A stretch of DNA of 61,091 nt from an uncultured Lachnospiraceae bacterium. Lineage in GTDB: Bacteria > Bacillota > Clostridia > Lachnospirales > Lachnospiraceae. The notes below the pieces were generated by a model, which did no database searches, was not told the DNA's origin, and saw nothing but the letters and a program-made list of their open reading frames with translations. Below, one piece after another: positions 1 through 61,091 of this stretch. The stretch spans positions 1 to 61,091 of the forward strand of contig CACZIO010000008.1 of assembly GCA_902781215.1 (NCBI GenBank). Direction: 5' to 3'. The stretch's first letter is position 1. Every line of letters begins with the position of its first letter. The position numbers and the translations under genes are program-made.

Positions 1-68
1 CCGACAGAAAACTGCAGGAATAAATCAATTCATTGATCTGCCTGTCCTTTGTGACCCATGCCGGCGCA

Positions 69-704
69 TCAGCCGGCAATACGTTCGTTCTCGCCATACC
101 CTGTTATCCTCCTTTCCTTTGCGCAGTCACGGCGGACCTTTTCCTCCAGTCCTCCGATCATTCCGTCCTTCATAAGATCCTTTACTGTCGCTGTTCGCAG
201 CTCCAGGTCACCCACCGTCAGGATGTCTGCCAGATATTCGACGTAATCGAGCATCTGGCAGGCTTCCACAAACCGGTCATCATAAACGCCATCCATGCTT
301 GTGGGCGCATACCGTACCTTCCAGTCTTCTAGAAGGTGCAGATAATCACAAAGCACCCGCTGACAGTAGCGTTCGTCTTCGCGAAACGCCCTGATCATCG
401 GGTACTTAGGTTTCGCAAGTGCCGCTGTGGACGGAGGCTTGTCCGGATCGATCCCAAAGTCCGCAGCCAGCTTCTTCGCCGCTTCATAAGGGCTTAGAGC
501 GAAGAGCCTCTCTGTCAGATCGATCACATCTCCGGTGGCCCCGCAGCCAAAACAGTAAAAGTAATCTTCATTCAGCTTCAGGCTGGGATGCCGGTCATCA
601 TGGAATGGGCACCTCACCATGTCGTGGTGATTTGGCCGCAGTCCGTACCTCTTTGCCGCGTCAGGCACGCTCATACTCGCTTTAACAGTTTCAAATAGAT
701 TCAT
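69..704 (-). CDS. CHC2 zinc-finger (DnaG N-terminal-like) protein of a mobile element
   Basis: This 211-residue protein has a DnaG-type CHC2 zinc finger near its N terminus: CPFHDDRHPS followed by YFYCFGCGATGDVIDL at about residues 32-62. In bacterial primases this domain binds template DNA. No TOPRIM or helicase domain follows, so it is not a full primase. Stand-alone CHC2 proteins are typical of integrative conjugative elements and phage-like elements, where they act in element replication, and the neighbours support that setting. The ATG at 704 has an AGGAGG ribosome site at 715-720. The TGA stop overlaps an ATG (TGATG), but no frame stays open beyond a few codons before the window edge, so the next gene cannot be named. 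Confidence 0.8.
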   Translation of the reverse strand: MNLFETVKASMSVPDAAKRYGLRPNHHDMVRCPFHDDRHPSLKLNEDYFYCFGCGATGDVIDLTERLFALSPYEAAKKLAADFGIDPDKPPSTAALAKPKYPMIRAFREDERYCQRVLCDYLHLLEDWKVRYAPTSMDGVYDDRFVEACQMLDYVEYLADILTVGDLELRTATVKDLMKDGMIGGLEEKVRRDCAKERRITGYGENERIAG

Positions 705-833
705 AGTCTGGTTCCTCCTTTGGATTATATTTGGATACTTGATCCTGATGTCTTATACGGAGGAAAACCGGCAGACTTGAAAAATTGGGCGATATTGGGA
801 TTTGGGAGGAGTGAACGGAGGAAAAATTGCAAA

Positions 834-873
834 AACGCAATCGCTGGCATCTGTGTAATCATTTGATTGCGTT
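834..873. promoter_or_regulatory. Inverted repeat, probable autoregulatory operator of the toxin-antitoxin pair
   Basis: AACGCAATC (834-842) and GATTGCGTT (865-873) form a perfect 9-bp inverted repeat with a 22-bp gap. The right arm overlaps the likely -35 region of the antitoxin promoter. RelB/DinJ-type antitoxins usually repress their own promoter through such repeats, so this is the probable operator; that role is inferred. Confidence 0.5.
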
Positions 874-895
874 TGATGCCTATATGTGATATACT
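867..895 (+). promoter_or_regulatory. Putative promoter of the toxin-antitoxin operon
   Basis: There is an extended -10 element TGATATACT (TATACT at 890-895). A weak -35 (TTGCGT, 867-872) lies 17 bp upstream. The antitoxin ATG is 45 bp downstream. Confidence 0.45.
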
Positions 896-939
896 GAATC
901 TGGGAAAAGACACATTCACTGCAATTGGAGGTAAAGAAA

Positions 940-1218
940 ATGGCAAGCACACTGGTTCAATTCCGAACAGAAGATACGGAAAAGCTAAAATCCGTTCAGA
1001 TCCTTGAAAAGCTTGGGCTATCACTTCCGGCATACCTTCGGATGTGCATGTCCAGGCTGAATCAGGAAAACGGGATTCCCTTCAGTATGAAGCTGGAAGA
1101 AGAACAAAACCCCGGCATTCGCGCCCTGCAGAGAGCAAGCCGGATCGCCGAGGAGTATGGTATTTCCGATATGTCATTGGATGAGATCAACGCTGAAATA
1201 GCTGAAGCGAGGAAGTAA
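940..1218 (+). CDS. RelB/DinJ-type antitoxin
   Basis: This is a 92-residue, acidic, helix-rich protein. It starts MASTLVQFRTEDTEKLKSV, a ribbon-helix-helix pattern of the RelB/DinJ kind: a short beta strand, then helices, then a flexible acidic tail with repeated E/A residues. It would neutralise the PIN-domain protein encoded 6 nt downstream and bind the inverted repeat upstream. The ATG at 940 was chosen over an in-frame TTG at 925 because GGAGG at 927-931 is well spaced for 940 and would overlap the earlier start. A RelB-like antitoxin paired with a PIN toxin is a mixed but known combination. Confidence 0.75.
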   Translation: MASTLVQFRTEDTEKLKSVQILEKLGLSLPAYLRMCMSRLNQENGIPFSMKLEEEQNPGIRALQRASRIAEEYGISDMSLDEINAEIAEARK

Positions 1219-1224
1219 CCGCCT

Positions 1225-1647
1225 ATGAAATACTACGCAGTAATCGATACCAATGTCCTCGTTTCAGCGATGCTGAAGCATCATTCTGTCCCGGGCAGTA
1301 TCATCGACCTGGCATTCGACGGTCCGATCATACCGGTCCTGAATGACGCGATTGAAAAGGAATACCGGGAAGTCCTCTCACGCCCGAAGTTCCGCCTCCC
1401 CTCAGATCTGATCGAAGACATCCTGTCATCATTTCATCAAAGGGGGCTTTATGTCGATGCTGAAGATCTCGATATGGAACTTCCCGATCCAAAAGACAGG
1501 GTCTTTTATGAAGTCGTCATGGAAGAACGTAAGGAAGAGGATGCTTATCTGGTGACCGGCAATATCAAGCATTTCCCGGAAAAGCCATATGTCGTAACAC
1601 CGAGGCAGATGCTGAATATCATATTGGAAGATCGGGAGAATTATTAG
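1225..1647 (+). CDS. PIN-domain toxin (toxin-antitoxin system)
   Basis: A 140-residue PIN-domain ribonuclease of the 'putative toxin, PIN family' type. The first acidic residue is in AVIDTNVLVSA (residues 5-15). Further conserved acids occur in EKEYREVL, and in ELPDPKDRVFYEVVM followed by EDAYLVTGNIKHFP near residues 95-130. These would coordinate Mg2+ for RNA cleavage. The gene begins 6 nt after the antitoxin stop, so the two are almost certainly co-transcribed. The pair may stabilise the mobile element. The target RNA cannot be inferred. Confidence 0.8.
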   Translation: MKYYAVIDTNVLVSAMLKHHSVPGSIIDLAFDGPIIPVLNDAIEKEYREVLSRPKFRLPSDLIEDILSSFHQRGLYVDAEDLDMELPDPKDRVFYEVVMEERKEEDAYLVTGNIKHFPEKPYVVTPRQMLNIILEDRENY

Positions 1648-1690
1648 ACAGATCCATCATCAATCGATGGAATAAAGTGGTGAGAAACAG

Positions 1691-2524
1691 ATGGCACAGA
1701 CCTGGCTTCCCGGCGATACACGGCAGCGCATCCAGGACTTAATCAAAGACAGCAGCATCACCCAGGCCGAGCTGGCAGGCATCATCGGCCTTTCTGAAAG
1801 TGCGCTCAGCCGCTACCTGAAAGGCCAGACGGAAATGCTTGGTGACGGGTATATCATTAAGATTGCAAAGCACTTTAATGTATCCACAGACTTCCTTCTG
1901 GGAGAGACCGACATCCCAGATCGTAAGAACTATGATATCGAAGAACTGGGGCTTTCCGCAGAATCCGCGAAATTACTGTATACCGGAAAGATCGATTCCG
2001 GCATCTTAAATCTGCTGATTGAGAATCCAAAATTCACGCACCTTATCCGCCTGCTTACCATCTACAAGGATGAGACCATGCTTGACGGCATAAGGGCCGC
2101 AAATCAGAATTATACATTTCTGCGATCCCTCCTTATGGGCCAGGCCAGATTTCATCCCGAAGATGCTGCGACGGCCACAGACCTGGCGCAGAAGATATCG
2201 GATCTCAAAACACCTCCGGTCTCCGCGGATACCGATGCAATAAGGACGGTCTTTATGCAGATCGTCGCGGATATAAAGGCAAGCGCTGCCTCTGAAAGCA
2301 AAAAATATCAGGCTGCTACTGCAGAAATACTGGAGGACTTCCGGAACACACTGACAAAAGGCGAGGAAGGATTTGATCTGAAATCTCTTACTGTTGATGA
2401 TATGGTGCAGGCAATCATGCATTATGCGAGACAAGGGGAATTCCCGCCAGAGGCTTTATCAAACCTGGAAGAGACTCTGACAGAATTATTTGAATCCGCA
2501 AAGGTGCCCGGCAATGACGAATGA
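1691..2524 (+). CDS. XRE-family HTH regulator with long C-terminal domain
   Basis: A 277-residue protein with an N-terminal lambda-Cro/CI-type helix-turn-helix at about residues 9-65 (RIQDLIKDSSITQAELAGI, then LSESALSRYLKGQTEML). The remaining ~200 residues are helical and of unrecognised family. A GTGAGAAACAG leader precedes the ATG. It lies 43 nt after the PIN toxin and overlaps the next gene by 11 nt, indicating translational coupling to the sigma factor. It probably controls element genes, possibly together with that sigma factor. The DNA target is unknown. Confidence 0.75.
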   Translation: MAQTWLPGDTRQRIQDLIKDSSITQAELAGIIGLSESALSRYLKGQTEMLGDGYIIKIAKHFNVSTDFLLGETDIPDRKNYDIEELGLSAESAKLLYTGKIDSGILNLLIENPKFTHLIRLLTIYKDETMLDGIRAANQNYTFLRSLLMGQARFHPEDAATATDLAQKISDLKTPPVSADTDAIRTVFMQIVADIKASAASESKKYQAATAEILEDFRNTLTKGEEGFDLKSLTVDDMVQAIMHYARQGEFPPEALSNLEETLTELFESAKVPGNDE

Positions 2525-3134
2525 GCAGCTCTGTTCTCTTGCCCGGGAAGGAGATAAAGCTGCCGAAGCAGCCCTGATTGAAAATATTCTGCCGTCCATC
2601 CGGATCACCGCCGCAAATATCCAAAAGCGTTATTCCGGCATCCTGCTCGAAACGGATGACCTGGTGCAGGAAGCCATGATCGGAGTGCTCCGGGCCATTC
2701 AAACTTATGACCCGGAAACCGGAAATCTGTTCCTGACCTATGCGCAGACAATCGCAGAAAACGCCATGCTGGATTATATACGGAAATGCGCATCTGCGAT
2801 CCCGGCATCCGGCAGCATTCTCAGTCTTGACGCTTCGCCGCCGGGATTTGATTCCGAAGCAAATGTCACATACGCAGATATCCTTCCGGATGATTACAGC
2901 AAAAATCCCGAGCAGCTTTTTATCAGACAAGAAACCATTACAGAAGTCCGAAATGCCCTTGAAGAAATCTCTGATCGTGAACGGGCCTATCTCCATTACC
3001 GCTATGGTTTTGTGGATGATATGTCGCATGATCAGACAGAAACTGCCTCTTATTTTCATCTCAGCCTGAGCCGGGCAAGGCATACGGAAAAAGCCGCATT
3101 AAATAATGTCCGCCGCGCGCTCCCCGGGCAATAA
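2514..3134 (+). CDS. Sigma-70-like RNA polymerase sigma factor of the mobile element
   Basis: A 206-residue protein with a region 2-like segment: LETDDLVQEAMIGVLRAIQTYDPETGNLFLTYA, then AENAMLDYIRK (about residues 42-90). A region 4-like helix-turn-helix lies at the C terminus (RERAYLHYRYGF ... DQTETASYFHLSLSRARHTEKAAL). The order matches small sigma-70 family proteins of conjugative elements. The ATG at 2514 lies inside the XRE gene (11-nt overlap), so the two proteins are made together. An in-frame extension to 2490 exists but has no better ribosome site. It may direct transcription of element genes. Confidence 0.75.
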   Translation: MTNEQLCSLAREGDKAAEAALIENILPSIRITAANIQKRYSGILLETDDLVQEAMIGVLRAIQTYDPETGNLFLTYAQTIAENAMLDYIRKCASAIPASGSILSLDASPPGFDSEANVTYADILPDDYSKNPEQLFIRQETITEVRNALEEISDRERAYLHYRYGFVDDMSHDQTETASYFHLSLSRARHTEKAALNNVRRALPGQ

Positions 3135-3155
3135 TCGTTCGTTCGTTTTTTTGAT

Positions 3156-3448
3156 ATACCTTTATTCCGCAGACCGTGCCGGTACAGGTTCCGTGACATA
3201 CGTCACTTCGCCTGTACCTTTTCTTTGCTCAAGTTTTTCCCTCTGCGGGAGCAGTCTTTCGCACATCTCGCGGCAAAGCCGCTTCGATGTACGTTAGCCG
3301 TCGAATGTGCATTCGTGCCCTAAAGGACTAGCTTCGCGTCGCAAGCACGGTGCACGCTCTCCGGCTTTATCGCGCAAAAAAACGGAAATGGATCGTTCGT
3401 CAGACGGGAACTCTCCATTTCCGTATTCGGTCTGCTTCATAAAGGTAT
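3156..3448. repeat. Nested palindromic element in the 560-bp gap between the sigma factor gene and trpA
   Basis: The gap 3135-3694 has no convincing gene. Arms of 21 bp at 3156-3176 and 3428-3448 are inverted copies of each other with 3 mismatches. Inside are further inverted pairs, including CGGAAATGGA (3383-3392) with TCCATTTCCG (3414-3423), and GCGGCAAAGCCGC. This looks like a MITE-like or REP-like palindrome rather than coding sequence. The rest of the gap (3449-3610) shows nothing I recognise. Confidence 0.45.
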
Positions 3449-3610
3449 AACACACTAGACTTTCCAAAGGAAAATCGTGTGCCAACAGGGATGCTTCTCG
3501 CCCCTATTGGAAACCCGGAGCCAAGGGATTGCATCCCTCTGGACACCCGCATATTTTCCTCGAAAATGGTGTCCAAACCGTAAAAATCCAGTTTGACGCC
3601 ATTTCTCAGA

Positions 3611-3666
3611 AAATACAAAACCGCTGTAATCTCCATCCTGTTCGGGAATGAAAATTGCAGCGGTTT
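3611..3666 (-). terminator. Intrinsic terminator of the trp operon
   Basis: On the minus strand a 13-bp stem (AAACCGCTGCAAT pairing with ATTACAGCGGTTT, one G-U) is followed by TTGTATTTT. It begins 29 nt after the trpA stop, so it would end the trpEGDCFBA transcript. Confidence 0.75.
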
Positions 3667-3694
3667 CTTGTATGCCATAAGATAAATCTCAATT

Positions 3695-4465
3695 TTATCT
3701 CATAGCATCCTTCATGGATCTTACATATTCACCTACGTATTCAGACGCATCCTTGCCGTATTTCTCAAGCAGTTTGATAATAGCCGAGCCGACGATAGCT
3801 CCGTCCGAGATGTCTGCCATTTTCTTTGCCTGCTCGGGAGTGGAGATGCCGAACCCGATCGCGCACGGTACATCGGTATTTTCTCTAACCACCTTGACAA
3901 TAGAAGCAAGGTCTGTCTTGATCTCGCTTCTCGTACCGGTCACGCCGAGGCTGGATACGATATACAGGAAACCTTCGGCTTCTTTGGCGATCATGGCGAT
4001 GCGGTTTTCGGAAGTAGGTGCAATGAGGGATACCAGATCCACGCCGTACTGCTTACAAAGGGGTTGGAACTCCTCTTTTTCTTCAAAGGGCAGGTCAGGC
4101 AGGATCAGTCCGTCGATTTCAATATCACGACAGGTAGAAATGAACTTTTCCGCACCGTAGGAGAACACCACGTTGGCGTAGGTCATAAACACCATCGGCA
4201 CTTTTACATCCCGACGAAGCTCCTTGACAAAGGCGAATATCTTATCCGTCGTAACACCGCCGTTCAGCGCTCTCAGGTTGGCGCCCTGAATAACAGGTCC
4301 TTCTGCGGTCGGATCGGAGAACGGGATTCCAAGTTCAATGAGGTCGGCACCGTTTTGCACTGCGGCTTTTACCGCGGCGGCGGTAGTTTCCAGATCGGGA
4401 TCTCCGCAAGTGATGAAGGCAATGAAAGCCTTACCGTTTTCAAATGCTTTTTTTATGTTACTCAT
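3695..4465 (-). CDS. trpA: Tryptophan synthase alpha chain
   Basis: A 256-residue TIM-barrel subunit that cleaves indole-3-glycerol phosphate to indole and glyceraldehyde-3-phosphate. The catalytic Glu is in [19 protein letters not shown] and the catalytic Asp in [13 protein letters not shown]. Phosphate-binding glycines are in [11 protein letters not shown] and [10 protein letters not shown]. The start [14 protein letters not shown] at 4465 matches other TrpA proteins; an upstream in-frame extension is just trpB-overlapping sequence. Its start overlaps the trpB stop by 8 nt, so synthesis is coupled to trpB, as suits the alpha2-beta2 complex. It is the last gene of the operon. Confidence 0.97.
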
Positions 4466-5648
4466 GGATATCCTCCCCTCTGTAGCGGGCGATGGCGGCA
4501 CAGTCCTTGTCGCCTCTGCCGGATATGGTGATCACGATGATCTTATCTTTATCCATTGTCGGCGCTATCTTCATCGCATGCGCAACGGCGTGAGCCGATT
4601 CGATTGCCGGAATGATGCCTTCCGTTTTGACAAGATACTCGAAAGCGTTTACCGCTTCGTCATCGGTCACGGGAACATATTCCGCACGCCCGATATCGTG
4701 GAGGTGTGCGTGTTCGGGACCGACACCGGGATAGTCAAGTCCTGCGGAAATGGAGTAAACGGGTGCGATCTGACCGTATTTATCCTGGCAGAAATAGGAC
4801 TTCATCCCGTGGAAGAGGCCGACTCTGCCGGTATTGATGGTTGCCGCCGTTTCAAAGGTGTCAATGCCTCTGCCTGCCGCTTCGCAGCCAATCAGACGAA
4901 CGCCCGCATCTTCGATGAAATGATAGAAGCTGCCGATGGCGTTGGAGCCTCCGCCCACACAGGCGATAACGGCATCGGGCAGCCTGCCTTCTTTTTGAAG
5001 GATTTGCTCTTTGATTTCTTTGGAAATCACCGCCTGAAAATCACGGACGATGGTCGGGAACGGATGGGGTCCCATTACCGAACCGAGGCAGTAGTGGGTA
5101 TCGGCAATTCGGGAAGTCCACTCTCTCATTGCCTCGGAAACTGCATCCTTTAGGGTTGCGGTGCCTGTCTTTACGGGGATGACCTCTGCGCCGAGCAACC
5201 GCATACGATACACATTGAGGGCTTGACGGATGGTATCTTCCTCGCCCATAAATACCACACATTCCATTCCCATCAGTGCGGCGGCGGTTGCGGTGGCAAC
5301 ACCGTGCTGACCGGCTCCCGTCTCGGCGATAAGCCTGGTTTTACCCATCTTTTTTGCGAGAAGTGCTTGACCGAGCACATTGTTGATCTTATGCGCTCCC
5401 GTGTGATTGAGGTCTTCCCGCTTTAAATAGATCTTTGCGCCGCCAAGGTCTTTCGTCATTTTCTCGGCGTAGTAAAGCCGTGAAGGTCTTCCTGCATATT
5501 CATTGAAGAGCTCGGTAAGCTCTCTGTTAAATTCAGAATCGTTTTTATAGTAATTATACGCTTCTTCCAGTTCAATGACCGCATTCATCAGCGTTTCGGG
5601 GATATACTGACCGCCGTGAATGCCGAAGCGTCCGTTTGGATTTGTCAT
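4458..5648 (-). CDS. trpB: Tryptophan synthase beta chain
   Basis: A 396-residue PLP enzyme joining indole and serine. The PLP-binding Lys is in [14 protein letters not shown]. The phosphate loop is [10 protein letters not shown], and the substrate-loop Glu lies in [10 protein letters not shown]. The C-terminal TISGRGDKD motif is intact. Length and motifs match the TrpB1 type that partners TrpA. Its start overlaps the trpF stop by 4 nt and its stop overlaps the trpA start. Confidence 0.98.
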
Positions 5649-6253
5649 TTTTCTTCTTCCTTTCTCACGGCGGAAACAAACGCCGCCATTTTGCTTTTAT
5701 CTTTTAGTCCACTTGTTTCAATGCCGGAGCTGACATCCAACGCATAGGGGCGGAGTGTATTGACTGCCTCTGCCGCATTGTCAGCGTCAAGACCTCCGGC
5801 AAGGAAATACGGTCTTTTAATGTTCTGTATCAGTTTCCAATCAAATACCGTTCCCGTGCCTGCACCGGAATCAAGCAATAGATAATCTGCCGTGCTTTGC
5901 AGAGCCTTTTCAATATCACTTGCCGTTTCAATGCGAAAAGCCTTAATAATCGGTTTGTCGGTGAGCTGTCGTAACTGTATAATATACTCCTCGTCTTCGG
6001 CACCGTGAAGTTGCGCGATGTCAATGGTGCCGTCCTGCAATAGCTTCACAACAGTTTCAGGCTTCTCATTCACAAACACACCGACTGACTGAATTTCGGG
6101 CAGAAGCATTTGTTTTAACTCCATCGCTTTTTCGGGCGTGACATACCGTTTGCTTTTTGGAGCAAAAACAAATCCGATATAGTCCGGCTTTAACTCGTTT
6201 GCAGCCCCTATATCACAAGGTCGGGAAAGACCGCAAAGTTTGATCTTGGTCAT
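5645..6253 (-). CDS. trpF: Phosphoribosylanthranilate isomerase
   Basis: A 202-residue monofunctional TrpF catalysing the Amadori rearrangement of PRA to CdRP. The catalytic Cys is in [10 protein letters not shown] at residues 5-14 and the catalytic Asp in [13 protein letters not shown]. The phosphate-binding motifs are [10 protein letters not shown] and [14 protein letters not shown]. It is separate from TrpC, unlike the enterobacterial fusion. Four-nt overlaps on both sides (trpC, trpB) show a tightly packed operon. Confidence 0.96.
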
Positions 6254-7032
6254 ACGTCACCTCGCAGTTCATCGAGTTTTGCCTTTTTGTCGGTTGCTCT
6301 CATCAGAGTTTCGCCGATGAGCACCGCATCCGCACCGATCTGACGGAGCTTTGCCACATCCTCGGCACTTTTAACGCCGCTTTCGGAAACAAACAATACA
6401 TCGTGGGGGATTTGTTCTCTGAGCCTGCGGCTGTTATCGGTATCCACGGAAAAATCCTTGAGGTTGCGGTTGTTGACCCCGATAATGCGTGCGCCTGCTT
6501 CTGCTGCCACACGGACTTCAGTTTCATCGTGTGCTTCGACTAAAACAGACAGTCCCAGTTCATCGCAGAGATAAAGGTATTCCCGCAGGTCTTCTTCGGT
6601 CAGTATGGAGCAGATCAGCAGTACCGCCGATGCGCCCAGCCCCTTTGCCTCGTAGATCATATATTCATCCACCGTAAAGTCCTTCCGCAGACAGGGGATG
6701 TTGACGGCTCTTGCGATCTCTTTCAGATATGCATCGCTGCCTAAAAACCATTTCGGTTCGGTCAGGACGGAAATGCAGTCTGCCCCTGCCGCTTCGTACT
6801 CCTTTGCTATCTGCAGATACGGAAAATCGGGCGCGATGAGCCCCTTCGATGGAGATGCCATTTTACACTCGCAGATAAAGGAGATGCCCGGCTTTTTGAG
6901 TGCATTTTCAAAGGCAAAATCCCCTTTGGGCATTGCCAGTGCCTGCTGTTTGATCTCCTCAAGCGATATTTTCGTTTTTGCCGCAGCCACACGTGCACGG
7001 GCATGGTCTGCAAGCTGATCGAGTATCGTCAT
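6250..7032 (-). CDS. trpC: Indole-3-glycerol phosphate synthase
   Basis: A 260-residue (beta/alpha)8 enzyme that decarboxylates and closes CdRP to indole-3-glycerol phosphate. Conserved motifs include [12 protein letters not shown] (catalytic Lys of the ECKxxSPSKG signature), [38 protein letters not shown] and FVSESGVKS. It overlaps the trpD stop by 4 nt. Length is typical of the family. Confidence 0.97.
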
Positions 7033-8060
7033 GCCTCTGCCTCCGGACGGCTGCTGACTTCTATGAGCTTATGCAGCGTTTCCAGTGCTTTGCCGGAATC
7101 TATGATCTCAGCGGCAAGAGCGATCCCGTCCTTCATGCTGTCCGCTTTCCCGCCGATGTAAAGTGCCGCACCTGCATTCATGAGAACCGCGTTCCGTTTG
7201 TGTCCCTTTTCGCCGTTCAGGATCGCGAGGGTGATCTTTGCGTTTTCTGCGGGTGTACCACCCCTGAGATCCTCTTTTGTACAGTGCGCAAACCCGAATC
7301 CCTCGGGCGTGATCACCGAAGATTTGAACCAGCCATCCCGGATCTCGCATACCGTAGTCGGTGCGCTCATGGAAATTTCATCCAGCTTATCCTGTCCGTA
7401 CACCACCATGCCGCGCTTGACACCGAGATTGATCAGCACCTGTGCCAGCGGCTCCACAAGATAATCGTCATACACGCCGAGAAGCTGCATGGACGGGGTA
7501 CCGGGGTTGGTCAGCGGGCCGAGAATGTTGAACACCGTGCGGAAACCCAGTTCCTTGCGGATCGCGCCGACATATTTCATGGAAGTATGGTATTTCTGTG
7601 CAAAGAAGAAACACATACCGACCTCGTTCAGCAGTTCGATGCATCTTGCCGGGCTTTGCTGAATGTTTACGCCGAGGGCTTCCAGGCAGTCCGCCGTACC
7701 GCACTGGGAGGATGCCGCGCGGTTGCCGTGTTTTGCCACCTTCATACCGCCTGCCGCCGCAACAAGTGCTGAGGTGGTGGAGATATTGAAGCTGTGCGCG
7801 TCGTCACCGCCGGTACCGACGATCTCAAAAAGTTCCATGCCGGTTTCGACCTTGGTTGCGTGTGCCCTCATAGCCGCCGCGCAGCCTGCAATTTCATCGG
7901 TCGTCTCGGCTCTGGCGCTTTTGGTGGAGAGGGCGGCAAGAAACGCGGCATTCTGCGTTGCTGTGGTTTCCCCGCTCATGATCTCGTTCATCACGGCGTA
8001 TGCCTCATCATAGGTGAGGTCTTCTTTATTTACGATTTTTACGATGGCTTCCTTAATCAT
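7029..8060 (-). CDS. trpD: Anthranilate phosphoribosyltransferase
   Basis: A 343-residue enzyme transferring the phosphoribosyl group of PRPP to anthranilate. Signature motifs are present: [15 protein letters not shown] (PRPP-binding GTGGD), [21 protein letters not shown], and [11 protein letters not shown]. The stand-alone form, not fused to TrpG, fits the preceding gene. Only 3 nt separate it from trpG. Confidence 0.97.
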
Positions 8061-8063
8061 GAC

Positions 8064-8630
8064 TTATATCTCCTTTATGAAGTTGTTCAGCATTGTTTCC
8101 CCGTCCGGTGTCATAATGGATTCGGGATGGAACTGCACGCCGTAAACAGGATATTCTTTGTGTTGTACCGCCATTACTTCGCCGTCCGTGGTGAGAGCGG
8201 TGATTTTTAATACTGCGGGAATGGTGTCCGCATCTGCCGCAAGGGAATGATACCGGGCAGCGGGGGCGACTGCGGGACAGCCTTTGAACAGCGGACAGTC
8301 CGTATCAAATTTTACATCCGACTGCTTGCCGTGCATCAGCTGCTTTGCGTAGGTTACGGTGGCACCGAACGCCGCGCAGATCGCCTGATGACCGAGACAA
8401 ACACCTAAGATCGGGATATCGTGGATCGTTTTTACAACATCAATGATAACTCCTGCATTCTCCGGTCTGCCGGGGCCGGGCGACAGAATGATACGATCGG
8501 GCTTTAGATCTTTGATCTGTTCCACCGTCATTTCATCGTTGCGGATGACTTTGATATCGGGTTCGATCTCACCGATGAGCTGATAGAGGTTATAGGAAAA
8601 GCTGTCGTAGTTATCGATCAGTAAAATCAT
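8064..8630 (-). CDS. trpG: Anthranilate synthase component II (glutamine amidotransferase)
   Basis: A 188-residue class I glutamine amidotransferase supplying ammonia to TrpE. The oxyanion motif is SPGPGRPENAG, the nucleophile Cys is in GVCLGHQAI, and the His-Glu pair is in VQFHPESI. It overlaps the trpE stop by 4 nt. It could also serve p-aminobenzoate synthesis, as shared TrpG/PabA subunits do in some Firmicutes, but its position argues for tryptophan. Confidence 0.96.
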   Translation of the reverse strand: MILLIDNYDSFSYNLYQLIGEIEPDIKVIRNDEMTVEQIKDLKPDRIILSPGPGRPENAGVIIDVVKTIHDIPILGVCLGHQAICAAFGATVTYAKQLMHGKQSDVKFDTDCPLFKGCPAVAPAARYHSLAADADTIPAVLKITALTTDGEVMAVQHKEYPVYGVQFHPESIMTPDGETMLNNFIKEI

Positions 8631-10093
8631 AATTCACCCTCCTGTGCAAGCTCCAATGCTTTGAGTGAAGATTTGGCTTTGTTCAGGCATTCTTCAAATT
8701 CCTTTTCGGGAACAGAATCTGCCACGATGCCGGCGCCGCTTCTAACAAATACCTTGCCGTTTTTCTTGTAGGCAATGCGGATAGCGATGCAGGTATCCAT
8801 ATTGCCCGTGAAGTCAATATATCCGATGGCACCGCCGTAGATGCCGCGTTTATTGTTTTCCAGTTCCCCGATAAGCTGGCAGGCTCTGATCTTCGGTGCA
8901 CCGGAAAGTGTTCCTGCAGGCAGCACCGCTTCAATGGCATCCAGCGCATCGTGGTTATCATATATCTCACCACGCACCGTAGAGCCAATGTGCATCACAT
9001 GGGAATAGCGTTCGATGGAGTGTAACTTCTCAACCTGTACCGTACCGAATTTGCTGATCTTGCCGAGATCGTTTCTGCCAAGGTCAACCAGCATATTGTG
9101 TTCGGCAAGCTCCTTTTCGTCGGCAAGCAACTCTGCTTCAAGCGCCTTATCCTCTTCATCTGTCCTACCTCTCGGTCTGGTTCCTGCCAAGGGGAAGGTA
9201 TGAAGAACGCCGTTTTCCAGCTTAACTAAGGTTTCCGGCGAGGCTCCCGCAACCTCTACGTCGGTTCCGGAAAAATAGAACATATACGGTGAAGGATTGA
9301 TGGTGCGAAGCATACGGTAGGTGTTTAAGAGGCTTCCCTCAAAGGGAGCACTCAGACGGTTGGAAAGCACGATCTGGAAGATATCCCCCTCACGGATATG
9401 GTGCTTTGCTTTTTCCACCATACCGCAGAACTGTTCTTTATTGAACAGGGGCGTGACCTCGCCAAGCAGCTTGCCGCCGGGTTCGTTTTTCTTTTCGCCG
9501 TTACGAAGAAGCTCCACAAGCTGATTGAGCTCCATAACTGCTTTGTTGTAGCCAGTTTCCGGCTCATCCAGCGGCATATTTACAATGAGAATAATTTTCT
9601 GTCGGAGAAGATCGAATGCGATAACTTTATCAAAGAGCATCAGGTCAACATCCTTAAATGCCTCGGTATCTTCTACATCACATTTGACGGTCGGCTCACT
9701 GTAGGTGAGATAATCATAGGAGAAGTATCCGACAAGGCCGCCTGTAAAGGAAGGGAGATAATCGAAACGGGGACTTTTATAATCGGCAAGGATCTGACGA
9801 AGGTAATCGGATGGGTTGTCTGTTTTGACTTTGAGATTGCCGATCTTCATTTCGCCGTCCATACAGGTGATCTCCATTTTCGGATCAAAGCCAAGGAATG
9901 TATATCGTCCCCAAGTTTCATTTGCCTGTGCGGATTCCAGCATATAGCAGTGCGTCGATACATTTTTCAGTATCTTCATCGTTTCAATGGGTGTTGTGAA
10001 GTCGGAAAGAATTTCACAGTTTACCGGAAGCACATTATATTTTGCGGCTGAAGCAAATTCCTTGACTTCAGCTAAAGTTGGCAGAATTTTCAT
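8627..10093 (-). CDS. trpE: Anthranilate synthase component I
   Basis: A 488-residue chorismate-utilising enzyme. The C-terminal catalytic domain shows GDIFQIVLSNRL, PLAGTRPRGRT, DLGRNDLGK, LPAGTLSGAPKIRA and RSGAGIVADS. The N-terminal regulatory domain has a Leu-Glu-Ser motif (YMLESAQANETWGRY), the usual tryptophan feedback-binding segment, so allosteric inhibition is likely retained. GGAGGT at 10101-10106 gives a 7-nt spacing to the ATG. It is first in the operon and lies just behind a leader reading frame and a T-box, so it is the main control point. Confidence 0.97.
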   Translation of the reverse strand: MKILPTLAEVKEFASAAKYNVLPVNCEILSDFTTPIETMKILKNVSTHCYMLESAQANETWGRYTFLGFDPKMEITCMDGEMKIGNLKVKTDNPSDYLRQILADYKSPRFDYLPSFTGGLVGYFSYDYLTYSEPTVKCDVEDTEAFKDVDLMLFDKVIAFDLLRQKIILIVNMPLDEPETGYNKAVMELNQLVELLRNGEKKNEPGGKLLGEVTPLFNKEQFCGMVEKAKHHIREGDIFQIVLSNRLSAPFEGSLLNTYRMLRTINPSPYMFYFSGTDVEVAGASPETLVKLENGVLHTFPLAGTRPRGRTDEEDKALEAELLADEKELAEHNMLVDLGRNDLGKISKFGTVQVEKLHSIERYSHVMHIGSTVRGEIYDNHDALDAIEAVLPAGTLSGAPKIRACQLIGELENNKRGIYGGAIGYIDFTGNMDTCIAIRIAYKKNGKVFVRSGAGIVADSVPEKEFEECLNKAKSSLKALELAQEGEL

Positions 10094-10118
10094 TTACTGC
10101 ACCTCCAAATTGAGAAAG

Positions 10119-10205
10119 TTAAGTTGGTTTTAATTTTAGGTTATGATCTATATTCAAGTCTTTTATCAGGCGCTTGGGGCGCCACCAACGCTTTTTCAGC
10201 AGCAT
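10119..10205 (-). CDS. Putative trp leader peptide with tandem Trp codons
   Basis: A 28-codon reading frame begins MLLKKRWWRPKRL and has two adjacent TGG codons at positions 7-8. A strong AGGAGG at 10213-10218 lies 7 nt before the ATG, and the TAA at 10119-10121 is 25 nt before the trpE ATG. The RNA over the Trp codons (GTTGGT) can pair with ACCAAC just before the stop. GGCGC/GCGCC forms a hairpin right after the Trp codons. ACCU...AAAUU within the frame can pair around the trpE ribosome site. The arrangement resembles the Trp-rich leader peptide upstream of rtpA in the B. subtilis at operon, which also follows a T-box. Translation and function are inferred; the ribosome site and Trp codons are seen. 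Confidence 0.7.
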   Translation of the reverse strand: MLLKKRWWRPKRLIKDLNIDHNLKLKPT

Positions 10206-10220
10206 ATTACAACCTCCTGT

Positions 10221-10264
10221 AAAAAGGAAAAACTCCTTTGACTTTTCACTGTCAAAGGAGTTTT
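10221..10264 (-). terminator. Second (promoter-distal) terminator in the trp leader
   Basis: A perfect stem (arms 10228-10242 and 10251-10264; CTCCTTTGAC with GTCAAAGGAG) is followed on the minus strand by TTTTTCCTTTTT. Its 5' arm (CCTTTGACAG) is also nearly complementary to the 3' arm of the first terminator (CTGTCAAGG). The two hairpins could therefore be alternatives controlled by the T-box. Confidence 0.7.
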
Positions 10265-10557
10265 AAAACAAAAACGCCCTTGACAGAAATATACCCTCTG
10301 TCAAGGACGAATAACACTATCCGCGGTGCCACCTTGATTCATAGGAATGACCCTATGCGCTTAGCAGGATACCAACATATCCCCGGCATATGACGTCTGC
10401 CTACAACGTCGCAGAATACTTTGTGAAATTCACATTTGACTGCGCCCTCAGCGGTCCATTTGACAACTTGTTTCTTACCTGACTCTCAGCACCACAGGTT
10501 CTCTGTAAAGGCATCATTGCCGTTATCTCCGCTTCAACGGTTTGAAGTATTAAATTG
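10226..10557 (-). promoter_or_regulatory. T-box riboswitch specific for tRNA-Trp
   Basis: The minus-strand RNA contains the canonical T-box AAGGTGGCACCGCGG at 10321-10335. The variable base after UGG is C, matching the G73 discriminator of tRNA-Trp. A TGG triplet at 10456-10458 (in AAATGGACCGC), in the region of Stem I expected for the specifier loop, is the likely Trp specifier. The first terminator (10268-10306) directly follows. Uncharged tRNA-Trp would stabilise the antiterminator and allow transcription of trpEGDCFBA. Confidence 0.93.
10268..10306 (-). terminator. First (T-box controlled) terminator in the trp leader
   Basis: The stem CCTTGACAGA/TCTGTCAAGG (10278-10287 and 10297-10306) is followed on the minus strand by GCGTTTTTGTTTT. 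Its CCTT overlaps the sequence needed to pair with the AAGG of the T-box, which gives mutually exclusive terminator and antiterminator folds. Confidence 0.85.
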
Positions 10558-10563
10558 ATATTA

Positions 10564-10592
10564 ATTATACTCTGGATTGCCTACCTTGTCAA
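10564..10592 (-). promoter_or_regulatory. Sigma-A promoter of the trp operon
   Basis: A perfect -35 TTGACA (10587-10592), a 17-bp spacer and a perfect -10 TATAAT (10564-10569) on the minus strand. Transcription would start near 10557, directly ahead of the T-box leader. With consensus boxes, regulation must act mainly after initiation. Confidence 0.92.
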
Positions 10593-10642
10593 TAGGTATG
10601 TACGGATTGTTACAATTTATTCACATTCTGCTATATTAAGTA

Positions 10643-10888
10643 TTAATCAAGGCTTTTATACTCTGTTACAGTTTTCAAATAGGTTTCAGGATCACCGTTC
10701 AAGATAAAATCGGCGTATTCAAGCGGTGCATTGTAGATCAGATAGTCAAGCTCAGACCGCTGATACATATTGTCGGCAACCTCGTTCTCAACGGCAATCG
10801 TATCAATCGCAATCATGCTGCCATCGGTAAATTTCAGTTCCACACAAGCAGTATCCATGTTAAACTCACAGGAAATCAAATGCGTCAT
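10643..10888 (-). CDS. DUF6061-like small protein of conjugative elements
   Basis: An 81-residue acidic protein (CEFNMDTACVELKFTDGSM ... ENEVADNMYQRSELDYLIYN ... DPETYLKTVTEY). I recognise it as the DUF6061 type often found near the ends of Tn1549/Tn916-like elements of gut Firmicutes; no function is known. It lies 11 nt downstream of the rlmD tail, in the same orientation, and upstream of the trp promoter. It thus marks the right end of the element. Confidence 0.7.
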   Translation of the reverse strand: MTHLISCEFNMDTACVELKFTDGSMIAIDTIAVENEVADNMYQRSELDYLIYNAPLEYADFILNGDPETYLKTVTEYKSLD

Positions 10889-10899
10889 ATCCGCCCTCC

Positions 10900-12561
10900 T
10901 TAAATCATTCCGAAGTGCTTCAATGCCTCCTTGATTGCTTTTTCTTTATCCAGCGGGCATTGGGGCTGTTTAGCGTCCTCAGACTTCGGCTTATTGTAAT
11001 TCTCACGCTCGATGATACCGCACTGCTGTTTTACCTGTGCGATATACAAGCTGCTGACTTTCAAGCCGCTATGCTCCAGCACATAATCCTTGATTTCCTG
11101 GTAGGTGGCTTTCTTCTCTGCATCGGTCAGATCCAGCTCATCCATATCCAAGTTAATCTCGATATGTTGCTTTGAATTAAGTTTGGACAATAGACATACC
11201 GTCTCGACACCGCCGGTGTAGGGGAACATGTCCACAGGGATCGCCTTTTTCACCTCATAGCCGTTCTCCGTAAAGAAGGCCAGGTCCCGCTGCAGGGACC
11301 AGGGGCTGCAGGAGATGTAGACGATCTTGCGGGGGCTGATCGCGCAGGCCGCCCGCATGAAGTCCTCTGTCGCTCCGCTCCGGGGCGGGTCCATGAAGAG
11401 GACATCAAAGCGCTCCGGCAGGTCCTGTCCCGTTTTTGCGCCCGCTTCCGCTTCTGCCTCCGCGTCGCTCAGCCGCTCCGCCAGGCCGGTCATGAATTCC
11501 GTGGCGTCGCCCTGCATGACCTCGATATTGTCGAGCTTGTTGGCGCTGATATTGTGACGGGCATCGCGGACAGCCTCTTCGTTGAGTTCCACTCCGAGCA
11601 CGCGGCGGGCGTGGGGCGCGGCAATGATACCGATGGTGCCGATGCCGCAGTAGGCGTCCAGTATGTTCTCCTTGCCGGACAGGGCCGCACAGTCGATTGC
11701 GATGTTGTAGAGCTTCTCCGTCATCAGGGGATTGACCTGGTAGAAGGACCGGGAGGAGATCCGGAAACGTTTACCGCACAGGACGTCCTCAATATATCCC
11801 TTGCCGTAAATAATGGTCTCCTTACTCCCCAGGATCATGGTCGTGTCGCGGTCGTTGACATTGATGACGATGGTCGTGATCTCCGGGTGGCGCTTGGTCA
11901 GCTCCCGCACAAAGGTGTTGCGGGAGGGCAGGACGGGATCCGTCAGGACCAGGGTCACCATGATCTCCCCGGTCGCCCTCGCGGCGCGCACCTGCACGTA
12001 CCGCAGGAGGCCCATGTCCAGATCCTCATCGTAGACGTGGATCCGGAAGGAGGGGAGCAGGGAATAAATGGTCTGGATGATCCGGTCCGCCTGGATGTGC
12101 TCGATCAGGCAGGATCTGACCGGAACCACCTCGTGGGTCCCCTGGCGGTAGATGCCGCAGACTGGCTTTCCCTTCCTGTCGTGCGCGAAGACGCTGGTCA
12201 CCTTGTGCCTGTAGTGGTCCGGCGCCTTCATGCGGATGAAGGGCTCCGGCACGACATAGTCCCCGATCAGGTCCTCCAGTGTCTCCCACTTGTCGCGGAT
12301 CTGCTCGTCATAGGGCATGTCGATCATGGTGCAGCCGCCGCAGAATCTGGAGACGGGACAGCGGGACTTCTTTTTCTTCGCCGTCTCTGCGCCCGGTTCT
12401 TCCTTCTTTTTCACTGCTCTGGCTGTTTTCGAGGTATTCCCTCTGGCTTTTTCCCCTCTGGCTTTCTCTGTATCCTTTACGACAGTGCCCCGGACGGATT
12501 TGACTTTCTTTTCACCATCCCGGGTCAGTCTCCTTTTCTTTTCTATTTCATTCTTTTTCAT
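10900..12561 (-). CDS. rlmD: 23S rRNA (uracil-C5)-methyltransferase RlmD/RumA with element-derived C-terminal tail
   Basis: A 553-residue SAM-dependent rRNA uracil-5 methyltransferase. After a Lys/Arg-rich N-terminal extension (~65 residues) comes the Fe-S cysteine set CPVSRFCGGC. Then come the SAM loop DAYCGIGTIGI, the FMDPPRSG motif and the catalytic Cys in YISCSPWSLQRDL. A normal RlmD would end soon after VETVCLLSKL. Here ~90 further residues follow (DELDLTDAEKKATYQEIKDY ... ERENYNKPKSEDAKQPQ), coded by clearly AT-richer DNA than the body. I recognise this tail from conjugative elements integrated at rumA. The ATG at 12561 has GGAGG 6 nt upstream; earlier in-frame starts lack one. Confidence 0.9.
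   Translation of the reverse strand: MKKNEIEKKRRLTRDGEKKVKSVRGTVVKDTEKARGEKARGNTSKTARAVKKKEEPGAETAKKKKSRCPVSRFCGGCTMIDMPYDEQIRDKWETLEDLIGDYVVPEPFIRMKAPDHYRHKVTSVFAHDRKGKPVCGIYRQGTHEVVPVRSCLIEHIQADRIIQTIYSLLPSFRIHVYDEDLDMGLLRYVQVRAARATGEIMVTLVLTDPVLPSRNTFVRELTKRHPEITTIVINVNDRDTTMILGSKETIIYGKGYIEDVLCGKRFRISSRSFYQVNPLMTEKLYNIAIDCAALSGKENILDAYCGIGTIGIIAAPHARRVLGVELNEEAVRDARHNISANKLDNIEVMQGDATEFMTGLAERLSDAEAEAEAGAKTGQDLPERFDVLFMDPPRSGATEDFMRAACAISPRKIVYISCSPWSLQRDLAFFTENGYEVKKAIPVDMFPYTGGVETVCLLSKLNSKQHIEINLDMDELDLTDAEKKATYQEIKDYVLEHSGLKVSSLYIAQVKQQCGIIERENYNKPKSEDAKQPQCPLDKEKAIKEALKHFGMI
11175..11208. other. Probable element-chromosome junction (attachment site) in the 3' end of rlmD
   Basis: The codons for VETVCLLSKL (GAGACGGTATGTCTATTG on the minus strand) lie where base composition switches from GC-rich rlmD to AT-richer element DNA. 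A family-typical RlmD end is followed by an unrelated tail. The exact core and the matching repeat at the other end of the element lie outside what can be shown here. Confidence 0.5.
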
Positions 12562-12850
12562 GGACGTCCTCCAGTCTTTCCGAACAAGCATATTCCACGA
12601 ATACTGTTGTCTTGTAAGTCGGCTTTCGTGCGCAAGTATCTGCGAATGCATACACATACGCCTGCACCCGCCCGGCGCAGTGATCTGTTCGCTCATATTA
12701 TAGCAGGAAATAGAGGTTCTGGCGCATGTCGGCAAAAACTTCCGCGCAGACGAGCAGAATCGGGAGAATCATAGCAGGACGTCTGAGCCGTGAAGAAGGC
12801 GGAATGCTGTGTCTGAAACAGAAGCCTGCGCGTGGAACTTTACAGACCGC

Positions 12851-12882
12851 AGAAAAGGGCCGGTCCTCGAAAAGACCGGCCC
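12851..12882 (-). terminator. Terminator of the desulfoferrodoxin gene
   Basis: The stem GGGCCGGTC/GACCGGCCC (12857-12865 and 12874-12882) is followed by TTTTCT on the minus strand. It lies in the 488-bp gap 12562-13049, which otherwise holds only the rlmD upstream region and no convincing gene. Confidence 0.75.
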
Positions 12883-13049
12883 ACCCAGGGGCGGAACCCC
12901 CGGTCGGCACAGCCGGACCGGAGATTTCCTCATTCATTCAATTGTAAATCCCGCAGGCAGATTTCTCTTGCTTCCCGGGGCCCGGCTGAAATGACATAAG
13001 CTATTATTCTATCGCATCAGCCGCATTCAGCCCTTGCGCCTGTTCCGGA

Positions 13050-13430
13050 TCAGATGTCCGCCTTCCAGAGGCCGTGCAGGTTGCAGTACTCGTAGACGGT
13101 GAGGGGCTTGTCGTCGACCAGGGTGAACTCTGCGGCAGGTGCCTCGCCGGGATTGAGCCACTTGACCTGGACGCCCTTCTCTGTCTCGAGGGCGATGAAA
13201 ACGATGTAGTGCTCATCGAGCATGGGATGGGCAACGGAACCGACCTGAACCTTGACCACGCCGTCCTCGACCTTGACATCGGGAACGTGCTTCTCCTTGG
13301 CGCCGTCGGTATCATTTGCGCGCAGCTCCTTCATGGGCTCGCCGCAGCAGGAGGGGGAACATCCGCCCTGGTTGATCTTGACGACCATGCTGCCGCACTT
13401 CTTGCACTTGAACACTGTCAGTTTTGCCAT
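13050..13430 (-). CDS. Desulfoferrodoxin (superoxide reductase)
   Basis: A 126-residue two-iron protein that reduces superoxide to peroxide without releasing oxygen, a hallmark of strict anaerobes. The N-terminal desulforedoxin domain holds the FeCys4 centre: CKKCGSM at residues 9-15 and SCCGEPM near 28. The catalytic Fe(His)4Cys centre uses His in EKHVPDV, two in GSVAHPMLDEHYIVF, and Cys and His in EYCNLHGLW. All ligands are intact. GGAGGTCAAT precedes the ATG. It is a single-gene unit with its own terminator. Confidence 0.95.
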   Translation of the reverse strand: MAKLTVFKCKKCGSMVVKINQGGCSPSCCGEPMKELRANDTDGAKEKHVPDVKVEDGVVKVQVGSVAHPMLDEHYIVFIALETEKGVQVKWLNPGEAPAAEFTLVDDKPLTVYEYCNLHGLWKADI

Positions 13431-13648
13431 ATTGACCTCCTTTTTTTACGGGGCGGACTGCCGGTCATAAAGTGTCGGCCGCCGCTGCCGTCCTATCCTG
13501 AGAACAACATTTACAAGAAAGATTATACCCCAGCCGAGCGGTTTTTTGAACCGGATTTCGTGCAATTTTGCATTCCCTGTCCTGTTTTGAGGTCGACCGT
13601 CGGGAGAGAGAGTGCCGCAGGCATTAAGCAGACCGCCTTCCGCCCCGG

Positions 13649-13746
13649 AAAAAAAACCACCCGGGACGGTTCTCCCGGTTAACAGAACCGGAGAGATACG
13701 TCCCGGGCGGCTCATAGAGTCATAGAGATTCGTCCCGGGTGACTCA
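13649..13746 (-). terminator. Two GGGACG-core hairpins and a terminator after the HAD lipoprotein gene
   Basis: On the minus strand, 5 nt after the stop codon, TGAGTCA-CCC-GGGACG-8 nt-TGACTC forms the first hairpin (13717-13746). GAGCCG-CCC-GGGACG-8 nt-CGGTTC forms the second (13685-13713). The second is nested in a larger stem, CCGCCCGGGACG with CGTCCCGGGTGG, that ends in T8 (13649-13712) and is a good intrinsic terminator. The remainder of the gap 13431-13751 holds nothing I recognise. Confidence 0.65.
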
Positions 13747-13751
13747 CGGGA

Positions 13752-15023
13752 TCATTTCTTTGTGACGCCGTCGCCGTAGATGGTGGTCCAGTCGTTCTTC
13801 ATGGAGACCGGAACCCATCCGTACTCTTCGCAGAGGCCAAACATTTTGTCCGCCTTCTCGACATTGCCGTTCTCGCGCTCGGTATCGTCGCAGCAGAGCA
13901 TGAAGGCCATGGCGCGGAAGGGGTTGTTGTTGATGACGTACTCGGCCATGCTGGAGTCGCCTGTGCTGTTGCCGAAGGAAAGGACGGGCTGCTGACCGAT
14001 CTCCTTGGCAATGACGGCGACCTTGTTCATCTTGAGGTTCTTGACGACGAAATCGCCGCCGAGGACCAGCTCGTCGTCCTCGTCAAAGACATAGTCCAGG
14101 CCGTCGGTTTCGCCCTGGTTCCTGGTCACGACGGTCTCGTCAGACCCGATGATCTGACGGGGCGGGAGCTTGAGTGGGGAGTCCTGGATGATGCCGCGGA
14201 CGATGAAGCGGTCCGTGCCGCTGACGACGTAGACGGTGAAGCCGTTGGCCTGCAGGTAATCGACGATCTGCAGCATGGGCAGATAGTAGCCGCCGCCGCG
14301 GGTCATTCCCTCGTAGGAGGGCATAGCCTCTTTCTTGAACTCCTGTATGTAGCTGCTGAACTCATCGATGGTCATGCCGGAGAAAGAGGAGGCGATGCAT
14401 TTTCCGTGGTCCACCTCCAGTCCCTCAAAGGACTCGCCGGTCTCATTCTGCTTCACGATCTTCTCGGCGGTCTCGCGCTCGAAGTCGCTGGCCTGGTCTT
14501 TGTAGTCGGGATCCTCCAGCACGCGGTGGACGAGCAGGCAGTAGTCAAAATAGTTGGGGTCTGTCTCGCAGAAGAGGGTTCCGTCGAAGTCAAATACCGC
14601 GATGCGGCAGTCCTCGGGGATGTAGTCCGCGCTGTCCTCGCGCGTGATGGCGTCCATGTACTCGACCAGCTGCTTCTTGGCCTCGGCGTCAGAGGTCCAC
14701 AGAGAGAGCATGTCGTCGCCATCCACGACCGCAGCATCAGTTGTCACTGCTGCATCAGTTGTCACTGCCGCAGTCGTCGCTGCCGTTGCAGCGGTGTCAG
14801 CTTCCGCCGCTTCTTCTTTTTTCTCAGCCGCAGCGTCGTCCTGCTCAGGTGCCGCAGCATCATCCTGTTCGGATGCTGCATCCTCCTGATTGGCTGTTGT
14901 CTCCTGTGCCTTGTCATCCGCCTTTGCGGCTGGAGCGGCGCTGCCGCCGCAGCCCGCCAGGGCGACTGCCAGGATCAGCGCCCAGAGGGCCGCTGCGCTT
15001 TTCCATTTCATTTTCTTTTTCAT
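13752..15023 (-). CDS. Secreted HAD-family phosphatase lipoprotein
   Basis: A 423-residue protein. MKKKMKWK plus a hydrophobic stretch ends in the lipobox LAGC (Cys ~25), so it is lipid-anchored outside the membrane. A low-complexity Ala/Asp/Glu/Thr/Val linker (~residues 28-105) follows. The HAD core has motif I AVFDFDGTLFCETDPN, motif II VVSGTDRFIV and the acidic motif SFGNSTGDSSM. A phosphoserine-phosphatase-like monoester hydrolase is likely; the substrate is unknown. The start at 15023 has AGAGAGG upstream and gives a proper signal peptide. Two GGGACG hairpins follow the stop. Confidence 0.8.
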   Translation of the reverse strand: MKKKMKWKSAAALWALILAVALAGCGGSAAPAAKADDKAQETTANQEDAASEQDDAAAPEQDDAAAEKKEEAAEADTAATAATTAAVTTDAAVTTDAAVVDGDDMLSLWTSDAEAKKQLVEYMDAITREDSADYIPEDCRIAVFDFDGTLFCETDPNYFDYCLLVHRVLEDPDYKDQASDFERETAEKIVKQNETGESFEGLEVDHGKCIASSFSGMTIDEFSSYIQEFKKEAMPSYEGMTRGGGYYLPMLQIVDYLQANGFTVYVVSGTDRFIVRGIIQDSPLKLPPRQIIGSDETVVTRNQGETDGLDYVFDEDDELVLGGDFVVKNLKMNKVAVIAKEIGQQPVLSFGNSTGDSSMAEYVINNNPFRAMAFMLCCDDTERENGNVEKADKMFGLCEEYGWVPVSMKNDWTTIYGDGVTKK

Positions 15024-15134
15024 AATGTTCCTCTCTTTTAGTAATGTTATGCTGCTGTCATATATTTGCCCATAGGTAAGAGCCCGCATACATGTATGAT
15101 TATAACACTATCTGCCGGTAATGGCGCGCGCTTT

Positions 15135-18100
15135 TCACTCGTCTGTCCCGATCCCGTAGCGCTCGCGCAGCTCCCGCTCCGTGAAGATGATCTCCTCCAG
15201 GAGCATCTGGGCGGACATGCGGTAGGCGCCGGCGCCGAAGATGATGATCTGCTCGACGGCGTCGGAGGTCGCGACGGTGACCTTGTACTTTTTGGACACG
15301 AGGGTGTGGGCGGTCTTCTCGATATAGAGGTCGGCCGTCTCCGCCTCCCTGGTGAAGACGACGTCGATGTTGTGCCAGCGAAGGACCTCGCGGGGGCCGC
15401 CGGCCACCTTGTAGGCGTCGAAGACCAGGATGACCTTCTCAAGCCTGTAGCCGGCAAAGTTGGACAGGATGTCCATCAGCTTGTCGCGGGCGGACTTGAT
15501 GTCCCGCAGGGCCAGCTCCCGCAGGTCGTCCCAGGCAAAAATGATGTTGTAGCCGTCGACCAGCAGGTAGTGGTCCTGCGGCGTCTGGCTCTTTTTCACG
15601 CGGGCGCCGGCGGTGCCGCCTGCTGCGCCTGCCCCGTCGGGATTTTCCAGCCCCCAGGGGTCTGAGGAGGCCTTCTTTTTCTTCACGCCGCTTTCGGCGG
15701 CTGCATAGCTGTCAAAAAGGTCGCTCCCGGCACCGGCGCGGGGTTTGACGGGGCCGTAGGTCCGCTCGAAGATCTGCATGAGCTCCTTCTCCGCGGCAAA
15801 AACGGCCTGCTGGCGCCGCTTGAAGGCGTCGTCCTGCTTCCGGCCGCCCGCAGAGCCCTGTGCTCCGCTGCCGCCGGCGCCCTGTCCCGGATTTCTGCCG
15901 TTTCCAACGCCGGCAGGGCCGCTCCCGCGGCTGCCTGAGAGGGGCTGACCGTTTCCGGCGGCGCCCGTTGGATCATCTACGGTCCAGTCGGTCGGCTCGG
16001 GCAGGATCCCCTGCTCCAGGAGGCGCTTTTTCTTCTCCCGCTCCTCCGCGGCTTTACGGGCGCGCTCCGCGGCGAGATCGAGTGACTCGTCCGCGGTCAT
16101 GGCAGGGGCCTCCTCGGGGAAACGCCAGCCTGTGTCTACGTGCATGAAGCTCCGCACCTCGTACCAGGGGATGATAGTGCCCGCGCCGTGGGAACAGAAG
16201 ACGGAGGAGGAGGGGTTGCGCACATCCAGCTCCGGGTCATAGCCGGAGGCAGCGATGACAGCCTCCGCGTTTTTGCAGGGGACATAGCCGTGCAGGGTGC
16301 ATTGCAGGGATCCCGCGCCCCGGGTATAGGCGGCGACCTCCTCGACATAGTTGCCCAGGGCCGCGACCGTGACCGTGCCGCGCAGGATGACGTTTCCGCT
16401 GCTGCCGGGAGCTGCGCTTCCGGCACCGTACCCGGCGCCCGCACCGGCTCCGCCGCCAGGACCCGCACTGCCCGCGGGACTGCCGGCAAACTCCGGCTGT
16501 CCGAAGGAGGCGTCCATCTGCTGCAGGTCCGCCATGGCGCGGCCCACGTTCTCTTGCGGAAGTTCCAGCACAAAGTCATAGGCGGGCTCCAGGAGGACGG
16601 ACTGTGTCATCATGAGGCCCTGGCGGACCGCCCGGTAGGTCGCCTTGCGGAAGTCGCCGCCCTCGGTGTGCTTGGCATGGGCCCGGCCGCCGATGATACT
16701 GATCTTCATATCGGTGATCTCTGCCCCGGTCAGGACGCCGCGGTGACGCCGCTCCTCCAGGTGGGTCAGGATCAGGCGCTGCCAGTTGAGGGCCAGGTCG
16801 TTGACAGCGCAGCGGCTCTCGAAGACCAGGCCGGACCCCGGTTCCCCGGGCTCCAGAAGGAGATGGACTTCCGCGTAGTGGCGCAGGGGTTCGAAGTGGC
16901 CGACGCCCTCCGCCGCCTCCGCGATGGTCTCTTTATAGATGATGCGGGAGGGTCCGAATTCCACCCGCATGCCGAAGCGGTCCTCGATCATGCGCTGCAG
17001 GATCTCGCGCTGGACCTGGCCCATGACCTGGACTGTGATCTCCTTTTTCTCCTCGTCATAGGAGAGGCGGAGCATGGGATCCTCCTCCTCCAGGGCGCGG
17101 AGCTTGCGGTAGGCCGCGAAGAGGTCCTGGCCGGGCGGCAGGAGCAGGCGGGACTGCATGACCGGCTGCAGCAGGCGCTCGGCCTCCTCCACGCCGGCCT
17201 CCGCGCCCAGGCCCATGCCCGCGCGCGTCCCCGTCAGGCCGGGGACCGCCACGATGATGCCGGCGGGCGCCTCCTGCAGGGCCTCGTATTTTTCTCCCTT
17301 ATAGAAACGGAGCTGGGCCGCCTTCTCGGGCTGGCCCTTTTCATCCGGGCTCTCCGGGATCAGCTGGCGGGGCTGCAGGGCGCCGCCGGTGATCTTCATC
17401 CAGGTCAGCCTGGAACCGCTGCCGCCGGTCCCCCCGGCGCCGGCACTTCCGCCCTCGTAGGTGATCTTGTAGACCCGGGCGCCGAAGGCATCCCCACGGG
17501 CCGGCTCCACGGCCAGCGTATCCAGCATGGCCAGAAGGTCGTCGACTCCCTCCTCGCGAAGGGCCGACCCGAAGCAGACAGGAAAGAGCCTGCGCTTCGC
17601 GGCAAGGGACGCCGCCTGCGCACAGGTAATCTCCTCTCCCTCCAGAAAGCGCTCCATCAGGTCTTCGTCACAGACCGCGATCTCCTCCTGGAGACCGGGG
17701 GAAAAGACGGGAAGTCCAGTCACGCCGGCATAGCCCGGCTCCGGGCTTCCTTTTCCCGCCGCGTTCTTCAGATCCGGCTGAGAGCTCTTCTCTGTCAGGC
17801 CCTTTCGGTCCGGCTGTGTGCCCTGTCCGGTCTGCCCGGCAAAAGCCTCCTGCAGGTCGACGCAGGCAGTCCCCAGTTCCTGACGGATCTGCGCATAGAC
17901 GGCCGCCCGGTCCGCACCGGACTGGTCCATCTTGTTGACAAAAAGGAAGGCCGGGACCCCGTAGTGATCCAGCAGCCGCCAGAGCGTGCGCACCTGGCCC
18001 GTGACCCCGTCCGCCGCGCTGATGATCAGGACCGCGTAGTCCAGGACCTGCAGGACCCGCTCCATCTCCGTGGAGAAATCCGCGTGGCCGGGGGTATCCA

Positions 18101-18419
18101 CCAGGGTCCAGACGCGCGCAGGATCCCCGTCTTCACCAGCTGCATCCTTTGCCTTTTTCCCGCTTCCCTTCCCTGCTGTCTTAGCGAAGCCGCCCCCTGC
18201 CTCCGGTGAGACAGGCGGATATGTCGTAAATGAAGCCTGCTTGGAGAAAATCGTGATCCCGCGCTCGCGCTCCATATTGTCGGTGTCGAGAAACGCGTCC
18301 TTATGATCGACACGGCCCGCGCTCCGGATCGCGCCCGTCCTGTGCAGCAGTGCCTCTGAGAGGGTCGTCTTGCCCGCGTCCACATGGGCCAGAAGCCCCA
18401 GACTGATATATTCTTTCAT
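15135..18419 (-). CDS. TetM-like ribosomal GTPase fused to a Rae1/YacP-like NYN endoribonuclease domain
   Basis: A 1094-residue two-part protein. Residues ~1-790 form an EF-G/TetM-type translational GTPase: G1 AHVDAGKTT, RGIT switch, DTPGHADF, NKMD, then domains II-V. The domain IV loop that in TetM reads YSPVSTPADF is replaced by HAKHTEGGDF, so drug-displacing activity is doubtful. A Gly/Ala/Ser-rich linker (~790-940) follows. The last ~150 residues (YLLVDGYNIIFAWDDL, VFDAYKV, TREAETADLYIEK, ATSDAVEQIIIFGAGAYRMS) match Rae1/YacP, an endonuclease that cuts mRNA in the ribosomal A site in B. subtilis. The fusion suggests a ribosome-rescue or stalling-response factor; this is inference. The start is uncertain by a few codons (18419-18470). 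Confidence 0.85.
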   Translation of the reverse strand: MKEYISLGLLAHVDAGKTTLSEALLHRTGAIRSAGRVDHKDAFLDTDNMERERGITIFSKQASFTTYPPVSPEAGGGFAKTAGKGSGKKAKDAAGEDGDPARVWTLVDTPGHADFSTEMERVLQVLDYAVLIISAADGVTGQVRTLWRLLDHYGVPAFLFVNKMDQSGADRAAVYAQIRQELGTACVDLQEAFAGQTGQGTQPDRKGLTEKSSQPDLKNAAGKGSPEPGYAGVTGLPVFSPGLQEEIAVCDEDLMERFLEGEEITCAQAASLAAKRRLFPVCFGSALREEGVDDLLAMLDTLAVEPARGDAFGARVYKITYEGGSAGAGGTGGSGSRLTWMKITGGALQPRQLIPESPDEKGQPEKAAQLRFYKGEKYEALQEAPAGIIVAVPGLTGTRAGMGLGAEAGVEEAERLLQPVMQSRLLLPPGQDLFAAYRKLRALEEEDPMLRLSYDEEKKEITVQVMGQVQREILQRMIEDRFGMRVEFGPSRIIYKETIAEAAEGVGHFEPLRHYAEVHLLLEPGEPGSGLVFESRCAVNDLALNWQRLILTHLEERRHRGVLTGAEITDMKISIIGGRAHAKHTEGGDFRKATYRAVRQGLMMTQSVLLEPAYDFVLELPQENVGRAMADLQQMDASFGQPEFAGSPAGSAGPGGGAGAGAGYGAGSAAPGSSGNVILRGTVTVAALGNYVEEVAAYTRGAGSLQCTLHGYVPCKNAEAVIAASGYDPELDVRNPSSSVFCSHGAGTIIPWYEVRSFMHVDTGWRFPEEAPAMTADESLDLAAERARKAAEEREKKKRLLEQGILPEPTDWTVDDPTGAAGNGQPLSGSRGSGPAGVGNGRNPGQGAGGSGAQGSAGGRKQDDAFKRRQQAVFAAEKELMQIFERTYGPVKPRAGAGSDLFDSYAAAESGVKKKKASSDPWGLENPDGAGAAGGTAGARVKKSQTPQDHYLLVDGYNIIFAWDDLRELALRDIKSARDKLMDILSNFAGYRLEKVILVFDAYKVAGGPREVLRWHNIDVVFTREAETADLYIEKTAHTLVSKKYKVTVATSDAVEQIIIFGAGAYRMSAQMLLEEIIFTERELRERYGIGTDE

Positions 18420-18700
18420 TGTTTTTCCCATCATTTTAAACGAATCATGCATTGCCATGCGCAAAGACATCCGGCTTTCATTCTACCATGCTTCCGTACA
18501 CCTGTTAACTGCTTCCCCGGTCCGATGTGTGATATTTGACTTGCCGCATTTTCTGTTTTTTTGCACTTTTTTTCTTATTTATTTCCACTCGGAGAAAAAC
18601 TGTGATACTATAGCGGTATTCTGTAGAAATTAGATGTATCTGGTCCGGACATACGACAGGTGGAACAGGTACGAGCAGCTTTGAAAGGAGTTCAGATACG

Positions 18701-19570
18701 ATGAAGGAATATACGCCCGTCAAGGAAGGCAAGGTACGTGAGATCTACGATGTCGGCGACAGCCTGATCATGGTGGCGACAGACCGCATCTCCGCTTTCG
18801 ACGTGATCCTCAAGAACAAGATCACCAAGAAGGGCACCGTCCTGACCCAGATGTCCCGCTTCTGGTTTGACTATACAAAGGACATCCTGCCCAACCACAT
18901 GATCAGCACGGATGTTACCGATATGCCTGAATTCTTCCGCCAGGACCGGTTTGACGGCAACAGCATGATGTGCAAGAAGCTGACCATGCTCCCCATCGAG
19001 TGCATCGTCCGCGGCTACATCACCGGCAGCGGCTGGGAGAGCTACAAGAAGAACGGGACCGTATGCGGCATTCAGCTTCCCGAGGGACTGAAAGAGTGCG
19101 ATCAGCTGCCTGAGCCCATCTACACCCCCAGCACCAAGGCCGAGATCGGCGACCACGACGAGAACATCAGCTTTGAGCAGAGCATCGATGTTCTGGAGAA
19201 GGCCTTCCCCGGCAAGGGACAGGAGTACGCGGAGAAGCTCCGCGACTGCACCATCGCCCTCTACAAGAAGTGCGCCGAGTACGCGCGTACCCGCGGCATC
19301 ATCATCGCCGACACCAAGTTCGAGTTCGGCCTGGACGAGAAGGGCAATGTCGTCCTGGGCGACGAGATGCTGACCCCCGACAGCAGCCGCTTCTGGCCCG
19401 CAGAGGGCTACGAGCCCGGCCACGGCCAGCCCTCCTTCGACAAGCAGTTCGTCCGCGACTGGCTCAAAGCCAATCCCGACAGCGACTACAAGCTTCCCCA
19501 GGATGTCATCGACAAGACCATCGCCAAGTATGAGGAGGCCTACACCCTGCTCACCGGACTGAAGCTGTAA
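18701..19570 (+). CDS. purC: Phosphoribosylaminoimidazole-succinocarboxamide synthase
   Basis: A 289-residue SAICAR synthetase joining CAIR and aspartate with ATP in purine synthesis. Typical motifs: KEGKVREIYDVGDSLIMVATDRISAFD at residues 7-34, IECIVRGYITGSGWESY, GIIIADTKFEFG and LGDEMLTPDSSRFWP. AAAGGAG at 18681-18687 precedes the ATG. It stands alone, not in a pur operon. The 281-bp upstream gap shows no purine riboswitch that I can see, only a weak possible promoter near 18585-18615. Confidence 0.97.
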   Translation: MKEYTPVKEGKVREIYDVGDSLIMVATDRISAFDVILKNKITKKGTVLTQMSRFWFDYTKDILPNHMISTDVTDMPEFFRQDRFDGNSMMCKKLTMLPIECIVRGYITGSGWESYKKNGTVCGIQLPEGLKECDQLPEPIYTPSTKAEIGDHDENISFEQSIDVLEKAFPGKGQEYAEKLRDCTIALYKKCAEYARTRGIIIADTKFEFGLDEKGNVVLGDEMLTPDSSRFWPAEGYEPGHGQPSFDKQFVRDWLKANPDSDYKLPQDVIDKTIAKYEEAYTLLTGLKL

Positions 19571-19580
19571 TGAGTCAGTG

Positions 19581-19617
19581 TGAGTCAATAGGGACGTAAC
19601 AAAGTGACTCATCTTTT
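19581..19617 (+). terminator. GGGACG-core hairpin after purC
   Basis: TGAGTCA-ATA-GGGACG-8 nt-TGACTCA (arms 19581-19587 and 19605-19611) is followed by TCTTTT. It lies 10 nt after the purC stop in the coding orientation. It shares its layout with hairpins after the transketolase, HAD, clpB and clpX genes. Confidence 0.6.
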
Positions 19618-19688
19618 GGGTCTGCCAGGATGGTCCTCCCACCCATCCCGGCAAAGAAAAGATTGAAATATAATAGTGAAAAGAAAGA

Positions 19689-19722
19689 CCCCTGCTGTTT
19701 CAATTGACAGCAGGGGTTTTTA
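19689..19722 (+). terminator. Intrinsic terminator downstream of purC
   Basis: CCCCTGCTGT (19689-19698) pairs with ACAGCAGGGG (19707-19716), followed by TTTTTAAT. It lies in the 304-bp gap 19571-19874 between the convergent purC and transketolase genes. The gap otherwise holds only the two GGGACG hairpins. Confidence 0.85.
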
Positions 19723-19846
19723 ATATCTATGCGTGTTAGTCTGCGGCAGAAGCCATTTTGTGTATAGCCAAAAACATCATTCCTTTTTCAATGTGAGGCA
19801 TAACAGCCGGACTCCGGCGGTTCCGGGCGCATCAGTCTGGCTCAAA

Positions 19847-19877
19847 TGAGTCAGGTTAAAACGTCCCCGGTGACTCA
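19847..19877 (-). terminator. GGGACG-core hairpin overlapping the transketolase stop codon
   Basis: On the minus strand, TGAGTCA-CCG-GGGACG-8 nt-TGACTCA. The TGA stop codon (19875-19877) is the first three bases of the 5' arm. Terminator-like position but only a short T tract. Confidence 0.55.
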
Positions 19878-20822
19878 TTCGGCCAGAAATGCCTTTGTCT
19901 CCTTCACGATGGAGTCGGCGTCGAGGCCGAATTCGACCATGAGGTCGGCCATGGGGCCGGAGTAGCCGAAAACGTCCTGGAGGCCGATGCGGCGGACGCG
20001 GGCGGGGTATTTCTCAGCGAGGACGGCGCAGACGGCTTCGCCCAGGCCGCCGATGACGCTGTGTTCTTCGGCGGTGATGATTTTGCCTCCGCATTCCTTC
20101 GCGGCGGCGACGACGGCTTCAGCGTCGATGGGTTTGATGGTGCCCATGTTGAGGACGCGGGCGTGGATGCCTTCCTGTTCGAGCTTCTCGGCTGCCTTGA
20201 GGGCCTCGTAGGTGAGGACGCCGTTGGAGATGATGGCGATGTCATTGCCCTCGTGGAGGACTTCGGCCTTGCCGATCTGGAATTTGTAGGTGGCCTCGTC
20301 GTGGAAGACGGGGATGGCGGCGCGGCCCAGGCGGATGTAGACGGGGCCGTCGTATTCATAGGCGGCGCGGACCATCTGGCGGGCCTCGACGTCATCCGCG
20401 GGGGACATGACGAGCATGCCGGGGATGACGCGCAGGAGGGCGAAATCCTCGCAGCACTGGTGGGAGGCGCCGTCCTCGCCGACGGAGATGCCGCCGTGGG
20501 AGGCGCAGATCTTGACGTTGAGGTGGGGGTAGCCGATGGAGTTGCGGATGACCTCCCAGGCGCGGCCGGACGCGAACATGGCGAAGCTGGACGCGAAGGG
20601 GATGAGGCCCATGGCGGCCATGCCGGCGGCGGTGCCCATGACGTTGCACTCGGCGATGCCGCAGTTGAAGTGGCGGTCGGGGTAGGCCTTTTTGAACATG
20701 CCGGTCTTGGTGGAGCCGGCCAGGTCGGCGTCGATAGCCACGACGCGTTCATCGATGGCGCCGAGTTCGACGAGGGCTTTCCCATAGCTGTCTCTGGTTG
20801 CGATCTTTTTCACTTCTGCCAT
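19875..20822 (-). CDS. Transketolase, C-terminal subunit
   Basis: A 315-residue split-transketolase subunit holding the pyrimidine-binding and C-terminal domains. Key parts: AIDADLAGSTKT, NCGIAECNVMGTAAGMA (catalytic Glu for ThDP activation in the GIAE motif), SHGGISVGEDGASHQCCED and YIRLGRAAIP. It works with the N-terminal subunit encoded 4 nt upstream to move two-carbon units in the pentose phosphate pathway. The order N then C and the tight spacing are typical of Clostridia. Confidence 0.95.
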   Translation of the reverse strand: MAEVKKIATRDSYGKALVELGAIDERVVAIDADLAGSTKTGMFKKAYPDRHFNCGIAECNVMGTAAGMAAMGLIPFASSFAMFASGRAWEVIRNSIGYPHLNVKICASHGGISVGEDGASHQCCEDFALLRVIPGMLVMSPADDVEARQMVRAAYEYDGPVYIRLGRAAIPVFHDEATYKFQIGKAEVLHEGNDIAIISNGVLTYEALKAAEKLEQEGIHARVLNMGTIKPIDAEAVVAAAKECGGKIITAEEHSVIGGLGEAVCAVLAEKYPARVRRIGLQDVFGYSGPMADLMVEFGLDADSIVKETKAFLAE

Positions 20823-20826
20823 GTGT

Positions 20827-21738
20827 TCAGTCCTCCCCTCTCTGGATGCCGGACGGTGTCTCTGCCTTGGGGGAGACGTCTGCTCCCTCCGCCTCGATCA
20901 GTCTGCGGGTCGCCTCAAGTTCCTCGAGAGCCTGGGCGCACTCCGCGTCGTTGGGTCCCTTGCCGTGCCAGGATGCCTGGTTCTCCATGTAGGAGACACC
21001 CAGTCCCTTGACGGTCTGCATGAGGATGGCGGTGGGCTTTCCGGAGCCCTTCACAGCGTGGAAGGCGGCAAAAGCCTTCTCCAGGTCATTGTAGTCGTTG
21101 CCATCGATCTTGACGATGTTGAAGCCGAAGGACGCGAACTTCTCGTCGATGGGCTCCATGTTCATGACGTCCTTGGTGGCGCCGTCGATCTGCAGGCCGT
21201 TGATGTCGACCGCGATACAGAGGTTGTCCAGGCCGTAGTGGGCAGCGTATTCAGATGCCTCCCAGACCAGGCCCTCTTCGATCTCGCCGTCGCCCAGAAG
21301 GGCGTAGACATTGATATCCTTCTTCAGGACATTCTTTGCCGCGTTGGCCATACCGCAGGCTGCGGAATAGCCCTGTCCCAGAGATCCGGTGGAGAAGTCC
21401 ACGCCGGGCGTCGTGTTCATATTGGGATGTCCCTGCAGATAGGATCCGATCTTGCGGATGGTCATCAGGTCTTCCTCCGGGAAAAAGCCCCGCATGGCCA
21501 GGACGGCATAGAGTCCGGGCGCACAGTGGCCCTTGGACAGGACAAAGCGGTCGCGGTTCTCATCTTTGGGATTCTGCGGATCGATCCGCATCTCCTCGTT
21601 ATAGAGGTAAGTCATCAGATCCATGGCGCCCATGCTTCCGCCGGGATGCCCGGACTTGGCGGCGTGTGTCTCCTTAACTATGTACATCCGTCCCTTGTTT
21701 GCGATCAATTTGAGTTCTCTGATTCTCTCGGGTGTCAT
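20827..21738 (-). CDS. Transketolase, N-terminal (ThDP-binding) subunit
   Basis: A 303-residue subunit with the ThDP diphosphate-binding part: KSGHPGGSMGAMDLMTYLY, SKGHCAPGLYAVLA, GSLGQGYSAACGMA, and the metal-binding motif LLGDGEIEEGLVWEASEYA followed by AVDINGLQ. It pairs with the downstream C-terminal subunit. The unfused form replaces the ~650-residue single-chain enzyme. GGAGG lies 11 nt before the ATG. Confidence 0.95.
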   Translation of the reverse strand: MTPERIRELKLIANKGRMYIVKETHAAKSGHPGGSMGAMDLMTYLYNEEMRIDPQNPKDENRDRFVLSKGHCAPGLYAVLAMRGFFPEEDLMTIRKIGSYLQGHPNMNTTPGVDFSTGSLGQGYSAACGMANAAKNVLKKDINVYALLGDGEIEEGLVWEASEYAAHYGLDNLCIAVDINGLQIDGATKDVMNMEPIDEKFASFGFNIVKIDGNDYNDLEKAFAAFHAVKGSGKPTAILMQTVKGLGVSYMENQASWHGKGPNDAECAQALEELEATRRLIEAEGADVSPKAETPSGIQRGED

Positions 21739-21904
21739 CTAGTGTTTTTCCTCCCTCTGCCGGTTGTCAGAGACTGGCCGGCGGCACTGCACTTCTGTTG
21801 TCCCTGGAAATAATATCTTATGTATAAACTACACTTATTTAACTATGTATAGAACAGAGCACATAGTTAATTTCAGTATACGGTATCCTTCGCTCCTATT
21901 CCAG

Positions 21905-21948
21905 AAAAAAATGCTTTTGTGTGAAAATACGCACAAAAGCATTTTTTA
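21905..21948 (-). terminator. Terminator downstream of thrS (bidirectional)
   Basis: A near-perfect 16-bp stem (21906-21921 with 21932-21947) rich in A-T at its base gives a T run on both strands. It lies 74 nt after the thrS stop, in the 283-bp gap upstream of the transketolase genes, which otherwise holds their promoter region. Confidence 0.85.
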
Positions 21949-22021
21949 TCAAATACATATTGAAGAAAACATCCTTTTCCGGGCCTCCGAAAGGTCCGGA
22001 AAACGCGGTTCTCAACAGAAC

Positions 22022-23803
22022 TTATTCCACGGAATCGATCAGGTCCAGGCTGTGCTCGCGGTTCATCTTCAGGCACATTTCGATGAAGGTGTCGAGCGGG
22101 ATGTTGTTGAGCTGGCGGTTGGAACCGCGCAGGTTGATGGAGACGGTGCCCTCCTCGGCCTCCTTGTCGCCCAGGACGATGACATAGGGGGTCTTGAAGT
22201 TCTTGTAGTACTTGATCTTCTCCTTCATGTTCTTGTCGGAGTAGTCGGCCTCGAAGCGGATGCGGTTGGCAGCCAGCTTGCCGGCGACCTTCTTCGCATA
22301 CTCATTGTGCTCTACACGGATGGGGACGATGCCCACCTGGTAGGGAGAGAGCCAGAAGGGGAAGGCGCCCTTGAAGTGCTCGATCAGGATGCCGATGAAG
22401 CGCTCCAGGGATCCGAACAGGGCCCGGTGGATGACGACCGGGGTCTTCTCGGTGCCGTCGCTGGCGGTGTAGGTCAGCTCGAAGTTGCGGGGCAGCTGGA
22501 AGTCCAGCTGGACGGTGCCGCACTGCCACTCACGGCCCAGGGCGTCCTTGATCTGCAGGTCGATCTTGGGACCGTAGAAGGCGCCGTCGCCCTCGTTGAT
22601 CTCATAATTGCCCTCGCCGTACATGTTGTCCAGGATCTTCTTGAGGGAGGCCTCCGCCTGGTTCCAGAGCTCGATGTCGCCCATGAAGTCCTCGGGGCGG
22701 GTGGAGAGCTCGGCGCGGTAGGACAGGCCGAAGGTCTGGTAGATCTCATCGGCGATGCCCAGGACATCCTTGATCTCGTCCTCGATCTGGCTCTCCATGA
22801 CGAAGGTGTGGTCGTCGTCCTGGCGGAACATCTGCACGCGGAAGAGGCCATTGAGCTGGCCGGTCTTCTCCTTTCTGTGCACGACGTCTGTCTCGGAGTA
22901 GCGGATGGGCAGGTCGCGGTAGGAGTGCACGCGGCGCTTGTAGGCCATCATGGCGTTGGGGCAGTTCATGGGCTTGGCGGCCATGGTGTCGTCGGCCTCG
23001 ATGGTGCCGTCCTTGCCGGGGATGATGAACATGTTGTTCACATAGTGGGCCCAGTGGCCGCTGATCAGCCAGAGCTTCTTGTTGTTGATGATGGGCGCGG
23101 AGATCTCCTGATAGCCGTGGAGGTCATGGATGCCGCGCCAGTAGTCCAGCAGGGTGTTGAAGACGCGCCAGCCGCGGGGGAGCCAGTAGGGCATGCCCTG
23201 GGCGGTCTCGTCGAACATGAAGAGGTCCAGCTGGGGACCCAGCTTTTTGTGGTCACGCTCCATGGCCTCCTTGATCAGGGCCTTGTGGGCCTTGAGGGCC
23301 TGTTTGTCCGGGAAGGCGTAGGCATAGATCCTCTGCAGGGAATCGCGGTGCTCATCGCCGCGCCAGTAGGCGCCCGACACGCTGCGGATCTCGAAGGCAG
23401 CGCTCATCAGCTCCTGGGAATTGGAGATATGGGGGCCGCGGCAGAGGTCCACGAAGTCATCGCCGGTGTAATAGACGGTGATCCGCTCGTCCTCGGGCAG
23501 ATCCTGAATGAGCTCGGTCTTGAACTTCTGACCTTCAAAGAGCTTGAGGGCCTCGTCGCGGGACAGCTCCTGCTCGGTCCAGTCCTCGCGGCGCTTGAGG
23601 ATCTCCTTCATCTTGTTCTCGATGGTCTTGAAATCGTCCTTGTTCACCTGCCTGGGCAGAATAAAATCATAGTAAAAACCGTCCGAGATCTGCGGACCGA
23701 TGGCATACTGCACGTTTTCTTTTCCAAAGATCTCAAATACTGCCTTGGCCAGGACATGGGCCAGGGAGTGGCGGTAAACTTCCAGATACTGTTCTCTCTC
23801 CAT
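22022..23803 (-). CDS. thrS: Threonyl-tRNA synthetase, TGS-less form
   Basis: A 593-residue class II synthetase charging tRNA-Thr. It begins directly with the editing domain (HSLAHVLAKAV, HxxxH; DLCRGPHIS) and lacks the N-terminal TGS domain of the ~640-residue type. The catalytic core has the zinc Cys in KPMNCPNAMM, motif 2 RYSETDVVHRKEKTGQLNGLFRVQMF and motif 3 VHRALFGSLERFIGILIEH. The C-terminal anticodon-binding domain starts near PFWLSPYQVGIVPIR. GAGGTGAAGT precedes the ATG. No T-box is visible in the 93-nt upstream gap, unlike many Firmicute thrS genes. Confidence 0.96.
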   Translation of the reverse strand: MEREQYLEVYRHSLAHVLAKAVFEIFGKENVQYAIGPQISDGFYYDFILPRQVNKDDFKTIENKMKEILKRREDWTEQELSRDEALKLFEGQKFKTELIQDLPEDERITVYYTGDDFVDLCRGPHISNSQELMSAAFEIRSVSGAYWRGDEHRDSLQRIYAYAFPDKQALKAHKALIKEAMERDHKKLGPQLDLFMFDETAQGMPYWLPRGWRVFNTLLDYWRGIHDLHGYQEISAPIINNKKLWLISGHWAHYVNNMFIIPGKDGTIEADDTMAAKPMNCPNAMMAYKRRVHSYRDLPIRYSETDVVHRKEKTGQLNGLFRVQMFRQDDDHTFVMESQIEDEIKDVLGIADEIYQTFGLSYRAELSTRPEDFMGDIELWNQAEASLKKILDNMYGEGNYEINEGDGAFYGPKIDLQIKDALGREWQCGTVQLDFQLPRNFELTYTASDGTEKTPVVIHRALFGSLERFIGILIEHFKGAFPFWLSPYQVGIVPIRVEHNEYAKKVAGKLAANRIRFEADYSDKNMKEKIKYYKNFKTPYVIVLGDKEAEEGTVSINLRGSNRQLNNIPLDTFIEMCLKMNREHSLDLIDSVE

Positions 23804-23896
23804 ACTTCACCTCTACGAGTTATAAAATTCAGTTGTCCGCGCTTTTGCGCACAGATAAAGGTATTGTATCTCAGGGAGGTTAAAAAGTAAAGACCG

Positions 23897-26800
23897 TCAG
23901 TAGATCGCGCAGCCGTTGCGGCCGGCGTCCTTGACCCGGTAGAGGGCCGTGTCGGCGTCCTTGAAGATATCCCCCTGCGGATTGCTCCGGTCGGAGAAGG
24001 CAACGCCGACGCTCAGAGAGACCGGCGGCAGGTCGTCCTTGGGGTGCTGGAGCAGGTCGTTGGCATGGCTGATCTTGTTGTAGACCAGCTGCCGCATGGA
24101 ACTGTTGACACGGGTCATGACCACGACGAACTCGTCTCCGCCGACCCTGCAGATGATATCGACCGAGCGGAAGCTCTGGCGCAGGATCTCCGCCACCCGC
24201 TTAAGGACCCGGTCACCCACGGCATGGCCGTAGTTGTCATTGACCGACTTGAAGTGGTCGACGTCGATCATGATCAGGGCGATGTGGTCCGTGTCCGCGC
24301 TGCTCATCCAGAGATCGTAGGCGCCGCGGTTGAACAGGCCGGTGAGGGCGTCGTGGGAGGCCTCGTGGCTGAGCCGCTCCTGCGAGACCTTGTTTTCATG
24401 CAGGATGCCGTTGTACATCCGCGTGACAAAGCGCAGTTCCTCCACGCCAGTCGGCTCGACAGGCTCCCTCGCCTCCATTTTTTCCACCATGACGGTCAGG
24501 GGCCTGCGGATCATCTGTGCGATGACCACGACGATAAAGATAACGATCAGCAAAAAGACGATGGTCATGACCGTCTGGATCTGGACCAGGAGGGCCAGCT
24601 GGGCGGACGCCTGCTCCAGCTCCGTGCTGGAGGACCGGATCAGAGACTGGGTGCAGAGCCGGACGCTCTCCCGGATTCTGTCCTTGTAGTGCATGTAGTT
24701 GTTGTCGAAGACCAGGGTCTGCGCCTTCGCCTTCAGCTCCTCGGGCGTCATCTTCTGCTCTTCCCCGCTCAGCGCTATGCTGCGGATCTCCTCGGGAATA
24801 TCCTTTTCCTCATAGCTTCCGGCTTCATACATCAGGCGCATGGCCTTATTTTCAACGCCAATCAGCTCGTTGGAGAGGACCAGGGCCGTGTTCAGGTTGT
24901 CAAGGGCTGTGCTGTCGGTTCCCTCCAGCAGGACCTCCAGATTCTGGACCGCCTTGTCCCTGCGCCGGGTGACCTCGACCTCCTCGAAAAAATCTCTCAG
25001 ATACTGGATCTCACCTGTCACGACAAAGCAGCGGACCCGGTCCGTCAGATAATCGGAGCCCGACTCCATGTCCGAGGCGGCCAGCTGGGCATCAATGTAG
25101 CGGTCGCTGGCCTTTTCCATCCGGCGGTAGCCGTTCGACACCGAAATATCGGCCGCCAGAAGGGCCAGGGCGGCCAGCAGGGCCAGAATGGTGGCAAAGA
25201 GTGTCGTCGTCCGCAGATGGATGGCGGGGTGTCCCTTCGGCGACGGCCCGGTGTATTCCTCTTCAGCAGACTGTCCGGCGGCCGGTCTCTTCTCTCCGCC
25301 GGTCCTGCCCGCTCCTCCGGCAGTCTGCCCGAACCGCGCGGTGCCTGCGCTGTCCTTGCCGGAGCCCTCCCCGGCCGGTCTGTCCCCGCCGGCGGAATCC
25401 GCTGTGCCTTCACCGCCTCCCGCGGCCTGCTCCTTCTCCCCCCGCAGGGCATCGGCCTTCATGCGGCGCATGACAGCCTCCGCCGACTCGCTCAGGGGCT
25501 CCTCGTCTTTTTTAATCTGCTCCTCCGCCAGGTCACTTTCTTTTTTCTGCAGGATAAAGGGCTCAAATTCCACAGCCGGCACCGGCTTCGAGAAGAAATA
25601 TCCCTGGACCAGGTCACAGCCCAGCTGTTTGAGCGCATGGAGTTGTTCCTGGGTCTCCACGCCCTCCGCGATCACGGGCACGGACAAGTAGTCCGCGATC
25701 CCGATGATCACGTCCAGCATATGGGTGTTGCCGCCCACGGAGAAGGCCTCCCGGATGAACTGCATATCCACCTTGAGGACGTCGATGGGCAGGGACGAGA
25801 TCATGTGCAGGGACGAATAGCCGGTCCCGAAATCATCCATCTCGATCAGAAAGCCCAGGGCGCGCAGGTTCTCGACCGCCTCAATGATCCGGCCCGCATC
25901 CTGGGTGTAGGCTGACTCCGTCACCTCCAGATGAAAATCCCTGCCGGTCAGATCATATTTCCGCAGGATCCCCTGCAGCTTGTCCGGCAGCCCCGGGTCA
26001 AACAGGTCGATCCGGGATACATTGACGGACACGGGAACAGAATAGTTCAGACGGTCCTTCCACTCGCGGATCTGCCGGGCAGTCTCCTCCCAGACATAGT
26101 TGTCCAGCCGCTGGATCAGTCCGTTCTCCTCAAAGAGGGGGATGAAGAAGCCGGGGCTGATCATGCCCAGCTCCGGGTGGAACCAGCGGACCAGGGCCTC
26201 CGCCCCGGCCAGGACAGGCGTGTCCGGACGGACATCGAATTTGGGCTGGTAGAAGACCTGGAACTGCTTCTCCGCGACCGCCGCCGGGAAATCCTCGATC
26301 AGCTGCTCTGCGTAAAGCTGGCGCTCATGGAGATTTTTGTCATAATAGGCGATCGTCTTGGCAAAGCTTCCCCGGATCGTATCGGCGGCCATCTTGGCCC
26401 GGTCGAAGCGCTGTTCCATCTCGACACTTTTATCGACGCCGGAATAGACGCCCATGCGGAGACGGACACGGTTCTCGTTGGACTCCTCATCCAGAAAGCA
26501 GGCGGCCGCCTCTTCCATGAGGGCCTCGTGGTCCTCGAAGCGGGGGCTGTAGATCATGAACATGTCCGCATTTCTGCGGCCGGCGATCCCGCCGGACTCC
26601 TGCACGATCCTGCGCAGACTTTCCGACAGCTTCCGGAGCACCTCGTCCCCGTAGGCCTTGCCGTAGCGCTCATTGATCATGTGGAAATGGTTGACATCCA
26701 CGATGACCGCGTCCATCACCGTGTCTTTGTGGTACTGGTCAAACTGGCGGGCGTAGCGGTAGAAATAATCCTTGTTGTAGAGGCCGGTCAGGGGGTCACG

Positions 26801-27235
26801 CTCGGTGGACTGGATGATCTCCCGGTCCTCCGACAGCTCGATCGTCCGCCGGACACGCGCCTGTATGACGCCCAGCTCCGGATAGGGCTTGGGGATAAAG
26901 TCGATCGCGCCCAGTTCCAGGCTCTCGATCTCGGCTTTTTTCTCCGCCGTCATCACGATGATGGGGATCCTGGAGAGCCGGTCGTCATTTCTGACCTCTC
27001 TGAGCACGTCCATGCCGGACTTGACCGGCATCAGGATATCCAAAAGGACCAGGGACAGGGTATCCCTGCAGGCGCGCATTTTGTCCAGGGTCTCCGCGCC
27101 GTCGACCGCATAGATGAGCTCATAGTCCTCCTTGAGCATCTCTCCCAGGATGGCCCGGTTGATCATCTCGTCGTCGGCGATCAGAATCTGCCTCTTGCCG
27201 TTTACAGAGTGGAATCTCTCATGACTTTTTAACAT
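23897..27235 (-). CDS. REC-GGDEF(degenerate)-EAL-TM-sensor-TM-GGDEF cyclic-di-GMP protein
   Basis: A 1112-residue multidomain protein. REC receiver, residues 16-130 (DD at 21-22, phospho-acceptor Asp66 in LVLLDILMP, Lys in FIPKPYP). GGDEF-like domain, ~145-300, with the active loop degenerated to RRNADMF. EAL phosphodiesterase, ~310-560, with AEALVRW, SVNVSR, LEVTES, MDDFGTGYSS, LKVDMQF, VIAEGVET and VQGYFFSKP all intact. Gly-rich linker, ~590-665. TM helix ~677-696, extracytoplasmic helical region ~700-885, TM helix ~889-908. C-terminal GGDEF, ~955-1112, with intact RVGGDEF. It could both make and degrade c-di-GMP under phosphorylation and an external cue. No partner kinase is in the window. 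Confidence 0.9.
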   Translation of the reverse strand: MLKSHERFHSVNGKRQILIADDEMINRAILGEMLKEDYELIYAVDGAETLDKMRACRDTLSLVLLDILMPVKSGMDVLREVRNDDRLSRIPIIVMTAEKKAEIESLELGAIDFIPKPYPELGVIQARVRRTIELSEDREIIQSTERDPLTGLYNKDYFYRYARQFDQYHKDTVMDAVIVDVNHFHMINERYGKAYGDEVLRKLSESLRRIVQESGGIAGRRNADMFMIYSPRFEDHEALMEEAAACFLDEESNENRVRLRMGVYSGVDKSVEMEQRFDRAKMAADTIRGSFAKTIAYYDKNLHERQLYAEQLIEDFPAAVAEKQFQVFYQPKFDVRPDTPVLAGAEALVRWFHPELGMISPGFFIPLFEENGLIQRLDNYVWEETARQIREWKDRLNYSVPVSVNVSRIDLFDPGLPDKLQGILRKYDLTGRDFHLEVTESAYTQDAGRIIEAVENLRALGFLIEMDDFGTGYSSLHMISSLPIDVLKVDMQFIREAFSVGGNTHMLDVIIGIADYLSVPVIAEGVETQEQLHALKQLGCDLVQGYFFSKPVPAVEFEPFILQKKESDLAEEQIKKDEEPLSESAEAVMRRMKADALRGEKEQAAGGGEGTADSAGGDRPAGEGSGKDSAGTARFGQTAGGAGRTGGEKRPAAGQSAEEEYTGPSPKGHPAIHLRTTTLFATILALLAALALLAADISVSNGYRRMEKASDRYIDAQLAASDMESGSDYLTDRVRCFVVTGEIQYLRDFFEEVEVTRRRDKAVQNLEVLLEGTDSTALDNLNTALVLSNELIGVENKAMRLMYEAGSYEEKDIPEEIRSIALSGEEQKMTPEELKAKAQTLVFDNNYMHYKDRIRESVRLCTQSLIRSSSTELEQASAQLALLVQIQTVMTIVFLLIVIFIVVVIAQMIRRPLTVMVEKMEAREPVEPTGVEELRFVTRMYNGILHENKVSQERLSHEASHDALTGLFNRGAYDLWMSSADTDHIALIMIDVDHFKSVNDNYGHAVGDRVLKRVAEILRQSFRSVDIICRVGGDEFVVVMTRVNSSMRQLVYNKISHANDLLQHPKDDLPPVSLSVGVAFSDRSNPQGDIFKDADTALYRVKDAGRNGCAIY

Positions 27236-27482
27236 CTTCGTTTCCCCCGTAAAACAAGGAATACACTGAACAGGACCAGGTCGTTCGCAGGATTGAAGGC
27301 ATTCCTGTATATATTTTTATACCATGAATTCCTGTATGTTTCCAGCCTGTGCCGGCCTGCAGGCGCTTACCGGACAGCCCCGTTCCTGTACACGCCCCTC
27401 ACCCGTCCGCTTCTTCCCGGCGGGTGAAGGCCGACGCCGCGCCCCGGCGCAAGCCGCGTCAGCCGCCACGCCCGCCCCGTAT

Positions 27483-28436
27483 TCAGGCCACCCTGACAAC
27501 AGAGGGGTCCCCCGCGTGATAGCGGAAGACGCCGTCGATCAGGACCTCCTCCTCCGACACCTGGGTGTGGTTGATCTCCCTCACGATCTGCAGCAGCTCA
27601 CCGGGATCCTCGCCGTTGTCGGGCAGGAGGATGACCTCGTGGACAGAGCTGGGCAGGACGAAATAATCGCCGTTGATATAGGATGCGGCCTCCTGCAGGA
27701 TTCCCGGATACAAAATGACCGAGGCTCCGTACAGGGCGCCCTCGTTGGTCAGCAGGTAGAGCTCCCCCTCCCCGGTCGGCTGCAGCACATTGAGCACCTC
27801 CGAGAGCGGCCGGAAAACGGGCGGCAGCATCTGCGGGCAGGTCCGCAGGGCGCTCTGATAGAGCTCCTGGACGGTCATGTTCCACCGCTCCAGGTCGACA
27901 TTGCGGACCATGATCATGCCGTTGCCCAGCGAGTTCTCCCTGAGCAGATAATAGAAGACCGCCGACAGACCCTCGAAGTCCACGTGCGGGACATCCTGCA
28001 GCAGGGCCTGGTTGCGCGTGGTCCCGATCAGCTTGATGCCCAGCCGGTCCCTGATCGAACCGAACTCCCGGAAAAAATTCTCCGGCAGGGTCACGGAGGG
28101 CGTCTTTTCCTTGCAGTAATCGAGGATGTTCTGCGCGGACTCGGAGACCGCCTCCCCTCTCAGGTAATGGTCATAAAAGGGCTCCAGGTAGATCGTCGGC
28201 GCGATCGGGGCCCCGCCGAAGCGCACCGTGCAGGCTTTCCTGTAGATTCCGTTGTTTTTGCGGACATCGCGGATCGATATATCCACGTTCCCGCCTCCCA
28301 GCTCTTCCAGCTCATGCTGCAGCAGCTTGTAGTATTCCGTCTCCCTCACCAGGGACCTGTCCATATCCTGTCCGTAAAATCTCCCGCCTTCCATCAGCGA
28401 AAGTCCCGCGTACATATTCATTGCCGTGCTGTTCAC
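27483..28436 (-). CDS. DUF5688-family protein
   Basis: A ~317-residue protein of a family common in Lachnospiraceae (DUF5688) with no known function. It is soluble, with no signal peptide or membrane segment. Conserved-looking parts include TIYLEPFYDHYLRGE near residue 80 and ILLPDNGEDP-ELLQIVREIN near the C terminus. The start is set by the ribosome site: GGAGGA at 28444-28449 is 7 nt from a GTG at 28436 but only 1 nt from the ATG at 28442, so GTG is preferred. It lies after the efp terminator and upstream of the large GGDEF/EAL gene, with a 247-bp gap in between. Confidence 0.7.
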   Translation of the reverse strand: MNSTAMNMYAGLSLMEGGRFYGQDMDRSLVRETEYYKLLQHELEELGGGNVDISIRDVRKNNGIYRKACTVRFGGAPIAPTIYLEPFYDHYLRGEAVSESAQNILDYCKEKTPSVTLPENFFREFGSIRDRLGIKLIGTTRNQALLQDVPHVDFEGLSAVFYYLLRENSLGNGMIMVRNVDLERWNMTVQELYQSALRTCPQMLPPVFRPLSEVLNVLQPTGEGELYLLTNEGALYGASVILYPGILQEAASYINGDYFVLPSSVHEVILLPDNGEDPGELLQIVREINHTQVSEEEVLIDGVFRYHAGDPSVVRVA

Positions 28437-28453
28437 GTCCATTCCTCCTCTCG

Positions 28454-28493
28454 AAAAAAAGCAGTGAGTTCTGTTTCAGTACTCACTGCTTTT
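28454..28493 (-). terminator. Terminator downstream of efp
   Basis: The stem AGCAGTGAGT with ACTCACTGCT (loop of 11) runs into a T7 tract on the minus strand. It lies about 125 nt after the efp stop and just before the DUF5688 ribosome site. Confidence 0.85.
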
Positions 28494-28616
28494 CTGACAA
28501 CTGTCGCATCATGTAACGATTCAATTCCCCTGCCGGGGAACCTGAATGGTTACAGAATATCGGAATATCAGGAATGGACGATTCTCAATCCAAAACTGCT
28601 GTCTCCCGCCCGCTTC

Positions 28617-29174
28617 TTATGCGCGGGACAGATACTCGCCGGATCTGGTGTCGATCTTGATCACGTCGCCGATGTTGCAGAACAGCGGCACGCTGACCTG
28701 GGCACCGGTCTCAACGATGGCGGGCTTGGTCGCGCCGGTCGCGGTGTTGCCCTTGAAGCCGGGCTCCGTCTCGGTGATCTCGAGCTCGACAAACATGGGG
28801 GGCTCGATCGCGAACGGATTGTTGTTGTAGGAATTGACCTTGACCATATCGTTCTCTTTGACGAACTTCATGTTGTCGCCGACAATGTCCTTGCCGAGGG
28901 AGATCTGGTCAAATGTCTCCGTGTCCATGAACGCGTAGAGATCGCCATCCTGATACAGATACTGATATTCCTTGCGGTCGATCCTGGCCTGGGGGAATTT
29001 CTCTGTGGGACGGAAGGTGGTCTCTGTCACACCGCCGTTGATGATATCTTTGAGCTTGGTTCTGACGAACGCAGCGCCTTTTCCGGGTTTTACGTGCTGG
29101 AATTCAACGATCTCAAGGACGCTGCCGTCTTTTTCAATCGTAATGCCATTCCTGAACTCACTTGCAGAAATCAT
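28617..29174 (-). CDS. efp: Elongation factor P
   Basis: A 185-residue, three-domain (KOW-OB-OB) factor that relieves ribosome stalling at polyproline. The loop carrying the modifiable residue is [17 protein letters not shown] (Lys near position 32, PGKG). The C-terminal domain shows [27 protein letters not shown] and [12 protein letters not shown]. The start [10 protein letters not shown] at 29174 has AGGAGG at 29183-29188. No modification enzyme gene is adjacent. Confidence 0.97.
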
Positions 29175-29324
29175 ATAAAGTACCTCCTGAGATATTCGCG
29201 TCAATACGAAAATATTCTATAACAGCGGGGAAACTTTTTCAACCCATTTCAAAGCACTCGGAAAAGATTCGGAAAAGATTTATGGATTCAGGCTGTTCAC
29301 GCCCCCTGATGGGCAGCAGGTATT

Positions 29325-30374
29325 TTATGGCACCTTGTCCCGGATTTCCTGCAGCTCCTCGCCGCAGTAGGCCTCGACCAGGGCGGGCGAAACATCCTTT
29401 TCGATGGCCTCATAGACCGGGATGCACTTCTGACGGACCAGGAAGGTGTTCTCCTCATCCAGCCGGATGATCTGGGTCCCGCTCTCCTCGATGGTGGCGA
29501 TCCTGGAGGCGATGCGGTCGTCCGATGCCTGTCTGGCTTCCGCCTTGGCTGTCTCCGCCGCCTGGCGGATGATCTGCTGCTGGTCCTCCGGCAGGCCCTG
29601 CATGAATTCATCACTCACGATCAGGGAGATCAGGTGGGGCAGGTGGTTGGTCTCGATGACATAGTCCTGCTGTTCATACAGGCGGTTGGACACGATGACC
29701 TCGTAGGGGTTTTCCTGGGCGTCGATGGTGCCCTGCTGGAGTCCGATGTAGACCTCGGAGAAGGTCATGGGCGTCGGGTTGGCCCCCAGGGCCTTCCAGA
29801 AGCGCAGGTGGTAGGGATTTTCCATGGTCCGGATCTTCTGGCCCTTGAAATCCTCGACCGTATACACATCCTTGTTGGTCGTCATGACGCGGAAGCCCTG
29901 GTCGGTATAGCCGAGCAGTTCGTAACCGCCTTCTTTGTAGACCTGCTGGATCTGATCCATAAATTCCTTATTGTCAATGTGGGCACGGACATCCTCGATG
30001 CTGTCAAAGAGGCAGGGCATGTCGAATACCGCGATGTCCGGCAGGAAGGTGACCTGCGGGGCCGTGTTCTGCACGACGAAGGGGATGTCCCCGTCCTTGC
30101 AGGATTCCAAAAGCTCCCGGTCTCCGCCCAGTATACTGTTGGGATAGACCTGGATCCGCATCCTGCCGCCGGAGAGCCGGGAGACCTCCTCCGCAAAGCG
30201 CTCCGCGTAGATCTGGGTAACTGTGTCCTCCGGGCTCGAGGTCCCGAGCGGCCAGGCATAGGTCATGGTCTCCCCTGAAGCCGGTCCGGCCGCCTCTTTT
30301 TTTCCGCATCCCGCCAGGGCGATGAGCATTCCCGCCGCCAGCAGGACCGCAAGCTTTTTCATGTTTATTTTCAT
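29325..30374 (-). CDS. dctP: TRAP transporter solute-binding protein (DctP family) lipoprotein
   Basis: A 349-residue periplasmic-type binding protein with a lipoprotein signal (MKKLAVLLAAGMLIALAGC, Cys at ~23). DctP signatures: the Arg of TDQGFRVMTTNKDVYTVEDFKGQKIRTMENPYH binds a substrate carboxylate, and PTPMTFSEVYIGLQQGTIDAQENP follows. The ligand is therefore probably an organic acid. It is encoded 143 nt after dctM in the same direction, next to shikimate/quinate genes, so a cyclic acid such as quinate or shikimate is a reasonable guess. Confidence 0.9.
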   Translation of the reverse strand: MKINMKKLAVLLAAGMLIALAGCGKKEAAGPASGETMTYAWPLGTSSPEDTVTQIYAERFAEEVSRLSGGRMRIQVYPNSILGGDRELLESCKDGDIPFVVQNTAPQVTFLPDIAVFDMPCLFDSIEDVRAHIDNKEFMDQIQQVYKEGGYELLGYTDQGFRVMTTNKDVYTVEDFKGQKIRTMENPYHLRFWKALGANPTPMTFSEVYIGLQQGTIDAQENPYEVIVSNRLYEQQDYVIETNHLPHLISLIVSDEFMQGLPEDQQQIIRQAAETAKAEARQASDDRIASRIATIEESGTQIIRLDEENTFLVRQKCIPVYEAIEKDVSPALVEAYCGEELQEIRDKVP

Positions 30375-30517
30375 CCTTGTGATTATGACCTCCTGTTCTT
30401 AGGCATACATGCCCTTCTGTTTTCATCATGCATGTCTGCAGGCATTTGCCTATGGCCGCAGGCATGCATGAAGAAGGCTGTGCGCTGTTATGCGCCGCGG
30501 GCCTTCTCAAAGCGCTC

Positions 30518-31807
30518 TCACAACAGGCACAGGCTGATCGCCGGAATATAGGTGATCAGCAGGAGGGCGATCAGGAACATGATGATCATGGGCATGGCCT
30601 TTTTCGCGATCTCCATGACGGGTACCTCTGTCAGAGAACTGGCCACAAAGAGGTTGACACCGATGGGCGGCGTCACGAAGCCGATGGCCAGGTTGACGAC
30701 CATCACGACACCGAAGTGGACCGGGTTCATGCCCACTGCCGTCACGATCGGGAGCAGGATGGGCGACAGGATCAGGATGGCGGGGGTCGTATCCATGACC
30801 ATGCCCACGACCAGCAGGAAGGCGTTGATGATGAGCAGCAGGAGCACCTTATTGGTAAAGTTGTCCAGGATGAAGGCGCTGACCATCTGCGGGACCTGCA
30901 TGAGGGTCAGGACGCGGGAGAAGGCCGTGGACGTCGCCAGGATGAACATGATGGGCGCGTAGGTCCGCATGGCCTCGGTCAGGATCCCCCACAGGTCGCG
31001 GACATGGAGTGTCCTGTAGATAAACATGCTGATAAACAGGGAATAAAAGACCGAAATGACCGCGGCCTCTGTCGGGGACGCGATGCCCGTGTAGATGCAT
31101 CCCAGGACGATGACCGGGCTCAGGATGGCGAAGAAGCTCTCCCTGAAGACCTTGAAAAAGCCCTTCTCATGGAGGATTCTGATCTGACCGTCGATCTTCT
31201 CCCGGTCCTCGCCGTGCCTTTTGCAGTGGACATAGGCGTAGGCCATCAGCAGGACGCCGATCAGGACCCCCGGCACGATCCCGGCCAGGAAGAGGTCGTT
31301 GACGGAAGCGCCCGAGGCCATGGCAAACATGATGAAGGGGATGCTGGGCGGGATGATGACGCCCAGGCCGCCCGCCACCGCCACAATGGCCGTGGAGAAG
31401 ACCTTGTCATAGCCCATATCGATCAGGAGCGGAATGGTCATGCTGCCGACCGCGGCCACGGTCGCCGGCGCTGATCCCGAGATCGCCCCGTAGAAGAGGC
31501 AGGTGATGATGACTGCACAGGGGATGCCCGCCGTGCGCTTCCCCAGAAAATAGGAAAAGACATCGAAGAGACGCTTGGAGATCTGTCCCCGCGCCATGAG
31601 GATGCCCGCCAGGACAAACATGGGCACGGCCAGCAGCGGGAAGCTGTCAATGCCGCCCACCATGGACCGGATGACATAGCTGGCGCTCGCGGTGAAGGAC
31701 GGATCAAAAGCCCCCGGCAGCACCGCGACGATCCCCAGTGTGATGGAGACCGGGATCGCGATCAGGAGGCAGATCGCGAATAAAATAAATACAACAACCG
31801 GTGACAT
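30518..31807 (-). CDS. dctM: TRAP transporter large permease (DctM family)
   Basis: A 429-residue membrane protein with about 12 hydrophobic segments. Hallmarks: FPLLAVPMFVLAGILMARGQIS, ISGSAPATVAAVGSMTIPLLIDMGYD, GLGVIIPPSIPFIMFAMASGASVNDLFLAGIVPG and VVNLAIGFVTPPIGVNLFVAS. It moves the solute with the sodium gradient. The start at 31807 overlaps the dctQ stop (TAATG); a longer frame upstream only runs through dctQ in another frame. Confidence 0.95.
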   Translation of the reverse strand: MSPVVVFILFAICLLIAIPVSITLGIVAVLPGAFDPSFTASASYVIRSMVGGIDSFPLLAVPMFVLAGILMARGQISKRLFDVFSYFLGKRTAGIPCAVIITCLFYGAISGSAPATVAAVGSMTIPLLIDMGYDKVFSTAIVAVAGGLGVIIPPSIPFIMFAMASGASVNDLFLAGIVPGVLIGVLLMAYAYVHCKRHGEDREKIDGQIRILHEKGFFKVFRESFFAILSPVIVLGCIYTGIASPTEAAVISVFYSLFISMFIYRTLHVRDLWGILTEAMRTYAPIMFILATSTAFSRVLTLMQVPQMVSAFILDNFTNKVLLLLIINAFLLVVGMVMDTTPAILILSPILLPIVTAVGMNPVHFGVVMVVNLAIGFVTPPIGVNLFVASSLTEVPVMEIAKKAMPMIIMFLIALLLITYIPAISLCLL

Positions 31808-32337
31808 TATTCTACCCCCTTTCCGTCGATCCTGGAGGGCCACCTTTTCCACTCGTCGTTGTGGAGGAAATTGTGCCATTCCAGGAACCACCGCTCCACG
31901 ATGCGGAAAGCGCACAGGACAAAACAGATCAGGGGCGCCGACTGGATATAATACATGGGGATCCCGCAGGCGGGGCTGACCTGTCCGCTGGCGATCGTGG
32001 TCTGCAGATAACGCCAGGCAAAGGGGACCAGATAGACAAAAAAGACAAACTCGATCGTCAGATTCAGAATTTTGAACAGGGCTCTCCCTTTTTTGGAAAA
32101 CATCTTGATAAACTGATCGATCTTGATCGAAATGCACTTTTTGGTGCAGAGACTCACACTGATGAAGGCGGACCAGATGAACAGATAGCGCGTCACTTCC
32201 TCGGACCAGGACAGGGACATGCCCAGGATATACCTCGACAGGACCTGGATTCCCATGATCAGGGCCATCAGGATCAGCATGACGGTCATGACAAATTCTT
32301 CAAGGTACTCATCCAGATAAAAAAGAGCTTTTTTCAA
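31807..32337 (-). CDS. dctQ: TRAP transporter small permease (DctQ family)
   Basis: A 176-residue protein with four membrane segments (TVMLILMALIMGIQVLSRYI, EVTRYLFIWSAFISVSL, ILNLTIEFVFFVYLVPFAW, SAPLICFVLCAFRIVERWF). The DctQ-typical LSWSEEVTRYLFIW motif lies near residue 45. It forms the membrane complex with DctM. The order Q-M-P in one direction is a standard TRAP operon. Confidence 0.92.
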   Translation of the reverse strand: MKKALFYLDEYLEEFVMTVMLILMALIMGIQVLSRYILGMSLSWSEEVTRYLFIWSAFISVSLCTKKCISIKIDQFIKMFSKKGRALFKILNLTIEFVFFVYLVPFAWRYLQTTIASGQVSPACGIPMYYIQSAPLICFVLCAFRIVERWFLEWHNFLHNDEWKRWPSRIDGKGVE

Positions 32338-32474
32338 GTGATTATTACCTCCTTTTCCGAATGATCACAATCGCGGATTCTCAGGCTTCACAGGCTGCCC
32401 CGCGTCGCATTGAGGCACATGCCGGTCCTGCAGGAAAACGGCAGGAGGACGCGGAACAGCCTGCAGAAGCCTGC

Positions 32475-32514
32475 AAAAAAGGCCGCATAACACCCCCAGC
32501 AGTGTTATGCGGCC
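32475..32514 (-). terminator. Terminator after aroD
   Basis: A 13-bp stem (GGCCGCATAACAC region, 32481-32493 with 32502-32514) is followed by T6 on the minus strand, 7 nt after the aroD stop. It separates aroD from dctQMP, so the transporter probably has its own promoter or depends on read-through. Confidence 0.9.
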
Positions 32515-32521
32515 TCTGTTC

Positions 32522-33286
32522 TTACATGCTCTTGTGGATCAGGTTCAGAACCGTATCGAGATCGGCTGCATTCATCTGACCGGGCGCGGAAGCCTTGCCG
32601 ACTGCGCCGAAAGTACAGGAGCTGCCGAAGACCTCGCCGCAAAGACGGCTGATGAGGCCGGTTCCTGCCATGGACATGGTGATGATCGGGCGGTCCGCAT
32701 ATTCGGTCGCCATCTCCTCTGTCGCGGAGAGCAGGACCAGGACGTCCTTTTTGCTCTGCGGCATGACAGCGATCTTGGGGATGTCCGCGCCGAGCTCCTG
32801 CATCTTGCGGAGCCTGCCGACGATGTCATCCTTGTCGGGTGTCTTGCCGAAGTCATGGTTGGAGGCAACCACTTTGACGCCTGCGGCATGCGCGCCGGCG
32901 ATGATCTCACGGACAATGTCGTCACCGGTGAAGGCCTCGACGTCGACCATATCCACCAGGCCCGTCTGTGCCGCCTGAATGTTCAGCTTCGCGTAGTCTG
33001 CGGGCTCAATGGCCTTCTCACCGCCCTCCTTGGAGGTGCGGAAGGTAAACAGGATGGGCACATTGCCCAGCGCGGGGCGCAGATCCTTCAGCACATCCTC
33101 GACCTTCGCGAAGTCGAAGACGCCCTCAAACCAGTCGACGCGCCACTCGACGATGTCCAGGCGGACATCCTTGAAAGAAGCGGCTGCCGCCAGGATCTCG
33201 TCCTTTGTGACGCCCACGATCGGGACAATGATCTTGGGAGTACCCTCGCCGATCCTGACGCCGCGGACTTCAATAACGTTAGCCAT
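32522..33286 (-). CDS. aroD: Type I 3-dehydroquinate dehydratase
   Basis: A 254-residue class I enzyme interconverting 3-dehydroquinate and 3-dehydroshikimate by a Schiff base. Catalytic His is in VVASNHDFGKTP and the Schiff-base Lys in DIPKIAVMPQS. The substrate loop RLCGEVFGSSCTFGAVGKASAPGQ is intact. AGGAGG precedes the ATG. Type I enzymes serve both synthesis and quinate catabolism. Its place beside a YdiB-like dehydrogenase, a YdiN-like carrier and TRAP genes, and away from other aro genes, favours a catabolic role. Confidence 0.95.
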   Translation of the reverse strand: MANVIEVRGVRIGEGTPKIIVPIVGVTKDEILAAAASFKDVRLDIVEWRVDWFEGVFDFAKVEDVLKDLRPALGNVPILFTFRTSKEGGEKAIEPADYAKLNIQAAQTGLVDMVDVEAFTGDDIVREIIAGAHAAGVKVVASNHDFGKTPDKDDIVGRLRKMQELGADIPKIAVMPQSKKDVLVLLSATEEMATEYADRPIITMSMAGTGLISRLCGEVFGSSCTFGAVGKASAPGQMNAADLDTVLNLIHKSM

Positions 33287-33365
33287 AGTTTCCTCCTTTG
33301 GTGTTTTCAGTATTTACTTCAGAGGTCTGCGGCCGTGGCGCAGACCTCTGTATATAAACATCCCC

Positions 33366-33530
33366 TGTATCGACAAGATTTTTTACTCTTCCGTACATGC
33401 CGGAGCACGAAGTGCGCAGGCTATCGCCAACAAATGCAAAGCATTTGTTGGCATCACAGGAGCTTTGGGACGCCTTGCGGCACAAAGCTCCGGAGTAAAA
33501 AATCTTGTATCGACAAGATTTTTTACTCTT
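33366..33530. repeat. Composite palindromic element after the MFS gene
   Basis: A 25-bp direct repeat (TGTATCGACAAGATTTTTTA...) occurs at 33366-33390 and 33506-33530. The right copy is half of a perfect hairpin (33493-33507 with 33514-33528) that contains the MFS stop codon and can serve as its terminator. Between the repeats lie two more hairpins: GCCAACAAATGC/GCATTTGTTGGC (33426-33452) and GGAGCTTTG/CAAAGCTCC. Confidence 0.55.
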
Positions 33531-34758
33531 CTGCCTTCTTCAGCAGGGTGCCGTAGCGGACATTGACAAACAGTGCCAGCACAACGCCGATCGCCGTGAT
33601 CACGATGTTCATCATCATGACAGAGGGAGCAGACATCTTGCCTGCTGCGGACAGGATCGTGTAGTTGGAGATCGAGGAGGCGATCATGATGATGGAAGTG
33701 ATCGTACCCTTGAACTTGGGGAAGAGGTCATTGACAGTTGCTGTCGCAAGCTGGAGCACGCCGCCGGCCGCAAAGAAACCGAGCAGGAAGGCGCCGATGT
33801 TGCACATGGACTCTGTGCGCATCATGTTGACCAGGAGCAGTGCCACCAGGGAGACTGCGGGATAGATGAACAGGAAGCGGACAGATTTGATCTTCATGGT
33901 GAAGATCGCGGTCAGGATGATCGCGAAGATCGTACCGTTTGCGTACAGGGACTGCATACCGGAGGGATCCGCCACGCCGACGACATCCTTGGCAAAGGTC
34001 TGGGCGCAGTTGAGCCACAGCTGGAAGGTCGCAGTGCAGGTGAAGCCGATGATGATCAGGGCAAAGCTCTCGATGGACCACTTGGCGCTCTTGATATCCT
34101 CGATGAGGGAGCTCTTCTTGCCGGATTGTGCGGCAGTGCTGGCATTGTCCGCGCTGATGCTGGGCAGCAGGAAGGACACGACGCCGACTGCGACGACCGC
34201 GATGGCCAGTCCGTACAGAACGGTATGTGTGTGGCTGGACTCGAGTCCGACCGTACCTACGATGAAGCCGACCAGCATGGGAAGGACCTTCTGGCCGCCC
34301 GCGATGAAGAGCTTGGTGCCCATGGTCGCCAGACCGGTGCGGGGCGCCATGATCTCGACCTCCTCAGGGATGACGCCGCAGTCCAGGAAGGAGTTGGCGA
34401 CACCGCCCAGGATCGCTGCCGCGTAGGCGACGCCCATGCTGGGGGAGAAGGCCAGGCCCAGGAAGAATCCCGCGTAGCAGATCGTACCGATCAGGGTGCA
34501 GATCTTTCTGCCGAGTTTATCGGACATGGGGCCCGCGAAGGGCAGGGTGATGAGACGGCCGAGGCCGAGTGCTGCGGAAACCATGGTGACAACACCGATG
34601 TTGGCCGCGATATCAGAATATCCCCACTGGGAGATCAGGACTTCCTTGATGGCCTGCTGGCCCAGGACGGCCGCGCCGATTCCGTGAATGAAGTAGGTCA
34701 GGTACATCACGAACGCAGTCGGATAGTATTTCGCTTTCGATTGTGTCTGCATTTTCAA
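33523..34758 (-). CDS. MFS transporter, YdiM/YdiN-like (probable shikimate/quinate-related carrier)
   Basis: A 411-residue major facilitator with 12 predicted helices. The loop 2-3 signature is GPMSDKLGRKICTLIGT. LGGVANSFLDCGVIPE and FFAAGGVLQLATATVNDLFPKFKG resemble E. coli YdiM/YdiN, which sit beside ydiB and aroD. The gene is between the ydiB-like dehydrogenase and aroD here too, so the neighbourhood is preserved across phyla. It likely carries shikimate, quinate or a product. The substrate is inferred from context only. Confidence 0.85.
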   Translation of the reverse strand: MKMQTQSKAKYYPTAFVMYLTYFIHGIGAAVLGQQAIKEVLISQWGYSDIAANIGVVTMVSAALGLGRLITLPFAGPMSDKLGRKICTLIGTICYAGFFLGLAFSPSMGVAYAAAILGGVANSFLDCGVIPEEVEIMAPRTGLATMGTKLFIAGGQKVLPMLVGFIVGTVGLESSHTHTVLYGLAIAVVAVGVVSFLLPSISADNASTAAQSGKKSSLIEDIKSAKWSIESFALIIIGFTCTATFQLWLNCAQTFAKDVVGVADPSGMQSLYANGTIFAIILTAIFTMKIKSVRFLFIYPAVSLVALLLVNMMRTESMCNIGAFLLGFFAAGGVLQLATATVNDLFPKFKGTITSIIMIASSISNYTILSAAGKMSAPSVMMMNIVITAIGVVLALFVNVRYGTLLKKAEE

Positions 34759-34812
34759 TATTCCCCTTTATAATATAATGATTCTTTTTATAATCAATCT
34801 CTGCCGATGAGA

Positions 34813-35691
34813 TCAGTCACCGTAGTGGATGCCGAGGACTTCCTTCATGTGCTCGATCGGCATGTCGTGGCCGGTCCACATCTTGAAGCCTGCAGCGCCC
34901 TGGAAGAGCATCATGCCGAAGCCGTTCATGTGCTTGCAGCCGACCTCCTTGGCGATGCGGAGGAACTCGGTCTCTGCGGGGGCGTACACGGTATCGGTCA
35001 CGATCAGGTCGGGACGCAGATAGGATGCGTCGGGCAGCCAGGTCTTGCCCTCGAGGGGCTTCATGCCCATGCCGGTCGCGTTGGCGAGCAGGTAGCTGTC
35101 GGCGATCTCCGCGCGGAGGGCATCCTTGTCAGCCAGGTCAAACATCTTCGCCTTGCAGTTGGTCTTCTCGTTGATCTTGCGGACGGTCTCCTCACCGACC
35201 TCGTAGAATTTATCCCTGATGTTGAAGATGGAGATCTCCTTGACGCCGTCCAGAGCCGCCTGGATCTCAATGGCAGTCGCCGCGCCGCCGGCACCGACGA
35301 TGGTCATTTTCTTGCCGATCACGTCGATGTCGTAATCGCGCAGGGACTCCATGTAGCCGATTCCGTCCGTGATATGTCCTTCCAGGACACCGTCCCTGTT
35401 GACGATGGTATTGACAGCGCCGCACAGCTCAGCCGCGGGAGAGAGTTTGTCCAGATACTTGCCGACAACGGTCTTGTTGGGCATGGAAACGTTGGAGCCG
35501 ACCAGCTTCAGAGCACGGATTCCCTTGACTGCATCCTCAAGCGTGCTGTTGTCGACTTCAAAAGCCAGATATGCATAATCCAGTCCAAGATAGGCGAATG
35601 CCTCGTTGTGCATCGCGGGTGAGCTGGAATGTCTGATCGGATACGCCATCAGACCGATCAGTTCAGTATGTCCTGTAAGTCTTTCTGCCAT
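34813..35691 (-). CDS. Shikimate/quinate dehydrogenase, YdiB-like
   Basis: A 292-residue AroE-superfamily enzyme. Substrate residues: HSSSPAMHNEAF (Ser pair), VSMPNKTVVGKYLD (catalytic Lys) and GHITDGIGYMES (catalytic Asp; the usual Asn of NTDG is Ile). The nucleotide motif GAGGAATAIEIQ is followed by FNIRD rather than the NADP-type NRT, as in YdiB (NRRD), suggesting NAD use. GMKPLEG and the C-terminal GMMLFQGAAGFKMWTGHDMP are also YdiB-like. The start at 35691 has GGAGGAAAAA. Likely oxidises quinate or shikimate to the 3-dehydro acid; anabolic AroE activity cannot be excluded. Confidence 0.88.
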   Translation of the reverse strand: MAERLTGHTELIGLMAYPIRHSSSPAMHNEAFAYLGLDYAYLAFEVDNSTLEDAVKGIRALKLVGSNVSMPNKTVVGKYLDKLSPAAELCGAVNTIVNRDGVLEGHITDGIGYMESLRDYDIDVIGKKMTIVGAGGAATAIEIQAALDGVKEISIFNIRDKFYEVGEETVRKINEKTNCKAKMFDLADKDALRAEIADSYLLANATGMGMKPLEGKTWLPDASYLRPDLIVTDTVYAPAETEFLRIAKEVGCKHMNGFGMMLFQGAAGFKMWTGHDMPIEHMKEVLGIHYGD

Positions 35692-35837
35692 TTTTTCCTC
35701 CATTCCGGAGCCTTCCGGCTCCGCATCTGCCATGCATCTGCGCATGCGGCGCCTGCCCGCGCCCGTGCCCGCACGGCACATTCAATAGGTAGACCCAGCC
35801 TCGATTCATCCTTTGCGTTACTTGCGGCAATATCAAA

Positions 35838-35855
35838 TCGTTAATGAATTAACGA
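35838..35855. promoter_or_regulatory. Palindrome in the aroE-lysR intergenic region, probable LysR operator
   Basis: TCGTTAAT-GA-ATTAACGA is a perfect palindrome with 8-bp arms. It lies in the 321-bp divergent gap between the dehydrogenase gene and the LysR gene, near a TATAAT at 35873-35878 on the minus strand. A T-N11-A core fits LysR-type binding. The rest of the gap (35692-36012) shows GC-rich spacer and no gene. Confidence 0.5.
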
Positions 35856-36012
35856 CCGCTCTTTCACTTATTATTATAAAATCTGCTATTTATTACTTCC
35901 AATACTATTATCATATCAAAATGATGCATTGAAACTATCAATAAAGAAATATATAATATCCTTACAAATATCTATCAGTATTTCTGCGCACATGCGGGAC
36001 AGGAGGCAGATC

Positions 36013-36924
36013 ATGACCCTCAATCAGCTTCAGTATTTCTATCAGGCCGCGAAGACCCAGCACTTTAATCATGCGGCCGAGAATCTCAGCATCTCCCAGC
36101 CCTCTCTCTCCAGGGCCATCTCGGCGCTCGAGAATGAGCTGGGCGTCATGCTCTTCGAGCGCGTCGGCCGTAACGTCACCCTAACCAAGGCAGGCCAGAT
36201 CTTTCTGGAGCACACGGAAAAGATCCTGGATGACATCGCCGTCGCCGAGCGCAAGATGGAACAGATCGCCTGCAGCGGCGGAGAGATCTCTGTCGCCTAC
36301 GTCTCCCCCCTGTCCACCAGATTCATTCCCCAGACCGTGCGCTCCTTCTCCAGGATCGAAGAAAACCGGGATGTCACCTTCCATTTTTTTCAGGGGATCT
36401 CCTCCCAGAATATCCAGGGCCTGAAAAACGGGCGCTACGATGTCATCTTCGGCACGCGGGACATCTCCGAGATGTCCGTGCGATTCATCCCTCTGATGCG
36501 GCAGGAAATGGTCGTCATCCTGCCGGAGGGACATGAGCTCTGCGCCCGGGACCGGATCGAAGCCTCCTGTTTCGAGCAGTATCCCATCCTCACCTATGAC
36601 CACATCTCCGGTCTGGGACGGCATACGGAGAATTTCTACCGCCGCCACAACCTCCGCCCCTCCGTCATCTGTGAATCTCCGGATGAAAACGGGATCGCCT
36701 CCCTGGTGGAGGAGGGTTTCGGCATCGCGCTCGTTGCAGACGTCGACTATATCCACCGGCCCGGGATCTGCATCCGCCACCTCGCAGAGGGGCAGGAATT
36801 CTACCACACCGTTTACATGGGATATCTGGCGGGCAAATACCAGATTCCCGCCGTCTCCCGCTTCATCAAATTCGTCCGCGACGCCTGCGCGCAGGAGGAC
36901 AGCGCCACGAAGCACGAGCTGTGA
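36013..36924 (+). CDS. LysR-type transcriptional regulator
   Basis: A 303-residue regulator. The winged HTH is at residues 1-60 (MTLNQLQYFYQAAKTQHFNHAAENL, SQPSLSRAISALENELGVMLFER). A co-inducer-binding domain follows, with VAYVSPLSTRFIPQTV and FGTRDISEMSVRFIPL. AGGAGG at 36001-36006 sets the start; an upstream in-frame extension is AT-rich and not LysR-like. It lies between and divergent from the dehydrogenase/MFS/aroD genes and directly ahead of the ene-reductase, so it likely controls both in response to a shikimate-pathway acid. Confidence 0.9.
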   Translation: MTLNQLQYFYQAAKTQHFNHAAENLSISQPSLSRAISALENELGVMLFERVGRNVTLTKAGQIFLEHTEKILDDIAVAERKMEQIACSGGEISVAYVSPLSTRFIPQTVRSFSRIEENRDVTFHFFQGISSQNIQGLKNGRYDVIFGTRDISEMSVRFIPLMRQEMVVILPEGHELCARDRIEASCFEQYPILTYDHISGLGRHTENFYRRHNLRPSVICESPDENGIASLVEEGFGIALVADVDYIHRPGICIRHLAEGQEFYHTVYMGYLAGKYQIPAVSRFIKFVRDACAQEDSATKHEL

Positions 36925-37120
36925 CCGGGGCCGCCTCTTCCAATAGCATTTCGCTATCAATCTGGTAGCCGTTTTGCATTAGACGCTATCTGTTCTCTCA
37001 TATTATAATAGAAGCGCAGGCGGGCTGGAGCTGCCCTCTCCGGACTGCCTGCACCAGCCTCCTTTCATCTGTATGATCACAAAAATGATGTAAATCTGAT
37101 GTAAATGGAGAATCGATTAT

Positions 37121-39121
37121 ATGAAGAGCAATTATCCGCACATCTTTGAACCCTTCACCGTCCGCCGCATGACCATGAAGAACCGCATCATGATGACCCC
37201 CATGGGCACCAACTTCGGCGAGCAGACCGGTGAAATGAGTTTCCTGCACATCAACTACTACGAGCTGCGCGCCAAGGGCGGCACCGGCCTCCTGATGGTG
37301 GAGAACGCCAGTGTCTTCTCCCCGCAGGGCTCCAACGGCACCACCCAGCTGCGCATTGACCAGGACAACTATATCCCGCGCCTGTTCCTGCTCTGTGAGA
37401 AGGTCCACAAGCACGGCGCCTGCATCGGTGTCCAGATCAACCACGCCGGCGCTTCCGCGATCTCGTCCAGGATCGGCATGCAGCCCGTATCCTCCTCCGA
37501 CGTACCGTCCAAGGAAGGCGGCGAAGTTCCGCGCCCTCTGGAAAAGGAAGAGATCTATGAGATCGTCAAAAAGTACGGCGAGGCCGCCAAGCGCGCCCAG
37601 ACCGCCGGCTTTGACTGCGTCGAGATCCACTGCGGCCACTCCTACCTGATCAGCCAGTTCCTCTCCCCCGTCATGAACAAGAGGACCGATGAATTCGGCG
37701 GAAGCCCCGAGAACCGCGCCCGCTTCGCCAAGCTCGTCATCGAGGAAGTCCGCCGCCAGGTCGGCCCCTTCTTCCCCATCTTCGTCCGCATCAGCGCCGA
37801 CGAGTTCGTAGAGGGCGGCAACACACTCGAGGATACCCTGGATTACCTCCAGTACTTCCAGGAGGAAGTCGACGTCTTTGATGTCTCCGCAGGCCTCAAC
37901 CAGTCCATCCAGTTCCAGATCGATGCCAATTACCTGCCCGACGGCTGGCGCTCCTACATGGCAAAGGCCGTGAAGGAAAAATACGGCAAGCCCTGCATCA
38001 CCATGGGCAATATCCGCGATCCCAAGGTCGCAGAGGATATCCTGGCCCGCGGCGACGCGGACCTCATCGGCATGGGCCGCGGCCTGATCGCGGATCCCGA
38101 CTGGTGCAACAAGGTCGAGCTCGGCCACGAGGACGACCTGCGCAAGTGCATCTCCTGCAACGTCGGCTGCGCCGGCCACCGCATCGGCCTCAACCAGCCC
38201 GTCCGCTGCACGGTCAACCCCGCCGTCACCACCGGCGAGGAGTACAAAAAGCGCAAGGTCAACAAGCCCTGCAACGTCGTCGTCATCGGCGGCGGCACAG
38301 CCGGCCTCGAGGCGGCATGCACAGCGGCAGAGGTTGGATGTACGACCTTCCTCATTGAGAAGGAGAAGGAGCTCGGCGGTCTTTCCGTCAAGATCTCCCA
38401 GATCCCGGACAAGGTCCGTCTGGCGGACTTCCCCAAATATATGATCCGCCGCGCCTCCAAGCTCCGCAACCTCTTCATCTTCAAGGGCACGGAAGCGACC
38501 GTCGACCTGGTGAAGAGCCTCAACCCCGACATCATCGTGAACTCCACCGGCTCCTGCCCCACCCTTCCGCCCATCACCGGCCTGCATGACCGCGTCGACA
38601 AGGAAGGCTCCAGGGTTCAGACCGTCCTCGGCATGATCGCCCACAAGGACGACTATCCCGCCGACATGACCGGCAAGAAAATCGTCATCATCGGCGGCGG
38701 CGCTGTCGGCCTCGACGTCATGGAATTCATGACCGAGCGCGGCGCGGACTGCACGATCGTCGACTTCCTTCCCGTCATCGGCAACGGCCTGGATCCCGTC
38801 ACCAAGTGCGACACCGCTGCCAAGATGAAGAAGTACAACGTCACCCAGATGACCAGGACCGGCCTGCAGGAGGTCTGCGACGACAAATTTATCGTCAAGC
38901 TTCCCGACGGCACCATCAAGGACCTGCCCTTCGACTACGGCTTCATCTGCCTGGGCATGCGCGCCAACACCCCGGTCATCGACGACCTGGAGAAGGAGTA
39001 CATGGACACGCAGGTTGAGATCGTCAACATCGGCGACAGCAAACGCGCCCGCCGCATCATCGAGGGCACCGAAGAGGGCCGCAACATCCTCCTCACCCTC
39101 GAAAAACACGACTTCTTGTAA
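37121..39121 (+). CDS. Old-yellow-enzyme/BaiCD-type NAD(P)H:flavin ene-reductase with Fe-S cluster
   Basis: A 666-residue 2,4-dienoyl-CoA reductase/enoate reductase-family enzyme. The N-terminal FMN barrel (~1-360) has NRIMMTPMGTNFG, VQINHAGASA, FDCVEIHCGHSYLISQFLSP and RTDEFGGSPENRARF. Then the 4Fe-4S ligands CISCNVGCAGH ... VRCTVNP, and FAD/NAD-binding Rossmann parts (VVIGGGTAGLEAACTAAEVG; IVIIGGGAVGLDVMEFMTERG). Such enzymes reduce C=C bonds next to a carbonyl under anaerobic conditions. In this cluster the natural candidate is 3-dehydroshikimate, an enone. Substrate assignment is inference. Confidence 0.92.
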   Translation: MKSNYPHIFEPFTVRRMTMKNRIMMTPMGTNFGEQTGEMSFLHINYYELRAKGGTGLLMVENASVFSPQGSNGTTQLRIDQDNYIPRLFLLCEKVHKHGACIGVQINHAGASAISSRIGMQPVSSSDVPSKEGGEVPRPLEKEEIYEIVKKYGEAAKRAQTAGFDCVEIHCGHSYLISQFLSPVMNKRTDEFGGSPENRARFAKLVIEEVRRQVGPFFPIFVRISADEFVEGGNTLEDTLDYLQYFQEEVDVFDVSAGLNQSIQFQIDANYLPDGWRSYMAKAVKEKYGKPCITMGNIRDPKVAEDILARGDADLIGMGRGLIADPDWCNKVELGHEDDLRKCISCNVGCAGHRIGLNQPVRCTVNPAVTTGEEYKKRKVNKPCNVVVIGGGTAGLEAACTAAEVGCTTFLIEKEKELGGLSVKISQIPDKVRLADFPKYMIRRASKLRNLFIFKGTEATVDLVKSLNPDIIVNSTGSCPTLPPITGLHDRVDKEGSRVQTVLGMIAHKDDYPADMTGKKIVIIGGGAVGLDVMEFMTERGADCTIVDFLPVIGNGLDPVTKCDTAAKMKKYNVTQMTRTGLQEVCDDKFIVKLPDGTIKDLPFDYGFICLGMRANTPVIDDLEKEYMDTQVEIVNIGDSKRARRIIEGTEEGRNILLTLEKHDFL

Positions 39122-39125
39122 AAAA

Positions 39126-39189
39126 GTCGATCAAGCGGCCATGTGGATGGACGTACTTGTACGGACAGACACATGGACATTTGATCGAC
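39126..39189. repeat. Nested palindrome right after the ene-reductase gene
   Basis: GTCGATCAA (39126-39134) pairs with TTGATCGAC (39181-39189), with an inner pair CCATGTG (39139-39145) and CACATGG (39170-39176). It starts 5 nt after the stop codon. The gap continues to 39373 with further short hairpins (GCTGCTTTGCAGC) and no gene. Confidence 0.5.
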
Positions 39190-39373
39190 CCGCATACATG
39201 AGACAAAAAGGCATGCGAAACGAAGTGAGTATGCCGATTGTCGAATGGATGCGGGTGATTGCGGGAGCTGCTTTGCAGCGGAGCAGTCAACTTTTTGCTC
39301 CCGCGGTATAATTGTGCCCGCATGCTTGCATGCAGGGGCACACGGGCCGCATAATCGAGACAAAAAGCCAAAT

Positions 39374-39404
39374 AAAAAAACGGGTGGACCTCCACCCGTT
39401 TTTT
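39374..39404 (-). terminator. Terminator downstream of nrdR
   Basis: The stem CGGGTGGA (39381-39388) with TCCACCCG (39391-39398), a two-base loop, and a T run on both strands. It ends the nrdR transcript and could also stop read-through from the ene-reductase. Confidence 0.8.
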
Positions 39405-39437
39405 ATTATGCCCGCCGGCAAGACCGGTCAGCCATTA

Positions 39438-39917
39438 TTATTTCTTTTTCCTGGCCCTGCCGTTCTCCTGCTCCAGGAGCTTGCCGAGTTCCTCCATGAA
39501 GGTGCTCACGTCTTTGAATTCCCGGTAGACCGACGCAAAGCGGACATAGGCGACCGGATCGAGCGTATGGACGCGCTGAATGACCAGCTCACCGATCTCC
39601 GAGCTGGAGATCTCCTTGTCCTCGCGGTCAAAGATCTCCTTCTCGATCTCATCGACCACGCGCTTGATCTGGTTGATGCTGACAGGGCGCTTGTGGCAGG
39701 CGCGCAGGATCCCGCCCTCGATCTTGGAGCGGTCATAGGGTTCGCGGTTGTTGTCCTTTTTGATCACGACCATGGGAATGGTCTCGATCTTCTCATAGGT
39801 CGTAAATCTCCGCTTGCAGGCATCGCAGATCCTGCGCCTGCGGATGGAATTGTTCTCCTCCACCGGCCTGGAATCAGATACCCTGGTGTCCTCACTTCCA
39901 CAATACGGACATCTCAT
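39438..39917 (-). CDS. nrdR: Ribonucleotide reductase transcriptional repressor NrdR
   Basis: A 159-residue repressor. The zinc ribbon is MRCPYCGSEDTRVSDSR ... RRRRICDACKRRFTTYEKIE (two CxxC pairs). It is followed by the ATP-cone (VIKKDNNREPYDRSKIEGGILRAC), which senses dATP/ATP. It represses ribonucleotide reductase genes through NrdR boxes. No nrd gene is in the window. The C-terminal ~10 residues are strongly basic. Confidence 0.96.
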   Translation of the reverse strand: MRCPYCGSEDTRVSDSRPVEENNSIRRRRICDACKRRFTTYEKIETIPMVVIKKDNNREPYDRSKIEGGILRACHKRPVSINQIKRVVDEIEKEIFDREDKEISSSEIGELVIQRVHTLDPVAYVRFASVYREFKDVSTFMEELGKLLEQENGRARKKK

Positions 39918-40094
39918 AGCTTACCCCCTGTTCTCTCCTCTGTTTCTGATCTTTCATTTTCATATTATGATCCGTCACGGTCCCGTGGACCGGATCACAT
40001 GCAGGCCTGTCAGTCATGCATGCCGCATAACCTTTTCAGGCAGTTCCTCCGTGGACACCCCGCTGCCCCGTCAATTCGTCAGCGGTCATTTTTG

Positions 40095-41138
40095 TCAGCT
40101 GCCTGCCCGGTCTCTGTAGGCCTCTCCCTCCGCCGCCGTTCTGGCCAGGAAGCGGATCACCTCGACCGGATATTTCCCGACCGCCGTCTCGCCGGTGACC
40201 ATCACGCCCGCCGCGCCGTCCGCGACGGTGTTGAAGATGTCATTGACCTCCGCCCGGGTGGGGACGGCACATTTTTCCATGCTGGAGAGCATCTGGGTCG
40301 CCACCATAAAGGACCGGCCCGCCGACCGGCAGGCTGCAGCGATCTCCTTCTGTGCGACGGGGAGCGTCCACAGATCCATGTCGTTTCCGAGGTCTCCTCT
40401 GGCGATACAGATGGCATCGCAGACGGGCAGGAGGCTGTCCAGCTGCTGCATGCCGGCCCTGCTCTCGATCTTGGCGATCAGCTGCAGATGGCCCGCGCCG
40501 TTCTCGTCCAGCGCCCTTCGGACCGTCTCCAGGTCCGCCCGGCTGCGCACAAAGGGCTGCATGACCCCTGTCACGCCGAATTCCGCCGCGTCGCGGATAT
40601 TGCGCAGGTCGGCACCGGTCATGGTCGGCGGTTCGATCTCCGCACCGATCACCTTGATGCTCTTGCTGCCGGACAGCATTCCGCCGCGGACCACCATGGC
40701 CATTCCACGTGAGCCGCCGTCCCCGGTCTCCGTGACCCGGAGCAGAAAGCGGCCGTCATCCAGCAGGATCTCGGAACCTCTCTCCAGCACATCGCAGGCA
40801 ACGCCCGGAACAGGGATGGCCCTGCCCCTGCGGCGGATCTTCTGGCGCTCCTCCTCCGGCAGTTCCTTGCTGTAGTACTGCACCTCTTCATTCTCGCAGA
40901 GCATCATCGGGGCCCTGAGGCTGCCGATGCGCAGCTCCGGTCCCTGCATATCGATCAGCAGCATGGGCCTTAAGCCCGCATCCGCCGCCGCAGCCTGCAG
41001 GACCTCCAGCTGCCGCGCGCTGTCGCGCAGACTGCTGTGGGACAGGTTCAGCCGTATCCCGGTCATTCCGGCGCGGAACATATCCGCGAGCACCGCCCGC
41101 GTGGCGCAGGACGGTCCCAGTGTACCGTAGATCTCCAT
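40095..41138 (-). CDS. Pyruvate kinase-like protein lacking the C-terminal domain
   Basis: A 347-residue protein covering only the catalytic barrel and B domain of pyruvate kinase (usually 470-590 residues). Catalytic positions are present: GIRLNLSHSS, the Lys-Glu of LIAKIESRAGMQQ, the Asp of IARGDLGND, and MVATQMLSSM. The DTKGPEIR motif reads DMQGPELR, with Gln for Lys. The allosteric C-terminal domain is absent and the frame ends cleanly. It may be a minimal pyruvate kinase or have a different substrate; the genome's main pyruvate kinase is probably elsewhere. Confidence 0.8.
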   Translation of the reverse strand: MEIYGTLGPSCATRAVLADMFRAGMTGIRLNLSHSSLRDSARQLEVLQAAAADAGLRPMLLIDMQGPELRIGSLRAPMMLCENEEVQYYSKELPEEERQKIRRRGRAIPVPGVACDVLERGSEILLDDGRFLLRVTETGDGGSRGMAMVVRGGMLSGSKSIKVIGAEIEPPTMTGADLRNIRDAAEFGVTGVMQPFVRSRADLETVRRALDENGAGHLQLIAKIESRAGMQQLDSLLPVCDAICIARGDLGNDMDLWTLPVAQKEIAAACRSAGRSFMVATQMLSSMEKCAVPTRAEVNDIFNTVADGAAGVMVTGETAVGKYPVEVIRFLARTAAEGEAYRDRAGS

Positions 41139-41183
41139 TTTTATCCTCCATGATCATATGAGCTAAGGCGCTGCCTGCGCCCT

Positions 41184-41320
41184 GAGCGCTCTCACAGCGC
41201 TCCACACATTCGGAATCCGCTCGTTTTGCGCAAAAAACATCCGTAAAACGGCTCCTTCCTCATGTGTGGACGCTCGCCAAGGTCTCGCGAACGTCCGTGC
41301 ACGCACGACGTTCGTGAGAC
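41184..41320. repeat. Palindromic region between mgtE and the pyruvate-kinase-like gene
   Basis: Several inverted pairs lie side by side: GAGCGCT/AGCGCTC (41184-41202), TCCACACAT (41201-41209) with ATGTGTGGA (41272-41280), and GTCTCGCGAACGT (41282-41294) with ACGTTCGTGAGAC (41308-41320). It directly follows the mgtE stop in the coding direction and may act as terminator or mRNA-end structure. Confidence 0.5.
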
Positions 41321-41338
41321 TTTTGCTCGCTGTTTTCA

Positions 41339-42700
41339 TCATATCTTCAATACCACCTTGGCGATGGTGAAGTAGACCGTCAGGGAGATGGCGTCGACGA
41401 TGGTCGTGATAAAAGGGCTGGCCATGACCGCGGGGTCAAAGCCGATCCGGTCCGCCGTCAGAGGCAGGACGCAGCCGATCACCTTGGCGATCAGGACGAC
41501 GACCACCAGGGTCAGGCAGACGATCAGGGCAACCTGGATCTGCACCCGGTCCACGACCAGTAGCTTGACAAAGTTGCACACGGACAGGGTCACGCCGCAC
41601 ATGGCCGCGACCCGGATCTCCTTCCACATGGCCTGCAGGGTCTCCTTGAATTCGATCTCCCCCAGGGAGATACCGCGGATGATGGAGACGCTGGCCTGGG
41701 AGCCGGCATTACCGCCGGTATCCATGAGCATGGGGATGTAGGCGGTCAGGATCACGTATTTGGCGAGCGCGTCCTCCGCGCGGGTAATGATGGCGCCGGT
41801 AAAGGTCGCGGAGATCATCAGGAACAGGAGCCAGGGCATCCTGGCCTTGTAGGTCTCCAGGATCCCCGTCTTGAAGTAGGGCCGGTCCGTCGGCAGGATA
41901 GCTGCCATCTTTTCGATATCCTCCGTGGCCTCTTCCTGGATGATATCGACGATATCGTCGATGGTGATGATGCCGACCATGCGGTTCTCGTTGTCGACGA
42001 CCGGCATGGCGGTGAAGTCGTATTTCTGGAAAGCCATGGCGGCTTCCTCCTGGTCCGTCATGGTCCCGATGCTGATGATGTTCTCATTCATCATGTCCCC
42101 GATCACGGTGTCGGGGTCCGACATGACCAGGTAGCGCAGGGCGACCGTGCCCAGCAGGACGCGCTGGGGATCCAGGACGTAACAGACGTTGACCGTCTCC
42201 TTGTCGAGACCGATCCTGCGGATCCGCTCGATGGCGTCCCGCACGGTCATGCTCTCCTTGAGGTCGACATACTCGACCGTCATGATGCTGCCTGCGGAAT
42301 CCTCGGGGTAGCGGAGCAGGTGGTTGATGTCCGCCCGGGTGTCGGGGCGGGCGTTGCTCAGGATCTTCTTGACGACGTTGGCCGGCATCTCCTCCAGGAA
42401 GTCCGCCGCATCGTCGGCCATCAGGTTGTCGATGACGCCCGACGCTTCCTTATCGGACAGGGACTGGATGATGTACTGCTGGTCCTCGAATTCCAGATCC
42501 GCAAAGACATCCGCCGCCATGGATTTGGGCAGGATCCGGAAGATCTTGAGGGATTCCTCGTCCTCCATCTCCTCCATGACCGCCGCGATATCCGCCGTCT
42601 GCATGTCCGCGCAGGTCTGCCTCAGCTTGGTGTACTGCCTCGACTCCAGCAGCTCCCGGAGCTGATCTTCATAAGCCTTCTCTCTGTTTCTTTCTTCCAT
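41339..42700 (-). CDS. mgtE: Magnesium transporter MgtE
   Basis: A 453-residue Mg2+ channel. The N domain (residues ~1-130) is superhelical with ADDAADFLEEMPA. Tandem CBS domains (~140-255) include RYPEDSAGSIMTVEYV and DFTAMPVVDNENRMVGIITIDDIVDII. Five C-terminal membrane helices carry the pore motifs YIPMLMDTGGNAGSQAS and GFDPAVMASPFITTIVDAISL. Cytosolic Mg2+ bound by the N and CBS domains closes the pore. The 93-bp upstream gap is too short for an M-box riboswitch. Confidence 0.96.
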   Translation of the reverse strand: MEERNREKAYEDQLRELLESRQYTKLRQTCADMQTADIAAVMEEMEDEESLKIFRILPKSMAADVFADLEFEDQQYIIQSLSDKEASGVIDNLMADDAADFLEEMPANVVKKILSNARPDTRADINHLLRYPEDSAGSIMTVEYVDLKESMTVRDAIERIRRIGLDKETVNVCYVLDPQRVLLGTVALRYLVMSDPDTVIGDMMNENIISIGTMTDQEEAAMAFQKYDFTAMPVVDNENRMVGIITIDDIVDIIQEEATEDIEKMAAILPTDRPYFKTGILETYKARMPWLLFLMISATFTGAIITRAEDALAKYVILTAYIPMLMDTGGNAGSQASVSIIRGISLGEIEFKETLQAMWKEIRVAAMCGVTLSVCNFVKLLVVDRVQIQVALIVCLTLVVVVLIAKVIGCVLPLTADRIGFDPAVMASPFITTIVDAISLTVYFTIAKVVLKI

Positions 42701-42793
42701 AAATGCCCCCCTTCAGGATCTGTCCGCCGCCAGCCTGCATTTCATGCAGCGAGCTTATCCATGCACCGATAAGGCAGGCGGACTGCCGGCTGG

Positions 42794-43423
42794 TCAGCTG
42801 AGCGGAAAAAAGTCTTTCGCTTCCGTCAGGATCTCTGCATCGCCGCTTGTCAGCGACGTGATCATGTTTTCTACTGCGTCACCCCGTTTTTCTTCGATGA
42901 TCAGGTGGAGGGTAACTTTCGCGCCATATTCGGTCTCCTGCGGCTCGATACCGTCCCTGCGCAGGGCGTACAGGAGCCGGTCCAGCGCGCCGTACTCCAC
43001 CGTCACAGCCAGCTTCCGGCACAGACACATGCGGGCCTTCTGCGCATCCTCCAGCGCCGCCCGCGCCGCCTGGGTATAGGCGCGGACCAGACCGCCGGTC
43101 CCCAGCAGGGTCCCGCCGAAATACCGTGTGACAATGACCAGTACATTGGTGCAGCCGCTGCCCTCGATGACCCGCAGGATCGGCTGCCCGGCGGTCCCGG
43201 AGGGCTCGCCGTCATCCGAGGACTTTTTGCGCTCGGATCCCTCTCCCAGCACCCAGGCATAGCAGTTGTGCCTGGCGTCATAATACTGTTTTCTGATTCC
43301 CGCAATGAAGGCCGCCGCCTCTTCCTCCGACTCAATATGCACCGCTTTCCCCAGAAAGCGCGATTTTTTTTCTTCATATTCCCCCTGGCCGGGGCGGGCA
43401 AGCGTCAAATATTCCGAAGCCAT
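42794..43423 (-). CDS. YigZ/IMPACT-family protein
   Basis: A 209-residue protein with the N-terminal UPF0029/IMPACT domain: KSRFLGKAVHIESEEEAAAFI, YDARHNCYAWVLG, SSDDGEPSGTAGQPILRVIEG and VTRYFGGTLLGTGGLVRAYTQAA. A C-terminal DUF1949-like ferredoxin fold follows. The family is linked to translation, as IMPACT in eukaryotes, but the bacterial role is not settled. GAGGG precedes the ATG. It is upstream of mgtE in the same direction. Confidence 0.93.
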   Translation of the reverse strand: MASEYLTLARPGQGEYEEKKSRFLGKAVHIESEEEAAAFIAGIRKQYYDARHNCYAWVLGEGSERKKSSDDGEPSGTAGQPILRVIEGSGCTNVLVIVTRYFGGTLLGTGGLVRAYTQAARAALEDAQKARMCLCRKLAVTVEYGALDRLLYALRRDGIEPQETEYGAKVTLHLIIEEKRGDAVENMITSLTSGDAEILTEAKDFFPLS

Positions 43424-43639
43424 CTGATTCCCTCATTTCCGGGGTTTCCAACCTGCCTGCTTGCAGGTCTGCTGCCGTTCCCCGGGGCGCGTCTGTCTCC
43501 GGCTCAGTGAGACCGGGCAGGGCTGCCCCCCGCGCCGCAGCCGCGCAGGCAAAATACTGCTCATATAGTATACATCAAAACCGCATTTTGTGGAACCATC
43601 CGCGCGGGAATGAGCGCTCTCACATCTTACGCGAAGGCC

Positions 43640-43729
43640 GGCCTCCCCCCTGTCCGCACGGCCCTGCCGTATTCCGGGCATTTGCTGACGCCCCTGCTCC
43701 AGGCCTCCCCCTGTCCGCACGGCCTTGCC
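43640..43729 (+). repeat. 28-bp imperfect direct repeat in the yigZ-pbp gap
   Basis: GGCCTCCCCCCTGTCCGCAC... (43640-43668) recurs as GGCCTCCCCCTGTCCGCAC... (43702-43729), one base shorter and with one T for C. It lies in the 583-bp divergent gap 43424-44006. Apart from a promoter near 43810, the gap shows no other recognised feature or gene. Confidence 0.6.
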
Positions 43730-43809
43730 AGGCGCATCATACGCAAACAGCACACAACCAGGACACAAACCGGACACTTTTTCGTAACGCAGGTTTTGTT
43801 TTTTGCGTA

Positions 43810-43838
43810 TTTATAAGGAAGTGCAAATTTGCTATAAT
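43810..43838 (+). promoter_or_regulatory. Putative promoter of the penicillin-binding protein gene
   Basis: A perfect -10 TATAAT (43833-43838) lies 17 bp after TTTATA (43810-43815, four matches to TTGACA). This would give a leader of about 160 nt before the ATG at 44007. Confidence 0.55.
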
Positions 43839-44006
43839 GATGGGACGGCATGACGGCTGCAGACCGGGTGCCGGATGTGGCAGGCCCGCGCCGCGGCCTG
43901 CAGATCTGTCTTCATCAGGCAGGTGTTGACATCCAGATGAATATGGATGGGCAGCACGAAAGCCTGCCTGCGCGTAGATTCTGTATATCAGAGAGGAAAA
44001 CACTGT

Positions 44007-46616
44007 ATGGTTTTTAACAGAAAAAATATTGTCAGGAGAAAAAACGAGCTCAGGGCCCGCGGTGAGAAGCGGTTTTCCAGACTCAAGATCCTCATCCTCC
44101 TGCTGCTGGTCATCGTGATCACAGGCACCGGAATCATCGGCGTCAGCGCCGGCTACGGGACCTACCGCGGGATCCTCGAGGTCTCTCCGGACATCGGCTC
44201 CATTGATGTCAGCCCCAAGGGCTACTCGACCTTCGTGTATGACAATGCGGGCAACACCATCGCGACCCTGGTGTCCACAGACTCCAACCGCATACCGGTC
44301 GACCAGAACGGCATCCCCGAGGATCTGCAGCACGCCTTTGTCGCCATCGAGGACGAGCGCTTCTACCGCCATCGGGGCATCGACATCCCCGGCATCTTCC
44401 GTGCCGCCTTCGTCGGCATCACCCACGGCTTCGATTTCTCGGAGGGGGCCAGCACGATCACCCAGCAGCTGATCAAGAACAACGTCTTCACAGACTGGAC
44501 CAACGAGACCACCCAGGACCGCATCAAGCGCAAGATCCAAGAGCAGTACCTGGCCTACCAGCTGGAAAAGACCATGCCAAAGACCGAGATCCTGCTCAAC
44601 TACCTCAACACCATCAACCTGGGCCACAACACCCTGGGCGTCGAGGCGGCCTCACAGCGGTATTTCGACAAGCATGCGTCCGAGCTGACCCTGGCCGAAT
44701 GTGCCGTCCTGGCCGGCATCACCCAGAACCCCAGTGCCTACGATCCCATCGTGTACCCGGAGGACAACCGGGCTCGCCAGGAGGTCGTCCTGGAGCATAT
44801 GCTCACCCAGGGCTACATCACACAGGAACAATATGACCAGGCCCTGGCGGAGGACGTCTACACCGAGATTGCAAAGGTCAACGTGGACAAGGAGAAGGTC
44901 GACAACCAGGTCAACACCTACTTTGTCGACGCCCTGATCCGGCAGGTCCTGCGCGACCTGCAGAACGGGGACCTGGTCCTGGACGATGAGCTCAACGGCG
45001 GCGCCCCCCTCACCGAGGCCCAGGCCTATGCCCTGCTCTACAGCGGCGGACTCCGGATCTATTCCACCCAGGATCCCAAGATCCAGGCGGTCGTCGACAG
45101 CCAGTGCAGCGAGAAGTCCGGCAATTTCCCGGACAACACAAAATATTATCTCAACTACGCCCTGACGGTCACCGCGCCGGACGGCACCCAGACCAACTAC
45201 GACAGCAACAGCGTCGAGTCCTATTTTGCCGAGCGCGAAGAAGACTACAGCATCCTCTACTCCTCGCGCACCCGCGCGCGGGAGGACATCGAGAAATTCC
45301 GCAATGCCATGATGGGCGAAAACGACACCTACGAGGAGAACTATGAGCTGGCGCCGCAGCCGGAGATCTCCGTGACGGTCGAAGACCAGGACACCGGCTA
45401 CGTGGTCGCCATGCTGGGCGGCCGGGGCGAGAAGGAAGCCAGCCGCGTGCTCAACCGCGCGACCGACACGACCCGCCAGCCCGGCTCCACCTTCAAGATC
45501 ATCAGCACCTTTGCCGCCGCGCTCGACAGCGACGTCAAGGACAAAAACGGCAATCCCTATACACTGGCCAGCACCCAGATCGATGAAAAATACAAATACG
45601 CCAACGGCGTCGAGGTCCACAACTGGTACGAGGGCTACCGGGGCCTGCAGACCATGCGCGCCGCCATCCGCGACTCCCTCAACGTCTACTCCGTCAAGAC
45701 CCTGACCGATATCACGCCCAAGCTGGGCTATGAGTACGCGGAGAAACTGGGCATCAACACCCTGGTGGACGGCCAGGAGGTCAACGGCCAGATCTTCTCT
45801 GATGTCAACCAGACTCTGGCGCTGGGCGGCATCACCTTCGGTGTTCGCAACATCGAGCTCAACGCCGCCTTCTCCACAATCGCCAACGGCGGCAAATACG
45901 TGGTTCCCCGCCTCTACACCAAGGTCACCCGCGTCGTGGAGGGCAGGGACCAGACCGGCGACAACGCCGAGATGCAGACGGAGCGGGTCATCCTGGACAA
46001 CACAGATCCCGAGAAGGAGCGCGTACTCAAAAAGACGACCTGTTATCTTCTGACGGAAGCCATGAAGGATGTCCTGACCAAGGGCACCGGCCTGGCGGCC
46101 AACTTCACATCGACCTCGATCGCCGGCAAGACCGGCACGACCGAGGACAGCAACGATGTCTGGTTCGCCGGCTACTCCCCCGCCTACACCACGACCGTCT
46201 GGGCGGGCTATGACAACAACACCAAGCTCACCAAGGAAGAGGAATCCCTCGCCATGATCATCTGGCGTCAGATCATGTCCAACATCGACGCCAACAAGAC
46301 GCACGAGGATTTCTCAAAGCCGGACGACATCACGACCGCCTACGTCTGCCCCGACTCCGGACTCCTCGCCGTCAGCGGTTTCTGTGATAAGGCCTACAAC
46401 GAGTCCTTTGTCAAGGGCACCGAGCCGACGACCTACTGTCCGACCGGTCTCAAGAAGAAGGAAAAGAAGGAAAAGGAAGAAGAGGAAAAGAAGAGAAAGA
46501 AAAAGGAAGCGGAAGAGGCCGCAAAGAAAGCTGCTGAAGAAGCGGCCAAAAAGAAGGCCGAGGAGTCCAAGTCCAAGACCGGCCTCGACAAGCTGCCGGA
46601 CGATGACGACGACTGA
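44007..46616 (+). CDS. Bifunctional peptidoglycan synthase (class A penicillin-binding protein, PBP1A type)
   Basis: An 869-residue enzyme with one N-terminal membrane anchor (~residues 25-50). The GT51 glycosyltransferase domain has AFVAIEDERFYRHRGIDIPG, EGASTITQQLIKN and KTEILLNYLNTINLG. The transpeptidase domain has the Ser nucleophile in RQPGSTFKIIST, the SxN motif in RDSLNVYSVKT and KTGTT in AGKTGTTEDSN. The last ~55 residues are a Lys/Glu/Ala-rich charged tail ending DDDDD. It polymerises and cross-links the cell wall on the outer face of the membrane. The start at 44007 has GAGAGGA; the short upstream extension lacks one. Confidence 0.95.
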   Translation: MVFNRKNIVRRKNELRARGEKRFSRLKILILLLLVIVITGTGIIGVSAGYGTYRGILEVSPDIGSIDVSPKGYSTFVYDNAGNTIATLVSTDSNRIPVDQNGIPEDLQHAFVAIEDERFYRHRGIDIPGIFRAAFVGITHGFDFSEGASTITQQLIKNNVFTDWTNETTQDRIKRKIQEQYLAYQLEKTMPKTEILLNYLNTINLGHNTLGVEAASQRYFDKHASELTLAECAVLAGITQNPSAYDPIVYPEDNRARQEVVLEHMLTQGYITQEQYDQALAEDVYTEIAKVNVDKEKVDNQVNTYFVDALIRQVLRDLQNGDLVLDDELNGGAPLTEAQAYALLYSGGLRIYSTQDPKIQAVVDSQCSEKSGNFPDNTKYYLNYALTVTAPDGTQTNYDSNSVESYFAEREEDYSILYSSRTRAREDIEKFRNAMMGENDTYEENYELAPQPEISVTVEDQDTGYVVAMLGGRGEKEASRVLNRATDTTRQPGSTFKIISTFAAALDSDVKDKNGNPYTLASTQIDEKYKYANGVEVHNWYEGYRGLQTMRAAIRDSLNVYSVKTLTDITPKLGYEYAEKLGINTLVDGQEVNGQIFSDVNQTLALGGITFGVRNIELNAAFSTIANGGKYVVPRLYTKVTRVVEGRDQTGDNAEMQTERVILDNTDPEKERVLKKTTCYLLTEAMKDVLTKGTGLAANFTSTSIAGKTGTTEDSNDVWFAGYSPAYTTTVWAGYDNNTKLTKEEESLAMIIWRQIMSNIDANKTHEDFSKPDDITTAYVCPDSGLLAVSGFCDKAYNESFVKGTEPTTYCPTGLKKKEKKEKEEEEKKRKKKEAEEAAKKAAEEAAKKKAEESKSKTGLDKLPDDDDD

Positions 46617-46729
46617 TGACTGACTGACTGACTGATGCAGCTGTCAGAGGACCTTCTCCGGACAGCTGTCAGAACGCAGCCATCAGCACGACCTTCCGTC
46701 ATCAGCTGAAAAGAATCAATCATGAGACA

Positions 46730-46777
46730 AAAAACCGGGATGACCGTCCAGATATGGATGCGGTCATCCCGGTTTTT
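46730..46777. terminator. Bidirectional terminator between pbp and the small membrane protein gene
   Basis: AAAAACCGGGATGACCG (46730-46746) is perfectly complementary to 46761-46777. T tracts on both strands suit the convergent genes on either side. Confidence 0.92.
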
Positions 46778-46870
46778 TAGCAGATATCACTCTTTCCGGA
46801 CATGTCGCTCGTTAGGGTGCAGCGCATCTGCGGTTTCATTTGCTCTGTATGTCCACCGTATCAAAGATGG

Positions 46871-47338
46871 TCAAAGCTTTTCATGTTTTGCGCGCAGGAG
46901 CATCAGATACAGGACAGCTCCTGCTGCCAGCATGAGGCCTCCCCCTGCCAGCAGAAAATCCGGATAGATGGAATCTGTGCCGGCGATCTCCAGAATTCCT
47001 TTGAGGAGCCCTGCCGCCGTCAGGGCGGCGATACCAAAGCGCCAGAGGTCTGCCTGGATATTTCCCATGCAGAGGGAATGGTCACGGAGGCCGGTGTCTG
47101 CAGCGGGGCCTGCTTCCGGAGCTGCCGGCTTTTCTTCAAAAACCGGCAGGATTCCCAGCTCCTGCAGCAGGGCCGGCAGACCTCCCAGGGCCAGCGGCCA
47201 CACAAAGAGAGCGGACATCCACACAGAACGGATCTCATGTGAAAAATGCCCGTATACAGCGGCAAAAACAACACAGAAAGCCGCGATCATAACATACCGC
47301 ACAGAGTTCCGGCGGATCAGATTCTTTTTTTCTTTCAT
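46871..47338 (-). CDS. Small membrane protein of unknown function
   Basis: A 155-residue protein with about four hydrophobic segments (YVMIAAFCVVFAAVYG, VWMSALFVWPLALGGLPALL, FGIAALTAAGLLKGILEIAG, FLLAGGGLMLAAGAVLYLML) and a basic N terminus. I recognise no family. AGGAAACAGTGAG fits the ATG at 47338 better than one at 47356. It lies 26 nt after the phosphodiester glycosidase-family gene and is probably co-transcribed with it. Confidence 0.6.
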   Translation of the reverse strand: MKEKKNLIRRNSVRYVMIAAFCVVFAAVYGHFSHEIRSVWMSALFVWPLALGGLPALLQELGILPVFEEKPAAPEAGPAADTGLRDHSLCMGNIQADLWRFGIAALTAAGLLKGILEIAGTDSIYPDFLLAGGGLMLAAGAVLYLMLLRAKHEKL

Positions 47339-47364
47339 CTCACTGTTTCCTGCCATGCAGGTTT

Positions 47365-48378
47365 TTAATAGCCGATGTAGACGATATCGCTGATGATGCG
47401 CTCTTCAAATACATCCCCATAGGTCGTGGGTTTATTCATCACCTTCCCGTTGAACCACATGGTCGAGGAGCCCCCTCCGTCGAGGTTGTAGGCGATGTCG
47501 CACCCCAGCTCCTGCATCAGATCCGCCAGCTGATAGAGGGACAGTCCGTGGCTCTCCCGGGTCCTCCCGTCCGAGACGACCATACAGTAATGGAGGGGCT
47601 CTATGATGCCGATCGCCGTGCGCGGGTTGGTGATCTGGGCGCGCTCGACCTCCTCTCCCTCCACGACCCTGACTTCGCCCCCATTGACCAGGGCGGGCCC
47701 GAAGGAAAAGACCTGCTGTGCCCCCTCCTCTTCCAGTTCCTGCGCTGTCACGACAGCTTCGTCGATGATCCGAAAGGACCCGTCCTCCATGATGGCCAGG
47801 TCCTCCCCGTAGGGATAGCGGGTGTTGGAAGAACTGCGGTAGAGGTAGCCGTTGCGGAGGACATAGCCCTTTTCACGAAAGCCGAAAAAATCCCCGTTGA
47901 TGGCAAAGACAGCGCCGTTTCTCTCTGCGATCGCAGAGGGCACCTCCGCCAGGTTCCTGCCGAAGGAATCCCCCGCCAGGCCCGTCTGCAGGAGGGAGGG
48001 ATCCGACAGGACCACATCCGCGATATAGACGGTCGTGTTCTCCACCCGCCTCGTCGTAATAGAGATGCGGATGTTGTCATCCTCATAGCTGTCCTCTGTC
48101 ACGACAGCCTGCCCTCCGCCGGAAAGCCTGCCTGTCTTCCGGCCTGCCCGGACGATATTGCGGGGAATCAGGAAAGTATCCAGCAGGACAAAGACCGTAA
48201 ACAGTACCAGAAACAGCGCGTAGGCCAGCCGGATCCGGCTCCGGGCGGAGCGACGCCTGCGGCGGGGCTGCCCGGGACGCCTGAGGGGCACAGACCCCTC
48301 TCTATTCAGTTTTTCCTGTGCGTCTGAACCGGTTCGCAAGCCGCCATTCTCCTCGAAAGCTTTACTGAATACAGTCAT
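47365..48378 (-). CDS. Phosphodiester glycosidase-family (NAGPA-like) exported protein
   Basis: A 337-residue protein. It has a basic N terminus, one membrane anchor at ~residues 50-70 (LAYALFLVLFTVFVLLDTF), then an extracytoplasmic NAGPA domain: NGAVFAINGDFFGFREKGYVLRNG, NPRTAIGIIEPLHYCMVVSDGR, and ELGCDIAYNLDGGGSSTMWFNGK. The DGGGSS motif is typical of the family, related to the uncovering enzyme of mammals. A cell-wall glycan or teichoic-acid phosphodiester is a likely target. The start at 48378 is weakly supported; a longer in-frame start would overlap the tRNA. Confidence 0.85.
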   Translation of the reverse strand: MTVFSKAFEENGGLRTGSDAQEKLNREGSVPLRRPGQPRRRRRSARSRIRLAYALFLVLFTVFVLLDTFLIPRNIVRAGRKTGRLSGGGQAVVTEDSYEDDNIRISITTRRVENTTVYIADVVLSDPSLLQTGLAGDSFGRNLAEVPSAIAERNGAVFAINGDFFGFREKGYVLRNGYLYRSSSNTRYPYGEDLAIMEDGSFRIIDEAVVTAQELEEEGAQQVFSFGPALVNGGEVRVVEGEEVERAQITNPRTAIGIIEPLHYCMVVSDGRTRESHGLSLYQLADLMQELGCDIAYNLDGGGSSTMWFNGKVMNKPTTYGDVFEERIISDIVYIGY

Positions 48379-48441
48379 GTAAAAAACAAGCCATGCAAAA
48401 ACAACAAACCGGATGCCCTGATGGACATCCGGTCTAAATCG

Positions 48442-48515
48442 TAGCGAGGGGGGGACTTGAACCCTCGACACCGCGGGTATGAACCGCGTGCTCTAGCCAG
48501 CTGAGCTACCTCGCC
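48442..48515 (-). tRNA. tRNA-Met (CAT anticodon)
   Basis: A 74-nt cloverleaf. The acceptor stem GGCGAGG pairs with CCTCGCT (one G-U) and the discriminator is A; CCA is not encoded. D arm GCTC/GAGC; anticodon stem CGCGG/CCGCG with loop TTCATAC, so CAT; variable loop GTGTC; T loop TTCAAGT with one A-C mismatch in its stem. The first acceptor pair is present, which suggests elongator tRNA-Met rather than initiator. A strong promoter lies about 65 nt upstream. Confidence 0.93.
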
Positions 48516-48586
48516 ATATGTCTGCTGACGGCAATTTACAGCCGCAACACAGTTGTTTTTCTCTTCTGTGTTTGACCAGCTTCTAT

Positions 48587-48615
48587 AGTATACGATTGAG
48601 AAAGAGGTTTGTCAA
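48587..48615 (-). promoter_or_regulatory. Strong sigma-A promoter of the tRNA-Met gene
   Basis: TTGACA (48610-48615), a 17-bp spacer and TATACT (48587-48592) on the minus strand. It drives the tRNA and possibly the phosphodiester glycosidase-family gene beyond it. Confidence 0.88.
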
Positions 48616-48780
48616 CAGATATTTTTTCTTTTTTTCGCCAGTTTTTAACAGCTGTTTTTCGTCAATATATAGCTGTATTTTCGTCAAGCAGACCAGCAGG
48701 AGGACCGGCGGGACAGATCCTGCGCGCTTCATAAAGCCGGCCGGAATGATCGGCAGGGAGAATGTTGCAGGCAGAAAGCA

Positions 48781-48915
48781 GGGACGGATCTGCCCGGTTC
48801 TTGTTGAACCGGGCGGATCCGTCCCGCATATTCATTCATACTTATCTTTGGACCGTGAAACCGTCCCGGCGCTCACGGTTTTCTTCAAAGAACCACGAGA
48901 TCCGTCCCAGGTGGC

Positions 48916-48917
<2 letters not shown>
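48781..48917 (-). terminator. Cluster of three GGGACG hairpins after clpB
   Basis: On the minus strand, GAGCCA-CCT-GGGACG-7 nt-TGGTTC (48890-48917) overlaps the clpB TGA stop. Next is a shorter version with arms CCGTGA/TCACGG around GGGACG (48853-48878). Last is a 20-bp near-perfect palindrome starting GGGACGGATC (48781-48825). The rest of the 400-bp gap 48516-48915 holds the tRNA promoter and no gene. Confidence 0.55.
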
Positions 48918-51738
<2,821 letters not shown>

Positions 51739-51888
51739 AGACACCTCACTTTCTCCGCCTGCACTGCGTGATGCCGGGGTCTGCGGAGTGGTTTTTCAGT
51801 CCCGCTCCGTCCATGTGCCGCCGCGCAGCCTCTGCCCCCTGCATCATCGGATGCGGCATGTGGGTTCTGTTTTCTTTGTTCTATATGA

Positions 51889-51916
51889 ACTATAACACAT
51901 GCAATCCGTTTGTCAA
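51889..51916 (-). promoter_or_regulatory. Putative clpB promoter
   Basis: TTGACA (51911-51916), a 16-bp spacer and an extended -10 TGTTATAGT (TATAGT at 51889-51894) on the minus strand, about 150 nt ahead of clpB. It looks like a housekeeping promoter rather than a heat-shock sigma site. Confidence 0.75.
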
Positions 51917-51929
51917 CTCTTTTTTCAGC

Positions 51930-51959
51930 AAAAAAAGAACCACACAGAGGTGGTTCTTT
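51930..51959 (-). terminator. Terminator after the DUF308 gene
   Basis: AAAGAACCAC (51934-51943) pairs with GTGGTTCTTT (51950-51959), followed by a T run on the minus strand. It lies just upstream of the clpB promoter and insulates the two units. Confidence 0.85.
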
Positions 51960-52030
51960 ACAAATGCCCGGCAGTCTTTTCCCGCTCCGGATACCTGTGA
52001 CAGAGCGCAGTGATCCTTCGATGCAAAAGC

Positions 52031-52702
52031 TCAGAGTTCCCTGTAATTCTCGGCATCGATGATGTCCGGATCAGAGGTATTATAGCCGGTTGTTCCGGCT
52101 CCTCCGCCGGCCCGGGCTTTTTTCTGCGGGTTCCGCCCGCCGGAGGATCCGGACCTGCGGCGGCCGTACTGGTCATATTTGACATACTGGTCGACGCGGC
52201 TGTTGATCCACAGGTCGGAGACACCGTTGAAGATCAGGAAGAGACCGACCAGGCGGACCATGGTCGATGCGATCCCGAAGGCGTGGTTGACCAGAATCGT
52301 GCCCATGAAAATGGTCGCGACCGCTGCCAGGAGAGATACCCACCAGTTCCTGTAATGGGCTCTGGAGAGGCTAAAGGTCTCCAGCAGGTTCACGATGCCG
52401 CTCAGGATGATCAGATAGCCGATGGCGGTCGGCAGAATGCTGGCAAAGCGGACCGGATTGGTGAAGATCCAGCCGCCGACGATGGTGACCACCGTACCGA
52501 TGATCAGATTGGTCCCGGCGATTGAGGTGCGGGGTCTCCTGCGGAAATGGGCAAGGATGGAGGTGATGCCGCCTGCCATGACAAAAAAGCCCGCGACATA
52601 GCCGACCAGGCGCAGGGCATTCCCCGGCCAGATCAGCAGCAGAACGCCCAGGACCAGTGAACCGATCCCATAGATTTTCCTGCTTCCGGACAGATGTCTC
52701 AT
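52031..52702 (-). CDS. DUF308/HdeD-like membrane protein
   Basis: A 223-residue protein with six hydrophobic segments in three pairs (GIGSLVLGVLLLIWPG, GYVAGFFVMAGGITSILA, IGTVVTIVGGWIFTNP, AIGYLIILSGIVNLLE, SLLAAVATIFMGTILV, MVRLVGLFLIFNGVSDLW). This is the repeat pattern of DUF308/HdeD proteins. A polar tail of ~50 residues follows (Arg/Gly/Ser-rich, then acidic). Function is unknown; HdeD relates to acid stress in E. coli. Confidence 0.8.
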   Translation of the reverse strand: MRHLSGSRKIYGIGSLVLGVLLLIWPGNALRLVGYVAGFFVMAGGITSILAHFRRRPRTSIAGTNLIIGTVVTIVGGWIFTNPVRFASILPTAIGYLIILSGIVNLLETFSLSRAHYRNWWVSLLAAVATIFMGTILVNHAFGIASTMVRLVGLFLIFNGVSDLWINSRVDQYVKYDQYGRRRSGSSGGRNPQKKARAGGGAGTTGYNTSDPDIIDAENYREL

Positions 52703-52758
52703 GATGATCTCCTTTCTTCTCTACATTATTCTATCACAATTAAGAGAGGCAGGGTGCA

Positions 52759-53406
52759 TCATATCAGATCATTGGCATTTTCTTCCGCTTCAGGACCGGC
52801 CAGCAGCTCATCCAGGACCGCGTAGATCTCCTCGCGGCCGCTCTTGGTCTGGCCTGACCAGGGGATGATCCGGATCTGGTCTCCGGGCTGTTTCGCCGGC
52901 ACATGGCTCTCCTGGCGCAGGGTGCGGCGCAGGAGGCCCAGCTGCTTCTGGAGCTGGCTCTTTTTGATCTTGTCCGCCTTGGTCGCGATGATGACGGGCG
53001 TGAAGCCCGCCTGGAGGATCCAGTCGTACATCATGACGTCCTGGCCGGTCGGCTCGTGGCGGATATCCAGGAGGAGGAAAACGGCGCGGAGCTGCTGCGA
53101 GGTGCGCAGATAGCGCTCGATCATTTTGCCCCACTGCTCCTTGACCTTGACATTGGCCCTGGCGTAGCCGTAGCCGGGGAGGTCGACGAGGTGGAAGGAC
53201 TTGTTGATCTCATAGTAGTTGATGGTCTGGGTCTTGCCCGGCTGGGAGCTCACGCGGGCCAGGGATTTGCGGTTCATCAGGCCGTTGATCAGGGTGGATT
53301 TTCCTACATTGCTCCTGCCCGCAAATGCAAATTCCGGCAGGGTGCCTGCCGGAATCTTGCTGGTTACGCCGCAGACAAGCGATAGTTCGACTGTTTTAAT
53401 AACCAT
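52759..53406 (-). CDS. engB: Ribosome biogenesis GTP-binding protein EngB/YsxC
   Basis: A 215-residue small GTPase needed for 50S subunit assembly. G1 GRSNVGKSTLINGLM, G3 DLPGYGYA, G4 ATKADKIKK and G5 PWSGQTKSGREEI are all present. It lies downstream of tig-clpP-clpX in the usual Firmicute order, except that lon, often found between clpX and engB, is missing. The ribosome site is weak (AGGA 13 nt upstream). Confidence 0.95.
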   Translation of the reverse strand: MVIKTVELSLVCGVTSKIPAGTLPEFAFAGRSNVGKSTLINGLMNRKSLARVSSQPGKTQTINYYEINKSFHLVDLPGYGYARANVKVKEQWGKMIERYLRTSQQLRAVFLLLDIRHEPTGQDVMMYDWILQAGFTPVIIATKADKIKKSQLQKQLGLLRRTLRQESHVPAKQPGDQIRIIPWSGQTKSGREEIYAVLDELLAGPEAEENANDLI

Positions 53407-53558
53407 ATTATTCTTAAATTCCTGTAATGTTACGAATGCTTCCGTTACTGTCTCATTCCCCGGGTTGATAACAGTAACTGCCTTTGCTTATTCGATGTTT
53501 ATGCGACAGCTTAAAACCCGGTGAAGTCCTTCTTCGAACATGAGCAGGTTCCCTTCCC

Positions 53559-53592
53559 CAAAAAGGAACCACAGAACCGTCCCCATGGTTCC
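53559..53592 (-). terminator. GGGACG-core terminator after clpX
   Basis: On the minus strand, GGAACC-ATG-GGGACG-7 nt-GGTTCC followed by TTTTT (arms 53565-53570 and 53587-53592), 4 nt after the clpX stop. Of the family members with this layout it has the clearest terminator T tract, and it separates clpX from engB. Confidence 0.75.
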
Positions 53593-53596
53593 CGCA

Positions 53597-54946
53597 TCAG
53601 GCGCGGGTCTTGCGCTTTCTGCCGCGGCTGCTGCCGGTCTTGGAGGCGGTTTTGGATGCCTTGGGCGCCGCCGGAAGGGGCGGCTTTTCGCCGTGCTCGA
53701 TGCGGGGCGGGGCGCCGTTTTCCACCGAGTCCTTCGTGATGGTGCAGGAGACGATGGTCTCGTCGGAGGGGATCTCGTACATGACGTCCATCATGGTCTT
53801 CTCCATGATGGAGCGCAGGCCGCGGGCGCCGGTGCCGCGGGCGACCGCCTTGTCCGCGATGGCCTCTACGGCGTCGTCGTCGTAATTGAGCTCGACGCGG
53901 TCGTAGGAGAACAGCTTCTGGTACTGCTTGAGGATGGCGTTTTTGGGCTCGCGGAGGATCCTCATCAGGGCCTCCTTGTCCAGCTCATCCAGGGTGACCA
54001 CCACGGGGACACGGCCGATGAACTCGGGGATCAGACCGAACTTGGTCAGGTCCTCGGGCAGGACATTCTTGATGACGTTCCCGAGCTTCTTCTCCTCCTT
54101 GTCGGCGATCTCGGCGTGGAAGCCCATGGACCGCTTGTCCATGCGGTTGTTGATGATCTTGTCCAGGCCGGAGAAGGCGCCGCCGCAGATGAAGAGGATG
54201 TTGTTGGTGTCGATCTGGATCAGCTCCTGCTGGGGGTGCTTGCGCCCGCCCTGGGGAGGGACGGAGGCGACGGTCCCCTCAATGATCTTGAGGAGGGCCT
54301 GCTGGACACCTTCGCCGGAGACGTCGCGGGTGATCGAAACATTCTCGCCCTTCTTGGAGATCTTGTCGATCTCGTCGACATAGATGATGCCGACCTGGGC
54401 GCGCTCGATATTGTAGTCCGCCGCCTGGATCAGCTTGAGCAGGATGTTCTCCACGTCCTCGCCGACGTAGCCGGCCTCGGTCAGGGTCGTCGCGTCCGCG
54501 ATGGCGAAGGGAACGTTGATGATCCTGGCCAGGGTCTGGGCCAGATAGGTCTTGCCGGAGCCGGTGGGGCCCAGCATCAGGATGTTGCTCTTCTGCAGCT
54601 CGACGCCGTCCTCATCGTCCTCTCTGGCGCGGACGATACGCTTGTAATGATTGTAGACGGAGACGGCGAGGACCTTTTTGGCCTCCTCCTGTCCGATGAC
54701 ATATTCGTCCAGGAAGCGCTTGATCTGGGCGGGCTTGAGCAGCTTGATGCCGTCCGTGTCCAGCGTGGAGAGCGACATGTTCTCATCGCGCTCCGACTCC
54801 TCCAGGATATCCATGCAGATCCCGACACACTCGTCGCAGATATAGATGCCCTCGGGACCGGAAATCAGCCGGTTGACCATGTTTTCCGTCCGGTTGCAGA
54901 AAGAGCACCTGCGCATGCCCGGATACATTCTCTTATTGTCAGCCAT
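53597..54946 (-). CDS. clpX: ATP-dependent protease ATP-binding subunit ClpX
   Basis: A 449-residue AAA+ unfoldase feeding ClpP. The N-terminal zinc-binding domain is [17 protein letters not shown] ... [10 protein letters not shown]. Walker A is [15 protein letters not shown] and Walker [12 protein letters not shown]. The pore loop is [14 protein letters not shown] and the ClpP-binding loop is in [12 protein letters not shown]. The C terminus is Ala/Lys/Ser-rich. GGAGGAATAT precedes the ATG at 54946. It follows clpP by 63 nt. Confidence 0.97.
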
Positions 54947-55009
54947 ATATTCCTCCATGCCGCAGCACGGCAGCGCCGCGGCTTCGCAAGTTCACGCACG
55001 CAGCCGAAG

Positions 55010-55606
55010 TCACTGGATTTCCTTGCGGGTCGTATAGATGTGGTCGATCAGGCCGTACTCGAGGGCCTGTTCGGGGGTCATCCAGTTGTCGCGGTCCGTA
55101 TCCTGCACGATCCGGTCATAGGGCTGGCCCGTGTTCTCGGAGAGCAGACGGCTCAGACGGTCCTTGGTGAAGGCCATGTGGGCTGCCTGGATGGCGATGT
55201 CGGACGCCTGTCCCTCGGTGCCGCCCAGGGGCTGGTGGATCAGGATCTCGCTGTGGGGCAGGGAATATCTCTTGCCCTTTGTGCCGCCCGCGAGCAGGAA
55301 GGCGCCCATGCTGGCGGCCATGCCGACGCAGATCGTGGACACGTCGCACTTGACAAAGTGCATGGTGTCATAGATGGCCATGCCCGCGGAGACCGATCCG
55401 CCGGGGCTGTTGATATAGAACTGGATGTCCTTTTCCGGATCCTCCCCCTCGAGGAAGAGCATCTGGGCGATGATCAGCTCGGCGGACGCATCGGTGACCT
55501 GGTCGCCCAGAAAGACGATGCGCTCCTTGAGGAGGCGCGAAAAAATATCGTAGGACCGCTCACCCATTCCGGTCTGTTCCACTACATAAGGGATGAAATT
55601 AGCCAT
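55010..55606 (-). CDS. clpP: ATP-dependent Clp protease proteolytic subunit
   Basis: A 198-residue serine protease forming a barrel of two heptamers. The catalytic Ser is in [16 protein letters not shown], the His in [14 protein letters not shown] and the Asp in [19 protein letters not shown]. The N terminus [21 protein letters not shown] fits a short propeptide. AGGAG precedes the ATG at 55606; the longer in-frame extension is not ClpP-like. It degrades substrates delivered by ClpX. Confidence 0.97.
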
Positions 55607-55773
55607 ATTACTCCTCATTTTTATCTCATATATATAATAAGCGAATGCGAAGGACCGGCTGGCCGCACCAAAAAGCTTTGCAATCACTCCCGTGCGGCCT
55701 GCCGACCCTTCGCCATATCTTTACTGTGTTTTCCCTCCCCGCGGATCAACCCGTGCGGGGCAGGATGCAGACA

Positions 55774-57096
55774 TTATTCCTCTGTCTTCTCCTCTGCGGG
55801 CTCTTCCTTCTTCTCCACCTCGACCGCGTTGTCGGCGACAAAGGTGATGGCCTTCTGGACTGCGATGTCTTCCATCATGCTGTCCTTGCGGCCGCCGAAG
55901 AACTTCTTGATGGTCTCGACGTCCATGCGGTAGGAGTCAGCCATCTTCTGGAGCTCCGCCTCGTAGTCTTCTTCCGTCGCGACGATGTTCTCCTCCTTCG
56001 CGACCTGCTCCATGACCAGGCGGTACATGATGCGGCGCTCGGCCTCTTCCTTCATGTTCTCGGCGATCTTCTCACGGGTCACCTGGGCATAGTTCATATA
56101 GTCTTCGAAGTTCATGCCCTGGGACACGACCTGCTGCTCGAGCTCACTGACCAGCTGCTCCTGCTGGGTGCGGAGCATGGCCTCGGGGATGTCGACGTGC
56201 GCGTCCTCGATGACCTTGCGGACCGCCTCGTTCTCCTTGACGGTCCTGGCGGTCGCCTCGCGGCGCTCGACGATCTTCTTCTTCACGTCCTCGCGGTACT
56301 CGGCCATGGTGGAGAACTCGGAGACTTCGTCCGCGAACTCGTCATCCAGCTCGGGAAGGACCTTCTCGGTGATCTTCTTGACCGTGCACTTGAAGGTCGC
56401 GTCCTTGCCCTTGAGCTCCTCGGCCTGATAATTCTCGGGGAAAGTCACGTTGACATCCAGCTCCTCGCCGATGTTGGCGCCGACCAGCTGCTCCTCGAAT
56501 CCGGGGATGAAGGACCCGGAACCGACGGTCAGGACATAGTCCGTGGCCTTGCCGCCTGCGAAGGGCTTGCCGTCGCAGAAGCCCTCGAAGTCGAGGACGA
56601 TGTCATCGCCGTCCTGGACAGCGCGGTCTGTGATGTCATTTTTGGTCGCGTTCTTCTCCTGCTCGCGGCGGATCTCAGCATCCACATCCTCGTCCGTGAC
56701 GTTGATGGTCTGCTTGTCCACCTCGACGCCCTTGTACTTGCCAAGGCTCACAGGGGGCTTGACGGCGACTTCCGCTGTATAGATAAAAGGCTTGCCGGCC
56801 TCGATCTGTGTGACGTTGATCTCGGGATTGGAGACGATGTCCTCGCCGCTCTCTCTGGCGGCATCCGGATAGCTGCTGTTGATGACGTCGTTGGCGGCAT
56901 CCTCATAGAAGATGGATGTGCCGTACATCTTCTCCAGGACCTTCCTGGGGGTCTTGCCCCTGCGGAATCCGGGGACGTTCATTCTGCTCTTCTGCCGGTT
57001 GTAGACCTTGTTGATCGCTTTATCAAAATCCTCGGCGCTCACTTCGATGGTGAGTCTGACCATGCTGTTTTCCAGTTTTTCAACACTTACACTCAT
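55774..57096 (-). CDS. tig: Trigger factor
   Basis: A 440-residue ribosome-bound chaperone. The N-terminal ribosome-binding domain carries the GFRRGKTPRKVLEKMYG signature at residues 42-58. A FKBP-type prolyl isomerase domain follows (DGDDIVLDFEGFCDGKPFAGGKA ... SFIPGFEEQLVG). The C-terminal helical arms run to an acidic Glu-rich tail. GGAGG lies 11 nt before the ATG at 57096; the long in-frame extension upstream is non-coding leader. It is first in the tig-clpP-clpX-engB group. Confidence 0.96.
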   Translation of the reverse strand: MSVSVEKLENSMVRLTIEVSAEDFDKAINKVYNRQKSRMNVPGFRRGKTPRKVLEKMYGTSIFYEDAANDVINSSYPDAARESGEDIVSNPEINVTQIEAGKPFIYTAEVAVKPPVSLGKYKGVEVDKQTINVTDEDVDAEIRREQEKNATKNDITDRAVQDGDDIVLDFEGFCDGKPFAGGKATDYVLTVGSGSFIPGFEEQLVGANIGEELDVNVTFPENYQAEELKGKDATFKCTVKKITEKVLPELDDEFADEVSEFSTMAEYREDVKKKIVERREATARTVKENEAVRKVIEDAHVDIPEAMLRTQQEQLVSELEQQVVSQGMNFEDYMNYAQVTREKIAENMKEEAERRIMYRLVMEQVAKEENIVATEEDYEAELQKMADSYRMDVETIKKFFGGRKDSMMEDIAVQKAITFVADNAVEVEKKEEPAEEKTEE

Positions 57097-57181
57097 TGTT
57101 ACGTAGACCTCCAGATAATTTTTATAACTGTTCTCCGGACTGTTCTCAGCCCCGACAGCTACATTCACACAAGTACATTGC

Positions 57182-57211
57182 ATTATAGCACAAGTGTCTT
57201 TCCTTTTCCAA
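57182..57211 (-). promoter_or_regulatory. Putative promoter of tig
   Basis: An extended -10 TGCTATAAT (TATAAT at 57182-57187) with TTGGAA (57206-57211) 18 bp upstream, minus strand. Start of RNA is expected near 57175, about 80 nt before the tig ATG. Confidence 0.78.
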
Positions 57212-57357
57212 CAAAAAAATAAGCCGCAGGGCGGGATTTCAGCATGTTTTTCAGATTTATCCATCGATTGCGGAAACAATTTCACACATGTGGACTGCGA
57301 TGTCAGGGTTCCCTCCGGCTCTGCCTGCCGGCGCAGAACCGGCTCCCGGAATCTCTC

Positions 57358-57389
57358 CGTCTTTTCCGTCTTTTCCGTCTTTTCCGTCT
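57358..57389 (+). repeat. 9-bp tandem repeat upstream of tig
   Basis: The unit CCGTCTTTT is repeated about 3.5 times. It lies in the 455-bp gap 57097-57551, which also holds the tig promoter and the hydrogenase terminator but no gene. Confidence 0.8.
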
Positions 57390-57417
57390 GCCTGCACCCT
57401 CGTTGACGATAAAATGA

Positions 57418-57457
57418 AAAGACCGGCCGCCCGGTTATCTCCCGGGCAGCCGGCTTT
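57418..57457 (-). terminator. Terminator after the hydrogenase-like gene
   Basis: On the minus strand GCCGGCTGCCCGG pairs with CCGGGCGGCCGGT (loop GAGATAA), followed by CTTTTC. It lies about 95 nt after the stop codon at 57552. Confidence 0.8.
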
Positions 57458-57551
57458 CTCATTCAAACGGATTCCGTTTCCTTATTAAGGCTTAAGCCCG
57501 GCGGAAGCTGTCCTGTGTCCCGCTTCCGCACCTGGCACTGCAGCCGCCGCA

Positions 57552-59045
57552 TCAACCCAGGAGCGGCGTCTCGTCCATGTGGCCGTCGCGGTACATAGAG
57601 AACTTGTCCATGGGATAGTCGCGCAGGTTGCCGAGCACCTTGCGGCCGTCTGCCTGTTTGAGCAGGCCTTCGCGGGCGCGCTTGATCTCCACCTCTGTCC
57701 TGTGTTTGGAGGGGCCGCCGACGCAGCCGCCCTCGCAGATCATGCCCTCGACAAAGTCCTCGGGGAGCCTGCCGGCCTTGAGCATGGTCAGGGTCTTCTT
57801 GCAGGCATCGCCGCCGGCGCACTGCACCAGCTTGATGCCGGAGATGTCCTCACCGCGCTCCTGCATGCACTCGAGCACAGCCTTGGCGACACCGCCGGAG
57901 GTCGCGAAACGCTTGCCCCAGATGGAGGCCTCCTGGTAGGTGTTCTCAGCGGGCTGCAGCTCGATATTCTTTGAGCGCAGGAGGGCACGGAACTCGCCGT
58001 AGGTGATGACATAGTCCGCGTTGTCCGGGATGGTCGGGTCATTGGCCTCGGACTTCTTGGCGATGCAGGGTCCCAGGAAGACTGTGATGCAGCCGGGACG
58101 GGTCGCCTTGAGATAACGGGAGATCGCGCACATGGGGGAGACGATAGAGGAGACGTTCTCCTCAAAGACCTTGGGGAAGTGCTTGCGCTGCATGTTGATG
58201 AAGGCAGGGCAGCAGGAGGTCGTCATCTTGCGTCCCTCGTGGGCGGCTTCCGTCCACTCCAGGGACTCATAGGCAGCCGTCATGTCGCCGCCCAGGCCGA
58301 CCTCGACCATATCCGCGAATCCCAGGTCCAGGAAGGCCTGTTTGATGGACTGCATGGTGATGTCGGGTCCGAACTGGCCCTCGGACGCAGGCGCGACCAT
58401 GGCGATGACCTGATCGCCGGCCTTGATGTGGCGGATGATATCCACCAGGTAGGTCTTGGAACCAATGGCGCCGAAGGGGCAGGAGTGGATGCAGTGGCCG
58501 CACTGGATGCACTTTTCCTCATCGATGTTGCAGATGCCGTACTCATCGTAGGTGATGGCGCCGACGGGGCAGGCCCTCTTGCAGGGGCGCACCAGGTGGG
58601 CGATCGCACCGTAGGGACATGCGTTGGCACACATACCGCACTCCTTGCACTTGGAGGGATCGATCCTGGTCCTGCGGTCTCCGATGGAGATGGCGCCGAA
58701 ACGGCAGGAATTGATGCAGGCCTTGCCCATGCAGAGGCGGCAGTTGTCCGTCACCGTATAGGCGGACAGAGGGCACTCCTCGCATGCGGGCCGGATGACC
58801 TGGATGATGCTGTCCGAATCACTGGCCGGGTCAGGGTTCTGGGCCAGGGAGAGACGGATCCTCTGCTCGGAGACCTCCCTCTCCTTGTAGACACAGCAGC
58901 GGTACTGGGCGACCGGTCCCGGGCTGATGTCATAGCAGAGCTGGTTCAGGGATTCCTTGTTAATATTGTCCTCCCACGCCAGCTTGGCGACTTCTTCCAT
59001 GATGTGGTGTTTGAGACGCACCAGAGTAGCATCATTGGTAACCAT
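57552..59045 (-). CDS. Group B-like monomeric [FeFe] hydrogenase with multiple 4Fe-4S clusters
   Basis: A 497-residue iron-sulfur protein. The N-terminal half holds cysteine sets CRLCMGKACINSC, CKECGMCANACPYG, CKRACPVG and CIQCGHCIHSCPFG for several [4Fe-4S] clusters. The C-terminal H-cluster region has KMTTSCCPAFINMQ, SPMCAISR, FLGPCIAKKSEAND and EGGCVGGPSKHR. These are variants of the TSCCPxW, MPCxxKKxE and ACxxGCxxGGGQP motifs of group A, as in the less-studied group B. It may evolve or sense H2 or act as another redox enzyme. AGGAGG at 59054-59059 fits the ATG at 59045 (8 nt), not the one at 59051 (2 nt). Confidence 0.82.
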   Translation of the reverse strand: MVTNDATLVRLKHHIMEEVAKLAWEDNINKESLNQLCYDISPGPVAQYRCCVYKEREVSEQRIRLSLAQNPDPASDSDSIIQVIRPACEECPLSAYTVTDNCRLCMGKACINSCRFGAISIGDRRTRIDPSKCKECGMCANACPYGAIAHLVRPCKRACPVGAITYDEYGICNIDEEKCIQCGHCIHSCPFGAIGSKTYLVDIIRHIKAGDQVIAMVAPASEGQFGPDITMQSIKQAFLDLGFADMVEVGLGGDMTAAYESLEWTEAAHEGRKMTTSCCPAFINMQRKHFPKVFEENVSSIVSPMCAISRYLKATRPGCITVFLGPCIAKKSEANDPTIPDNADYVITYGEFRALLRSKNIELQPAENTYQEASIWGKRFATSGGVAKAVLECMQERGEDISGIKLVQCAGGDACKKTLTMLKAGRLPEDFVEGMICEGGCVGGPSKHRTEVEIKRAREGLLKQADGRKVLGNLRDYPMDKFSMYRDGHMDETPLLG

Positions 59046-59101
59046 ACTCATTTCCTCCTGATCTCAACAAAGGCCTCTATGCTCTAATAAGACTTAGCTT
59101 G

Positions 59102-59116
59102 TTGTAACAGATACAA
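59102..59116. promoter_or_regulatory. Possible redox-regulator site upstream of the hydrogenase-like gene
   Basis: TTGTA-ACAGA-TACAA is an inverted repeat, and TTGTTAATATTGTA lies nearby at about 59144-59157. Both resemble half-sites of the Rex consensus (TTGTTAA...TTAACAA), but neither is a full match. The rest of the 59046-59368 divergent gap shows no gene. Confidence 0.25.
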
Positions 59117-59368
59117 TTCCGCACACATAATTGTCTGCGCGATTGTTAATATTGTACCAAATCCACTCCGGATTGACTACTCCAAATGTCAAAATCCACC
59201 TGCGACTTCGGCATGTGGTTACTGCCGGTTTGTGGTACAATAGGACCGTAGTCCGCCGGAGGGATTTCTCCGGATGATCCGCACACCGCTGTCTGTGCGG
59301 GAGTGTCTCAGACAGTCCGCGGGCACGGCGCCCGCCGCATGCAAAAGCGCTCCGGAATGGAGGTTATT

Positions 59369-59944
59369 ATGTTCGAAGCAAAAACAGATCTGAAGACCGC
59401 CATCTTTTTTGCGGATGGCTGTGAGGAGATCGAGGGGCTGACCGTGGTGGACCTGCTCTACCGCGCCGGGATCCCGTGCACAAAAGTCTCCATCAATGAG
59501 ACCCCGGAGGTCACCTCCTCCCATGACGTGACCTTCCGCACGGACACGACCATCTCCGAACTCAATTTTGACGAATACGATATGCTGATCCTGCCCGGCG
59601 GCATGCCGGGGACCCTGCATCTGGAGGCCTGCGCCCCGCTCACACAGAAGGTGACGGAATTCTGCCGGGCCGGGAAACAGATCGCGGCGGTCTGCGCGGC
59701 ACCGGGCGTCTTCGCCGGCCTGGGCCTGCTCAAAGGTGTCAGGGCCTGCTGCAATCCGACCCGCGAGGACATGCTGGTCGAAAACGGCGCCTTCCTGTCC
59801 CGCGAAAACGTCGTCGTGAGCGGCAACATCATCACCAGCCGCGCCATGGGGACCGCCATCCCCTTCGGCCTGGCCATCGTCGCCCACTATCTGGGCGGGG
59901 ATGCCGCCCGCGCGCTGGGGGAAAATATCCTCTACTACAGCTGA
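59369..59944 (+). CDS. DJ-1/PfpI-family protein
   Basis: A 191-residue DJ-1 superfamily protein. The nucleophile Cys is in IAAVCAAPGVFAGLGLL (near residue 103) and its partner Glu in FFADGCEEIEGLTVVDLL (near residue 20). LILPGGMPGTLHLEAC and VVVSGNIITSRAMGTAIPFGLA are typical. The family includes YajL and human DJ-1, linked to deglycase/glyoxalase-like or oxidative-stress functions that are still debated. GGAGG at 59359-59363 sets the ATG at 59369. It is a single-gene unit with its own terminator. Confidence 0.93.
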   Translation: MFEAKTDLKTAIFFADGCEEIEGLTVVDLLYRAGIPCTKVSINETPEVTSSHDVTFRTDTTISELNFDEYDMLILPGGMPGTLHLEACAPLTQKVTEFCRAGKQIAAVCAAPGVFAGLGLLKGVRACCNPTREDMLVENGAFLSRENVVVSGNIITSRAMGTAIPFGLAIVAHYLGGDAARALGENILYYS

Positions 59945-60044
59945 GCACGCTCTGCTGCAGCCAGTCCCGCAGGACATTCCACTGCCGCTTCCCCCGGTCC
60001 CGCTCAGCCGGTCATCCTGCGTGAGTTCCCCTACAGACACACAG

Positions 60045-60090
60045 ACACCCCGGAAAGGCCTTCAAAAAGCGATCTCCGGGGTGTTTTTTC
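60045..60090 (+). terminator. Terminator after the DJ-1 gene
   Basis: ACACCCCGGA (60045-60054) pairs with TCCGGGGTGT (60075-60084), followed by TTTTTTC. It lies 100 nt after the DJ-1 stop. Confidence 0.9.
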
Positions 60091-60175
60091 TATGTCGAAA
60101 TTATTATTTTCGAATATTTTTATTCGAATGCTTTTATTCGAATGCTCTTGGCTGAATGATTTGTCTTTTTTCAGC

Positions 60176-60258
60176 AGTGACTGTTTTCAACAATGACTGT
60201 TTTTCAGTAATGACTGTTTTTCAGTATTGCCTGTTTTTAATAATGACTGTTTTCAACC
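60176..60258 (+). repeat. 16-17-bp tandem repeat between the DJ-1 gene and malQ
   Basis: Five units of TGACTGTTTTTCAGTAA or close variants start at 60178, 60194, 60211, 60228 and 60244. An AT-rich repeat of ATTCGAATGCTTTT lies just before, near 60130-60145. The 346-bp gap 59945-60290 holds this, the terminator and no gene. Confidence 0.85.
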
Positions 60259-60290
60259 TTCATTTTCAGCAGACGCCGGGCTGCTGTGGA

Positions 60291-61091
60291 TCATCCGTGA
60301 CTCCCGCTCCAGTTCTCCGGCAGGCGGGCGTAGAGGGAGGCAAGCTCCTGCAGCCGGCCTGCGAGCCGCTTGGTGAAGACATCGGGCAGGACGCGCCACT
60401 TCCAGTTGTTGCCCAGGGTGGAGGGCGTGTTGATGCGGGCTTCGCTCCCCAGCTCCAGATAGTCCTGCATGGGGATGATGCAGATGTCCGCCACGCTCAT
60501 CATGGCGGCGCGGATCATGGTCCTGACCGCTTCCCGCCCGGACGTGATACCCAGATAGCGGTAGGCGTAGTCGCGGATATCCGGTGCGATATTGTCGAAC
60601 CAGCCCCGGGTCGTATCGTTGTCGTGGGTCCCTGTGTAGACCACACAGTTGCGGCAGTAATTGTGGGGCTGATAGTCGCTGTCGCTCCTGGCGTCGAAGG
60701 CAAACTGGAGGACCTTCATGCCCGGATAGCCCGTCTCGTCGAGGAGCTCATGGACCTCCGGAGTCAGGAAGCCCAGGTCCTCCGCGATGACCTGGCGGTC
60801 ACCGATCGTCTCCGCCAGTTCCCGGAAGAGCTCCATGCCGGGGCCCTTGACCCAGGTCCCGTTCATAGCCGTGTCCTCCGACGCCGGGATCTCGTAATAG
60901 GACTCGAAGCCCCGGAAGTGGTCGATCCGGACCGCGTCGTAGAAAAAGAAGGCGTGCTCCATCCTGGATTTCCACCAGACATAGTCCTGCGCCCGGTGCT
61001 TGTCCCAGTCATAGATGGGGTTCCCCCAGAGCTGGCCGGTCGCGGAAAAGGCATCCGGCGGGCACCCGGCGACCACCGAGGGATAGCCCTC
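60291..61091 (-). CDS. malQ: 4-alpha-glucanotransferase (amylomaltase), C-terminal part
   Basis: 266 residues of a GH77 enzyme; the 5' part lies beyond the right window edge and the frame is open to base 61091. The visible part carries GNPIYDWDKH, the nucleophile Asp in FYDAVRIDHFRGF, the acid/base Glu in VIAEDLGFLTPEVHELL, and the transition-state Asp in VVYTGTHDNDTTRGW. The C-terminal ARINTPSTLGNNWKWR is typical. It transfers maltodextrin segments in glycogen or maltose use. Confidence 0.95.
   Translation of the reverse strand, partial: EGYPSVVAGCPPDAFSATGQLWGNPIYDWDKHRAQDYVWWKSRMEHAFFFYDAVRIDHFRGFESYYEIPASEDTAMNGTWVKGPGMELFRELAETIGDRQVIAEDLGFLTPEVHELLDETGYPGMKVLQFAFDARSDSDYQPHNYCRNCVVYTGTHDNDTTRGWFDNIAPDIRDYAYRYLGITSGREAVRTMIRAAMMSVADICIIPMQDYLELGSEARINTPSTLGNNWKWRVLPDVFTKRLAGRLQELASLYARLPENWSGSHG

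Follow-up and report, generated by a model that had tools for sequence, protein, structure and literature searches.

The window, a stretch of 61,091 nucleotides from an uncultured Lachnospiraceae bacterium, carries on its minus strand a gene (15135..18419) for a chain of 1094 amino acids in which a five-domain EF-G-type GTPase is joined through a long, flexible linker to an NYN domain of the Rae1/YacP type at the C-terminus. Judged from its sequence, the protein is best read as a housekeeping enzyme, an mRNA endonuclease guided to paused ribosomes by its GTPase, a reading to which we give a probability of about one half; it resembles a widespread, inherited translation-quality enzyme more than it does a tetracycline-resistance gene. 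The fusion as such, proposed for this DNA in a first-pass annotation, is not novel: the 2015 study of Atkinson (BMC Genomics 16:78, PMC4342817) described a YacP-like NYN domain on GTPases of ten Clostridiales species, filed these proteins under Tet and suggested an RNase-based antibiotic resistance. What is added here is the distribution of the fusion, the conservation of its acidic residues, the separate position of its GTPase in the tree and the grouping of the fusions in a single clade. No experimental paper on the fusion was found in the literature searched by title and opening of the abstract, a coverage that does not include the primary Rae1 papers.

One chain with a GTPase, a linker and a Rae1/YacP nuclease

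The reading frame comprises 1094 codons from the ATG at 18419; a second in-frame ATG lies upstream at 18470, and the start that matches the relatives in the alignment is that at 18419. Pfam models recognised the EF-G domain series in order and then NYN_YacP at residues 952-1088, and phmmer searches against the PDB matched the GTPase part about equally to EF-G, TetO and TetM (1e-52 to 1e-53). A scan of genome contigs confirmed at least 547 relatives, and in 78 of the best 80 of these the full architecture is present in one frame, the two left out being cut by a contig end (L015) or divided into two frames (L031). The joining of an EF-G-type GTPase to a Rae1/YacP NYN domain, pointed out in the first-pass annotation, is thus confirmed, recurs in other genomes and is not an accident of assembly. 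Part of the length of the window protein is due to stretches that most relatives lack, such as residues ~69-99 and 646-673; frames of ~850-930 aa are found in most genomes of the class.

The nuclease half (residues 952-1088; 15156..15566, minus strand; PF05991, 1.5e-44) reached 152.4 bits against a Pfam gathering score of 24.6 and, over residues 951-1088, resembles B. subtilis YacP (5MQ8/5MQ9) with an E value of 5e-26. By manual count in the alignment to these structures, D955, D1001, D1030 and D1053 face YacP D7, D53, D81 and D104, so that the two proteins have four acids in common, which we take to be the catalytic acids of the NYN site. D1001, D1030 and D1053 are present in 79 of 79 proteins (the 78 relatives and the window protein) and D955 in all 41 aligned fused sequences, a conservation that favours a working nuclease; the loss of these acids, which the first-pass annotation had named as refuting its proposal, was not seen. 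The acids are common to fused and standalone NYN domains, but the residues around them differ (e.g. at F961, Y1003 and A1026). The two forms differ further at the C-terminus: B. subtilis Rae1/YacP is a standalone protein of ~170 aa ending in an LE..R tail, whereas the window protein carries the domain at the end of a GTPase and is missing this tail. The last arginine of the tail occurs in 33/33 standalone rows, which include genes fetched twice, compared to 13/79 fused ones, whose alignment in this part is unsure. As the LE..R tail is mostly absent in the fusions, the contacts or targets of the fused NYN domain may differ from those of free Rae1, a point against a GTPase-guided Rae1. Should the tail help free Rae1 at the ribosome, this task may have passed to the GTPase. 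By eye, the standalone YacP proteins of family genomes (L175, L176, L180, L181) resemble the fused domain more than they do other standalone forms.

The linker (residues 766-949; 15573..16124, minus strand) is mostly disordered as judged by pLDDT. The first-pass annotation had looked to its conservation, and this holds in part: a linker is present in every aligned relative, but its length is very variable, ranging from 66 to 219 aa in 79 proteins. Within it lies a conserved motif, ELMQIFERTYGP (residues 878-889; 15753..15788, minus strand), whose columns 879, 883, 886, 887 and 889 are invariant or at least 90% conserved in the 41 aligned fused sequences; the pattern EL..IF.RTYG was not found in the unfused GTPases examined. 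An AlphaFold2 model computed from 41 fused relatives (mean pLDDT 75, pTM 0.55) predicts the motif to be helical, with a helix at 861-888 between segments of pLDDT below 50 at 810-867 and 894-945, which are probably disordered. At this pTM the position of the NYN domain cannot be placed from the model, and the linker would be long enough for a hand-over between the domains.

A GTPase subfamily apart from TetM and EF-G

All parts of an EF-G-type factor are recognisable on the minus strand. The G domain (residues 3-302; 17514..18413; PF00009, GTP_EFTU, 8.2e-49) has intact motifs, i.e. the P-loop AHVDAGKTT, DTPGH with the catalytic histidine, and NKMD, and the columns of GKTT, DTPGH and NKMD do not vary among 41 aligned fused sequences. 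Domain II (about residues 313-405, with approximate borders; 17205..17483) was assigned from a sub-threshold match to PF22042 (EF-G_D2, 0.0092) and from strands in the model, and is followed by domain III (439-489; 16953..17105; PF14492, EFG_III, 4.8e-8), domain IV (492-604; 16608..16946; PF03764, EFG_IV, 5e-16) and the core of domain V (673-718; 16266..16403; PF00679, EFG_C, 6.4e-10). Past domain V, a motif SVFCSHGAG (739-747; 16179..16205) is strongly conserved in fused members and recognisable in unfused ones. In two fold searches with 50 matches listed each, all of those listed were EF-G-type chains and TetM was absent among them; residues 1-727 resembled EF-G structures, often at high rmsd, so that the arrangement of domains in the model is not to be trusted.

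Two loops of domain IV set this GTPase apart. The first, GHFEPLRHYAEV (residues 507-518; 16866..16901, minus strand), is a hallmark of the subfamily: it is invariant or nearly so among the fused proteins aligned and occurs also in the unfused relatives examined, in a few with small variations, while it is missing in L172, which represents another type. The second is the tip loop HAKHTEGGDFR (residues 581-591; 16647..16679, minus strand) at the position of the tetracycline-displacing loop of TetM, in which K583 to F590 (KHTEGGDF) do not vary in 41 aligned fused sequences. At this position YSPVSTPADF stands in the rows of TetM and TetW, and YHxVDSxExxF in three EF-G rows; the replacement of the TetM loop by HAKHTEGGDF, pointed out in the first-pass annotation, is thus borne out, and the YHxVDSxE of the EF-G tip is lacking as well. 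The best NCBIfam model for the window protein was that of the Tet protection proteins (NF012153), yet its score of 348 bits is less than half of the curated cut-off of 775; over 41 fused members the best E value with this model was 1.6e-132, and the genome of the window protein contains no Tet protection match above the curated cut-off. For EF-G (TIGR00484) 224 bits were obtained against a cut-off of 659.4. In a tree of 43 rows, 37 rows form a subfamily clade (support 100/99) that does not include TetM or TetW, with the three EF-G rows on a separate branch (100/100); this tree is midpoint-rooted, came with long-branch warnings and represents the Tet side by TetM and TetW rows only. With the HxKHTEGGDFR tip and the GHFEPLRHYAEV loop as its markers, the GTPase is, by sequence, a separate translational GTPase subfamily, neither EF-G nor TetM-type, which includes unfused members of ~650 aa. 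The window protein thus shares with TetM and TetO the five-domain EF-G-type layout and is set off from them by its tip loop, its clade, its curated score and the nuclease added to it, and from EF-G and EF-G2 by tip, score and branch. It falls under the definition of the NYN-fused Clostridiales GTPases of Atkinson (PMC4342817) and has the same architecture; compared with the account given there, the GTPase here groups separately from TetM/TetW, in a clade that has unfused members, and the fusion occurs in far more genomes than those of ten species.

TetM-type tetracycline resistance as the family is ruled out by score, tip loop and clade. The designation 'TetM-like' used in the first-pass annotation therefore does not hold as a family name, while its expectation of something other than classic tetracycline resistance agrees with the sequence data. 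A related explanation, which takes up the suggestion of 2015, is that the GTPase frees the A site of a drug while the nuclease removes the mRNA of drug-stalled ribosomes. The Tet protection model being the top NCBIfam match, the name TetM/TetW/TetO/TetS family that some members carry at NCBI, and seven short frames of 5-27 codons upstream of the fusion gene, which might form a regulatory leader, would be in line with such a role. We consider it quite improbable in view of the low score, the HxKHTEGGDF tip in place of YSPVSTPADF, the separate clade and the presence of one copy in nearly all genomes sampled; moreover, no terminator-like site was found in 18420-18720, and no clearly conserved upstream block was seen across six close relatives. 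A role in phage defence was also rejected, as a search of PADLOC-DB at E 0.01 matched no family.

Distribution and history of the fusion

Lachnospiraceae, Oscillospiraceae and other Clostridia are named in the record titles of the relatives. In the genome of the window protein (94.67% complete) the fusion is the one YacP match. Fusion in the genome samples was scored by frame length together with a YacP match. In the family, sampled with one genome per genus (160 genomes), a YacP match was present in 147, and in 134 of these it lies in a frame of at least 800 aa, suggesting that the fusion takes the place of a standalone Rae1/YacP in this family. The remaining frames comprise three of 516-690 aa and ten below 300 aa, the latter being seven of 174-185 aa, the split gene of G423 and two unclear cases, G467 and G443 (for G420 and G532, the longer of two frames was used). 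The subfamily GTPase was found in 8 of the 10 short-frame genomes tried, including the split G423 and G471 with broken pieces; the exceptions are G397, without the GTPase, and G443, with one of a different type. The 13 family genomes without YacP also lacked the GTPase at E 1e-50; the two parts were thus lost as a unit, which argues that the fusion is dispensable.

Among 393 genomes of the class, 250 have YacP and 164 the GTPase subfamily, and at least 125 are fused, a lower bound since for 15 of the 164 no frame was listed and 4 lie at contig edges. By a reading of the table, all 125 fused genomes have one subfamily GTPase and 120 have one YacP match; the GTPase is single-copy in nearly all genomes sampled. 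YacP is present in 157/164 genomes with the GTPase versus 93/229 without it, mostly due to the fusions themselves. When only unfused genes are counted, the figures are 13/19 versus 93/229 (odds ratio 3.2, p 0.028, uncorrected for kinship; the 19 are the listed unfused genomes leaving aside G190, a broken fusion), and the link between the unfused parts is weak. Six of these 19 listed genomes have no YacP, which points to a nuclease-free job of the GTPase, and Rae1 appears to need no GTPase partner, since 93 class genomes have YacP alone and, outside the family, only 3 of the 15 standalone-YacP genomes tried had the subfamily GTPase. Each part thus probably can act alone. In 249 genomes of the phylum, the GTPase was found in 18, of which 16 have it in frames of at least 857 aa.

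The idea of mobile cargo was rejected, as only 2 of 1135 matching plasmid records cover at least 80% of the query, one of them a 252-kb record of Agathobacter; many of the 40 matches listed are tet genes, and a 518-kb Monoglobus record with the NYN part was among the 15 of 24 matches listed. The fusion also sits on the sole contig of one-contig genomes, e.g. G022, G120, G174 and G191.

A tree of 102 rows groups the 79 fusions in a single clade (support 100), within which the split gene of G423 is also placed, and in the tree of 43 rows an unfused, long-branched member from a Ligilactobacillus salivarius megaplasmid falls inside the fusions; like the smaller tree, that of 102 rows is midpoint-rooted and came with long-branch warnings. 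Based on the nesting of these two, the simplest story would be a single fusion event followed by rare splitting or loss. The same two cases, together with the range of linker lengths (66-219 aa) and the existence of unfused GTPases and standalone YacP, often singly, might also speak for a fusion of mere convenience, in which a translocation-type GTPase and an NYN domain working as free Rae1 are independent activities that share a promoter and a rough location. This we hold to be very doubtful: the single fusion clade has been retained in most family genera sampled, the linker motif EL..IF.RTYG is conserved and absent from the unfused GTPases examined, and the tail residues specific to standalone forms are relaxed in the fusion.

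Possible action on the ribosome

The fusion, the conservation of its active sites, the replacement of standalone YacP, the single fusion clade and the separate GTPase subfamily are read from sequence, and from these we infer ribosome binding, target choice, mRNA cleavage and the order of events. A translational GTPase of its own subfamily would have acquired the Rae1/YacP nuclease of the cell as its C-terminal part. The GTPase would bind the ribosome at the factor site, and its HxKHTEGGDFR / GHFEPLRHYAEV tip would reach the decoding centre of ribosomes with an empty or blocked A site. Docking would bring the tethered NYN domain near, which could then cut the ribosome-held mRNA at or beside the A site, upon which the cut mRNA would decay and the ribosome could be rescued. 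As the A site would be the place of action of domain IV as well as of a Rae1-type nuclease, docking and cutting are likely to be sequential, with GTP hydrolysis releasing domain IV so that docking comes before cutting; competition of domain IV with Rae1 for the A site would count against a GTPase-guided endonuclease. By analogy with Rae1, it may fairly be supposed, as in the first-pass annotation, that stalled ribosomes are recognised and their mRNA is cut. More tentatively, and at somewhat less than even odds, it might be speculated that the fusion is a one-chain bacterial counterpart of a no-go-decay machine made up of a GTPase plus an endonuclease: a GTP-timed A-site mRNA endonuclease in which a GTPase subfamily so far not distinguished from Tet examines the decoding centre when ribosomes pause and passes the mRNA on to the Rae1 domain of the same chain, replacing free Rae1 in most sampled Lachnospiraceae genera. 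If a GTPase-guided endonuclease is indeed at work, the Rae1 nuclease would, in most of the genera sampled from a family dominant in the gut, be delivered to the ribosome by a dedicated GTPase, ribosome-coupled mRNA cleavage could be tested in one purified protein, and some gut genes now labelled as TetM-type tetracycline resistance would turn out to be translation-quality enzymes, with consequences for resistome counts.

A different target for the nuclease is unlikely, but has some points in its favour. The GTPase might be a ribosome factor for biogenesis, recycling or subunit clearance, with an NYN domain that trims or destroys rRNA or tRNA rather than mRNA. According to Atkinson (PMC4342817), the role first proposed for the NYN domain was in the maturation of rRNA and tRNA, and an rRNA RNase ability is listed there as testable. 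In one non-family genome (L178), the standalone YacP gene follows genes for Cys-tRNA synthetase, an RNase III domain protein, Thy1 and a SpoU-type rRNA methylase, and a gene of the RNA uracil-5-methyltransferase type is found close to the fusion both in the window and in 9 other loci. However, the latter amounts to only 10 of 81 loci, the standalone YacP genes of two family genomes (L175, L176) have other neighbours, and B. subtilis Rae1, the best studied relative, is reported to need translation to destabilise mRNAs.

The fusion gene of the window is flanked by a divergent purC on one side and by a gene for a HAD-type protein on the other. A conserved operon was rejected, as any true neighbour family occurs in at most 15 of 81 loci, many of which have short flanks; larger neighbour clusters lie inside the fusion gene and were read as shadow frames. 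About 60 bp upstream of the ATG at 18419, a promoter-like sequence, TTAACA-17-TAGAAT with a TG extension (18480..18508, minus strand), was identified by pattern match.

Unfused copy and neighbouring transketolase genes

Plasmid pA17A (248 kb) of Ligilactobacillus salivarius carries a GTPase of the same subfamily without the NYN domain (L184, 2983-4917), which is labelled in the database as a member of the TetM/TetW/TetO/TetS family and whose domain IV tip loop is degenerate (ASNVHTVGGDF). In the tree this unfused protein is placed, on a long branch, inside the group of fusion proteins, and it is perhaps a transferred copy which has since lost the nuclease. The gene adjoins a transketolase gene, and in the window two adjacent ORFs (19875-21738), the first with the N-terminal part and the second with the pyrimidine-binding and C-terminal parts, also together constitute a transketolase; this shared proximity is possibly due to chance.

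A further EF-G/Tet-type GTPase is encoded in genome G443 (L172, plus-strand frame from 822). It has a third tip sequence, HHLEHTHPLDF, and groups with TetM/TetW in the tree, solely via a long branch.

Standalone YacP and two-frame fusion genes

Four standalone YacP proteins of Lachnospiraceae (L175, L176, L180 and L181) appeared, by eye in the alignment, nearer to the fused NYN domain than to other standalone forms, sharing with it the features IIF[AS]W and TKEA; this likeness may stem from a split of the fusion or from shared descent. In genome G423 (L169, G423:C93:4500-9500), the single fusion frame is replaced by two overlapping frames, a GTPase frame of 712 aa followed by a YacP frame of 214 aa, which may reflect either a natural split or an assembly error. 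Two frames of 288 and 618 codons make up the fused gene in G190 (L171).

Base composition

The fusion gene contains Gly/Ala-rich low-complexity insertions, and local GC reaches 0.615-0.674 at window positions 14001-18000, compared with 0.484-0.624 in the remaining 2-kb blocks.
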